From the NCBI RefSeq assembly GCF_040802235.1, contig NC_133163.1, positions 39,514,501 through 39,578,500 of the forward strand: a stretch of 64,000 nucleotides of DNA. The letters are read 5' to 3'. The translations under genes and the position numbers were made by a program. The notes beneath the pieces are model-generated. The model made no database searches, was not told where the DNA came from, and was given only the letters and a program-made list of their open reading frames with translations. Every line of letters starts with the position of its first letter. The first letter of the stretch is position 1. This document shows, in pieces, positions 1 to 64,000 of the stretch. The stretch is from Manis javanica (lineage: Eukaryota; Chordata; Mammalia; Pholidota; Manidae).

Positions 1-220
1 ATGAGTTTAAAATGTACATTGCAGGGTGCATTGGAGTGGGTGCATTATTTTAAAACCATATAAATAATACAACGGGAAACCTGCACAGTGCTTCTCTTTC
101 TTTCACTTGTCTCAATATACAAATGGTTCTGTGGACCTGGGCTCTGGTTCATGGAATCAAAACATATTTAAACAGACAAAGTGGGGACATGGGGAAGGCA
201 GTATATACAGAGAAGACAAG

Positions 221-371
221 TAATGATTCTATAGCATCTTACTATGCTGATGGACAGTGACTGTAATGGAGTATGTGTGTGGGACTTTGTAATAGGGGGA
301 GTCTAGTAACCATAATGTTGTTCAAGTAACCGTACATTAACGATATCAAAATAAACAAAAAGGAAAAAAAA
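221..371 (+). mobile_element. 5'-truncated L1 (3' UTR end only)
   Basis: A short L1 3' end runs from TAATGATTCTATAGC to an A-rich tail. The 10-bp direct repeat AGAAGACAAG lies on both sides (211-220 and 372-381), which is the target-site duplication. The body aligns closely, on the opposite strand, with the L1 3' UTR of both full-length copies (copy 1 about 21237-21350): shared CTGATGGACAGT, GTAATG, a G-run, AGTAA.CATA and ACATTAA/AGATTAA. It ends in its own A-tail and carries no retroviral extension, so it shows the ordinary 3' end of this L1 lineage. Confidence 0.8.
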
Positions 372-479
372 AGAAGACAAGCAACTAGAAAGAGCCTAGA
401 GTTTGTTCTTCACATTCACCAAGAGGGTGCATTTAAATGAAAAGCATTTTGAAGTGTACTTAAAATTCTGTTTTGAACT

Positions 480-690
480 TATCTAATCAGAGATAAGTAT
501 AGTCATAAAGCCACTCTTCCTCCACAATTCTGCTCCCCTTATCTCCATGCATTGTTCTTATCTCCTTCCAGTCTCTGCTACTGACAATAGATTATCTTTG
601 TTTAGAGATGCCAATTGTTTTCAAACTCTTTTAAATAATTGCTTTGGAACAAGGTGTGCAAATGAGGCTTAAGATAATTACAGCTCCATT
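480..690. promoter_or_regulatory. GATA-motif cluster upstream of SIX1
   Basis: Five AGATAA/TTATCT cores lie within about 190 bp: 491-496, 539-544, 558-563, 592-597 and 672-677. AT-rich homeobox-type cores (TAAATAATTG near 632, GATAATTA near 674) sit among them. There is no repeat signature. The density and the position about 1.5 kb before the SIX1 start suggest an enhancer; this is inference from motifs. Confidence 0.35.
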
Positions 691-798
691 TGTGCAGTTT
701 TACTAAGCATTCTCCCACATACACACAATAACAGATGATGGCACTGAAGTTGCAGAACATCTCTCATGCCCTGACAGTAAAATAGGCCAGCATTGCTA

Positions 799-802
799 CA
801 CA

Positions 803-857
<55 letters not shown>
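799..857. repeat. (CA)n microsatellite
   Basis: A nearly pure CA dinucleotide tract of about 59 bp with one CGCG interruption near its start. Likely length-polymorphic. Confidence 0.95.
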
Positions 858-861
<4 letters not shown>

Positions 862-1404
862 CCTATTTAATCTTCTTGGAGTCGCTGTCATCCTCACTTT
901 GAGGGCAGTGTCCCTCTCAGAGCAGGGCAAGGATTAGGTTACAACCGGACGATTATTGGAGCCGGACACAGTTTTATTTAATTTACACTCCATTCTGCGC
1001 CTTTCTTACGAGGTTTCCAAAGTATTTTTCCTATTGGCAAGTAAAGCTTCTCGGCATTCCTCGGTAGCACAGGTAAGCCTTGGAAAACACGACAGCTCAG
1101 ATGGGGAAACTGAGTCCAGAAGCCTATTAACTTAAACCATGGAACGTTGAGATACCAAATCACAAATGAGCCCTTGGAATCTTCATTTGCTCAACAACTG
1201 TGCTCTAAACAGCTCTTCGCGTGGTCCCCAAATGTCGCAGTCTTTTGAGAATGAGGGAAGCGCTATCCAGCTGGGAGTACTTGTGTCCTTTTGGAGGGCG
1301 GTGGGGGAGGGAGGAGAAGGGAGGAGGAAATTAGGTTTGGCTCCTGGAGCTGAAGTCAGCCCAGAGAGAAGCCACTCTCCCAGCGGCTGGAGACCGAGCC
1401 CTGG

Positions 1405-1500
1405 TCTGCTCTTGTATTATTTATTGAGTTCCATAAAAGCTATTCATCAATCCATTACTTATTCATTCCAACATTAAGGTAATTAAATATGAGCTCACCG
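1405..1500. promoter_or_regulatory. AT-rich putative conserved element before SIX1
   Basis: An AT-rich block in otherwise GC-rich 5' flank. It holds TTATTTATTGAG, CCATAAAAGC, several ATTA/TAAT cores and a CATTCC (TEAD-type) core at 1464-1469. It looks like a proximal regulatory element; only motifs support this. Confidence 0.3.
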
Positions 1501-1608
1501 GGAAAGGGCAAGTTGCAAGGGACAGGGACAGGGGTACGGAGGGAGAGGAGGGGTATTAGAAGGTCTAGGGTCATTGATTTGTGCAGAGGTGTGCGCCGCT
1601 GCCCCTAA

Positions 1609-5079
<3,471 letters not shown>

Positions 5080-6600
5080 ATAGGGAGGGACTGGGGCCTT
5101 GAAGCAGCAACTAGGGACACTTGTAAATAGAAATCAGAACATTTTTTGCAGCTTGTTTCTGGGGTTCTTTGCGCATAAAGGAATGGTGGACTTTCACAAA
5201 TATCTTTTTAAAACTCAAACCAACATCGATCTTTAGCTTAGTTGCCTTCTTCTCTCTGACTGTTTTCACTTTTGCATTTCTCCTCCCAGTATAAAGATCA
5301 GGAAAAAAAAACCCCAAACAAACAAAAGCACCCAGTCAACTAGTCTTGGTTCTGGGCAACCTATGTGCCTGCTTCAGTAGCTTTTCTTTTCTCTTTATTT
5401 CAGTGAATGGGAATTACAAATAAACTGGATTCTAATTATTTCCTTTTAATTTATGTAAAAATCTTTTGGGTAGAGGAAAAGGAAATGAAAGAGAGAGAGA
5501 GAAAACGAGAAGAGAAGTCAAAATAATGAAAATAACAGCCTCCAACCTGGGAGGAACTTGTTGTATTAAGGTGAATAGGAAAAATACAATCTTATAATTT
5601 TTTTTTGATGGGGAAAAGTTAAGTTTACATTTTTCATATTTAGTGTTAAACACTTTTATGTAGATTGAAATGAAAGAACAGTATTAGGGGGAAAAATCAA
5701 GTGCCTAAATGTCTTAATGCTCTCTATGTGAAGCAGTTAGAAGTAGAAGTGACCATTAGTAATTGCAACTATTTTTGTCAAATTTAGGGGGGATTTTTGG
5801 TTGTTTTCTTGGTTTTTTTATGGCAAACTTTGAAAATGTACCAATGTGAAAAAACACTTTCCTGAATGCCATACTTCTCATGCCCTCGAAGCTTTCGTAT
5901 CTGTAGCCTACTCCTACTAAGGATTTCTTCTGTTCCTAGTTTCTAGCGTGCAAAAATATGGGATAAATCGGGCAACCTGGTATTTGTTACTAAACCAGCA
6001 TGTGTTTTCAGGTTTCTTTTCTATTGTACCTAAACCGTCTAAATTAAAACTTAGTAGAACACCAGGAGTATGATTGTGTTTCTGAAAGGTGAGTTGTGTA
6101 TTGCTGTTCATTGGGCTCTTTTAAAAAGAAAAAGTAGTTTTCTTGCCTTCTTTAATGGTGATTATGAATTGCAGGGTATTTAGGAAGGCCATCACCTGAA
6201 TCAAAAGTGGTGACTGAGTTAATTATATGACAGAAAGAGTGAATTTAGCTTTGGGTTATTTATTTTTTCATTATTTAGATATGCAGTTTTGTTTACCACT
6301 AGCTCTTCTCCACAGCATTCATATGTTAACTCAGCTCTTTTGTATTAACAAGTTTATGACAAGACTGTGAAAGTAAAATAATTTATCTGCTTGGACGGGA
6401 AAAAAAAGGGAAATTGAACAAGGATAGCAACATTGTGAATAATCTGTAAAATGAAAAGCTGACCAGCAGGATAGCCCTTTGCAGTGCTGCAAGATAGTGT
6501 CCAGAAAAAAATCCCAGTAATGATGGAGGCTCCAGGCAAAAAGGATGTGTCTTTGTATATAGGTTTTAAAAGTAGTGAAACAAATGGCATTATTTATTAA
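5080..6600 (+). other. SIX1: SIX1 3' UTR (extent predicted)
   Basis: Non-repetitive AT-rich sequence after the stop codon. An AATAAA lies at 5419-5424 (about 340 nt of 3' UTR). A later ATTAAA near 6594, beside an AU-rich TTATTTATT, would give about 1.5 kb, closer to my recollection of the main mammalian SIX1 mRNA. Which signal is used cannot be decided here. No coding potential seen. Confidence 0.55.
5419..5424 (+). terminator. SIX1: AATAAA poly(A) signal candidate (proximal)
   Basis: Canonical AATAAA, 340 nt after the SIX1 stop, in CAAATAAACTGG. It may serve a short mRNA isoform. Confidence 0.4.
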
Positions 6601-7995
6601 AATTCTACTCAGGATAACAGGACTGGCTTGCTTGTGCTTTGTAAAATATTGCTCCCCAGAGAGAGCCTATTTATTTTCTGACATGACAGTTTTCATAATT
6701 CTGATTTTTCCCTATCTGTGTCACTATTAATATATAAATTTTCTTTCTCACTCTTTCCTATCTTTCCTGTCCTGATCTAGGAGACAAAGGTGGGAGAGCG
6801 ATTAAGACCTCACTATGAGTTTTTTTTTTTTTTTTTGTCGAATGGTTTTGACTAAGTTCAAGGGAGAAAGGGTCACTGTACTTAACTGTAGTCACTTTTA
6901 CTTATAAAGTCATTTTTCCCCTCAGTGATGGACAGATGTGCACACAGCCGCTCAGAGACCATCATTTGGACTGGGAGCTCAGGGTCCCAATCTCCCTTGT
7001 TAGTGTTTTGGATCATTAAGTCGGTGTTTATTTAAGTCACTAGGGTGTTTATTCTCCACGTCTTGGGCCACGGAGAAATGCCACCCTCTGCAGGAGGGGC
7101 TCTCACAGGGGATCTCTGCACATTCTTCACATTCACTCCCCAAAACAAACACCCTGCACAAAGATAGCTTTCAATGACCCTGACAGGCTTCAAAGGACAC
7201 CGCGGAAATCTCCCTGGAAAATAAGGAAGGGCCAATTACTTTAATTTCTTACATGCTCTCTCTTCCTACTCCGATAACCACCCCCCACTCTTGGAGCTCT
7301 GCTTAGTATAATTTTAGACCTTGGAAGTTCTGTCTCTGGGCGCTCCGGCCCACTTCCTGCTTCCTCGGTTGGTGAATCTTGGAAATGTCTGCAGATCTGG
7401 TGAGGAGCAGAGCTGTCGGTTCTGTAAAAGCCCCTGTGATTACGGCTTGTAAACTTGTTAAAAGGACAATTTTCTGTCACAGCCATAAACCCTTTGTAAA
7501 ATCCCTGGCACCCGATCTAGAGCGTGCATATTCCAGATGTGTTTAATAAGAAATTGCACAATATGCCTCCCTCTGCCGCCCTCGGCTCGTCTGGCTAAAC
7601 TAGGGACAAGCAGAAGGCGAGAAAGCTGGATATTGCTTTGAATTTTCTTGGCAATCATTTAAGAGCGATCATTAGGGGGAACTAACCATATTTTTTTTTC
7701 CTCGAGGAACTCTTTGAGGACCAGCTGTAAAGGGACCTCCAATTTACCTTCTCTGCAATGCAGTTTGACTCAAAAGCTACTTTTACTTTCTCCTCTACAG
7801 ATTTCATAACTTTACCAAGTAAGGAACAACGGCTTATAAATAGTTTTTAGGAGGAAACCTGACAGCATTTTGCCTAGTAAAATGAAAAAAAATACTAGGG
7901 TAATTTTTTTCTTTTTAAATCTGAATATATGACAGTTCGGGTCCTGACTACCTGCTTGACTTGATCTCTTAACTGAGAATGAAACTGCCTAAAAA
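6600..7995. promoter_or_regulatory. Unique downstream DNA, putative conserved enhancer block
   Basis: No repeats apart from a poly-T at about 6821-6837. The stretch 7000-7700 has the look of constrained noncoding DNA: dense AT-rich cores (GGCCAATTACTTTAATTTC near 7228, TTTAATAAGAAATTGC near 7540), CATATTCC near 7527 (TEAD/SRF-like) and CCATATTTTT near 7687. Its distance from SIX1 (2-3 kb downstream) fits a regulatory role. Conservation itself cannot be measured here. Confidence 0.35.
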
Positions 7996-9330
7996 CTAGA
8001 GTCCAAAGGCCTTGGCTGGCGGTTCCCGAGGCTCTGGTTTAGCAGTAGGCACCCAAGAGTCCCCAGAGCCCCATGAGCTGCGGGCAGGGAGAAAGGCACT
8101 GCAGGGGCCGGGCTCTGCCGGTCTTGAACCTTGGTCTTGGCCCCGAGCTGAAGTGGAAGCTACCAGGAAGAGGCAGTAGCATTGGCGCTTAGGAGCGAAC
8201 TCCCAGTTTGCGGAGCAATGACCCTTGTCACGCCGCTCTCCCCGCAGACTGAGGGCCAGTCGGATACCTGGCCCTGAACCCGGGCGGAGCGGCCCTTCCT
8301 CTGTTCTGCTACAGCCAGCGCGGTCGTGGCGTTTGCGGTTGAAGGGGGCTTCACTTCTACCACCTCCCCCTGCCTGGAGGTCTTTGGTAAAGTGCGCATG
8401 CAGAACTCCCGCAGACTCCGGAGGCCATTCGTGCCACTGCCCTCCCGAGGCGCGGAGAGGCAAGGAGGAGAAGGGCGCGGCTGCCTCTCCTTCCCGCACC
8501 TGCGCGGCCTCTTCTTCATCAGTTCAGAGAATCGCGTGTCCCGGGGGCCCGCATCCCAAAGCAGCTCCAGCCGCCGGGCCCGGGGAGCCCCTGGGAGCAC
8601 AGGTTGCGAGGCTGGCCACTAGGGCCCAGACAATGGAGGAGGCCGCGGCCTGAGCATCGTGGGACAACGTTGTCGTGTTGGGCACCCCGGAGCCACCTGG
8701 CAGGCCCAAGTCCGGGTCTCCCTCTTCGAGTCTTAAGTTGTAGACGAGGCATGTGCGCGGGGCTCGGGCCGCAGGTGTGAGCTCTGGTTGTCCGACACCG
8801 CGCTTTGGGGCCAGAGCCGCCGTCTCAGGCTTCGGAGCCTGGTCGGAAGGCGGCCTAGGTCCTGCGCCCATTGCCGGCTGCCCTTCCTGCTTCAGATACA
8901 GCACATCTTTGCTTCCTGCGGCCTCCGCCTTGCCTGTTGGACCTGGGCTTCTCACCCGCTCCCTTGGCGGCGTCACAGAGAGGGAGCCCCTTCCCGAGCT
9001 GTTGTTAGAACTTCAACAACCGAGAAGAGCGGCCCTGGTTTCTGGAGTCTCGGGTAGGACAGGGCGGCAGCTCTTCTTCTTTGGTGGTGCCCGGTCGGAT
9101 GTTTTGCTATTGTCCCGTGGCCTTGGGTCGAGCATCAACCTCTTCCCCACGCATGGACCTCGGGGCCCCAGCAGGAAGGCTCTGGCGGCCGCCCGCAGAG
9201 CGTTCTGGAGGGGGTCGGGGGTCGGGCGGGCTGTAGAGGTTCACATTCTGCCCCTCTTTGGTGGGGTAGGTAACGATTGACAGGGACAGGTGGGTCAGGG
9301 TTAAGGTGAGGAGAGTCTCGAGTGGCCCAC
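7996..9330. other. CpG island 3 kb downstream of SIX1
   Basis: About 1.3 kb of GC-rich, CpG-containing DNA with no recognised gene. Long overlapping open frames occur on both strands, as expected from composition. None shows a known domain or repeat-free homology I can name. It could be the promoter of an unannotated noncoding RNA or a Polycomb-type island of the SIX1 locus. Confidence 0.6.
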
Positions 9331-12300
9331 GCGCTCTCTCTACCCCATTTCTCCTTTTTCTGAGCTCTCTTCAGAAGTGGAACCTTTAATCTTCTCCCAT
9401 ATTGCCTCCTACAGCCGCCAAAGCCAGTGAAACTAGTGTCTGTGCCCATTTCGCCCCCAGGGGCAAGTAGCATTAAAGGTGCAAGAGAGCTCAGTCCTTT
9501 AGCCCTGCGGGCATGCTCTGAAACTTCATTGGGGACTTCTGAGCCCCTCAGAGTGGTAGTATATCCCTCCTCCAGTCTGACTGAATCCAATAACTCCACC
9601 TGGACAGCCAGGACAAAAAGAGCCAAAATCGTGGGCGAATTGTTGGCTTATCGTTTACCCAGAAAAAGCGCTGCCTTGGAAAGGCCGCGTTTTCTACAGT
9701 GTTTTAAACGGAGTATACACACACAACTTCGTTCCAGCTGATGAAATTGGAAACCTGTTCTCCCACTGAGGATGACAATCAGTGTTTTAGACACTGGTCC
9801 TTTCAGACAGTGAGGAACAACACTGCAGTAGCGTTTAAAAACAAAGAGAAAGACTGCTTGAGGCGCGTGGACACCCACCTGGCCCCTTCCCCAATCTGAA
9901 TTTCAGCTTCACTCCTTTTAACTTGCTAATGAACAGCTGAGACCCCAGTTCTCAGCAGGTGGAGCACAACCACCTTAAGGTTTGCTCCCCTCTGTTGCTT
10001 TGCTACCTGAAGTCTTATTTCCTATCTTTCCTTTTGGAAAAGCACTCACTGTTTTCCTTTTCCATAACACTAAAATTTTCTTAAAATCACAACCCCCACC
10101 CCATGATTAAACAGGAAAATGTGGAAAGAAAACCCTAACAAAAGCAAACAAAAAACCAAAAACCCAAATCATTTTATCTTTGAAAGAGAAAAAAGATTAA
10201 CTTCAGATTTAACACACACTTGAGTGTACCAGAAGCGGCTATCCAATTGTAATGAGAATATAATTAGGTGATAATGACTGCTCTCCCTTCTCTGCCATTA
10301 ACTGTGATTAAAAAGACAGGTAAGTGAAAAGATTCTAGCCTTTTACTTACTTTAGTAAAGAGTCATGGGAGTAGGTAAACAGCTCCTTGATCTGGTCCCC
10401 TGTCCTTCCCACCCTCCCTAACTCAGAAGACAAATCCTTTATGGGACAACTAAGCAGATCCAAATAGAAATACTCATGGATTAACACAAGGCAAATATAT
10501 TTTAATATACTATTTATTTTAATTTAGGATTTAAAATTGATTATGGCTTTTTAAATGCCATGGTTTATTTATAATAGATACATTTGGGAAGGAGGTGGTT
10601 CAGGCCTTGAGCTGATAGGTATGTGGGGTCTTGAAAGAACAGTCCTAGATTACATACTTTTGAGACAGGCCTTTAAATTGTTTTAGGACAATAATAAAAA
10701 CATCCTTTAATATTTCATAGAGCTAGTCAGTCAGCATCCCTAATACAAATTCTGCAGATTCTAGCCAGCAAGCCCATAAAACCAACTTTCTAGGTGTTCT
10801 TTACATTAAGCGTTTTCATGCACTCAAGTACTCTTCTTTTCTTCTTCCTTAAGGTATGGCTTTAGCTGCTTTGCAACACTTCAATTTTTATTTGAGTTAC
10901 CAGTTATCCAAATGATCTAACTGCAAGGAAAGGCAATGGGGCTGTGAATAAACAAGAAACCAAATTAAACCCACATAACTGTGACATCTTTAGTTGATCC
11001 TCACACAGATATTAAATTTAAACTGTAAGCATCAGTATGCAGTAATGTTTTCCTTAAGTTTTGCAGCTTTTTTTGGTGTGTGATAGTGGTGTAGTTGGTA
11101 GAGGAGAAAAGAAACGTACAGTGCTTGTACTGAAAATACACATTTTGAGGATGAGGTCACAGTCTGCACTACCTTACAAAAGGCAACTTTACCTCTAAGT
11201 CAAGGAGGTAGCAAGGAAGAAGCATTAGCTTTGTATTTATTTAGAATGCCATGAATATGAAGGGAGGTAACAAGCTTTAAAAAGATTAAGCTGGATAGTC
11301 AATGTGTCTTAGTATCTATGAAGTGAAAAGAACATTTAAACAATTGAAGCCTTGTCTCCAGATATTGTGGCGAATATTTTCTATGCATTGCTGATGCTAT
11401 ATAAACATAGCATGCTTCCTCCTAAAGTCAAGTTCTTGATTTTAATTGAAGAATAATATTGCTCAGGGCTTTACCTCCGAGTACAAATAGCTAATCTAAG
11501 AGAATCAGTTCTGGGAATCTGGAACCAATGGCTGTTTTTAAATAAACAGACAAAATCTTCATAAAGAAAGCCAGAAAGATTGTTTTACAATCGGTATATG
11601 CCAACTTATCATACAAAAAAAAATTCTTTATGGAAAAACTAAAAGGCCAAATGACAATGCAGGCCATTTACCATACTTCTGTTTTAAAAATATCAATCTG
11701 ATTTAAGGCTCCCAATCTATCCTGGCTGACTTCTACATCATTAATATATCTTAGAAACAGATCTGTATACATTTCCTGTTTCCCTCTTATTTTTATTTTC
11801 TAGGAAATATATAGGAAAAATAAAAGTAGAAAAAATTGGAAATATATGGTTTAAAACTTGTATTATAATATTTAACAAGTAGCAATTAAATGGTAGCCAC
11901 ACAATAAAGAATGCCCGTGTGCTACCCTTTCTGCTTTTGTTCAACTAAGGCAAGAGCCAATTAAAAAAAATTACTTGTGAATTCAGTTAGGAATGAAATG
12001 AATGGGGGAAATTTTGAAATCGTTTGGATTTTCTAATGCAGGGCCCACTATGGATGTTCAACAAGGTTGACTTAGGGAGGAGTCTGGGGGAAAGGAAACA
12101 CCTATTTACAGAAATTTCTTAACGGCTCCTGTTAGGGTAGAGGTTTTCCTTTTACTGGGATCAAGCCCAGCTGCGTTGACATCCCAGCAGGAAGGAAATG
12201 TCAGTCTGCCTAAATTCAGAGACTACACCTGGGGTTCCTTTCATTAGGTAGAATCAGGTGACAGGAAGATGCCCCACTCTCCCCTGGTTCCCCTTGTTCC

Positions 12301-12559
12301 AAGTCTCACTAAAGATGGGAACCCCACAAACTAAGAAACTGCAAAGTAGAGCAGAATGTAAATTCGTTCCCTTCTACTCTCATTCGAGTCTTTTGGTGTG
12401 AATGTATGTGTTGGGTTTTCTGAAAATGTATTTCATGTTCCCCTGGGCGACAAGAAAGAGTTAATTTGTTTTCTGACAGGTTTCACACTGTGGGCAGGTC
12501 TGCCAAAAAGAAGAGGAAACAGAGAACAGCCCGATGATTAATTCTACCTGTTTTTCCCA
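9331..12559. other. Unique AT-rich intergenic DNA
   Basis: No gene, RNA or clear transposable element recognised. It contains the homeobox-motif block at 10205-10345 and an E-box-bearing block at 12430-12600, listed separately. Sequence complexity is high and repeats are nearly absent, unusual for mammalian intergenic DNA and typical of regulatory territory round developmental genes. Confidence 0.6.
10205..10345. promoter_or_regulatory. Homeobox-motif-rich block
   Basis: Within 140 bp: CACTTGAG (NKX-like) near 10218, CCAATTGTAATG, ATATAATTAGG, GATAATGA, CCATTAACTG, GTGATTAAAA and TAAGTGAAAA. The density of TAAT/ATTA cores and absence of repeats suggest a developmental enhancer. Confidence 0.35.
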
Positions 12560-12600
12560 TGAGCGATCACCTGCTCCAGGGGTCATGAATAGCAGGTAGC
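12430..12600. promoter_or_regulatory. E-box-bearing unique block
   Basis: Contains CACCTG (12568-12573) and two further E-box-like half-matches (CTACCTG near 12545, GCAGGTAG near 12592) next to TGATTAATTC and GAGTTAATTTG. SIX1 works with E-box factors in muscle and sensory tissue, so this is a plausible enhancer; support is by motif only. Confidence 0.25.
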
Positions 12601-13720
12601 TCTACCTCTCCAGGGCTCTGAGAGCTTCGTTTGTTTGGTGACAGCTGAGTGACAAGGCCTGAAACCCGAGCCCGTCACCCGGCCTGATGGGGGGATAAAA
12701 ACCCTGGATGTTCCCTCAAACATTTCAGGAAATGAAAGTTGTAACGCGATCCCTCTTGCGCCCACATCTCCTCCAGCAAACACAAAAGCTCAAAGAAGCC
12801 TTCTCGGATTGAATTCGGCCTGGAGTTGATGGAGGGAAAGCGGAGCCCGGCGCAGGATGGGGGAGGAGAAGGGAGAGGGTTGGGGCTGCGGCTGGCAGGC
12901 TTTCTCAACCAGTGAAGAGGGGAGAGAGGGGAGAGAGCTGGGCGCGAGAGGCCGGGGTGCCCCTCAGGGCGGGCTTCCACGCCGCGTCCCAAGCTTCCTG
13001 TGCCTCAAGGCGGCGTGGGCCGCCGCCGCCGCCGCCACGGTTACGTCTGTCTTCAGTCAACCCGAGGTGGGAAGGAAAACCCGCGGCCTCAGGCCTTCCG
13101 CCAACAGACCCCTGCGGAGCAGCGCGGCCTCTGCACAGGGCCTAGAGCCCCCGCGGGCCACGGCGCAGGCCCAGGCCCAGTCTTCGAGCACACGACCGCC
13201 TGGGTGGAGGCTCCGGGACCCCGAGCCAGCCCTTGGGCGGAGGTGTGCCTCCCGACCCCGCCCTGAGCCTGCGCTGGGTGAGCGGCCGGATCCCGAGGCC
13301 CAGCGGCGACGACGCGCCCTCGCGCTCGGCCGCCCCCATCAGTCAGCAGCACCCATCTGTCTCCCGGCCCCACCCGCGCTGGCAGGGAAGCTCCCCGCTG
13401 CCCCCGCTGCCCGCTGGGAGCTGGCGCGGGGAGTGAGGGTAAAGGGAGGAAGGGGAGCTGAGAAGCTGACGCTCCGACCCCCACGCAGCCAGCCATCCCC
13501 GGTCATACTGTTCTCTCACGCACCGCGCCCTGTGCCGGCGCAACCGCAAGGTTTTAAAAGGAAACCCAAGGCCCTTCAAGGCGAGCGAGTCTTGCTCCTT
13601 AACCCAGGCTGCTGCGACTGCTTTGTTCTTTCGCGGATTTTTCTTTTTCTTGCTCCATCAGTTCAGATAGCATTATCGGTCCCCATCTCTCTCCCCAACC
13701 TTCATGGGGTCTAGGTAGGT
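12560..13720. other. CpG island 8 kb downstream of SIX1
   Basis: GC-rich DNA, densest at 12840-13500, with a (GCC)n run at about 13019-13037. A 285-codon + strand frame crosses it but is low-complexity Pro/Arg/Ala sequence without a recognisable domain. A donor-like TAG|GTAGGT sits at about 13713. An unannotated promoter, possibly of a noncoding RNA, is the likeliest content. Confidence 0.6.
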
Positions 13721-13794
13721 GATTTTTCTTTCTTTTTTTTCTGAACGTAGAAACATGTTACCTAGAAAACTAACGAGGGAAGCAGAGTATTAAT

Positions 13795-13980
13795 GCATCG
13801 CCACAGATCCATCACTTGCAAATTGTGTAGACTTAGGCCAAGTTACCTAACGTTTCTGAGCCTCACCTTGGGAATATAGAAACTATGATATTTAAACACT
13901 GCAGGGATGCTTTGAAGCTGAATATTAAATGTAAAGTGCTTGGCACAATAAACATTTAATGAACAGTAGCTGTAATTATG
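13795..13980 (+). repeat. MIR SINE
   Basis: Shows the MIR core and tail order: GTGTAGACTTAGGCCAAGTT, ACCTAACGTTTCTGAGCCTC, then ATGTAAAGTGCTTGGCACA and AATAAACATTTAATGAAC. Degenerate, as expected of an ancient tRNA-derived SINE. Confidence 0.8.
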
Positions 13981-16900
13981 ACATGCTTGAAGCTTCCTTA
14001 GACTTGCACAAAGCCGCCTGGGAAAATTCCCATGATGCTAGAGTTTCCAGTGAGGGCAGATTATGGCCATTTCCTTCTTTTGTCTGAAACACTGAAAGAA
14101 GTACAAGTTATTCTACTGGAGACCTAAGGTCCGATTAGCCTTTGGGTGTAGCCAAAGCTGAAAATGATTTGTTTGTGCTCTGTAGAAGTTTAACTGCAGC
14201 AATTTAGTTCTGGAATAATATTGAAATCTGGAATGCTTGGATTTTGTTATCTCTATTCTTTATGATTTGGACACTTATGTAGATGCTTTCATATATGGTA
14301 GAATTCCATTGATGAAAAATAAAACCCACTTAAGTGTGCCAGAAAATGACAAATTACTTAGAAGGAAACTAAAGTATTTAGCTGAGTAGAGAATTTAAGG
14401 CCCCACCTAAATGTGTCAACATATGTGTAGAGTAAGAAACTACTTTGAAGATTTAATGCTTTGCTGATGTTAACACAGTGCTGATATAATAGCACCTGAT
14501 AAATACTTTTTGAGTAAATGAATGGGCTGCTGAAATGACGGAGAGTCTTTAGATAGAACACAATTCCCAGAGTTGGAATTTTTCAGGACCCTCTTGGGTA
14601 CATTTCTTCTCTTGTGACACTCCCTAATAATCACCAGGGATGAATAGCTCATTTTGACATATTGCACATCCTTCTCTGATTTCAAGGACTTTCTCATTCA
14701 GGTAATATTCAATGCAAAACGTATAGCTGAAATTTGCTTGTGTAAATGAGAGAGAGAGAGAGAGAGAGAAACTTCTGGTAATGTGCTGGGGTTTACTAGT
14801 AGGAGAAATAATCCCAGCAAAAGTAAATACAAAACCTAGAGAGTAGGTGAAGCATGCATGTGGTAGGTGTCTTCAAGAATGGATCTTCATGCCCTTCAAG
14901 CCTTTCAAAATAATTTCATTGTCATTACTAGAAGAAGCATTTTGTATTCAGTTCTTTAACACTGCAAGTTTCATCCAGCATCTTCATTTTCTTCAGTTAT
15001 ATCCTAGCCAACTAAAAACTGTACATATTTAAGATTTTAGTTTAGGGAAGTTGATTAATTCATAGTCAATTACCATACATGATCAGAAATAGTTCCACAC
15101 TATTTTTGTTTAGAAAATTCTATATTACACTTACAACTTCCTTGGGGTAGAGCCCTAGTAGAGGGAGCAGATGCATGTTCAGAAATTTACCAGAAAGGTC
15201 TGTTAGATACATATACTCTGTCTTATGACTGCAGAATTGCACTTGTGTACATAAATGCTTATTGGCAAATATATATTTAATATTACTTTTACTTGCAAAG
15301 TGAATATTTGAAAGTAAGCAGTACACAGACAGAAATAGATAGAAAAAGTGAAGAGTTTTGGCCCATCACTTTTAAGAATGTGTCCAGAGAAACATTTGGT
15401 GGGAACTATGACTATATTGCTGCTAAATCATTTGCATATTGTGAAATTGTTTGCCTCGTGTGAGGGCCAAGAGTTCTCAGAATTATGCTTTTTGCCACTG
15501 CTTTAAATGTGACTGAAATAGAGAAATATGTGGTGTTTTTCTTTCTAAATTGTTCCAGCACCCACATGTTTAGAAACACAAAAATATGTCCAGGGGCTCA
15601 CTCAAAAAATAAAAAGAAATGAGAAAAAGAGCATTTTGTGCTAAGGAATAAGTTAATTTAAATTAGATTAAACTTTGCAGAGGGTGCTTCAAGGAGGTTT
15701 GGGTAGATTCCAAGCTTTAGCATATCGTTTAAGAAATGAAAGCCCTTAGGGTATTCCAAAAGGCCTGTCCGCTCTAAATCAGCTTTAGTTCATTTCAAAT
15801 AAAAAAATATATGACTGAACTTGAAGGCTGGATAAAGAGGGAGTCTTATTTCTACTCTGCAGATGTATCATAGTGAAATAAATTAAGTGTGGAAATCCAG
15901 GACCCTCAATTTCAGATTTTCTCTTAAAGGATTTATATGTATGTGCCGAGGCAGTAGTTCCTGTTCAATCACTTGACCTCCACCAAACTGAAAGACTTAT
16001 TTGTCAATATGTTCAAAAGTATAGTAGCTTTCTTTCTACTGGAAATTAGTTATAGCTAAAATGAATTAGCCCTCATGGAGCACTCAGAAGACAACATACT
16101 AGGTATTTTCAGTATATTTAATGATGCATGACATTTTATGATTTTAATTATAGGTCAATCTCAGATAGTTGATGGTTCCTTCAAGTGTTGAAAGCACTGT
16201 TTTTTCATTTTAATTAAAGCCAAAAACAATGGAAAAACAAGCAAATTTCTTATAAAATAAAGATTTTAACATTAGTTAACAAAGCAAGGAATGAAATGAA
16301 ATATATGCTTTATTTTCCAAAGTTCAAATTTTTAGCATTATATGGTGGCAAATTTACTGTAGAGACATGCATACCACAAATGTTATAATTTGTGACCCCC
16401 CCTTTTTTAAAATTAGATTTTGCATGACTTTGGAATAATGAAGACTTGAATTTGAATAATTACCTGAAATAGATGGATAAAAATATAGTAAGACGAAAAT
16501 ACCACATTTTTTGTGAAGATACGAACAAAACTCACAAACAAGACTCAAGATTGTTCTAAGCTTCCATTACATTTGTTATGAACAATACAAATGATTAAGA
16601 AAGACCTATTTTCTTTGCCGAATGCTCTTAGCCATACTCTCCTTAATAAGGATACCAAAGGAAGTATGGTAGTGAGGATTAGAAGAGTCAAATACTGCTA
16701 GTCAGTGGATGGATTGTATTACGTGCAGGAAAGGAGGCAAAATATCCATAAAATAGCCTTTCAGGTTCAGTTTGTCTCAAGTTATGTTGTGAAATTCAGT
16801 GGTTAGGTGCAGTTGTACACCCATTGGTGCTCAAGATTAAATGGAGTTGGAGTGGGCCAACTCTGGGGCAGAAGGACATGCAGGTGGTACCAGAGGTATT

Positions 16901-19376
16901 AGGGTTTGTGGTTCCCTATAGGAAATTCTTCTGGCTATTGTATCCCCTCTTGGGTAGAGTGGGTAAGAAAAAGTCCAGAGCCTAATCTATAAATCCTTCT
17001 TGGTTCACAGGTCAGTCTATATTGTGAAGATTAATTTGATTTCAGACTGTTATTTATAATTCCAGCACTGGCCCTTTTGACTTAGCACACCAATTCATTA
17101 AAAGTTGAAATTGTATCTTTCATCCATTAAGAGAAGAGAGTCCAAACATGCCATATTTCTTAGCTGAGAAATAAAACTTCAAGTCTTGACCACGTTATTC
17201 ACCTTAACATTCTTTAGTTCTCTTGGAAGGAAGTTCTCAACAATCCTGGTATCCTGGCTGAAGTTTAGGTTTGAGACCTCCCCTATGCTCGTTTATGTTC
17301 CAGTCATAACTGGAAGTGGTATTTATTTGTCACTTCCTGTTCTAGACTTATTGTGGTATTTTGTGTGTCTGTGGATGGCTGTTAAGCTGAAGGCTAAGGG
17401 ATCTTTGAAGACTTTCTGTTTAGACATATTTTAATTGGTTTAACTTAAGACTGGACAAAAATTTTATCTACAAATAATAAATTTTACGTTATCTACAAAT
17501 AATTTATGGAAGAAAAATATAAAAATTTATAAATTTTTGGAAAATTATTGACACTATGATACTAATGGCTGTAAGTATACTGTATCTATTTGTGCTACCA
17601 GATCGATACATTTTTTTTTTTTGTAAGAAAAAAATCAGTTATTGGGCTTTAGAGAAATTATGGATTATTTGGATGTATGAAATACCATCTCAGACAAAAA
17701 GCATCCATGGCTCAGCTTAATGTCAGAAAAGGTCTTATGTTAGATCAGCTGTTTAGAGACAGTAAATAAAACCAGCAATGAATTTCTAGTGTCCATAGTT
17801 TTTTGTCATATGGGGAGTGAGAGATCACTGTAACTTAATTATTTTCTCAAAAATTTGATGTTTTTATCATCTCTTAAAACCTGTATCTTTCTTTTCCTTA
17901 TGTCCTTTTTCACACATTCTCATAATCATTCCAGGTAGATTGGATGCATGCAGTTGTCTATATATATGGAAATAAATGCTATCTTTATTGAGTGATTGAT
18001 TGATTTACTAACAGTGGGTAGTTAGTTAAGCTAGTGGGAGGAGCCATTAGAGTTCGTAATGAAGATGAATTAAAAGGGATAAGAAAGTATTTTCTCTCCT
18101 TTCCTATTAAGGATGTGCTTCTAATTAGCCAAAGATCTGAAAAAAGAAAAATGTAATGCTAGAAGGGATTAGATGATCGAGTGAACTTTTCTGTGCTTGC
18201 AGCTGCCTAGTTGAGCCAATTCTTTTACATATAGGAAGCAGACATGTCAGCACAGTGATTTCTGCTAATCTTCTGGCCCCTTTGCTTTCACCAGAAATGA
18301 ATCCAAATGTTTAGATATGCTGTGTTCCAATTATATTAGAAATTTTGCCTGGAATGAAATTTCAGAAAAAGTGAAATTTGTGGCCTTGTATGAACAAGCA
18401 ATGATAATAAAGGTAAGGTTTAAAACAATAAGCATCTTATGAGGTTTCAGACTCAATACTGTCTTTATTTATGATGAATGCAAGGGAAAGGTTGGTGGAA
18501 TGTACCTTTAGATCTCTCAGGAACATTTTTCTACCTTGAGAATTTGTCAGTAGTTAGAAAACCACCATTGAGAAAGGCCTCTCCCCTCCTGGTAGTATGA
18601 CTTAAAGTGGCTGTCTCAGAAAGAATATGCCCACAGCCACTAGCTAATTCATAGAATTGAGGTCACATTTATTTTAAAGAGTTGACTAGTTAAATATAAA
18701 GAAAACTCTCCTTTCTAACAATGAGTGGAGAATTGCGGTTAGAAACATTATTCATGAGCAGCCTACAAAATGGTTCTTGGGTCAAATATGTAGCATTAAC
18801 AGTGGGGGTTTGGCCATGGACTCTAGATGCAACCATATATGGGATAGCCTTATCTCCCTGCCGATCTCTCCTGATAAGATTGTGCTAATGGAACTGAAAA
18901 CTGTTCAGGTAGCTAAATGCCCTCAAGACAGACTGTCCCTGAGAAATGGGAAGCGTAATCACACAGAAAAGCATCAGAGTAACAACACATATTTTTTCAC
19001 AAAAATACAGACTGGTTTAATCGAGTTGCACATAATACATATTATCACTCATGTTTGGGGGGATAAATATTTTTATTACAAAAATTTTTACACAAGGATC
19101 TTTGTCTTTAAAATGTGAATCCAGAACTTTGTTAGGCATGGTTTTCATTAAGAAACCCAAAGCAAAAATGCTGCCAGAGCACCCCAGGAAGGTGTTAGCC
19201 ATAGTAAATATTCATATAGAATTGGAGGAAGATTTTTATGTAACTAGATTTAGTGAATTTATTGGGATTTCACTGTGTATTAAACTGGGAAAAACAAATC
19301 TAATATAAAAAGTGCTATCTTTTTTGAATAATTATAGTTGTATTGGTTAAAAAGTATAAGCATGTATATGAGTTAT
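13981..19376. other. AT-rich intergenic DNA, no gene seen
   Basis: About 5.4 kb of AT-rich sequence. It contains a (GA)n tract (14748-14769). I recognise no coding gene, RNA gene or confident transposon. Short open frames (up to about 113 codons) are lysine/phenylalanine-rich and look random. Confidence 0.5.
14748..14769. repeat. (GA)n microsatellite
   Basis: Eleven uninterrupted GA units. Confidence 0.95.
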
Positions 19377-19390
19377 GTTTACACTTTTTT
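19377..19390. repeat. Target-site duplication of L1 copy 1, left
   Basis: TGTTTACACTTTTT here and at 28280-28293 flank the L1. A 14-bp repeat is typical of L1 endonuclease-primed insertion, and the T-rich end fits priming on a TT/AAAA site. Confidence 0.85.
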
Positions 19391-19396
19391 TTTTGA

Positions 19397-19717
19397 GAGG
19401 GCATCTCTCATATTTATTGATCAAATGGTTGTTAACAACAATAAAATTCAGTAGAGGGGGGTCAATGCTCAATGTACAATCATTAATCCATCTCAAGCCT
19501 AACTCTCGTCAGTCTCCAATCTTCTGAAGCATAACGAACAAGTTCTTACATGGTGAACGAATTCTTACATAGTGAATAAATTCTTACATGGTGAACAGTG
19601 CAAGGGCATTCATCACAGAAACTTCCGGTTTTGATCACGCATTATGAACTATAAACAATCAGGTCAAATATGAATATTCATTTGATATTTATACTTGATT
19701 TATATGTTGATCCCACA
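19397..19717 (-). mobile_element. LTR U3-R segment forming the L1 3' end, copy 1
   Basis: Read on the minus strand, an LTR-like start TGTGGGATC (19717 downward) follows directly after a purine tract. An AATAAA (complement of 19415-19420) lies about 18 nt before the junction with the terminal A-run at 19397. This is the expected structure of U3 plus R ending at the retroviral cleavage site. No U5 is present, consistent with an RNA polyadenylated in R. The LTR family is not named; general layout resembles class II (betaretrovirus-like) elements. Confidence 0.6.
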
Positions 19718-19748
19718 TTTCTCCCTTTATTATTATTATTATTTTTAT
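19718..19748 (-). other. Polypurine tract and preceding (ATT/AAT)n, copy 1
   Basis: Minus-strand AAAGGGAGAAA abuts the LTR start; in retroviruses this primes plus-strand DNA. An (AAT)n microsatellite precedes it. In copy 2 the same tract is AAAGGAAGAAA. Confidence 0.5.
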
Positions 19749-20351
19749 TTTTAATAAAATGCTGAAGTGGTAGGTAGATGCAAGATAAAGGTAGAAAACA
19801 CAGTTTAGTGTTGTAGGAGAGCAATTGTAGATGATCAGGTGTGTGCCTGTAGACTATGTGTTAATCCAAGCTAGACAAGGGCAATAAACCATCCACGGAC
19901 GCAGAAGATTTCTCTCAAAGCAGGGGGGATGAGGTTCTGAGCCTCACCTCTGTTGATCCCCAATTTCTCACCTGATGGCCCCCCCTGCGAATGTGCCTGT
20001 CTTAGGTTGTTCCTCCCTTGAGGAATCTTACCCGTCTCTGGCTAACCAGTCATCTTCCGGGGCCATACAGGGAAATGTAAAGTTGGTAAGTGAGAGAGAA
20101 GCCATATTGTTTGAAAAGGTTAGCTTTTTACTTCTTTGCAGATTTATGCCCTGTGGCTTCTATGCCCAGCACTTGTCTCGAGGTATCTTTACCACCTGGA
20201 GGAATTATGATGCTCGGTAAATTCGATATGAGGCACGAATTCTATTTAAGGGTTGTAATTAGGAAGGAAGAAGAAAAGCTATAGAGGTAGCATATGGAAG
20301 AAAACATGGGAGGATTGATTATTCCTTTGACATATCTTCTTGTAGAGTACC

Positions 20352-20840
20352 TTAAGTATGTATAGGTTTTAAACTACTAACTAATTTGTACACACATATT
20401 GACATAATAGGAATACGGTAACATAAACAAAGCAAATCTGTAATTACCATCCATCTCCAGTGAAGCCAAGAAAACCATTTAGGCACCCTAGGCATTTGTG
20501 AAAATTTGTCTATGATATAATGGATATTGTCCAACTGTACTTGAACAGTCTGAGAGAAATCAGACAAATTAAAGCAGCCCATTTCTGGGATCTGTTCACC
20601 TCCCATATGTCCTTTTAACCGTAGATAGTCTATAGTCATAAGATTTTGGAGTGCTACACCTTGCACCCCTCCCAACTCCTGGTTGAGTTCCAACAGTACA
20701 GATCCGGTCAAATTCGTTGTCTCACTGTATGCACCTGCCAGCCTAGACATCTCCCTCCTCATTCCAATGGCAAGTCCAGGAAATGGTGGGGTGGACGCAG
20801 CCACGACCGCAGCATCGCCCGGATCCCTGTGGAGGCTTTT
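20352..20840 (-). pseudogene. Retroviral envelope transmembrane-subunit remnant, copy 1
   Basis: An open minus-strand frame of about 150 codons (stop at 20352-20354, first codon near 20804 is GTG, frame open a little further upstream) resembles a retroviral Env TM ectodomain. In order: a hydrophobic Ala/Val/Gly-rich start (fusion-peptide-like), a heptad region, an immunosuppressive-domain-like LQNLMTIDYLRL, a degenerate cysteine loop (only MGCFNLSD remains), a second helix, a Trp-rich membrane-proximal part (WFSWLHWRW) and a partial hydrophobic anchor. The surface subunit is missing and no signal peptide is present, so it is not an entry protein. The similarity is by pattern recognition, not database search. 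Confidence 0.55.
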
Positions 20841-20844
20841 TGAT

Positions 20845-21043
20845 GATCATCCCCCGGCACGAGTCCTCCAGAGAGTGCTGATGCCGGAAGCTCCTCCTCA
20901 TATCGTATCTTAGTTCATTTTCTGGGTATCCAAGCTAGGCCTTGATCTTCTGCATAGAAACAAACAGACCCTTTGCCCACACTTTGACATGCCCTCTATA
21001 CCACTATGCAGAACTCATTGGAGGTCAGCACACAGGGACTGCC
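20845..21043 (-). pseudogene. Retroviral integrase C-terminus-like remnant, copy 1
   Basis: The minus-strand translation of 20924-20977 reads GKGSVCFYAEDQGLAWIP, the pattern of the C-terminal domain end of retroviral integrases (glycine, VC/F, acidic-Gly, WIP). In-frame stops occur on both sides, so it is a relic. It is followed immediately by the env TM remnant, as in pol-env order but with the surface-subunit region deleted. Confidence 0.45.
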
Positions 21044-21205
21044 TTTTTTTTTTCTTTTTATTAAGAGAAAGGAATATTATCAAAAAAAGAGTACCTCCAT
21101 AGCTGATCATCTGACACCCTTTAAGAGATCAACATTAAGGATATTTAAAGCATGCGTTGATCTTTGATTTACCAATAGTTTTTTCCTATCAAGGAGTAAT
21201 CCCCC

Positions 21206-21236
21206 TTTTCTTTCGTTCTTTCTTTTTTTTTTTTTA
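21206..21236 (-). other. Internal A-tract at L1/retrovirus junction, copy 1
   Basis: On the minus strand an A-rich run directly follows the ordinary L1 3' end (compare 221-371). I read it as a fossil poly(A) tail marking where the L1 was joined to retroviral DNA. A second A-rich tract is at 21044-21062, separated by about 140 bp of unassigned sequence. Confidence 0.55.
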
Positions 21237-21576
21237 ATCTTTAATCTACACTTACATGAAGAGTACTATGTTTACTATGCTCTCCCCTATATCAGGTCCC
21301 CCCTAACAACCACATTACGGTTACTGTCCATCAGCTTAACAAAATGTTGTAGAATCCCTACTTGTCCTCTCTGTGTTGTGCAGCCCACCCTCCCCTTTCT
21401 CCCTCCCCCACCATGCATGCTAATCTTAATACCCCCTTCTTCTTCCCCCACCTTATCCCTCCCTGCCCAACCATCCTCCCCAGTTCCTTTCCCTTTGGTA
21501 CCTGTTAGTCCATTTTTGGGTTCTGTAATTCCACTGCTGTTTTGTTCCTTCAGTTTTTCCTTTGTTCCTATACTCC
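21237..21576 (-). other. Ordinary L1 3' UTR with G-rich polypurine tract, copy 1
   Basis: About 340 bp between the ORF2 stop and the A-tract. The minus strand at 21395-21500 is a purine/G-rich tract (runs of GGGGG, GGGAGGG), a conserved L1 3' UTR feature able to form G-quadruplexes. The last 120 bp match the truncated L1 at 221-371. Confidence 0.75.
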
Positions 21577-24500
21577 TCAGATGAGTGAAATCATTTGGTA
21601 TTTCTCTTTCTCCGCTTGGCTTATTTCACTGAGCATAATACTCTCCAGCTCCATCCATGTTGCTGCAAATGGTTGGATTTTTCCACTTCTTATGGCTGAG
21701 TAGTATTCCATTGTGTGTATGTACCACATCTTCTTTATCCATTCATCTAATGATGGACATTTAGGTTGCTTCCAATTCTTGGCTATTGTAAATAGTGCTG
21801 TGATAAACATAGGGGTGCATCTGTGTTTCTCAAACTTGATTGCTGCGTTCTTAGGGTAAATTCCTTGGAGTGGAATTCCTGGGTCAAATGGTAGGTCTGT
21901 TTTGAGCATTTTGATGAACCTCCAAACTGCTTTCCACAATGGTTGAACTAATTTACATTCCCACGAGCAGTGTAGGAGGGTTCCCCTTTCTCCACAGCCT
22001 CGCCAACATTTGTTGTTGTTTGTCTTTTGGATGGCAGCTATCCTTACTGGTGTGAGGTGATACCTCATTGTAGTTTTAATTTGCATTTCTCTGATAATTA
22101 GCGATGTGGAGCATCTTTTCATGTGTCTCTTGTCCATCTGTATTTCTTTTTTAGAGAACTGTCTGTTCAGTTCCTCTGCCCATTTTTTAATTGGGTTATT
22201 TGTTTTTTGTTTGTTGAGGCGTGTGAGCTCTTTATATATTCTGGACGTCAAGCCTTTATCAGATCTGTCATTTTCAAATATATTCTCCCATACTGTAGGG
22301 TTCCTTTTTGTTCTATTGATGGTGTCTTTCGCTGTACAGAAGCTTTTCAGCTTAATGTAGTCCCACTTGCTCATGTTTGCTGTTGTTTTCCTTGCCCGGG
22401 GAGATATGTTCAAGAAGAGGTCACTCATGTTCATGTCTAAGAGGTTTTTGCCTATGTTTTTTTCCAAGAGTTTAATGGTTTCATGACTTACATTTAGGTC
22501 TTTGATCCATTTTGAGTTTACCTTTGTATATGGGGTTAGACAATGGTCCAGTTTCATTCTCCTATACACGTAGCTGTCCAGTTTTGCCAACACCATCTGT
22601 TGAAGAGACTGTCATTTTGCCATTGTATGTCCTTGGCTCCTTTATCAAATATTAATTGACCATATTTGTTTGGGTTAATGTCTGGAGTCTCTAATCTGTT
22701 CCACTGGTCTGTGGCTCTGTTCTTGTGCCAGTACCAAATTGTCTTGATTACTATGGCTTTGTAGTAGAGCTTGAAGTTGGGGAGTGAGATCCCCCCTACT
22801 TTATTCTTCTTTTTCAGGATTGCTTTGGCTATTCGGAGTCTTTGGTGTTTCCATATGAATTTTTGAATTATTTGTTCCAATTCATTGAAGAATGTTGCTG
22901 GTAATTTGAGAGGGATTGCATCAAATCTGTATATTGCTTTGGGCAGGATGGCCATTTTAACGATATTAATTCTTCCTAGCCATGAGCATGGGATGAGTTT
23001 CCATTTATTAGTGTCCCCTTTAATTTCTCTTAAGAGTGACTTGTAGTTTTCAGAGTATAAGTCTTTCACTTCTTTGGTTAGGTTTATTCCTAGGTATTTT
23101 ATTCTTTTTGATGCAATGGTGAATGGAATTGTTTTCCTGATTTCTCTTTCTATTGGTTCATTGTTAGTGTATAGGAAAGCTACAGATTTCTGTGTGTTAA
23201 TTTTGTATCCTGCAACTTTGCTGTATTCCAATATCAGTTCTAGTAGTTTTGGAGTGGAGTCTTTAGGGTTTTTTATGTACAGTATCATATCATCTGCAAA
23301 TAGTGACAGTTTAACTTCTGCTTTACCAGTCTGGATTCCTTGTATTTCTTTGTTTTGTCTGATTGCCATGGCTAGGACCTCCAGTACTATGTTGAATAAC
23401 AGTGGGGAGAGTAGGCATCCCTGTCTTGTTCCCGATCTCAGAGGAAATGCTTTCAGCTTCTTGCTGTTCAGTATAATGCTGGCTGTGGGTTTATCATATA
23501 TGGCCTTTATTATGTTGAGGTACTTGCCCTCTATTCCCATTTTGCTGAGAGTTTTTATCATGAATGGATGTTGAATTTTGTCAAATGCTTTTTCATCATC
23601 TATGGAGATGATCATGTGGTTTTTGTCTTTCTTTTTGTTGATGTTGTGGATGATGTTGATGGATTTTCGAATGTTGTACCATCCTTGCATCCCTGGGATG
23701 AACCCCACTTGGTCATGGTGTATGATCCTCTTGATATACTGTTGAATTCTGTTTGCTAATATTTTATTGAGTATTTTTGCATCTACACTCATCAGGGATA
23801 TTGGTCTGTAGTTTTCTTTTTTGGTGGGGTCTTTGCCTGGTTTTGGTATTAGGGTGATGTTGGCTTCATAGAATGAATTTGGGAGTATTCTCTCTTCTTC
23901 TATTTTTTGGAACACTTTAAGGAGAATGGGTATTATGTCTTCTCTGTGTGTCTGATAAAATTCCGAGGTAAATTCGTCCGGCCCTGGGGTTTTGTTCTTG
24001 GGTAGTTTTTTGATTACCGTTTCAATTTCTTTGCTCGTAATTGGTTTGTTTAACTTTTGTGTTTCTTCCTTGGTCAGTCTTGGGAGGTTGTATTTTCTAG
24101 GAAGTTGTCCATTTCTTCTAGGTTTTCCAGCTTGTTGGCATATAGGTTTTCATAGTAGTCTTTAATAATTCTTTGTATTTCTGTGGAGTGTGTCGTGATT
24201 TTTCCATTCTCATTTCTGATTATGTTGAAAATGTGTTGATTCTCTTTTTCTCTTAATAAGTTTGGCTAGAGGCTTATCTATTTTGTTTATTCTCTCAAAG
24301 AACCAGCTCTTGGTTTCGTTGATTTTTGCTATTGTTTTATTCTTCTCAATTTTGTTTATTTCTTCTCTGATCTTTATTATGTCCCTCCTTCTGCTGACTT
24401 TAGGCCTCATTTGGTCTTCTTTTTCCAGTTTCGATAATTGTGATGTTAGACTATTCATTTGGGATTGTTCTTCCTTCTTCAAGTGTGCCTGGATTGCTAT

Positions 24501-24630
24501 ATACTTTCCTCTTAAGACTGCTTTCGCTGCGTCCCACAGAAGTTGGGGCTTAGTGTTGTTGTTGTCATTTGTTTCTATATATTCCTTGATCTCTATTTTG
24601 ATTTGTTCATTGATCCATTGATTATTTAGT
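21577..24630 (-). pseudogene. L1 ORF2 reverse transcriptase and C-terminal part, copy 1
   Basis: Encodes the linker, reverse transcriptase and Cys-rich C-terminus of L1 ORF2p, which copies L1 RNA into DNA at the nicked target. RT motifs present: [23 protein letters not shown], and the catalytic FADDM in [11 protein letters not shown]. The terminal CX3CX7HX4C knuckle ([18 protein letters not shown]) is intact. Frame breaks: one extra base relative to copy 2 near 24230, a one-base loss in a T-run near 24096, and a 2-bp insertion near 22564 (CCTATACACG against CCTACACG in copy 2). The longest open pieces are 22554-23915 and 21577-22596. Non-functional as a polyprotein. Confidence 0.9.
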
Positions 24631-24639
24631 AGAATGTTG

Positions 24640-25413
24640 TTAAGCCTCCATGTGTTTGTGAGCCTTTTTGTGAGAATTTATTTCTAGTTTTATACCTTTG
24701 TGGTCTGAAAAATTGGTTGGTAGAATTTCAATATTTTGGAATTTACTGAGGCTCTTTTTGTGAGCTGGTATGTGGTCTATTCTGGAGAATGTTCCATGTG
24801 CACTTGAGAAGAATGTATATCCTGTTGCTTTTGGATGTAGAGTTCTATAGATGTCTATTAGGTCCATCTGTTCTAGTGTGTTGTTCAGTGCCTGTGTGTC
24901 CTTACTTATTTTCTGCCCGGTGGATCTATCCTTTGGGGTGAGTGGTGTGTTGAAGTCTCCTAAAATGAATGCATTGCAGTCTATTTCCCTCTTTAGTTCT
25001 GTTAGTATTTGCTTCACATATGCTGGTGCTCCTGTGTTGGGTGTATATTTATTTAGAATGGTTATATCCTCTTGTTGGACTGAGCCCTTTATCATTATGT
25101 AGTATCCTTCTTTATCTCTTGTTACTTTCTTTGTTTTGAAGTCTATTTTGTCTGATATTAGTACTGCAACCCCTGCTTTCTTCTCACTGTTATTTGCCTG
25201 AAATATGTTTTTCAATCCCTTGACTTTTAGTCTATGCTTGTCTTTGGGTTTAAGGTGAGTTTCTTGTAAGCAGCATATAGATGGGTCTTGCTTTTTTATC
25301 CATTGTATTACTCTGTGTCTTTTGATTGGTGCATTAAGTCCATTTACATTTAGGGTGACTATTGAGAGATATGTACTTATTGCCATTGCAGGCTTTAGAT
25401 TCGTGGTTACCAA
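24640..25413 (-). pseudogene. L1 ORF2 endonuclease domain, copy 1
   Basis: 257 codons from the ORF2 start to a stop at 24640. It is an APE-type endonuclease that nicks target DNA. Family active-site signatures are visible: LNVNGLNAP (Asn), LQETHLK (Glu), LNKYTPNTGAP (Tyr), LGDFNTPL (Asp/Asn), RIDHI (Asp) and FSDHKGI (Asp-His). The frame then shifts: the downstream linker is in another frame. Copy 2 ends at the same codon, so the break is inherited. The product would be an isolated endonuclease domain with a short foreign tail. Confidence 0.85.
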
Positions 25414-25580
25414 AGGTTCAAGGTTAGCTTCTTTAGTATCTTACTGCCTAACTTAGCTCGCTTATTGAGCTGTTATATACACTGTCTGGAGATTCTTTTC
25501 TTCTCTCCCTTCTTATTCCTCCTCCTCCCTTCTTCATATGTTGTGTGTTTTGTTCTGTGCTCTTTTTGGGGTGCTCCCAT
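25414..25580 (-). other. L1 inter-ORF spacer, copy 1
   Basis: 167-nt noncoding spacer between ORF1 stop (complement of 25581-25583) and the ORF2 ATG, purine-rich on the sense strand. Confidence 0.7.
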
Positions 25581-26470
25581 CTAGAGCAGTTCCTGTAGGA
25601 TGCCCTGTAGAGGTGGTTTGTGGGAAGCAAAATCCCTCAGCTTTTGCTTGTCTGGGAATTGTTTAATCCCACCATCATATTTAAATGATAGTCGTGCTGG
25701 ATACAGTATCCTTGGTTCAAGGCCCTTCTGTTTCATTGCATTAAGTATATCATGCCATTCTCTTCTGGCCTGTAGGGTTTCTGTTGAGAAGTCTGATGTT
25801 AGCCTGATGGGTTTTCCTTTATAGGTGACTTTTTTCTCCTAGCTGCCTTTAAAACTCTTTCCTTGTCCCTGATTCTTGCCATTTTAATTACTATGTGTCT
25901 TGGTGTTGTCCTCCTTGGATCCTTTCTGTTGGGGGTTCTGTGTAATTCCATGGTCTGTTCGATTATTTCCTCCCCCAGTTTGGGGAAGTTTTCAGCAATT
26001 ATTTCTTCAAAGAGACTTTGTATCCCTTTTCCTCTTTCTTCTTCTTCTGGTATCCCTATAATACGAATATTATTCCTTTTGGTTTGGTCACATAGTTCTC
26101 TTAGTGTTGTTTCATTCGTGGAGATCCTTTTATATTTCTCTATGTCAGCTTCTGTACGTTCCTGCTGTCTGGCTTCTATTCCTTCAATGGCCTCTTGCAT
26201 CTTATCCATTCTGCTTATAAATCCTTCCAGGGATTGTTTCACTTCTGTAATCTCCTTCCTGACATCTGTGATCTCCCTCTGGACTTCATCCCATTGCTCT
26301 TGCATTTTTCTCTGCATGTCATCCCGTTGGTCTTGCATTTTTCTCTGCATCTCTGTCAGCATGTTCATGATTTTTATTTTGAATTCTTTTTCAGGAGGAC
26401 TGGTTAGGTCTGTCTCCTTCTCAGGTGTCGTCTCTGTGATCTTTGTCTGCCTGTAGTTTTGCCTTTTCAT
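25581..26470 (-). pseudogene. L1 ORF1 (RNA-binding chaperone), frameshifted, copy 1
   Basis: ORF1p coats L1 RNA as a trimer. From the ATG at 26470 there are 223 open codons to a stop at 25799: a charged N-terminus, a coiled coil (about residues 35-100) with an 11-residue tandem duplication (41-51 and 52-62), and an RRM (FEEIIAENFP, RHIVIKM). The frame then breaks at a purine run near 25830; the C-terminal domain continues in another frame to a stop at 25581. Total length 890 nt is one base off a multiple of three. Copy 2 has the same break. Ordinary L1 ORF1p would be about 296 residues. Confidence 0.85.
26285..26350 (-). repeat. 33-bp tandem duplication in ORF1 coiled coil, copy 1
   Basis: Codons 41-51 (MQRKMQDQRDD) and 52-62 (MQRKMQEQWDE) are tandem copies. 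An 11-residue (hendecad) unit preserves coiled-coil phase. Also present in copy 2. Confidence 0.8.
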
Positions 26471-26929
26471 GGTGATAAAGATAGTTTGCAGACGTGGTAC
26501 GAGTGACCGCTGGAAGCTTCCTTTCTTGTTGGTTTGTGGCCTTCCTCTCCTGGGAGAATAGCGAACTCTAGTGGCTTATGCTTGTCAGCTGTGTGCAGAC
26601 AGGGCTTCTGCTACCTGCCCGTTTGCTATGGAGTTTATCTCCGCTGTTGCTGTGGGCATGGCCTGGCTGGGGCCGCTCCTCCAAAGTGGTGGAGCCCTGT
26701 TGGCGGGGGAGCGGCCGGGAGGCTATTTTTCTCTGTAAGGGGCCTCTGTGCTCCCTGTTGCCCAGGGGGTTAGAGTGGCCTGAGATCCCCAGATTCCCTG
26801 CCTCTGGTCTAAGTGTCCTGTCCTGCCCCTTTAAGACTTCCCAAAAGGACTCTTCAAACCAAAACAACAACAGAAAAATGAGAGAGGGAACAGAAAAAAA
26901 AAAAAAAAAAAAGGAAAAAACATGCGATT

Positions 26930-28015
26930 TTTTTTGTCCTCAGGCGCCGGTCCCAGGCACCCGCTCACTGGTCCTGCTGCCTTGCCTCCCTAGCACCAGG
27001 GTCCCTGTCCCTTCAAGGCTTCCAAAAAGCACTCGTGCCTGGTCCCGCAGGGAAAAACGCACGATATTCTTTGTGTTCAGGCGCCGGTCCCAGGCATGCT
27101 CTCACTGGTCCTGCTGCTCTGCCTCCCTAGCACCGGGGTCCCTTCCCTTTAAGGCTTCCAAAAAGCACTTGCCAAAGAGAGAGAGAAAAAAAAAGAGGAA
27201 AAACGCACGATTTCCTCCGTCCTCAGGCACCGGTCTCAGGCACCCGCCCACCGGTCCCGCAGGGAAAAATGCGCAGTATGCTTTATCCTCAGGCGCCAGT
27301 CCCAGGCACCCGCTCACCGGTCCTGCTGCTCTGCCTCCCTAGCACCAGGGTCCCTGTCCCTTTAAGGCTTCCAAAAAGCACTCGCCAAAAAGAGAAAAAA
27401 AAGGGGAAAAACGCGCGATTTCCTCCGTCTTCAGGCGCCAGTCTCATGCAGCTGCCCTCTGGTCCCGCAGGGAAAAACACGGGATAGTCTTTGTCCTCAG
27501 GCGCCAGTCCCAGGCACCCGCTCACCAGTCCCGCCGCCCTGCCTCCCTAGCACCGGGGTCCCTCTCCCTTTAAGGCTTCCAAAAAGCACTCGCCAAAAAG
27601 AGAAAAAAAAAAGGGGAAAAGCGCGCGTTTTCCTCTGTCCTCAGGCGCTGGTCTCAGGCACCCACCCACTGGTCCCGTAGGGAAAAACATGCGGTAATCT
27701 TTGTCCTCAGGCGCTTGTCCCAGGCACCCCCTCACTGGTCCCGCCGCCCTGCCTCCCTAGCAATGGGGTCCCTGTCCCTTTAAGGTTTCCAAAAAGCACT
27801 CGCCAAAAAGAGAAAAAAAAAAAGGGAAAAATGCGCGATTTCCTCCGTCCTCAGGCGCCGGTCTCAGGCACCCGCCCACCAGTCCCGTAGGGAAAAATGC
27901 ACGATCTTTCTCCTCAGGCGCCGGTGCCAGGCACCGCTCACTGGTCCCGCCGCCCTGCCTCCCTAGCAACGGGGTCCCTGTCCCTTTAAGGCTTCCAAAA
28001 AGCACTCGCCAAAAA
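26930..28015 (-). repeat. L1 5' UTR tandem monomers (about six units), copy 1
   Basis: The marker GCCTCCCTAG recurs at 26985, 27121, 27332, 27541, 27751 and 27957, so the unit is about 210 bp (one short, about 137). Each unit holds CTCAGGCGCC, a CACCCGC block, TCCCTTTAAGGCTTCCAAAA and an A-rich AGAGAAAAAAAA. In rodent L1s such monomers are the promoter; the same role is inferred here. Confidence 0.85.
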
Positions 28016-28257
28016 AAACCCCAAAAAACCACTCTGGTTTCTTTCCACCCGCCGGGAGCCGGGGGTAGGGGCGCTCGGGTCCCGCCGGTCCGGGGCTTGT
28101 ATCTTACCCCCTTTGCAAGGTGCTGGGTTCTTGCATGTGTGGATGTGGTCTGGATGTTGTCCTGTGTCCTCTGGTCTCTATTTTAGGAAGAGTTTTGTTT
28201 GTTATATTTTCATAGCTCTATGTGTTTTTGGGAGGAGATTTCCACTGCTCTACTCAT

Positions 28258-28279
28258 GCCGCCATCTTGGCTCCGCCCC
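28258..28279 (-). promoter_or_regulatory. YY1-type site at L1 5' end, copy 1
   Basis: Minus strand CCAAGATGGCGGC at the very start of the element matches the YY1 core (AAGATGGCGGC) known to position transcription start in human L1. Confidence 0.7.
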
Positions 28280-28293
28280 TGTTTACACTTTTT
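28280..28293. repeat. Target-site duplication of L1 copy 1, right
   Basis: TGTTTACACTTTTT, identical to 19377-19390. Confidence 0.85.
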
Positions 28294-29540
28294 AAACCAG
28301 ATTCTTTCAAGTGCCTAAGGTTGTGCTTACATAAAACTAGCATCGCAGTTCCATAAAAAAAAAACTACCCCAAACTCAATGAAACTGGCCATTTGGCATT
28401 ACAGAAAGCAAAATACCTATTGGATTGAATGCTGCAATTCTACAAATAGTTTGTAAATTTAAGTTAGGCAGGCAGTTTCATCACCTTCTTCCCTAACCCC
28501 TTAGTAAACTATAGGTCTGTTAAGGTACAATAAAGCCTTTAGGCTGCCGGGGGTCCATTTCTATATTTTTACATTTCTTTCTGTATTTTAAATCAGAGAC
28601 TCATTTTCATTAGAGATCTGCCAAGGAGTATGCCAGCAACTGTGCCCAACATGTTGGCAAAGTCCATTTATTGAGTGTAACTTGTACATAATAGATAATT
28701 TCCTTTATTGCAGTTGTCTAACCTATTGTTAAAGAGTTTAGGGTGGCTAGGAAAAACAATCTGAGGTTCTAGATAGCCCATGAGAACAAGCTATTACTGA
28801 AGAATTGTTTTTAAGGCCCTGGGCAGCCATATTTAAAGCTTTATTGTCATCTTTGATGCCCATTGAAAACAACTCAATACTAATCCTTTAAAAAAGAATT
28901 TCTTCTATTATTTCTAGAGATAGTAATTATGATCTTAATCAACCCCTTCTAGTGTTATTCAGCAGGGGGTTAAACAGATGAATATAAGCTTGGATTTAGC
29001 ACATTAATTAAACATCAAAGGGTCTAGAAGCTGAAATCACAATACCTCACGGATTCTCAGATGTTCCATGCCTCATACAGGCTCAGCATGCAGTGATTTG
29101 GGGACCTTGTCTTGGTCAGCTTCAGAAGATGGCATAATTCCTTTTTTGTTTCTTCTTCTCAACAAGAAAACTTTGATCCCAGTGGTTTTTAAAACAATCT
29201 AGACACGTAGTTTTCTCTTCTGAGTATTCAGTGCTTGTCTCTGAAGTGCATTCATGTTGTCAGATGTTGCCTTGCTGTTAGAGGCTGCCTGTTCTTTGCT
29301 GAAGGTTCAGGTAAGAGATTGCTAAGACCCCCATCCTATGTAGGATCTGACGAGAGTTTCATCAGTTTATATTTTTCCAAAGTCTTGTTCTTGAACATTC
29401 CCCAGCTCCTGTTTTCTGTGGAAACTAATTTCCCTTTGTGTTCTTTCTTCTTTCCTTCATAATGCTGTCCAGGTTTTATACTGTGGATGGCATCTGAGCC
29501 ACATAAATAGAGGGAGAAGATGGACATCTATCATATGATT
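28294..29540. other. Intergenic DNA, nothing recognised
   Basis: AT-rich single-copy-looking sequence without open frames of note. TTAATTAAAC and similar cores occur near 29005, but no specific element can be supported. Confidence 0.4.
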
Positions 29541-29544
29541 ATGT

Positions 29545-29640
29545 GCATTCATTTATCTTGGTATGACCAATGCCCAGTTCAGTGCCACGCACCTAGATGG
29601 TACTTAATAAATGCTCTTTGAATGGATTCAAGAATGATGT
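29545..29640 (+). repeat. L2-type 3' end
   Basis: The order CAGTGCCACGCACCTAGATG, GTACTTAATAAATGCTCTTT, GAATGGATTC matches the conserved tail shared by L2/MIR elements. Confidence 0.6.
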
Positions 29641-30009
29641 TCAGGAACCTAAGGGGCAGTGAACAATAGAAATATTTCTTCTTTTATTGAGTACAGCACA
29701 AGAGGGAACAGGTAGACTGTGTTGTGAGAGATTGGGGTGAGACAGTAGGAAAAACCATGTAACTCTAAGGGGTTTGGGACCCAAGGACTTCTCACCTGGG
29801 AAGGATGGAAGCTCCTATATTGGGAGAACTTAAAGAATGAGAGATGGTTATTTTTGTAAAGTGGTCTGACCCAGAGAGTTCAAGATCTTAACCAATGTTT
29901 CTATACTGGTGCTTCACAGGTGTGGTCCAAATCCACTGGTGTGCTTACTTGCATTGTGAACAAATACCACAAGTGATTCTTCCACAAACTAAAATTTAAG
30001 AATAGCTGT

Positions 30010-30460
30010 TCCAACTAATATTTCTGTATATAGCCCAAGTTGTCATCATCTTTTGCCTGGATCCCTGCAATAGCCCCAGGTGGTCTCCCTACTGCTGTAT
30101 TCACTCTCTCCAGTATATCCTCCAAATACCAGCAGCCAGAATGAACTTTGGATCATGTCACATCTCTGCTTTAAGTCCTTCATGTGAATTCCTATTATAC
30201 TGAAAATCAAGTTTAAACTTCTTACTATGGCCTAGAACGCCCTAAATGATTTATTTTTGCTAATCTTATCTCATTTCACACTCTCCTTCAGTCACCATAC
30301 TTCAGTCCTATGAGCTTTTAGTGCCTCAAACAAGCCAAAGTCAGTTTGTCTTCAAAGACTTTACAGACACTGTTTCCGCTGACCCTTAGCATTGCCCCTC
30401 TTCTGCCTAATCCTTCCTGCCACTTGAGTGTTACCTTCTCAGAGAGGCCTTTTCTCTAAA
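30010..30460 (+). repeat. L2 LINE fragment
   Basis: Long degenerate match to the L2 3' part: GGTCTCCCTACTGC, CAGAATGAACTTTGGATCAT, CACATCTCTGCTTTAAGTCC, ATGGCCTAGAACGCCCTAAA, then CTTCTGCCTAATCC and ACCTTCTCAGAGAGGCCTTT. Ancient, no coding capacity. Confidence 0.75.
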
Positions 30461-31305
30461 GCCTCAGTATGGAAGCACAGAGTTAAGCTGCAAATGTCAG
30501 AAAATTATAGCCCCAAATGGGGAAAATGGTAGAGCAGGCTCCAGGCATGGCCCCAGACAGGCTGCTCACAGCAGTGCCAGCTAGACCATCTTCTGGGTGC
30601 TGGTGTCATCCTTATTGGTTGCAAGATGGTTGTAGCAGTTCCAGGCATCTATCTGGTCTAGCTGCATCCAGAGGAACAAGAGGAACTTTCTCTTCCTGGA
30701 GCTCCCCAGAAGGAGGAAACCTTTAAGTCTCCTCTCCTCAACAGATTTTTCTTTGTCTCTTTAGACAGAATTGAGTGATGTACAATTGATAAACCAATCA
30801 CTGGTGGTTGGGGAGTGGGGAATTGTGATCAGCCTTGACCAGGGATTCTTATTCTATTCTCTACCAAGCACACCTTGGACAGCTTTGTGAAATCTACAGA
30901 CCCTTTCCCAGAATAATGTGGTTAAATCATTACCATTGAAATTAACAATAAAAAACTACTCTTAACAAAATTTCTGAATTTGTGATCTAGTCATAATGTA
31001 TTTTTTATATGTATTATTTTTATTAATTACTATTAGGCCCTAATGATAATAATAATTAGTATAATTTTTAAGTAGTGACTAGTATAAGTGATATTTTGAG
31101 ATATCTACAATAACTGTGATGTGATTTGAAAATGCCTGTGATTTTTAGTGACAAAGTCACAGGTTTTAGGAATACTGCTTGTTTTGTAGCCTACAGTGAT
31201 AATTGAAGGAAATGCTAAATTTAATTTAGAGGTTAATTAAAATATACATGTGATTTTTTTTCCATCTAATACATAGACATACTGAACTTAATCCTAGGTT
31301 AAGAA
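30461..31305. other. Intergenic DNA, nothing recognised
   Basis: Includes a 69-codon frame at 30517-30726 of unremarkable composition and AT-rich DNA beyond. No supported feature. Confidence 0.4.
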
Positions 31306-31309
31306 CCCC

Positions 31310-31405
31310 TGTCCTAGACTAATAATTTGAAGAGTAAATGAAATAATAATGTAATTAAAGTGCTAACTAGAATGCCTAGTACATGGTAGGTGTTCAAAAA
31401 ATAAT
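31310..31405 (+). repeat. MIR 3' portion
   Basis: GAGTAAATGAAATAATAATG, AAAGTGCTAACTAGAATGCC and TAGTACATGGTAGGTGTTCA follow the MIR tail order. Confidence 0.6.
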
Positions 31406-32124
31406 AGGTTAAAATATAGATTTACACAGAAATCTGGAGAATCTAAAACCCGAAGTAATATAATTGCTTTCAACCAATTTTATTCTGATAAATGAGGAGT
31501 AGAGTTTCAGTGCAATATATTAACGTACTTCTCCAAAACAATGTCACATAGAAATTCCAAGGCAGTTAGAAAAATGGCAAATGAGTGAAAGTAAACTGGG
31601 GGCTGGACTAGAACCATACCAAGGAATATTCAAAATCACACCAAGCATATGAAAGTTGCGAGTCAGAGAACCTGACCCTAGGTTTACACCACCATTCACT
31701 GTGATTGATATGCCTGGGCTACAGCTCCCTCTAAGTCACATTGCTGATACAGGGTAAGTCAGGATCAAGACTTGGCTCTACATTCTGTGGTGTGGTTATC
31801 TTGGCTCAATGCTGGGTGGTTCTGGCTTGTACCAGTCTATGGTTCTTCATTAAATTCTAGTTCCTTACCCTCCTCCCTTGAGAAGGATGCAATTTTATGA
31901 CCATTAAGATTTATTTTGGTCCAAAAGATAAAAAGTCATCTTGACCAACAAGCTGGGTGGGGGGAAGAGAGGCAATGCTTGTCCATGTGTGTGTTTGGGT
32001 CTGGAAAGATAAACTTATGACCATTCTTATATATGCTCTCCATAAAAGCCAGTTAGTTCTCTATTTCCATAAAAGTTATTCTATTCTCAGAACTACCTTG
32101 ATTTAGTCATTTGAAGGCATTATT

Positions 32125-32605
32125 TCCTACAGGCTAAGCACTCAAGTTTCAGAGTTGTAGACTTGAGTTCGAATTCTGGCTGCCATATGCTCTCTGTGTG
32201 ACCTTGAACAATAACAACCTCTATAAAATAATAATAATAATTTAAAAAATTATAAATAGTAGTAGTAATCATAGCAGTAGTAGTGGTAGAGTAACAGCAG
32301 CAGTAACAGTAATCACATATTTGGGACTTAATTTTACCAGGGTAGGGACTCTTTTATTTAATTCTCATGACCCTAAGAAATAGTTTACATTGTACTTTTA
32401 CTCACACTTTGCAGATAAAATGATACTAAAATAGGTTATGTAATTTGCCTCTAAACTGAGTCTTCCTTTCTACAAAGTGTAGATAATTGTTACTTGCCTC
32501 ATAGAATTGCTGTAAAAATTAAATTGCTGTATGTTTCCTGTTTTTCAGTGTCTGATATATAAGTGCTTAATAAGTGGCAGTGTTAGCTAGTATCAGCATA
32601 CTTGA
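32125..32605 (+). repeat. MIR split by trinucleotide-rich insertion
   Basis: The 5' MIR part (TTGAGTTCGAATTCTGGCTG, CTCTGTGTGACCTTGAACAA) is at 32150-32215 and its 3' part (TAGATAATTGTTACTTGCCT, AAGTGCTTAATAAGTGGCAG) at 32480-32600. Between them are AAT and AGT/CAG-type imperfect triplet repeats (32225-32320). Confidence 0.6.
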
Positions 32606-32904
32606 TTTTATACAGCCAAGAAGATCTTCTTGTACTTCTATTTATTTTACTAAAATAATAGAATGATTTTGTTTAGGAAGAGATGTATGGCTTAATAATA
32701 ATAAGTAGTACATGTGACTTGAGAGTAAATAAAGTCTGTGATCATGATGATTCCATTCTGTTTGCAAAACAATTCCTGGGCTTTTGTGAACATGATTTGA
32801 CACCTAGCTTTAATTGTCATATTAAGAGAATCTTTAGCAAAGAATGGCTTTTGTCTTTTTTTTTTCTCTGCTCAACTCTTTTTTTATTCGCAGGGGTTTG
32901 GGCT

Positions 32905-33195
32905 TGTTTTTTTTTATTGAAACACAGTTGATATACAGTATTATACTGGTTTCAGGTGTACAACATGGTGATCTGACAATTTTGTACATTACTAAATGCT
33001 CACCATGATAAGTATAGTTGCCATCTGTCAACATACAAACATACAACATATTATGTCAACATACAACATAATATTTCAATATATTAACTGTATTTACTGT
33101 GCAGTACTTTCATCCCCATGACTAATTTATTTTATAATTGAATGTTTGTAACTCTTTATCCCTTTCACCTATTTCACCCCCATGCTTTTTTTAAT
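32905..33195 (-). mobile_element. Old L1 3' UTR fragment
   Basis: Poly-T then ATTGAAACACAGTTGATATA, CAGGTGTACAACATGGTGAT and ATTACTAAATGCTCACCATG: the reverse complement of an L1MA-like 3' end. Diverged, no ORF. Confidence 0.7.
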
Positions 33196-33249
33196 ATTCA
33201 AAGTGGTATATAGTTCCTTAATCCTATTTCGAATATTGCCAAACCAGAA

Positions 33250-33615
33250 AAACGACAGCAGAGATATCTTAGCCCAAATTATCATAGACAGGGTGCCTTA
33301 AACAACAAGCAAGTGTTTCTCCAGAGCTCTGGAGGTTGAAAGTCTGAGATCAGGGTGTCAACATGGTTGGATTCTAGGTGAGTGCCCTCTAGTTGGTTTA
33401 CAGAGGGCTTTTTTCTCGCCTACACGGCAGAAAGAGCAAAGAGCTAGCTCTCTGGCCTGTTTTTATAAGGGCACTAATCCCATTCATGAGAGCTCTACTC
33501 TCAGGACCTAATTACCTCCCAAAGGTAATTAGCCTAGCCACCAACATCACATTGAAGAATTAGATTCACCATGAATATTGGGGGACACAAACATTCAGCC
33601 CATAACATCCACAAA
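33250..33615. repeat. Ancient interspersed repeat, family not named
   Basis: Recognisable pattern of a common mammalian repeat (CAGGGTGCCTTAAACAACAA, CTCTGGAGGTTGAAAGTCTG, TTTTTATAAGGGCACTAATC, GGGGGACACAAACATTCAGC). I cannot name the subfamily with confidence. Confidence 0.5.
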
Positions 33616-35105
33616 GTTAATATTTTCAGTGTGGAATTTCTCCATTGATGGATCACTTTATTTGAAAAAAATTACATAAATCCATTGGCTGTTCATATCC
33701 AATGGCAAAACTTCATTGAAAGAGACACTAGCTGTGAAATTCAGTCTCTTAGTAAGAAGGCATCTTCCAACTATTTACTGAGCTGTAGTGAATCAGTATA
33801 TTGTGAACAAAGATTTCTTTCCCTGGTCGGCAGGGAACCTCCCAGTAGCCTTGGATGTGAGTGCCATCTACTGGATGCTGTTCACAAAAACTTTCCTGTA
33901 CCTCAGCCCCAAAATGGTGACTCATTTGCTGTTCTTAACGGGAAAGAGCCCAAGTAACACCCCTTTGATTTTAGGTCACAAGGACAGCTGTAATGCCTAA
34001 TGAGTAATGTGATTTTTGGGTAAGCATGCAGATTTATAAGAAAAACATAGCCAGGAAACAAACTCAATGCAAAAATATTCCACTGAGCTATTGTTTATAA
34101 GCTTGCCAGTGCCAAGTTTTATATTATGAGCTCACTGAGTTTTATACATTGGTGACATAGGCAGTTGGTGGGTGGCTTTTACCTTAAAGAGCCTCTACTT
34201 ATATCTTGCAGAAGGGTAGGAAATTAGGGAACCCCTGGCTGTGACCATGTATTGGCTTTGATGCCAAATATGTAATCTCATCCTAGAATTTTGGTTTTGG
34301 TACCATGGCCCTTGTTTGGGGTTTAGGGGAGAAGTGTCCCTTTGCATCAGTTTATTCTAATGGGGTCTGTGAAGATAACTTAATCTGTGACTTACAGAGT
34401 AATTCAGTAGACTGGGACTCACAGGAGCATTGCGACAACTTATAATTTCCATTGAGGGCAAGAATGTAGAAATGGCTCTTTAGGAGAAACAAATATATGT
34501 CTTAGTCTAGTAAGAGCTTTGTTAAATTTCTCCAGATTGGTCCTTGGGAAGGACATGAAAATTGCATAGCATTGTTTGTGTTTGTGTGTTAGCTACTTGG
34601 GAGAGGAAGAGGGAAAGGAGCTATCATTTATCCTTTTCCTCGTTGGCTCATTTTTTATCACTTTTGCAGACATTTTGAAGTTCCAGGCATTGGTCCCTAG
34701 GTTATAACTGATCCAAGGATTGTCTTTAGTGTATTCTTGATGTGATGAGACCAGTTTTCTACTTTCAGGATTTTATAGAAGCTGGCAGCATCTATTTCTC
34801 CTGTCCTGGTTCTTTTTTCCTATCACTGAAAAACATCATGCATAATTAACAGAAGAGTCTGTTGGGCTAAAGTAAAAATTCTCTTTCTTTGTTCCAAAGT
34901 TTATTAATGGGTTTTTGTGGCTAAATTTCTGAACCTACGAAATAGGATTCAGATTTGAAAGGGGATCCAGGCAAATAGAGCCTTCTGTTTTTATTTCAGG
35001 TTATATAAGGGTTAAGCTCAGGACCCTTATAACAGAAGCATGTTGGAATTCAGTATTATATGGGGGAAGTGATGGGTGCTTGGTTAGATTTTCCCAAAGA
35101 TTTCT
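33616..35105. other. Intergenic DNA, nothing recognised
   Basis: Short frames such as 33685-33957 (90 codons) lack recognisable domains. No supported feature. Confidence 0.4.
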
Positions 35106-35109
35106 AGTT

Positions 35110-35260
35110 AACAAAAATATATATTGCAGATGTTAGCTGGACTTGGTGTGGTGATCATTTCACAATATATACAAATATAGAAACATGTTGTACCCCTGAA
35201 ATATATAACATATACCATAATGTTTTATCTTATTATACCTCAGTTTTGAAAAAAAGAATC
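35110..35260 (+). mobile_element. Old L1 3' end
   Basis: GATGTTAGCTGGACTTGGTG, GATCATTTCACAATATATAC, ACATGTTGTACCCCTGAAAT and CTCAGTTTTGAAAAAAAG follow the order of an L1 3' UTR terminus with A-tail. Confidence 0.7.
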
Positions 35261-37593
35261 TATATTGTATGAGATGATATGACATTTGGCACTCTTGTAT
35301 GTACCTCCATAAATGCCAAGCTAGAGTATAGAATGCAGGTGTTACTTCTTATACGATGACACAATGGGCTCATGAGATTGAGGTGTTCTATCCTTGCTTA
35401 TAATAGCATGTTCAGATTTTTGGCTTTTCTTTACCTGTGTTTCCTGACTAAACCCAGGTTTGTGGGCTGGAAAAGATGGAGCTACTCTTTATAGTAGAAA
35501 ATCTTATTTGTCCCTTGCATCTCTTAGGGTACTATGCTGGTTCTATGTTTCTTGCACTTCTTGTTTGGGGCAACATTTGTCAATTCTTGGGTTTCTTTCT
35601 TCTGGCTGTCCTACCACATATGCAACCCCCAGCAATTTTTTTTTAACAGCAACTTTCAAATTATTTGAGTTATTATTAAGTTGGTCTAACACTGGTATCA
35701 TGTAGATTTGTATCATATCTGTAAAGTCTTCTTGACTTAATGCTATATGAATTTCAGTTATATATTCTGCTTTTTTATCATTAGGTTCCCCAAAAATGTT
35801 GCTGGGCATAAATTTGGTTCTGAGCCCATGTATAACAGAAGAGAAATTGCTGAATGATAATAGTCAAATGCTATAGAAGTCATAAGATTTTGCAAAACAA
35901 GTTTGAAGCAAGACTGGATTGGAAGCACAGATCTCAGTGGGCTCTTAGTGTTTCATCACAAAATTCTGTGGTGAAACCAAGATGAAACCACAAGTTTCCC
36001 TGTTGGCTAGACCAGACTGGCAGAACGATTGACTTCAAGGTTAGCCAAGGTCAGGCGGAAACTTGGCTTGTTTTATTCATATGTTCAAACCCCAGCCCTA
36101 CTGAATTTTGTGTGGTTTGAGATTTACAAAACAGAAAGCAACTGGGGGCCCAGTCCAAAGCCAAGGCCTGGGGACTAAGGGTAAGGAAAGTTGTTCTGTC
36201 TTGGCTTGCAGTTTAGAAATGCCAAGGTGAGCGATTTTGTCTCCAGTTACTAGCTGAACCTTATTTACTTAAACTGTTTTTTGGAAGCTTACAAAACCAA
36301 AGCATGCCTTTTCTCCCTCGCTACCTAATTCTTCTCCCAGAGTCTCCAGACATTTCTACCGGCCACAGGAAGATTTATTTCTTGAAACTGCTCATGGTTG
36401 CACTTACCAGCACTCACAGACTATATTCAATTTATTCAGCTCAAAATTTGGGTAGTTCTCTAGGGAAAAACGTAGCAAGTTTGCCTAGACTGAAAGAGGT
36501 GGACTTAGCCCAATAGTCTGGAAAAATCATGTTGCTCTTTCAAAATAAAAATTTGAAGGAAACTCAAGAAATAGTCAAGTTTAGAATCAGCGGAGTGTGG
36601 GAAATGTGACACATGAAGACTCACAGCCTTGGCAACTTGTGGGCAGCCCAAGTTCTGCTTAGGGCATCATCAGTGTGTGGTATGAGGCTGGGAGTGACTC
36701 TATTTATGCCAGGACCAAATCTTCTAGGAGGTGGCAAAATCCATCAAGTCAGAGCTGTGTTGCAAATTGTAGAAAACCCCCTACACGTTTTCAGTCTTTC
36801 AGAGTTTTGTTTTTCTCATCAGGAATTCTAAGACTGGCAAGGTGGCAAACTGAAGGCATCAGGAACCTAGACATTTTTTTTCTTTTCACTCCATTGTCAT
36901 TCTCATTATGGTCACCTTAGGATCTCAGGATGGCTGCTGTAATTCCAGACCTCATGTCTACCATTCCAGACAGGAAGAAGGAAAAAAAAGAGGGAAAAGG
37001 CAAAGGGCAAAATGATGAAAAGGCCCATTTTATGAGGAAAACAAGAGCTTATCCAGAAGATACACCCAGCAGATTTTCACATATGTTGACTGGGTCATCC
37101 AGTCAACAATACCTACCTCCAATAGCTCAAGACAGGTGGTCAACAATAATAGGATACTCTGAAACTGCATACAAAGCATGTATGAAGTACTGATGCTAAA
37201 GCAGTTTTCACCTATGGATCAGGCCCATGGAATAATGGCAGTTGAGAGTCTTACAGCTATACTTTAGAAGATTCTCAAAAAGAAGGCTCTCTGTGAAAGT
37301 TCATGGAGAAGTCCAGGGGTACTGGTATCACTTTGTGATCTACCTACTTACCTACATATCTACCTGAATATCTATTTCTGAGCTATTGAAGTAGGTTGCA
37401 GACTCTTCACCCCTAAACACTTGAGCATACATTTCTTAAGGTGACATTTCTGTTTGGATATGTAATTGCAGCACAGAACTGTGCTTAAAAGGAAATATGA
37501 TTTGTAGAGAAAATGAGACACTAAGAATCCATGAAGCAAGTATGCACAGGACAGGGAGTGTCTATGTGGCTTCATCCTTGAAGATGATGCTAC
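35261..37593. other. Intergenic DNA, nothing firmly recognised
   Basis: About 2.3 kb. A stretch at 36925-37000 (ATGGCTGCTGTAATTCCAGA) resembles an old interspersed repeat I cannot name. No gene supported. Confidence 0.4.
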
Positions 37594-37598
37594 CCTAG

Positions 37599-38011
37599 TG
37601 TCGGGAAAATGGAGGGGCCCATGGCCAGGATCCTCACCTAACCCTAATCTACTTGATGATGTAATTGGCCTGCTAGGCTAATGCATACACACCTGTTGGC
37701 AATAAGACAGTGTTTCCTGTGTTTCTATATAATGAGCTCTGCTCAGTGCTTGGGGCAGAGCAGAGCCTGGAGCAGGTGGAGAGCATGGAGTAGGGTGGAG
37801 TCTGGAGAATAGAGCAAGCGAGAGCCAGGAGCAGAGGAAAGGGCTGCAAGACAGCAGAGAGACCTGAAGGCAAAGACAGAGACAGGCTTGTGTATGCAGA
37901 CTGCCCAGAGGCAGATGTGATTCCAGCATGTGGCCTGCCACTGTGAAAGAAAGCTGGGTATAAACCCTTTTATGCCTAACTTGCCTGGGGCTGAATCCTT
38001 CAGGGGAGATA
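37599..38011 (+). mobile_element. Solo LTR of an endogenous retrovirus (1)
   Basis: A 413-bp unit starts TGTCGGGAAAATGG and is flanked by the 5-bp repeat CCTAG (37594-37598 and 38012-38016). It has a TATA-like TATATAATG (37726-37734), then a purine-rich stretch with repeated GGAGCAGG/GGAGAGC motifs. It ends GGGGAGATA rather than the usual CA. No internal viral genes adjoin it, so it is a solo LTR. Family not identified. Confidence 0.6.
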
Positions 38012-38016
38012 CCTAG

Positions 38017-38351
38017 TAATCACCTGCAAAACATGTCATGCTCTTTGTATACAAAACTCACATCAGAGAAAAATGTGGCTCAGAAAACATATGCTTAATT
38101 TTGTTTTTTCTCACAGTATCCTAACTTAAAGAGAAAAAGTCAGAATGTGAAACATTTTCAAGTTCTTCTACTACCCTTTACTTCCTTTTTCAGCTATGAA
38201 CAATTTTAAAGTAAAAGAAGTTGTTAGAATAAATACACATGTATGTGCCACCTAGAATTAAAAATGAAAATTTAGGAGTAACTTTGCTTTTTCAAAAGGA
38301 AACAATGAATCTGAATCTCTAAGGGCAAATGTATTTGAGGTAAAGAAATAA
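38017..38351. other. Spacer between two solo LTRs
   Basis: About 335 bp of AT-rich DNA; no retroviral coding sequence visible, so the two LTRs do not bound one provirus (their sequences also differ). Confidence 0.5.
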
Positions 38352-38356
38352 AGGTG

Positions 38357-38670
38357 TGTGGGTAAAATTGTAACATTTCCAGACTATCTCGTCTGGCTTT
38401 AGTGCATTTGCATATCCTCAGGGGTGGAGAGAAGTTCATCTCCATGTCAGTGGTTAATTACCTGGGCAACTGAGGACGTGTCTGAACCTGGGAGTTTAAG
38501 GGGAGGGGCTGGTTTGCTTGCTGGCTTGCTTCCTTCCCAAGCAGGGGAGAGAGGCGGTGCTGGACTGCAGTTTGTAAGCAATAAACCGGGTTTAAACTTT
38601 ATTTCTCCCTTTGACTGATTCTGGTTTTTAGAGGTATTTTGCCCTGGGATTTCCTTTCCCTGGACTTACA
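38357..38670 (+). mobile_element. Solo LTR of an endogenous retrovirus (2)
   Basis: A 314-bp unit TGTGGGTAAA...GACTTACA flanked by AGGTG (38352-38356 and 38671-38675), the classic TG...CA form with a 5-bp duplication. It contains ATTTGCATAT (octamer motif) near 38405 and AATAAA near 38580. No internal genes. Family not identified. Confidence 0.65.
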
Positions 38671-38675
38671 AGGTG

Positions 38676-41600
38676 TAAGTAAAACATTCCAGAGAAGAGT
38701 TGTTCTGGGAATTACAACAATGTAGAACAACTGGAGAAAGAGAAAGGTTAGTTTGATTTGTGGAGACTTTCAGATCCTCAGGGTGAAGTTACATGAAAAG
38801 GATAAAACAAAGCAAGGTAAATTGGTCCCAGGCACTCTTTCATGCCTACTTCGTGGAAAGAGCTGCCATTTCTCTCTGTTGTTGGTGTCAAAGTTCCTGA
38901 AGTATTGTTCAGCAGAGAGACCCAGGCCTCACTGCCAGGCAGTGCCAGTGGCCAGTCCCAGGCAGCCCCGGAGATGATGGATGCGCTGTGGTCCCATCAC
39001 CCCATTCAGGGGCAGAACTGTTGCCTCCTCCACAAGAAAAACCATCAAGAACTGTGAGGGAGCCAGTCTGCCGGTGGTGCCCAGGCCCGTCAGAGTCCAG
39101 CCAAAGCAAACTCCTTTCACATGGCTGGTGGTGGTATAAACAACAACATGAGGGGGATTGAGAATCAAGGGTGAAATGTGAGCTTAGTGGCTGGACTCAA
39201 ACAGTCTGAGGTAGGAGTAGATTAAGGTATCAGTGCCGAGGATGCCACTGGCTTTTTCTACCCCCGCCCCCCTTTACATTGCTGGGCAGCTTGATCCCAG
39301 AAGTCAGCCACCACCCCTTGATAAACTGAGGCAGAGAGATCTAGCTCTCTGAATTTGGTTGTATATCCCTTTCTAAACCATCTCAGTAGGAAGATTAGGT
39401 TTTAGGTTGCTTAAAGGACAAGCAAATTTGTTCTGTTTTCTTTCTTCTTGCATTTTCCTTTCCCACACTTATCTTTCCTAGTTATCCTGCTGTGTCTGCT
39501 TGTGCTACTGGTGGTCTCCTCAAGCCTCTACTCTCAAGAGGCAGCGTGTTTATAGGCTGCTAAGCTAAAGGGGTGAAAAGAGTTTCCTCATTGGTACTGT
39601 CTCCCTCTGGTATTTCTTTGAGGTCAGTTTACTATTTAATTATTCTATTTATCTTGACTCTCTTAAGTCTTCTTTCCTTCTACTCAAGTAAAGCTAACCT
39701 CAGGGCTCTATTGCTGGGAGAGGGCTTTCAAACGCAGTATTCAGAGGGTTTGCTTGCCAGAAGGGTTAGCCAGCAAGCACCCAGTTCTTCTACGGGGCCA
39801 TATGGGCCATACGTTCTTTAAGGAGTAGGAGTCCATTAACAGACTTTGTTGCCTGAAGGTTTTTTATTCTTTCCTCTTTCAGACTTAGAAGGATGTCTAA
39901 AGTGTTTATTATTAGCTTAAACTGAGAGCAAGTGAGTGTCCTCATCATTCAAAAACAAATACACCTGTCTGGCAGCAGGAACTCTGCCTGGCTTTATGAA
40001 CCAGGAAAATCAACACTGTATTCAGAGCTCAGCCAGTAAATCTGCAGGGCCTGTAAAGTCATGTCAGAGAAGGGGTTCTTTGTGGAAGGATCCAAACTTC
40101 CACAGGCTCAAGAATTCCCACTGGAAGACCTGACTTGGTAATCTTTTGTCTGCACAGACTCCATATCCTATTCATGTGTCCTGTACTACTAGTAGAATAT
40201 AAAAACTCTAATGGGTGGGAACACACTGAAAAATTAGTAGGAAGAAACCTAAGGTATAAGGGGAACCAATCTGTGGCTTCTGTCAGGTTAGCGCCTCCTC
40301 CTGCCTATCTCCAAGTGCCCCAGACCTTCGCTACTTACCTTGCTGCTCAAAAAGGAGCTGGTTCAGTTCCAAAACTTAGTCTTGCTATTGTCCTGATATC
40401 TTTTCTTCTAGAATTAAAAATAAAATTTAAGAGCAGCTTTACTTTTCAAAAAGAACAGGATGTCTTGATACAAATTCACAAGGCTATACCACTCAGCATT
40501 CACTCAGTTCTTGGCTAATCTTGACCTGTGAATTTTAAGGAGAAAATAAAGGTGCAGTATGTGGTCTCTGCCTTCTCGAAGCTTATGGGGATCTAAGACA
40601 GAGCTATTCAGACCCACAACACACACACCAGACCCACACGTCCATTGTTCTCATTCTCTCATCACCTGCTTCAAAGGATGTTTTCATATCGGAGGCAGTC
40701 ACCTGCCTCCCTGACTCTTCCCCCCTGTAATTTTAGGCCTTCTCGGATTAGTCCCAGAGGAATGTTTTTTGTTTTTTGTTTTTGACAGCTTTACAGTCAC
40801 CGAATAGGTGGGGTACTGTTGTCTCCTTTTACCTCAGTTGCTTGGATGTAGTTAGATGGTTTCATTCATGTGGGAGGGATTCCTTGGTCAAAAGTAGGAA
40901 TTTGGGTGGACTGAGAAGGATAGTGTTTTTGATGCAATAAAAGCATTCAGAACCTATTTCAAGAAATGATCCCAAATTAAGGAATAATTGAACCTATGGT
41001 TATTCATGTTAGTAAATGTAGTCAACCAGATTTAGAATTCGTGTTTGTCATACTTTTTAAAGTTGGGGTAGCTTGTGAGAGAATCTAGGTTTTGAAATGA
41101 GCAGAACTGTGTTCAATTCTGCTCCACCATTTTCTATCTGTATAGCCTTGGACAAACAACTCTGCAAGTTTCTAAGCCTCTATTTTCACTTCTGCAAAAT
41201 GGGGATCAGCAATATTCAGTTTTCAGAGTGGGGCAAAGATGAAGTGAGACAGTGTGTAAAAGCTTTTAGTTCCATGCCGCCAGTGCTATTCTGTTCCTGT
41301 CGTTTCCTCTACTTTTCTTTGGAAGATTAAGCCTGTTTTAGTTTTATTTAGTCTTTTTTTCCTCTTCTTGGCTTTTCTGATTGTTTTTGTTCTTATTTTT
41401 TCTGGCTGATCTTGTCTCTTTGGCTTCCCTCTCTCTCCTCTCTGTGGATGTTTGTTTTGCCTGTGTTTATTTTTCCATCGTGAACTTTCCTTGCGTTCCT
41501 TTCTCATTTGCCTTTCTGCCAGTGTCTTTTGTTTTACCTGGGACTCTAACCCTTTGCACGTTGATGTCGACACTGATTGCTGATTTTGGACTTTGCTGGA

Positions 41601-42540
41601 GAAAGGAGGGTGGAAGGTGGGGAAAGACAGCTCTTTAGGGGCATAGAGAAAGGATACAGGGGGTTGAAGCGGTTAGCTGCTTGGCTCTACATATTTTGCA
41701 GACTTACATTAGTTCCTGGCCAGGAGTCAGACACTTCTCCCCACAGGTCCTCAGGGTTTTTGTATCGGCCCTGATTTCACTCTTTTTCTCTTTTTTCCCT
41801 GTTTCTTTACCCAGTTGCAGTGGAGTTCAGCTTCCCCCTCCCCAACTTCCTGCTGTCTTGCTTACTCTGAAACATGTTTTACCTATTACTGCTCTTCTCT
41901 GACATTTCACTTATGTGGAACACCCACTCAGAAGGGGAATTGTTTTTGAAGAGGGAAAGGCATTGCCGATAATAAGGACAGGAGCCGCATATGTGTGCCA
42001 GTGTTCACACAAGGCCAAAGACAGGACAGCAGGACACACAACCTTGCGCCCCTGGGCACACATTCCTAATAGTGTCTGGAGAGTCCAAGGGATAGTGACA
42101 ACTAAGGCAGTGGTGGGTGGGGACAGAAAGGAGAAGCCAGGGAGTATTTCTTGCATTTTAATTTCCCCAAACATTTATTCATCACCTCCACTGGGCCAAG
42201 CAGTGTGCTAGGCTCTGGATATCATTTGATGAGCAATATACAGAAAAGTTCTGTCTGTTGTAGCCTTGGATGATTCCAGTTGTGTTGGGAAGACTTAGAA
42301 TCTTGCTGTAATGCATGGTTAGTATTTTAAGCTTATTAAGTAGTTTTCTATCTTGGGAGACCCCATGGAAGGGACCGTTGGCTTGAGTAGCAACAGCAGA
42401 TCTTGTGGTGCTTGTGGGCAATGGTTGGTGACACACCACAATTACCTATTAAATGTCCTTAAATATTTTTAGTATGAATAATTTGAGCAAATGTAGAGAG
42501 AATAGCAGAATGAATGTTTATCACTCATCTCTCAGCTTCA
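38676..42540. other. Intergenic DNA, mostly unassigned
   Basis: About 3.9 kb. GC-richer patch at 38840-39110 and several frames of 80-130 codons (for example 40135-40518) have no recognisable domain. A MIR lies at 41085-41230. Near 42160-42240 is an old repeat of the type AACATTTATTCATCACCTCC / GTGTGCTAGGCTCTGGATAT. No gene supported. Confidence 0.4.
41085..41230 (+). repeat. MIR SINE
   Basis: GTGTTCAATTCTGCTCCACC, CTGTATAGCCTTGGACAAAC and AAGCCTCTATTTTCACTTCT, then GCAAAATGGGGATCAGCAAT: MIR order. Confidence 0.75.
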
Positions 42541-42542
42541 GT

Positions 42543-42556
42543 AATTATCAACATTT
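42543..42556. repeat. Target-site duplication of L1 copy 2, left
   Basis: AATTATCAACATTT here and at 50319-50332. Different from the copy 1 duplication, so the two L1s inserted independently. Confidence 0.85.
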
Positions 42557-42569
42557 ATTTATTTTTTTT

Positions 42570-42872
42570 GAGAGGGCATCTCTCATATTTATTGATCAAA
42601 TGGTTGTTAACAACAATAAAATTCAGTATAGGGGGGTCAATGCTCAATGTACAATCATTAATCCATCTCGAGCCTAATTCTCGTCAGTCTCCAATCTTCT
42701 GAAGCATAACGAACAAGTTCTTACATGGTGAACGAATTCTTACATAGTGAATAAATTCTTACATGGTGAACAGAAACATTCGGTTTTGATCACGCATTAT
42801 GAACTATAAACAATCAGGTCAAATATGAATATTCGTTTGATTTTTATACTTGATTTATATGTGGATCCCACA
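42570..42872 (-). mobile_element. LTR U3-R segment forming the L1 3' end, copy 2
   Basis: Minus-strand start TGTGGGATC at 42872 after a purine tract (42873-42883); AATAAA as complement of 42588-42593, about 18 nt before the terminal A-run. Same as copy 1 apart from small indels (a stretch of roughly 20 bp present near 19600 of copy 1 is missing here). Confidence 0.6.
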
Positions 42873-42883
42873 TTTCTTCCTTT

Positions 42884-42910
42884 ATTATTATTATTATTAT
42901 TATTATTTTT
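42884..42910. repeat. (ATT)n microsatellite before polypurine tract, copy 2
   Basis: About eight ATT units, longer than in copy 1 (19727-19748), showing replication slippage between copies. Confidence 0.85.
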
Positions 42911-43508
42911 AATAAAATGCTGAAGTGGTAGGTAGATGCAAGATGAAGGTAGAAAACATAGTTTAGTGCTGTAAGAGAGCAAATGTAGATGATCAGGTGT
43001 GTGCCTATGGACTAAGTATTAATCCAAGCTAGACAAGGGCAGCAAAACATCCACGGATGCAGAAGATTTCTCTCAAAGCAGGGAGGATGAGGTTCTGAGC
43101 CTCACCTCTGTTGATCCCCAATTTCTCACCTGATGGCCCCCCTGCGACTGTGCCTGTCTTAGGTTGTTCCTCCCTTGAGGAATCTTACCCGTCTCTGGCT
43201 AACCAGTCATCTTCCGGGGCCATACAGGGAAATGTAAAGTTGGTAAGTGGGAGAGAAGCCATATTGTTTGAAAAGGTGAACTTTTTACTTCTTTGCAGAT
43301 TTATGCCCTGTGGCTTCTATGCCCAGCACTTGTCTCGAGGTATCTTTACCACCTGGAGGAATTATGATGCTCGGTAAATTCGATATGAGGCACGAATTCT
43401 ATTTAAGGGTTGTAATTAGGAAGGAAGAAGAAAAGCTATAGAGGTAGCATATGGAAGAAAACATGGGAGGATTGATTATTTCTTTGACATATCTTCTTGT
43501 AGAGTACC

Positions 43509-43997
43509 TTAAGTATGTATAGGTTTTAAACTACTAACTAATTTGCACACACATATTAACATAATAGGAATACGGTGACATAAACACAGCAAATCTATAA
43601 TTACCATCCATCTCCAGTGAAGCCAAGAAAACCATTTAGGCACCCTAGGCATTTGTGAAAATTTGTCTATGATATGATGGATATTGTCCTACTGTACTTG
43701 AACAGTCTGAGAGAAATCAGACAAATTAAAGCAGCCCATTTCTGGGATCTGTTCACATCACATATGTTTTTTTAACCGTAGATAGTCAATAGTCATAAGA
43801 TTTTGGAGTGCTACACCTTGCACCCCTCCCAACTCCTGGTTGAGTTCCAACAGTACAGATCCGGTCAAATTCGTTGTCTCACTGTATGCACATGCCAGCC
43901 TAGACATCTCCCTCCTCATTCCAATGGCAAGTCCAGGAAACGATGGGGTGGACGCAGCCACGACCGCAGCATCGCCCGGATCCCTGTGGAGGCTTTT
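43509..43997 (-). pseudogene. Retroviral envelope transmembrane-subunit remnant, copy 2
   Basis: Same env TM relic as copy 1. The first 67 codons (43758-43961) differ at 3 residues, then a stop directly after KKHM cuts the frame before the cysteine-loop region; the rest is still recognisable in the DNA. The surface subunit is again absent. Its presence at the same place in an independent insertion shows that it travels with the L1. Confidence 0.55.
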
Positions 43998-43999
43998 TG

Positions 44000-44200
44000 A
44001 TGATCGTCCCCCGGCACGAGTCCTCCAGAGAGTGCTGATGCCAGAAGCTCCTCCTCATATCGTATCTTAGTTCATTTTCTGGGTATCCAAGCTAGGCCTT
44101 GATCTTCTGCATAGAAACAAACAGACCCTTTGCCCACACTTTGACATGCCCTCTATACCACTGTGCAGAACTCATTGGAGGTCAGCACACAGGGACTGCC
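44000..44200 (-). pseudogene. Retroviral integrase C-terminus-like remnant, copy 2
   Basis: 44081-44134 encodes the same 18-residue GKGSVCFYAEDQGLAWIP-type pattern as copy 1, again flanked by stops. Confidence 0.45.
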
Positions 44201-44359
44201 TTTTTTTTTTCTTTTTATTAAGAGAAAGGAATATTATCAGAAAAGAGTACCTCCATAGTTGATCATCTGACACCCTTTACGTGATCAACATTAAGGATAT
44301 TTAAAGCATGTGTTGATCTTTGATTTACCAATAGTTTTATCATATCAAGGAGTAATCCC

Positions 44360-44395
44360 CCTTTTCTTTCTTTCTTCCCTTTTTTTAAAAATCTT
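44360..44395 (-). other. Internal A-rich junction tract, copy 2
   Basis: A-rich on the sense strand (TTTAAAAA / AAAGGGAAGAAAGAAAG), more diverged than copy 1, at the same L1/retroviral junction. The second A-tract is at 44201-44220. Confidence 0.5.
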
Positions 44396-44730
44396 TAATC
44401 TACACTTACATGAAGAGTACTATGTTTACTATGCTCTCCCCTATATCAGGTCCCCCCTAACAACCACATTACGGTTACTGTCCATCAGCTTAACAAAATG
44501 TTGTAGAATCCCTACTTGTCCTCTCTGTGTTGTGTAGCCCACCCTCCCCTTTCTCCCTCCCCCCCCATGCATGCTAATCTTAATACCCCCTTCTTCTTCC
44601 CCCACCTTATCCCTCCCTGCCCACCCATCCTCCCCAGTTCCTTTCCCTTTGGTACCTGTTAGTCCATTTTTGGGTTCTGTAATTCCGCTGCTGTTTTGTT
44701 CCTTCAGTTTTTCCTTTGTTCTTATACTCC
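44396..44730 (-). other. Ordinary L1 3' UTR, copy 2
   Basis: About 335 bp after the ORF2 stop, with the same G-rich polypurine tract (about 44540-44640, GGGGGGGAGGGAG on the sense strand). Confidence 0.7.
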
Positions 44731-47265
44731 TCAGATGAGTGAAATCATTTGGTATTTCTCTTTCTCCGCTTGGCTTATTTCACTGAGCATAATACTCTCC
44801 AGCTCCATCCATGTTGCTGCAAATGGTTGGATTTTTCCACTTCTTATGGCTGAGTAGTATTCCATTGTGTGTATGTACCACATCTTCTTTATCCATTCAT
44901 CTACCGATGGACATTTAGGTTGCTTCCAATTCTTGGCTATTGTAAACAGTGCTGTGATAAACATAGGGGTGCATCTGTGTTTCTCAAACTTGATTGCTGC
45001 GTTCTTAGGGTAAATTCCTAGGAGTGGAATTCCTGGGTTAAATGGTAGGTCTGTTTTGAGCATTTTGATGAACCTCCAAACTGCTTTCCACAATGGTTGA
45101 ACTAATTTACATTCCCACGAGCAGTGTAGGAGGGTTCCCCTTTCTCCACAGCCTCGCCAACATTTGTTGTTGTTTGTCTTTTGGTTGGCAGCTATCCTTA
45201 CTGGTGTGAGGTGATACCTCATTGTAGTTTTAATTTGCATTTCTCTGATAATTAGCGATGTGGAGCATCTTTTCATGTGTCTCTTGTCCATCTGTATTTC
45301 TTTTTTAGAGAACTGTGTGTTCAGTTCCTCTGCCCATTTTTTAATTGGGTTATTTGTTTTTTGTTTGTTGAGGCGTGTGAGCTCTTTATATATTCTGGAC
45401 ATCAAGCCTTTATCAGATCTGTCATTTTCAAATATATTCTCCCATACTGTAGGGTTCCTTTTTGTTCTATTGATGGTGTCTTTCGCTGTACAGAAGCTTT
45501 TCAGCTTAATGTAGTCCCACTTGCTCATGTTTGCTGTTGTTTTCCTTGCCCGGGGAGATATGTTGAAGAGGAGGTCACTCATGTTTATGTCTAAGAGGTT
45601 TTTGCCTATGTTTTTTTCCAAGAGTTTAATGGTTTCATGACTTACATTTAGGTCTTTGATCCATTTTGAGTTTACCTTTGTATATGGGGTTAGACAATGG
45701 TCCAGTTTCATTCTCCTACACGTAGCTGTCCAGTTTTGCCAACACCATCTGTTGAAGAGACTGTCATTTTGCCATTGTATGTCCTTGGCTCCTTTATCAA
45801 ATATTAATTGACCATATTTGTTTGGGTTAATGTCTGGAGTCTCTAATCTGTTCCACTGGTCTGTGGCTCTGTTCTTGTGCCAGTACCAAATTGTCTTGAT
45901 TACTATGGCTTTGTAGTAGAGCTTGAAGTTGGGGAGTGAGATCCCCCCTACTTTATTCTTCTTTTTCAGGACTGCTTTGGCTATTCGGAGTCTTTGGTGT
46001 TTCCATATGAATTTTTGAATTATTTGTTCCAATTCATTGAAGAATGTTGTTGGTAATTTGAGAGGGATTGCATCAAATCTGTATATTGCTTTGGGCAGGA
46101 TGGCCATTTTGATGATATTAATTCTTCCTAGCCTTGAGCATGGGATGAGTTTCCATTTATTAGTGTCCCCTTTAATTTCTCTTAAGAGTGACTTGTAGTT
46201 TTCAGAGTATAAGTCTTTCACTTCTTTGGTTAGGTTTATTCCTAGGTATTTTATTCTTTTTGATGCAATGGTGAATGGAATTGTTTTCCTGATTTCTCTT
46301 TCTATTGGTTCATTGTTAGTGTATAGGAAAGCTACAGATTTCTGTGTGTTAATTTTGTATCCTGCAACTTTGCTGTATTCTGATATCAGTTCTAGTAGTT
46401 TTGGAGTGGAGTCTTTAGGGTTTTTTATGTACAGTATCATATCATCTGCAAATAGTGACAGTTTAACTTCTTCTTTACCAATCTGGATTCCTTGTATTTC
46501 TTTGTTTTGTCTGATTGCCGTGGCTAGGACCTCCAGTACTATGTTGAATAACAGTGGGGAGAGTAGGCATCCCCGTCTGGTTCCCGATCTCAGAGGAAAT
46601 GCTTTCAGCTTCTTGCTGTTCAGTATAATGCTGGCTGTGGGTTTATCATATATGGCCTTTACTATGTTGAGGTACTTGCCCTCTATTCCCATTTTGCTGA
46701 GAGTTTTTATCATGAATGGATGTTGAATTTTGTCAAATGCTTTTTCATCATCTATGGAGATGATCATGTGGTTTTTGTCTTTCTTTTTGTTGATGTTGTG
46801 GATGATGTTGATGGATTTTCGAATGTTGTACCATCCTTGCATCCCTGGGATGAACCCCACTTGGTCATGGTATATGATCCTTTTGATATACTGTTGAATT
46901 CTGTTTGCTAATATTTTATTGAGTATTTTTGCATCTACACTCATCAGGGATATTGGTCTGTAGTTTTCTTTTTTGGTGGGGTCTTTGCCTGGTTTTGGTA
47001 TTAGGGTGATGTTGGCTTCATAGAATGAGTTTGGAAGTATTCCCTCTTCTTCTATTTTTTGGAACACTTTAAGGAGAATGGGTATTATGTCTTCTCTGTG
47101 TGTCTGATAAAATTCCGAGGTAAATCCGTCCGGCCCCGGGGTTTTGTTCTTGGGTAGTTTTTTGATTACCGTTTCAATTTCTTTGCTCGTAATTGGTTTG
47201 TTTAACTTTTGTGTTTCTTCCTTGGTCAGTCTTGGGAGGTTGTATTTTTCTAGGAAGTTGTCCAT
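44731..47265 (-). CDS. L1 ORF2 reverse transcriptase/C-terminal domain, open frame, copy 2
   Basis: 844 uninterrupted codons cover the RT and C-terminal domain of L1 ORF2p. N-terminal fingers ([14 protein letters not shown] at about 41-54), [19 protein letters not shown] (170-179), the primer-grip-side [14 protein letters not shown] (228-241) and the catalytic FADDM at 272-276 are intact. The C-terminus has the CX3CX7HX4C knuckle and the usual end near EKEKYQMI. The frame is part of a 1270-residue-class ORF2; the first Met is internal, and upstream in the same frame a single stop near 47388 separates it from the linker. Enzymatic potential is plausible for the domain but the endonuclease is in a different frame. 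Same-strand neighbour pieces: 47389-47787 and 47792-48565. Confidence 0.8.
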
Positions 47266-47388
47266 TTCTTCTAGGTTTTCCAGCTTGTTGACATATAGGT
47301 TTTCATAGTAGTCTTTAATAATTCTTTGTATTTCTGTGGAGTGTGTTGTGATTTTTCCATTCTCATTTCTGATTATGTTGATTTGTGT

Positions 47389-47787
47389 TTATTCTTTTTT
47401 TCTCTTAATAAGTTTGGCTAGGGGCTTATCTATTTTGTTTATTCTCTCAAAGAACCAGCTCTTGGTTTCGTTGATTTTTGCTATTGTTTTATTCTTCTCA
47501 ATTTTGTTTATTTCTTCTCTGATCTTTATTATGTCCCTCCTTCTGCTGACTTTAGGCCTCATTTGGTCTTCTTTTTCCAGTTTCGATAATTGTGATGTTA
47601 GACTGTTCATTTGGGATTGTTCTTCCTTCTTCAAGTGTGCCTGGATTGCTATATACTTTCCTCTTAAGACTGCTTTCGCTGCGTCCCACAGAAGTTGGGG
47701 CTTAGTGTTGTTGTTGTCATTTGTTTCTATATATTCCTTGATCTCTATTTTGATTTGTTCATTGATCCATTGATTATTTAGTAGCAT
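47389..47787 (-). pseudogene. L1 ORF2 linker segment, copy 2
   Basis: 132 codons between endonuclease and RT (LLNNQWINEQIKIEIKEYIE, AAKAVLRGKYIAIQAHLKKE). It is in the RT frame but ends KLIKRKKE-stop: a serine-type codon has become TAA compared with copy 1 (KRKRES). Not in frame with the endonuclease. Confidence 0.8.
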
Positions 47788-47791
47788 GTTG

Positions 47792-48565
47792 TTAAGCCTC
47801 CATGTGTTTGTGAGCCTTTTTGTGAGAATTTATTTCTAGTTTTATACCTTTGTGGTCTGAAAAATTGGTTGGTAGAATTTCAATATTTTGGAATTTACTG
47901 AGGCTCTTTTTGTGAGCTGGTATGTGGTCTATTCTGGAGAATGTTCCATGTGCACTTGAGAAGAATGTATATCCTGTTGCTTTTGGATGTAGAGTTCTAT
48001 AGATGTCTATTAGGTCCATCTGTTCTAGTGTGTTGTTCAGTGCCTGTGTGTCCTTACTTATTTTCTGCCCGGTGGATCTATCCTTTGGGGTGAGTGGTGT
48101 GTTGAAGTCTCCTAAAATGAATGCATTGCAGTCTATTTCCCTCTTTAGTTCTGTTAGTATTTGCTTCACATATGCTGGTGCTCCTGTGTTGGGTGTATAT
48201 TTATTTAGAATGGTTATATCCTCTTGTTGGACTGAGCCCTTTATCATTATGTAGTATCCTTCTTTATCTCTTGTTACTTTCTTTGTTTTGAAGTCTATTT
48301 TGTCTGATATTAGTACTGCAACCCTTGCTTTCTTCTCACTGTTGTTTGCCTGAAATATGTTTTTCAATCCCTTGACTTTTAGTCTATGCTTGTCTTTGGG
48401 TTTAAGGTGAGTTTCTTGTAAGCAGCATATAGATGGGTCTTGCTTTTTTATCCATTGTATTACTCTGTGTCTTTTGATTGGTGCATTAAGTCCATTTGCA
48501 TTTAGGGTGACTATTGAGAGATATGTACTTATTGCCATTGCAGGCTTTAGATTCGTGGTTACCAA
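47792..48565 (-). pseudogene. L1 ORF2 endonuclease domain, copy 2
   Basis: 257 codons, the same length and the same terminal frame break as copy 1. Active-site signatures are retained (LQETHLK, LGDFNTPL, RIDHI, FSDHKGI). Two substitutions against copy 1: LNANGL for LNVNGL and KKARVAVL for KKAGVAVL. Confidence 0.85.
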
Positions 48566-48732
48566 AGGTTCAAGGTTAGCTTCTTTAGTATCTTACTGCC
48601 TTACTTAGCTCGCTTATTGAGCTGTTATATACACTGTCTGGAGATTCTTTTCTTCTCTCCCTTCTTATTCCTCCTCCTCCCTTCTTCATATGTTGTGTGT
48701 TTTGTTCTGTGCTCTTTTTGGGGTGCTCCCAT

Positions 48733-49622
48733 CTAGAGCAGTTCCTGTAGGATGCCCTGTAGAGGTGGTTTGTGGGAAGCAAAATCCCTCAGCTTTTGCT
48801 TGTCTGGGAATTGTTTAATCCCACCATCATATTTAAATGATAGTCGTGCTGGATACAGTATCCTTGGTTCAAGGCCCTTCTGTTTCATTGCATTAAGTAT
48901 ATCATGCCATTCTCTTCTGGCCTGTAGGGTTTCTGTTGAGAAGTCTGATGTTAGCCTGATGGGTTTTCCTTTATAGGTGACTTTTTTCTCCTAGCTGCCT
49001 TTAAAACTCTTTCCTTGTCCCTGATTCTTGCCGTTTTAATTACTATGTGTCTTGGTGTTGTCCTCCTTGGATCCTTTCTGTTGGGGGTTCTGTGTAATTC
49101 CATGGTCTGTTCGATTATTTCCTCCCCCAGTTTGGGGAAGTTTTCAGCAATTATTTCTTCAAAGAGGCTTTGTATCCCTTTTCCTCTTTCTTCTTCTTCT
49201 GGTACCCCTATAATACAAATATTATTCCTTTTGGCTTGGTCACATAGTTCTCTTAGTGTTGTTTCATTCCTGGAGATCCTTTTATCTCTCTCTATGTCAG
49301 CTTCTATACGTTCCTGTTCTCAGGCTTCTATTCCTTCAATGGCCTCTTGCATCTTATCCATTCTGCTTATAAATCCGTCCAGGGATTGTTTCACTTCTGT
49401 AATCTCCTTCCTGACATCTGTGATCTCCCTCCGGACTTCATCCCATTGCTCTTGCATTTTTCTCTGCATCTCACCCCGTTGGTCTTGCATTTTTCTCTGC
49501 ATCTCTGTCAGCATGTTCATGATTTTTATTTTGAATTCTTTTTCAGGAGGACTGGTTAGGTCTGTCTCCTTCTCAGGTGTTGTCTCTGTGATCTTTGTCT
49601 GCCTGTAGTTTTGCCTTTTCAT
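48733..49622 (-). pseudogene. L1 ORF1, nonsense plus shared frameshift, copy 2
   Basis: ATG at 49622 opens 100 codons ending IEGIEA followed by TGA at 49320-49322, where copy 1 has an Arg codon (AGA to TGA fits one change). The rest of ORF1 remains recognisable to the stop at 48733, with the same frame break as copy 1 near 48985. The 11-residue coiled-coil duplication (codons 41-62, 49437-49502) is present. Non-functional. Confidence 0.85.
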
Positions 49623-49849
49623 GGTGATAGAGATAGTTTGCAGAGCTGGTACAAGTGACCGCTGAAGAGCTTCCCTTCTTGTTGGTTTGTGGCCTTCCTC
49701 TCCTGGGAGAATAGCAACCTCTAGTGGCTTATGCTTGTCAGCTGTGCGCAGACAGGGCTTCTGCTACCTGCCCATTTTCTATGGCGTTTATCTCTGCTGT
49801 TGCTGTGGGCGTGGCCTGGCTGGGGCTGCCCCTCCAAAGTGGTGGAGCC

Positions 49850-50070
49850 CTAAGGCTTTCAAAAAGCACTCGCCAAAAAGAGGAAAAAAAAAAAGGGGAA
49901 TACGCGTGATTTCCTCCGTCCTCAGACGCCAGTCTCAGGCACCCGCCCACCAGTCCCGTAGGGAAAAACACCCGATAATCTTTGTCCTCAGGCGCCGGTC
50001 CCATGCACCCGCTCACCGGTCCCACCGCCCTGCCTCCCTAGTAACGGGCACTCGCCAAAAAAAAAACTGC
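49850..50070 (-). repeat. L1 5' UTR monomer (about one unit), copy 2
   Basis: A single GCCTCCCTAG marker (about 50032) with one CTTTCAAAAAGCACTCGCCA block at 49855. Against six units in copy 1, most monomers are missing. Confidence 0.8.
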
Positions 50071-50295
50071 TCCGGTTTCTTTCCACCCACCAGGAGCCGG
50101 GGGGAGGGGCAGTCGGGTTCCGCCGGGCCGGGGCTTGTATCTTACCCCTTTCGCAAGGCGCTGGGTTCTTGCAGGTGTGGATGTGGTCTGGATGTTGTCC
50201 TGTGTCCTCTGGTCTCTATTTTAGGAAGAGTTTTCTTTGTTATATTTTCATAGCTCTATGTGTTTTTGGGAGGAGATTTCCACTGCTCTACTCAT

Positions 50296-50318
50296 GCCAC
50301 CATCCTGGCTCCGCCTCC
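50296..50318 (-). promoter_or_regulatory. Degraded YY1-type site at L1 5' end, copy 2
   Basis: Minus strand CCAGGATGGTGGC: two changes against CCAAGATGGCGGC of copy 1, both inside the YY1 core region. Confidence 0.6.
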
Positions 50319-50332
50319 AATTATCAACATTT
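50319..50332. repeat. Target-site duplication of L1 copy 2, right
   Basis: AATTATCAACATTT, identical to 42543-42556. Confidence 0.85.
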
Positions 50333-51284
50333 TATCGATCTTGTTGTAACTCCTCTCTCCTCCACTATTTTCCTATTATATTTTCATGCAAATTCTAGAC
50401 ATCACTTACATTTCAGTCTCCACCTCAAGTAGGCAAAGACTTTTTTTTAAAAATAACCACTGTGCCATTATCACATGTAACAAAATCAATAATAATTAGT
50501 TTGATGTAATACTCATTCACCATGCAGATTAGCCCGGTTATCTACAAGATGCCTTTTTAGTTAGTTTGTGTGGAAAGAGATCAAAGGAAAGCTCACATAT
50601 TACTTTTGGCTATTCTGCCTTTTAAATCTCTTATTCTATAATAATCGTACCCTTCCATTTTTTACCTATACCATTGATTTTTGTAGAAATCTGATGTAAT
50701 AGATGCTGTAATGTGCTGCCTCCCAGATTCCATCGTCATGATCAGAGTACTATTCCTGTACCTGCCAGGCCCACAGCATGAGTCTAATGGCTGGTTTAGA
50801 GGGTAAAAAAGCCTGTCTCTCTTGCTTCAATATGGGACAACTCTGAAGGACTGTCTGAACTCTAGAGCTTCTTGTGGCACTGGCTCTGACTTCAGATGTT
50901 ACTGCATCACAGATCAATTTATTTCTTTGCCCAATCTTGTTTCCCTCACTTCCTTTCAGGTATGTTCCTGAAGCTACACCCCAGTAAAGTTCCTGAACAC
51001 AAATCTCCATTTCAGAGTCTGTTTCCGAGGACACATGACCTAGAGAGCTGATACTAGGAATCCTTCTGGCAAGCAGACTCTAATGGGAGGTGGGAGCTAG
51101 ACCACCACCTGCCTATCAGCTGACATTACAAACACCATCACTGTGGTTAGTGGAATACTGCTAACATTTGTATGGTGTAGAGGTGCAGTTTTTAAACAGC
51201 CATATCATTCTCTACTCTTTCATCACCAAATTCCCCATCCTGTTTCTGCTGTCTAACTTATGGAATAATTATTGGCCTAGCCTT
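50333..51284. other. Intergenic DNA next to L1 copy 2
   Basis: The first part (50333-50640) continues an old L1-like or L2-like minus-strand context interrupted by copy 2 (CACTTACATTTCAGTCTCCA...). A 94-codon minus frame at 50750-51034 has no recognisable domain. No gene supported. Confidence 0.35.
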
Positions 51285-52055
51285 CTGTTCACTTTTTATT
51301 GAAAAAAAATTTCTTGCAGTAAAATTTTTATTTTGAGATGTTTGTAGATCCACATACAATTATAAGAAATAACCAAGAGGTCCCACACACTCTTTATCTA
51401 GTTCTCTTCAAGGGTGACATCTTGTAAAACCATAGTATCTGGATATTGACAATGATTCAATCAAGGTCCAGAATATTTCCATCACCAAAGGATTTATAAT
51501 GTTGCCCTTTTGTAACCAGCCTCCCTTCCCTTCTGCACTCCCTCTCTGGAAACCCTGACAACCACTAATATGTTCTTCATTTCTATAATTTTCTCATTTC
51601 AAGAATGTTATTTAAACGGAACCACACAGTATGTATGATTTTGGGATTACTTTTTTTTCACTAGTATAATTTTTCGGAGAGTCATCAGGTTGTGTGTATC
51701 AATAGTTTGTTCTTTTAAAAACTGCTGAATAGTATTCCATGTTGTGGACATACAGTTGTTTAATCATTTGCCCATTGGAGGACATCTACATTGTTTCCAG
51801 TTTTTAGCTATTATAAATAAAGCTGCTGTTAACTTTTATTTTCAGGTTTATTGTGTGAGAACAGATTTTTATTTCTCTGTGATAAATGCTCAGGAGTGCA
51901 GTTTCTGGTACTTGTATGTTTAGCTTTTAAAATAAATTGCCAAACTGTTTTCTGGGGTGGCTGTATCATTTTACATGCCTACCAGCAACGTATGAACAAT
52001 ACAGTTTCTCCACATTCTTGCCAGCACTTGAAGTTGTTGCTTTTTATTTCTTCTT
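51285..52055 (-). mobile_element. Old L1 fragment (ORF2 3' part and 3' UTR)
   Basis: Reverse complement of an L1M-type element: GTAGATCCACATACAATTAT, CCAACCACTAATATG-like text, ACTGCTGAATAGTATTCCAT, CATTGGAGGACATCTACATT and ATGCCTACCAGCAACGTATG. Heavily mutated. Confidence 0.75.
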
Positions 52056-52061
52056 TCTTTT

Positions 52062-53045
52062 CTTTTCTTTTTTCAAGCTTTATCAAGGTATAATTAACAA
52101 ATAAAAATTATATAAATTTAAGTTATATGATGTGATGATTTAATATGTGTATACATTGTATAATGATCACCCTTATCAAGTTAATTAACATATACATCAT
52201 CTCACATAGTCATCATTTCTCTGTGTGTGAGGAGAACACCTGAGATTTACTCTATTGGCAAATTTCAAGTATACAATATAGTATTATTAACTATGGCCAC
52301 CATTCTGCACATTAGGTCCCCAGAACTTATTCATCTTATAACTGAAAGTTTTTACTCTTTGACCAACATTTCTTTTACCTCCTGACCACAGCAACCACCT
52401 TTCTATTCTCTGGTTCTATGAGATTGACTATTTTAGATTCCACATATAAGTGATATCATACAGTATTTGCCATTCTGTGTCTAGTTTATTTTGCTTAACA
52501 AAATGACCTCCAGGTTCAGCATGTTGATACAAATGTCAGGATTGCCTTCTTTTTTATGGCTGAGTAATATTCCAGTATTATTCCTTATATATTCCATATA
52601 TATATATATATATACATATGTATATGCCACATCTTTTTTGCCATTCATCTGTTGATGGACCCTTAGGTTTTTCCCCATGTTTTGGCTATTGTGAAAATGC
52701 TGCAATAAACATGGGGTGCACCTATGTCTTCAAGATACTGATTTCATTTCCTTTGGAAATGTACTTAGAAGGGGGTTGCTGGATTATATGGTCATTCTAT
52801 TTTTAAGTTTTTGAGGAGCTTCCATACTATTTTCCATATGGCTGTACCACTTTACATTCCCACCAGCAGTGTACAAGGTTTCCCTTTTCTCCATATTCTT
52901 ACCAACACTTTTTATCTTTTGATAATAGCCTTCATAACAGAAGTGAGATGGTATCTCATTGTGCTTTTGATTTGCATTTCTCTGATTAGTGATATGCAGC
53001 ACTCTTTTATGTACCATCTATTGACACTTGATAGCAGTTTGTAAG
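52062..53045 (-). mobile_element. Old L1 fragment (ORF2 C-terminus and 3' UTR), second insertion
   Basis: Starts with a T-rich tract then AGCTTTATCAAGGTATAATT and TCACATAGTCATCATTTCTC (L1MA-like 3' UTR). It continues into ORF2 (TGGCTGAGTAATATTCCAGT, CCATTCATCTGTTGATGGAC, ACATTCCCACCAGCAGTGTA). It repeats the same ORF2 region as 51285-52055, so it is a separate insertion. Confidence 0.8.
52594..52617. repeat. (TA)n microsatellite
   Basis: About ten TA units inside the old L1. Confidence 0.85.
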
Positions 53046-55295
53046 TTGATAAATTGCTCAGTTATGTCAAATGAAAGAAAAGAGGAAAGGTCTAGGGCCC
53101 TCCTTTTAGGATCCCTCTATCCTATGTGGTAATGCATAGCTGGCATCTGAAGATAATGCTTCCATCTTTGTTATTCCATCAAAAGAATGACTGCAAGGAT
53201 GGGAGTTCATAGTCAGGGAGGAGAGGAAACACCTTGGCAAGCCAGGGTGGCAGCTTTTTGGTAGGCATGGCCTTGAGTGTAGTAACCATCAGCCAACTCA
53301 GTGGACTGCAGCTCACTTTATTTACACACAAGGCTGGCTAAATGGCTCATGTCCAAAAGCATGAAGAAAATTTGTTTACCTGAATAGAAGTTATTTGACA
53401 GTGTCATCTGATCACTCTCACACTCTGGGTTATAGTCAATACTGTAAAGTTCTTTTGATTGCCAATAACAGAAAATAAGTGGGAATAGTTTAGCCAAAAA
53501 GGAAAGGAAAGGAAAAAAGGGATAGATTATGAAATCCAAGCAGTTGATCATTAAATAAGGTTTCAGGAAAGGAAGTAAACAGAAAGTAGAGAACTGTCAG
53601 AACCCAAGCCACTATCCCCACTTGCAGTGTCTTTCTGTTCATAAGTTTAAGAGAGAGAGATCATGATTGGCTGTCTTGGGTCAGGTGTCCATTCCCAGTT
53701 CAATCAGCTATGGTCAAGGGGACAAGGTTATTTACTACAAATGTAGGGGAGGGGCAGTTCTCATTCAAGGGGATTCGAGTTATGGCCTTATTAGTCAGTC
53801 AGGACTAATAGGATGATTAACAGGATGGATGAAGAATGTTTATACATATACACACAATTATACAAATACACGTATTTATATATATATTGTATTTAGAGGT
53901 AAAGTCCATATCACACACTGAAACACTAACATTAAAAACAGTCTATAATTCAGTCATTAGAATGATAATATGTGAAAGTTTCATGAAGACAGGGACCATG
54001 CTCTCATGTTTACTTCTTTATACCCACAACCTGGATGTGTACCTGGCTCATAGCAGGTATTTGGTCAATATTTGTTGAATTTGTAAATCTTCATAAGTCA
54101 TGATAAAAATAAAATGATACTAAATATTATTAAAAGTGGGACAGTGGGCCCTGTGAGTGTTCTGATAAGATGCAATTTGAAACACACACTATTACCTCTG
54201 AAATATTCTTGCCAAAAAGATAATCCTGAGTCTGAGGATTTAGATATTATAAACTTTCAGTTTACAGGAAATTGAGGGAGAGAAGAACAAATTAAATGAT
54301 ACCTCAAGGAATCTGAGATAAATCCAGAATATGGGACATTATAAAGGACAATTGACCTGGCTTCTGCAGGTCAATGGCAGGGAGAGATTTAAGAGATGTA
54401 ACAACTAAATGTAATGTGTAGACTTCTTTGGATCATAATTCAAACACATGAACTCTAAAAAGATATTTTTTGAGATAATTGTGGAAATATAATCATAGAC
54501 TGGATGTTAGATGTTACCAAAGAATTATTGTTAATTTTGTTAAATAGATAATGGCCCTATGGCTACATAAGAAAGTGTCTATATTTTTTAGGAATGGATA
54601 CTAAAGCCTGTGGGGGTGAAATGACATGTTGTCTTAGATTTTATTTAAAATGCTTCAGCAAAGACAAATAAAAACAAAGGAATAGATGATACAATGGCAA
54701 ATGAATTCTTGAGTAATTCTAGAGTATGAGTGAGGTGTATATAGGAGTTTATTGTCTATTCTGTTTTAATGTGTTTGAAGTTTTTCATTAGAAAAGGAAT
54801 AAAGAATAGAGTATTATTTACAGTTTTTTCTAAAAATACTGCGTCTTATGTATGCTTAAGATTTATCCTTATAATGTCCAAAATTATGTGGAGAAACACT
54901 TCCTGTGGGTCAAGATGAAAGGGTGGAAAGTGCACTGCCTTAGAAGTCAGACAAATGTGGCTTAAATCCTACCTGCACCCACAGTCCTGAGGAGGGAGAA
55001 AACAGGCTGGAGCAAAGATGGTAAGAACAGAGGTATGGCTGGTTTGTAATGTTGGGGTGTGTGTTTTGGTGGGGGATATGCTTGGGGCAAGCTGTGTCAG
55101 GTTTGGAGCAAGCACATACTTTCTCTATCTTTTTGTCTCATTTTCTACAACATTATTTTGGTCAGTCATAATGACTGTTTTGTCAACATATTATCTGAAA
55201 GAAAAATTGTTATCAAGTTGTCACTTTAGGGGATTATGCTTGGGAGGTGCATCTACTGGCTTTCTTCTTTCCCTAATGAGAGGGAGTGTGGTGTG
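53046..55295. other. AT-rich intergenic DNA with an L2-type tail
   Basis: Mostly unassigned. 53985-54080 reads AGACAGGGACCATGCTCTCA, TGTACCTGGCTCATAGCAGG and TCAATATTTGTTGAAT, the L2 3' end on the + strand. A hydrophobic 92-codon frame (55018-55296) has no recognisable family. Confidence 0.45.
53985..54080 (+). repeat. L2-type 3' end
   Basis: The CTGGCTCATAGCAGGTATTT...TTTGTTGAAT pattern is the L2 terminal consensus. Confidence 0.65.
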
Positions 55296-55299
55296 AGTT

Positions 55300-55870
55300 G
55301 AGGCTGGTGAGGTAGGTAAGGACCAGATCATTCAGGGCATTGCAGACTATCCCTAAGGAGTTTTGCCTTAATCCCAAGAGCTAAGGGGAGACATCTGAGG
55401 ATTTTAAACAGGATGTGCATGTGACAGGTTTTGTGTTTTGAAATGATGACTCTGGCTAAGGTGTGGAGAACAGATTGGAAGGGGCCAGAGTGGATATACT
55501 TAGCTTTGTTTGGAGACCACTGCTGTTGTCCATGTGAGAGACAGTGGTTAGGGTAGTGGTGGTGGTGGAGATGGAGGGGAAGAGATGGTTTGAGAGATAC
55601 ACAGGAGGTGAAATAGGACTTGCTGATAGGATAAATATAGTAAATGAGAAGACGTCACATGTTATAGGTTTCTGACTGGTAGAGTTGGATGGTTGCTGGA
55701 TTAAATCATTCAGGGATCTCTGGAAGAGGACCAAGTTTTGAAAAGTGAAAGAAATAATGATTTTGGATTAGGCACACTGAGTTTGTATTTAAGGTACCTT
55801 TGAGGCATACAATAAGTGATGGCACGAATGCAGTTTGGTATTAAAGTCTGGAGCTCAGATGAAAGAATAG
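55300..55870 (+). repeat. Ancient interspersed repeat, family not named
   Basis: GGGCATTGCAGACTATCCCT, AAGGAGTTTTGCCTTAATCC, ATGATGACTCTGGCTAAGGT and GGAGCTCAGATGAAAG follow a widespread mammalian repeat whose name I cannot give reliably. Confidence 0.5.
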
Positions 55871-56887
55871 TGTAACTCTATTACTTTGATAGGAAAAGGT
55901 AGTTCACCTTTGGCTTTTTCTGTATAATTCTGTTACTATAGTTCTGTTGCTATATAATTCTGTAATGCAAACATTTCACAGCTATAATACCTGTGAGAAG
56001 CAAGGACTCATATGAACCAAAACAGAGTTTTGTTTTATTTGTTTTGCAAATGAGCAGGTTCATTTTTACAGGAAAGCAGTTACCTTTCCCCTGCTTTTTA
56101 TTTTTTATTGCAAATATATAGCCATTTTGGCAATAGCTAGGACTTTTTGAGCCAAGTATGCCTTAGTTTTCTATTATTATAGTTTCTCTTTTTCATGATG
56201 CATATTTGCCAATTACTAGTTAGATCAACTTTCCATTGGAGAAGAGTGCTCTGGGATTTCAGTCTAGCAATTTCTAAGCAGGAATGCCCCACCTCTACCA
56301 CATGAGAGAAAACCACTAGAGAACTGTTAAAATTATCTGAAGAGTCAGATTCTAAGTATATTTTAGATGTAGAACAAAATGAGGTGAGCTGGTGGAGAGG
56401 AGGTGGTGCTGGTGGAGGGGATATTATGTCTAATCCTATTTTAATGAAAATATTGATTCTGTAAATGATTTGGCTTCTTAAAGGACTATAACTCCTTCAG
56501 AGCCTTGGGGAAACTCAGACATATCCTGTGGTCAGTCATCCAATTTGGGATTAGTTTTGCTTAACCTCCCAAAGAATCCTTTGAGTAACACTGTATTTTC
56601 AACTGGAAAAGGAAGACAAGTTGATGGTAAGCTAACTGGTCCTTCAGTCCACTGGAGAGTTATCATCCTTTCCTTGCTGCACCTATTTATTCACTTCCAG
56701 GTTTTCCTAATTGTTTCTTAGTTTTGCAGACTAGTCTATGGTTTAGTCAGTAGACAAAAATTACCAAAACAATAGTTTTATCTATTTAATTCCTCTCTCT
56801 TGATTGAGATTCCTTGTATGATTTCACTAGAATTTACATATTTCTGACAATGAGGTAGAAGGACAGGTGCTCTTATTCCCTTTTTGT
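55871..56887. other. Intergenic DNA, nothing recognised
   Basis: AT-rich; no supported gene, RNA or transposon. Confidence 0.4.
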
Positions 56888-56913
56888 ATGTGTGTGTGTG
56901 TGTGTGTGTGTGT
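56888..56913. repeat. (TG)n microsatellite
   Basis: About thirteen TG units adjoining an old L1. Confidence 0.9.
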
Positions 56914-57550
56914 ACAGCTTAATAAATCTTGACATGTGTATATGCTCATATTTGGTATCAGATCAAGATACTAAACATTCTAATTTTTTTTACCCTTCAC
57001 CTATTTCACGTGTCTCCCAGCCTCCACCCCCATGGTAGCCAGTTGCTGCTCTGTGTTTATGAGTTTATTCCAGTTTTGTTTGTTTCCTCATTTGTTTTAT
57101 TTTCTTGGATCCCACATTTAAGTGAAATCATACTGTATTTGTCTTTCTCTGACTTATTTCACTTAGCATTAGACCTCTAGTTCCATCCTTGTTCTTGTAA
57201 ATTTCATTCTTTTTTTGTAACTGAGTAATATTCCATTGTATAATATACCACATCTTTTTTATCCATTCATCTACTGATGGATATTTGGATTGTTTCCATA
57301 TTTTGGCTATTGTAAATAATGTTGTGATAAACATAGGAATGCATTTATCTTTTCAGATTAGTGATTTTGTTTTCTTTGGATAAATTCCTAGAAGTGGAAT
57401 TACTGAGTCATATGGTATTTCTATTTTTAGTGTTTTGAGAAAGCTCCATACTGTTTTCCATAGTGGCAGTACCAATTTGCTATCCCACCAGCAGTGTATT
57501 AAGGTTCTCTTTTTACCATGTCCTCACCAATGCTTGTTATTTCTTGTCTT
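56914..57550 (-). mobile_element. Old L1 fragment (ORF2 C-terminus and 3' UTR)
   Basis: Reverse complement of L1: GATCCCACATTTAAGTGAAA, GTAACTGAGTAATATTCCAT, CCATTCATCTACTGATGGAT, CCCACCAGCAGTGTATTAAG. The 68-codon minus frame at 57128-57334 ([17 protein letters not shown]) is an ORF2 C-terminal relic. Confidence 0.8.
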
Positions 57551-58414
57551 GTTGATGCTAGTTTATTATTCCCATTTTTTGATAGGGTAAAAGATGACCC
57601 ACAATTAGTAACTGTCAGAACACAGGTGTTTTGATTTCTATCCTAACAAGAGAAAATGAAAATAAGAAAGGAAGATAAAGGAGGGGGTAGGATAAAAAGC
57701 AAGAAATAAAAAATGAAAATGAGCTTGTCTGTTTATGCTTTCAAGAAAACTTTTTTAAAACATCTTCAGTGTTCCCATTCCTGAGAACATACGATGTACT
57801 ATGTTTGGTTGTATGACAGCTAAAACTCCAGTGGAAGAGGTAAACCCTTAAATATTAGAGTGCAATGGAATAATTAAAGAAGGGCCATGGGAGACTTTTT
57901 GCATAAAATAAATTATAACACAAAGTAATTTTTGTCAATGGTCTCAATTTTTCAATCCCAAATATCTAATACCTTCTCATTTGTTGCCTTGAAGTAAATT
58001 TGTCATGTATTATCTGATGTTATTATTTCTCATTCAGGCATTTTTGTGTCTTCATACTATTTTGCCCACACTTTGGGATAAGATTTTCTCAAGTGTGTAT
58101 CCTTTCTTAGTGACATTTGTCAATTTTATGCCCCCAGAATTGAGTTTGGAGCACAATAGGACTGTAGGAGATCTTCCAGTCCTATGTCCTGGGCTCTCCT
58201 TGTGTCTATAGCAAACCTTGATGGAGCATCATGTCATACTCCTGGACTTCCAGATATTGTCTTCTTCCCCATTACAGTCAAGCCAATCCTGGGATAACTA
58301 ATGGGCTAGATATATACCCTATGCTTACCTCCTTTTAAAAAAATACTTTTTCAAAAGATCTTGTTATAACATTAAAACTGCCTCCTCCGCCCTCCTCACC
58401 CTCCACAACCAGGC
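57551..58414. other. Intergenic DNA, nothing recognised
   Basis: Unassigned; purine-rich stretch 57650-57720. No gene supported. Confidence 0.4.
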
Positions 58415-58790
58415 AGGGGGTAGGGGAGAGGGGTTGGAGGAAGGTGGTCAAAAGGTACAAACTTCCAGTAACAAGATAAATAAATACTAGGAATATAATG
58501 CACGATGTGATGACTATAGCTAACTCTTCTGTGTGGTGTATAGGAAAGTTGAGAGACTAGACCCTAAGAGCTTCCTTACTGATGAGAAACAATTTTTTTC
58601 CTTAATTCTTTTTTTCTGTTTTTCTCTTTATTGCATCTATAAGAAAAGATGGATGTTAGCTGAACCTATTATGATCATTATGTCACAATGTATTTAAGTC
58701 AAACCATCATGCTGTACTCCTTAAACTTGTACATTGTTTTATGTCAACTATTTCTCAAACTAGGAAAGAAATATAATTGGTTAGGTTTGA
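58415..58790 (+). mobile_element. Old L1 3' UTR fragment
   Basis: GGTCAAAAGGTACAAACTTC, AATAAATACTAGGAATATAA, GATGTTAGCTGAACCTATTA and ATGTCAACTATTTCTCAAAC follow the terminal order of L1 3' UTRs. Confidence 0.75.
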
Positions 58791-58889
58791 ATACAGAAAA
58801 TATATGGTAACTGATGTGACTCATTTAATAAAATATAATTAACCCTTTTTACCTAATGCCTCATGCTATTTTTTTTTTTGTGTGTGTGT

Positions 58890-59030
58890 TAATTATTATC
58901 AGGATGGTAACTACATTTATTGTGATGAGCATTTCATAATGTGTATAATTAACAAATCACAATGTTGTACAATTGAAACCAATATAATATAATGTCAACT
59001 ATGCTTCAAGAAGAAAAAGAGAAACAAACC
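58890..59030 (+). mobile_element. Old L1 3' end
   Basis: GGATGGTAACTACATTTATT, GATGAGCATTTCATAATGTG and ACAATGTTGTACAATTGAAA end in an A-rich tail. Confidence 0.65.
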
Positions 59031-60700
59031 ACTGCTACATTTGAGATGTGATGGCTGACCTATTCTTGTGGTCAGTTTTGAAGAGGGACATTTTCCTACA
59101 TATGCATTTGTTCAAATACCTACTATATTCAAGGCACCTTTTCATACATGGGAAATACAGAGGTGCAGCTCAGAGGGTGGCAGGATTCAAAATGGATTAA
59201 TAAGATGAAACATTTATATGAAGAATGCTTTATAAACTATGAAGTAAAAGCAAACGTAGTATTGTTAACAAAAAGAAAATCAGTTCATCTTTTCCTATGG
59301 CTTGTTCAACACAAAAGTGAAATCTTTACAATTTTGCAGTTTTATAAACCCTGGGCATATGGAACAGCAGTAACTCTGGCTAGCTAGAAGTTGGTTCACA
59401 TTCTTAGATATCAGAAGCTGTGGGTACTATGGTTGTAACAGCACCATTCATCTTATCCTCTGAAACCCACAGAGTTATAATCTTCAATTTGGGTAAAGAG
59501 GAAGCTGAGACTAGTTTTGCCTTTTGAGTCATGTAGACATTAAGTGACTTGGATTTTCATCCTCACTGATTTCTTTTGCAAAATGCCCTTGCATGTCAGG
59601 TGTGGGCAGAGAAACCATGGTAGGACTCTCTCCTCCTGCAAAGCAAAGGGGAGTGTTACTGTCACAACAAATGTACCTTTTCTTTTCCTCTAGTTTTCAT
59701 AAGTGCCCAGGTGCATAAACAAATATCCTAGGACTATCTTTGGCTTGCTCAATGTTGTAATAATTTCTATATTTTCTATCTTAGGGGTCCTCTTTTGTCA
59801 CCCTCCCTGAATTCTGTTACCTAGCCTACCAAGGAAAGATGCTTATTCTTAAAATACAGATAAAGAAAGAGAAGGCTCCATATAGTGAAACCAGTAACAA
59901 CTCAACCCATTTGGCCTCTTTCCACAACATAAGAATTGTGTATCTTGGTTATGATCTGTTAGTTGCTCTGAAATCTTTGGTACAAATTGGTAATGACCTT
60001 AGTTGTATTTGGCATTGAAAACAGCAGAGTAATACGCATTTTATTCCACAGAGTATGTCCAGCTGGTGCTGACTGGCTGGTGCTGACTGGAGCCACCTGA
60101 CTTTCAAACAGTGTTTATGGCAAAGGTCATCTTACATCATCGCTTTCTTGTCCAAGGTTAATTGCCAATTTGCTTTTAAATATTATGCAAAAGCATTGAC
60201 TTAGTTCTGGAAAACTTAATCTTGGAGAATTTGACTCTCTTAGGGATGTATTATTTATGTCCTGTGAAGTAACACACCTGTAAGAGAATTCTACAGTTCA
60301 CCATGACTGTTCTTCCTTCTACATGTATCCTATTTTAAAACATTCCTGGAAACCACTTGATGTTAAAGAAATTTTTTCTTTTAAAGCAAACATGCTTGAG
60401 AAAGTATTTACAGAAAATACGATAAGAGAAAAATTTCTTATTCTGTTATATAAAGAGCTTTAAATAAATTTATAAGACTATCATCAAGAATACATTCAGC
60501 AAATGGAGAAAGGATATGAACATTCCACAAAATAGAGAGCTCAATAAAAATGGAGAATAGGTCACTCTCACAAGTGTGATAGGTATATTAGCAGATGTAC
60601 TTTTTTTTTCTTTTTTGCTCACCAAATTAGTACAGCCTTGAGAAGAATATACCACTGGTAAGAGTTGGTAGAATATGTACTTCCTCAAATCATTTTTGGA
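59031..60700. other. Intergenic DNA, nothing firmly recognised
   Basis: 59095-59240 resembles an old repeat (TTGTTCAAATACCTACTATA, GGCACCTTTTCATACATGGG). A short tandem duplication CTGGTGCTGACTGG occurs at 60063-60089. No gene supported. Confidence 0.4.
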
Positions 60701-60719
60701 TGTACAAGTTGTTAAGATT

Positions 60720-61290
60720 CTTTTGCAAAGTAAGTTGGAAAACTGTATGAAGACTTTTAAAGATACTCATACTTTATACTTTTATTAATTACACTTCTAG
60801 AAACCTATTCTCAGGGTATAATATTATATAAAACATATAATATATAAATATACTAATCTAAAGCAAAAAAGCATATAATATGTAAATACACCAATCAAAT
60901 ATATAGAACCACAATGAACATGTTCAACAATAGGAAATGAGTCATTAAACTATGTACTGCATATCTAATGTAATCACTGAATAATATTGCAATGTTAAAG
61001 GTCTTTTACAAAAAGACAAACATTATGTGATTTCACTTATATAAGGTACCTAGAGTATTCACATTCACAGAGACAGAAAATAGGAACGTGTGGCTAGGGG
61101 TGGGACATGGGGGATGTCGAAGGAGGAATTATTGTTTAATGGGTATAGAGTTTCAGTTTGGGACAATGAAAATGTTCTGGACACAGATAATGATGATAGT
61201 TGCCCAACAATGTAAATGGACTTACTGTCACTGAATTATACACCTTAAAAATGAATTTTATGTTATGTATATTTTAACACAATAAAAAAG
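60720..61290 (+). mobile_element. Old L1 (ORF2 end and 3' UTR)
   Basis: The later part is a clear L1M-type 3' UTR: GATTTCACTTATATAAGGTA, TTTCAGTTTGGGACAATGAA, AATGTTCTGGACACAGATAA and ATACACCTTAAAAATGAATT, ending AACACAATAAAAAA. The part before 60950 is weaker. Confidence 0.7.
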
Positions 61291-61369
61291 CCCTCCAAGG
61301 TCTTTATAATAGTATAAGGGTGCTTGTTATACAATTTTAGCCTAAAAAAACAGCATACATGTTCTTCAA

Positions 61370-61912
61370 AAGATACTGTCAAAAGGATGAGAAGAGAATC
61401 AACTGGGAGAAAATATTTGCAAAAGACATATGTGATAAAGGACTGTATCCAAAATATACACATAGCTCTTAAAATTCAACAATAAGAAACCACACATTTA
61501 AAAATTGGGCCAAAATCTGAACAGATATCTCACCAAAGAAGAAATATAAATGGCAATTAAGCATATGAAAAAATGCTCAACATCATATGTCATTAGTCAA
61601 TTACAAGTTAAAACTGCAATAAGATATAATTGTGCACCTATTAGCATGTACAAAACCCAAAACACTGACAACACCAACTACTGATGAGGTTGTGGAGAAA
61701 TAGGAACTCTCACTGCTTATGGAATGCACAATGGTACAGCCACTGTGGAAGACAGCTGGCAGTTCCTTACAAAAACTAAAAGTGCTCTTACCATATGATC
61801 CAGCAACCAAACTCCTTGGTATTTTCCCAAAAGAGGTGAAAACTTACATCCACACAAAAACTGGAACATGGATGTTTATAGTAGCTTTATTCACGATTGC
61901 CCAAACTTAGTC
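61370..61912 (+). mobile_element. Old L1 ORF2 3' part
   Basis: Text such as TTTGCAAAAGACATATGTGA, AATATAAATGGCAATTAAGC and GTTGTGGAGAAATAGGAACT is L1 ORF2. The frame at 61719-61910 keeps the C-terminal signature (VQPLWKT, YDPATKLLGIFP, MFIVALFTIAQ). Confidence 0.8.
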
Positions 61913-61914
61913 CA

Positions 61915-62215
61915 ATTTCACTTTACATGTGGATATCCAGTTTTTCCAGGACCATTTCCTGAAGAGACTATCCTTTCCCCATTGAGTATTCTTGAATCCT
62001 TTGTCAAAATATTAGTTGACTGTATATGCATATGTGCTCTTGTGTTTCATTAGTTTCTGTGTCTGTTTTTATGCCAGTACTATACTGTTTTGATTGCTAT
62101 CTGTTTGTGGTATACTTCGAAATCAAGAAGTGTAATGCTTCCAGCTTTGCTCTTTCTCAAGGTTGCTTTGGTTGCTTGGGATCTTTTGTGGTTCCATGCA
62201 AATTTTAGAATTGGT
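61915..62215 (-). mobile_element. Old L1 ORF2 fragment, opposite strand
   Basis: Reverse complement of mid-ORF2: ATCCAGTTTTTCCAGGACCA, GAAGAGACTATCCTTTCCCC, ATGCCAGTACTATACTGTTT, AGCTTTGCTCTTTCTCAAGG. It abuts the + strand fragment at 61912. Confidence 0.8.
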
Positions 62216-62329
62216 CTTTATATTTAATATAACTTAATGTCCTTTTTTTTCTGTCCTACAGGTTGCTTTTTCACATTTTTTATTTTAAAAGCTGTGCAGA
62301 GGCTTTTTAGTTTGAGGCAGTCCTAGGAA

Positions 62330-62590
62330 GCCCCCATCCTTTTATGCGTTTTACCTCCCAGGATTCCACTAGCTTCTTAAGAGTGAAGAGCCAAGAAAAC
62401 CTTCCTGTTTCTGCTAATGGAGGGGGAAAAGCAACCATTTTGAAATACACCAAGAACAGTCTCCTTAACAAAGGACTGCTTAGCACAGAAAAGATTACCA
62501 GAGCTTTATATGAAGTGAAGGAAGAAAAATTACCCAACTCCAGCCTCGTCTAGACTTTCTCACCTAAAGTGACAAAATAAGATCACAGCC
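62330..62590 (+). repeat. Possible L1/HAL1-type 5' fragment
   Basis: A 69-codon frame (62344-62553) and text such as CAGAAAAGATTACCAGAGCT and GAAAAATTACCCAACTCCAG look like the 5' part of an old L1-related element. Tentative. Confidence 0.3.
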
Positions 62591-62739
62591 CAGGAACACA
62601 GTCCCACTAAAAGACTGACTTAATCATAGAATTATAGAGAGCTTCCCCTCCATCAGGGTTGGTGACATCAGCACCCTTCTTTCAGTAATTGATAGATCCA
62701 GCAGGCAGAGAATCGGTAAGGATATAGTTGAACTGAACA

Positions 62740-63010
62740 GCGCCCCCAATCCTCTTGATCTACTGTTGACATAAAGTACTTTATCCAACAGCAGCAGAAT
62801 ATACATTCTTCTCAAGTTCACATGGGACATTCATCAAAATTGACCACATTCTGAACCAGAAAATATGCCACAACAAACTTAAAAGAATAGAAATCAAAGA
62901 AAGTATGTTACTACATTGCTCAGATCACAACAGAATTGAACTAGAAGTGAAAAAAAGAAAGACAAGTGGAAAATTCCAAAATATTTGGAGTTGAGCAACA
63001 CACTACTAAA
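62740..63010 (+). mobile_element. Old L1 ORF2 fragment (endonuclease-linker region)
   Basis: ATACATTCTTCTCAAGTTCA, ATTGACCACATTCTGAACCA, GAAATCAAAGAAAGTATGTT and CAGATCACAACAGAATTGAA correspond to the end of the L1 endonuclease and what follows. Confidence 0.8.
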
Positions 63011-63039
63011 TAACATATGGGTCAAAGAAGAAGTCTTGA

Positions 63040-63160
63040 GGAATTAGCAGCTCTATTGTTTTGTCTTTCACATTTAGGTTTACAATCCATTTCAAATCAG
63101 CTTAGTATGGTGTGAAGCAGGGATCAAGTTTTGCCTTTTTCCATATGAATCTCTGTCAAA
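63040..63160 (-). mobile_element. Old L1 ORF2 fragment, opposite strand
   Basis: TTGTCTTTCACATTTAGGTT, ACAATCCATTTCAAATCAGC and ATGGTGTGAAGCAGGGATCA are the reverse complement of mid-ORF2. Confidence 0.7.
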
Positions 63161-63855
63161 CACATATAAGACAAGGTAAGACCAAGCCCGACTGATTCAG
63201 TCATAAAGATACAATGAACCACTTCTAGATTCAGGTAGATTATTACTACATAGACAGTAAAAGGCTGAGAACTTCCCTTGGTTGTCCCACACACCAAAAA
63301 GGACACCACCAAAACAAAAGAGGCTAGATGACTGCAGTGAGATTAGTGGGACACCACCTTATAGAGCCAGTTCTAAACTGCAGCTAAGTGATTTATAGTC
63401 TGTAGCATTATTCTGAGGGGAATGGGGCAGAAAGCCTTGAACTTCATCAGAACCCAAGAGGCAATAAAAAGCTATCTCATAATAGCCTCTCAGGGAGAGA
63501 TAAGGAAGCAAATGGGAAATGGCACTGGAGCAGCTCCTCACAAGTCTCTTATACTCTCATGTCTGAGAGAATCACAAGGTCTCCAAGGTGTCCTGGAGTA
63601 GCTGTTTCTCTATAATTTCTAATTGATGCATTTCTATCAAAAAGACCATCCTTTCCCCCACTGCACTAAAGTGGTAATAAATGCTTATTGATTTCATTGA
63701 TTGATTAAAGTGGCAAATTTGAAAAAGTTAGGATTAAAATACCATCTAAATATTTAAGATCCATATTAGATGCTCTTTTTTTTAAGGAGGCATACTGATC
63801 TTTGGGCAACAAGCATGATCTATGGAATCACACTGGAAAACTGGCCATATCAGTT
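63161..63855. other. Intergenic DNA, nothing recognised
   Basis: No supported gene or repeat. Confidence 0.35.
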
Positions 63856-63859
63856 AAAG

Positions 63860-64000
63860 CTGAATATTCACATAAGTTATGAACCAGCAATTCTTTTCCC
63901 TAACAGAAATGAATATATACATTCAATAAAAATAGGTACTAGAATGTTCACAGCAGCTCTATTCATAATAGCCCTCAACTGGAGACTCCCCAAATGTCCA
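63860..64000 (+). mobile_element. Old L1 ORF2 C-terminal fragment, runs off window
   Basis: AACCAGCAATTCTTTTCCCT, AGAATGTTCACAGCAGCTCT and TTCATAATAGCCCTCAACTG, then CCCCAAATGTCCA at the window edge, are the L1 ORF2 C-terminal coding region. Confidence 0.75.

Follow-up and report, generated by a model that had tools for sequence, protein, structure and literature searches.

An L1 family of Manis javanica with a 3' tail corresponding to the end of a class II provirus

Two tailed L1 elements in the window

We analysed a stretch of 64,000 nucleotides of Manis javanica DNA, referred to here as the window. Two L1 elements lie on its minus strand, and each continues beyond the L1 3' UTR and an A-tract into a block of about 1.8 kb (Table 1). 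A full-length L1 with such a block, repeated in a second copy, had been described in the original prediction, and both were found at the positions given there. Over 7.3 kb of L1 and tail, copies 1 and 2 share 97.7% identity (19387-26698 versus 42562-49851). Positions in the tail (t) are numbered from window base 21420 downwards.

Table 1 Positions of the tailed L1 copies and their parts in the window.
Feature	Position	Strand	Remark
Copy 1, full-length L1 with retroviral tail	19387..28279	-	Interrupted coding frames
Copy 1, L1 5' UTR, tandem monomers of ~210 bp	26894..28015	-	
Copy 1, L1 3' UTR	21237..21580 (start approximate)	-	Terminus ...GATTAAAGATT
Copy 1, L1 A-tract with (GAAA)n	21210..21236	-	
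Copy 1, integrase C-terminal relic (t212-584)	20837..21209	-	74% identical to provirus L035
Copy 1, Env relic: SU mostly missing, then ASLV-like TM	20336..20824	-	
Copy 1, CTE-like block	19981..20085	-	Best-conserved part of the tail against the proviruses
Copy 1, CTE half-site core	19996..20036	-	GACGGGTAA ... AACCTAAGACAGG flanking a hairpin
Copy 1, polypurine tract	19718..19734	-	Terminus AAAGGGAGAAA
Copy 1, LTR U3 and R, without U5	19395..19717	-	TGTGGGATC...CCCTCTC
Copy 1, AATAAA	19413..19418	-	18 nt ahead of the poly(A)
Copy 2, L1 with tail	42562..50317	-	TSD differs from copy 1
Copy 2, tail	42562..44395	-	CTE core 43153-43193

The retroviral part of copy 1 spans approximately 21209 to 19395, its last retroviral base, and the AATAAA stands ahead of the final poly(A) at the predicted distance. 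Copy 1 carries the TSD AAAAAGTGTAAACA, found at approximately 19376-19389 and again upstream of 28279. Copy 2 carries AAATGTTGATAATT, which is unlike that of copy 1, as had been proposed. The tail has no coding capacity: in neither window copy are the integrase frames intact, and the 136-aa TM frame that is open in copy 1 is disrupted in copy 2.

Two short tandem repeats were also observed. A 19-bp unit is present 3.3 times in the U3 of the tail (19536-19597); the L037 and L031 LTRs described below lack the extra units, and similar repeats occur in the LTR L038. A 33-bp unit lies in the ORF1 region (26277-26350), where the alignments of several copies break or overlap, which suggests that ORF1 length varies among copies at this unit.

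Homology of the tail to class II proviruses

LTRs with U5 were sought in the genome (2.56 Gb in 63 contigs) by two patterns. The R end not followed by A gave 1,222 matches with at most three mismatches (backwards control, 0). U5 was present in all six places inspected from this search, and primer-binding-site-like sequence follows two of the six LTRs. The sequence (TG)GCGCCTGAACAGGGACC behind two LTRs is presumably a Lys-type PBS. The R end together with the U5 start gave 252 matches with at most two mismatches (backwards control, 0). Three places from this second search were inspected; two match the tail in the LTR only, and the third is provirus L037. L037 is collinear with the tail from t595 to R at 79% identity, and it continues into U5 at the very point, the R/U5 boundary, at which the tail passes into its terminal poly(A). 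The second search also gave a group of 13 same-strand LTR matches at G000:C16:45442189-46257998, often at a spacing of about 45 kb. This array is probably a large tandem duplication containing the LTR of the tail.

A second relative, L031, is a 3' LTR behind a polypurine tract (PPT), and the 3 kb upstream of it (L035) contain pol, integrase and env pieces. The tail aligns with L031/L035 in three collinear blocks, comprising integrase (74% over 374 nt), TM (69%) and the stretch from the CTE block to R (63%). Approximately 0.9 kb of SU is missing from the tail relative to L035. The PPT and LTR start of the tail (19734-19717) align with their counterparts in two proviruses from this genome, which agrees with the PPT and LTR-like start read from the window at the outset.

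We then compared the coding relics with known proteins. The TM relic matched chains 5h9c and 4jpr (E = 2.1e-5), the latter labelled as ASLV fusion TM, and Pfam and NCBIfam searches of the tail TM gave no Env match. The predicted Env TM relic is thus upheld by the structure chains and not by the family profiles. A 142-aa open piece of L035 matched the integrase chains 7usf (1.4e-5) and 3jca (1.4e-4), which we take to be MMTV integrase, and RSV integrase 1c0m (0.0092); its match to Pfam IN_DBD_C (0.0055) was below Pfam's cut-off. The short integrase fragments of the tail itself had no Pfam match, so the predicted integrase relic stands through its identity to L035. An unrelated spacer after the A-tract was considered and rejected, as the stretch there is integrase. 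Because this stretch directly adjoins the A-tract, the tail contains no other spacer. The retroviral identity proposed earlier was thereby retained and extended to the sequence immediately behind the A-tract.

Integrase, env TM, PPT and LTR, the parts of a class II ERV 3' end, were all found in the tail, and U5 and PBS were present in the proviral LTRs only. Homology thus confirms the 1.8 kb beyond the L1 3' UTR as corresponding to a class II provirus end, with the integrase C-terminus, an SU-deleted env with ASLV-like TM, PPT, U3 and R. A class II pangolin ERV lying between alpha- and betaretroviruses, ERV-Alpha-Mpen of Manis pentadactyla, is described in PMC12584738; its PBS is given there as of the Pro/Phe kind, in distinction from the (TG)GCGCCTGAACAGGGACC of the two LTRs here. 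The proposed search for a parental provirus yielded collinear relatives with U5 (L037) and with pol (L035). The true parent was not seen, since the closest sampled provirus is only 79% identical, and for the same reason the captured provirus was probably old already.

Unity, copy number and age of the tailed family

A genome search with the tail gave 7,100 first-look candidates and 40 scored places (a 41st row was a 36-nt piece). The tail is covered over at least 1,800 of its 1,846 nt in 37 of the 40, at 95-100% identity. L1 sequence lies directly upstream in all 40, namely the window copy, 20 loci and 19 of 19 further places. The 20 loci and both window copies were read out at length. Nineteen of these 22 extend from the 5' UTR through the tail; the other three comprise two splice-deleted copies and one truncated at its 5' end. 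The L1/tail junction is at an identical position in all 22 aligned copies. TSDs of at least 10 nt bracket L1 and tail together in 14 of the 22, counted without a shuffle control and including one A/T-rich TSD; in the remaining eight, a simple search gave a shorter TSD or none.

These results indicate that the chimera moved as one unit, as had been predicted. The tail does end in a poly(A) of its own, and it is similar to SINE-R (PMC12593883), as expected of a separate SINE-R-like retroposon inserted into L1 copies. The common junction, the L1 upstream in every scored place and the TSDs around L1 plus tail make such an insertion extremely improbable, and the tail as an independent nested repeat was rejected on the same observations. 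Neither of the outcomes that would have spoken against the original prediction arose: similarity to Env, integrase and LTR is present, and no tail among the copies read was nested by its own TSD.

Because the 40 places had been selected by their tails, a second sample of L1 ends was chosen regardless of the tail. Every fifth of 100 exact 3' UTR matches listed (C1-C4) was taken, giving 20, two of which were already known to be tailed. The tail was present after 18 of the 18 L1 ends fetched, and after 20 of 20 including the two known ones, a result that applies to exact 3' UTR matches. In one of the 18, L077, the tail is broken off at approximately 100 nt.

The elements have the parts of an L1, including ORF1 and ORF2, a 5' UTR, TSDs and poly(A). 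The ORFs were identified by position and L1 sequence, and long frames of ORF1 and ORF2 size are both open in one of the 22 copies. The 5' UTR consists of 210-bp monomers behind a 255-bp leader (window 26894-28015; homologous region in L009-L028), and each of the 22 copies gave between 0 and 6 long monomer hits. Two copies, L020 and L022, have a longer (GAAA)n between L1 and tail, with approximately 270 extra bases in L022. The two splice-deleted copies, L010 and L014, lack the stretch from GGGG/GTAAGAT in the 5' UTR to ...CCCAG/GAG or ...CCAAG/GAA (window equivalents, 28108 to 26550 and 21864 on the minus strand) and retain the tail. They are retrotransposed spliced L1 RNAs, comparable to the SpIREs of human L1.

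The proposed genome-wide search with the tail and the L1 end was carried out with at most three mismatches. It gave 11,788 tail starts and 9,829 L1 3' ends, with 0 in each backwards control. The L1-end pattern was taken from the tailed family, so L1 families with another 3' UTR are invisible to this count. With L077 left out, the 17 remaining unselected copies differed on average by 1.8% from the per-column majority and by 3.4% in pairwise comparison over 396 sites. Mammalian substitution rates are 1.4-2.2e-9. The mean copy age is thus about 8-13 My, on a rate that is not pangolin-calibrated and from exact 3' UTR matches, which are biased towards young copies. The tailed elements are a recent L1 lineage with roughly ten thousand recognisable ends. 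Three inverted pairs of tail starts with a constant spacing of exactly 4,464 bases were also observed (G000:C1:1823149/1827613, 4500776/4505240 and 23476342/23480806); they represent either a duplicated segment or a dispersed composite.

Origin of the chimera and its CTE-like block

The L1 3' UTR terminus contains ATTAAA and no AATAAA, and the chimera stops 18 nt beyond the AATAAA of R. At the site of the join, L035 reads TTATTTGTTAAAACAAAAAGGGGGATT, the bottom strand of which is GTTTT/AACAA. We take this to be a canonical L1 endonuclease site, and for this reason we prefer an insertion into integrase followed by read-through. In the likely course of events, a pangolin ancestor would have carried an old, SU-deleted class II provirus, and a full-length L1 would have landed in its integrase gene in the sense orientation. 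Transcripts of this L1 would have run past the weak L1 end (ATTAAA only) as far as the 3' LTR and been cleaved at the AATAAA of its R region. The resulting chimeric RNA, retrotransposed by its own ORF proteins, would then have become a prolific source gene, and its descendants would consist of L1 plus 1.8 kb of integrase, TM, CTE, PPT, U3 and R. The SU-deleted host provirus had probably already decayed.

An equal anatomy is expected from template switching, in which reverse transcriptase would start at the poly(A) of an R-terminated ERV mRNA, reach integrase and then jump to an L1 mRNA at its poly(A), with the fused product becoming the source gene. This process would also place an A-tract at the junction, surround the entire element with TSDs and leave the ERV part 5'-truncated, and the join does fall in an A-rich ERV stretch. 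The TTTT/AA site at the join fits an L1 insertion instead, and a fresh ERV mRNA is less likely because the source provirus was probably old, judging from its distance to L037 and the broken integrase frames. Neither point is decisive, and we consider template switching unlikely. A search for the founder locus by one exact pattern gave nine candidates, none of them convincingly in a provirus; in three, the provirus piece was matched weakly over a short stretch (E = 0.003, 0.008 and 0.06). The founder may have disappeared or mutated, or may not fit this pattern. The origin proposed at the outset, read-through of an L1 into a downstream provirus, therefore agrees with the high-copy family and the poly(A) at R/U5 and is the reading we prefer over template switching, and no convincing founder was among the nine candidates.

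The tail further contains a CTE-like half-site, which the original prediction did not include. Identity between tail and proviruses in 60-nt windows peaks at t1375, with 95% to L037 and 93% to L031/L035, and the preceding window has 92% and 88%, respectively. The peak is shallow against L037, where other windows reach 92%, and against L031/L035 the next best window elsewhere has 82%. This best-conserved block carries the NXF1-binding motif AAGACA and both arms of a retroviral CTE half-site. It includes GACGGGTAAGATTCCTCAAGGGAGGAACAACCTAAGACAGG (window 20036-19996), for which there were two matches, compared with 0 in 100 shuffles. Passages of PMC4330393 give SRV-1 half-CTE primers containing AACCTAAGACAGG and, as the reverse complement, GACGGGTAA, which are the arms of the tail, and report that one Tap-p15 is bound per symmetric CTE unit with AAGACA. 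The tail shares these arms, AAGACA and the position between env and PPT with the type D retrovirus CTE (MPMV/SRV-1). The type D element has two symmetric NXF1-binding loops, whereas the tail has a single CTE-like half-site with a short apical hairpin; a second half-site was absent from the tail.

In folding predictions, the arms of the tail form a half-site closed by the short hairpin. When short fragments of L037 and L031 (C11 and C3 elements) were folded, the pairing around the same hairpin was different, and the folding z-score was -2.5 for the tail and -1.0 for L031. An Rfam search gave seven matches up to E = 10, all below gathering scores, and no retroviral export family was among them. 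The genome contains 17,403 exact occurrences of the 34-nt core (backwards control, 0), a count that includes proviral copies and 5'-truncated tails. We regard the block as a putative NXF1 export element.

Constraint on the block was evaluated from variation among copies. At non-CpG positions in the 22 copies, the least variable 105-nt window of 1,696 begins at t1332, and the predefined 105-nt block (t1336) ranks 67th. With CpG counted, the core (0.0104) was not below its neighbours (0.0097-0.0170), and a by-eye count gave 13 of 41 printed copies with an altered CpG in the GACGGG arm. In 19 held-out copies, non-CpG variants were fewer in the core (7/1026) and in the whole block (23/1861) than outside the block (135/7206; p = 0.002 and 0.034, respectively). 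Private non-CpG variants in 41 copies showed no clear reduction (core 9/2214, p = 0.15; block 24/4017; outside 97/15835). The inherited ones numbered 2/2214 in the core, 10/4017 in the block and 123/15835 outside, with cells that are not independent. Counted by variant sites, the differences were not significant (core 1/54, p = 0.12; block 5/98, p = 0.34; outside 27/388). A reduction of inherited but not private variants is as expected if source genes, rather than dead copies, are constrained.

Whether the tail contributed to the spread of the lineage is a separate matter from the read-through origin, which is compatible with a passenger tail. On balance we lean towards a passenger, the spread being due to the L1 coding part or promoter and the CTE-like block being without effect. 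Turnover is normal in mammalian L1 and lineages often replace one another, so that a passenger tail could spread without benefit. The presence of a half-site only, the CpG-inclusive counts and the site-level test also favour it, and ORFeus-Hs does not need the native L1 export element (PMC3045867). The same source cites a report (Lindtner 2002) that human L1 itself possesses an NXF1-binding export element; when this element was restored, ORFeus-Hs retrotransposition did not increase, with the authors' caveat that the constructs bore introns. A gamma-CTE in one to three copies is reported in PMC4174252 to have little effect. On the other side, the block has the highest identity between the tail and both proviruses, and the non-CpG deficit of the core recurs in held-out copies, mainly through inherited variants. 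With less certainty than its origin, the tail may have aided the lineage, via the LTR poly(A) signal or via a CTE half-site exporting unspliced L1 RNA by NXF1. A reading in which the LINE gained both signals as its 3' UTR and NXF1-mediated export of unspliced full-length RNA drove the pangolin expansion is, taken as a whole, less likely than not.

The kinds of components are already known. SVA elements are mobilised by L1 enzymes. Their SINE-R, from the env 3' end and 3' LTR of HERV-K10, is likewise a class II ERV env-to-LTR piece in an A-tailed retroposon (PMC12593883), so the parallel drawn in the original prediction holds. SVA differs in being non-autonomous and composite (hexamer, Alu-like, VNTR), whereas the pangolin piece forms the 3' terminus of L1s of an autonomous lineage; unlike SINE-R, it includes integrase and derives from an ERV with ASLV-like TM. 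The CCCTCT hexamer, Alu-like part, VNTR and HERV-K10 SINE-R of noncoding SVA do not describe these elements, which are complete L1s with the tail of another ERV. L1 3' transduction usually carries the private flank of one source. It shares with the present case the bypass of an internal poly(A) signal for a downstream one, with the flank carried along (PMC12593883), and here too TSDs enclose L1 plus downstream sequence and the poly(A) follows the downstream signal. Unlike the usual transduction, the 1.8-kb provirus piece has become the 3' terminus of a whole family, for which approximately ten thousand ends match. In the SERV-K/MER11 transport element, a CTE was likewise gained by taking the env-LTR region of another ERV; there the recipient was a retrovirus and the process recombination, whereas the pangolin recipient is a LINE (PMC11379458). 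No published account of such an L1-provirus-end family was found among the matches listed in a literature search of titles and abstract openings. What is new is an autonomous L1 lineage bearing a provirus-end tail at about ten thousand recognisable ends.

A provirus end now serves as the 3' UTR of an autonomous L1 family in one mammal. The family offers a natural experiment on the roles of the L1 3' UTR, including poly(A) site strength and nuclear export, and its thousands of junction-tagged insertions are available for pangolin phylogeny and population studies. It is also a candidate case of a LINE acquiring the RNA-handling signals of a retrovirus.
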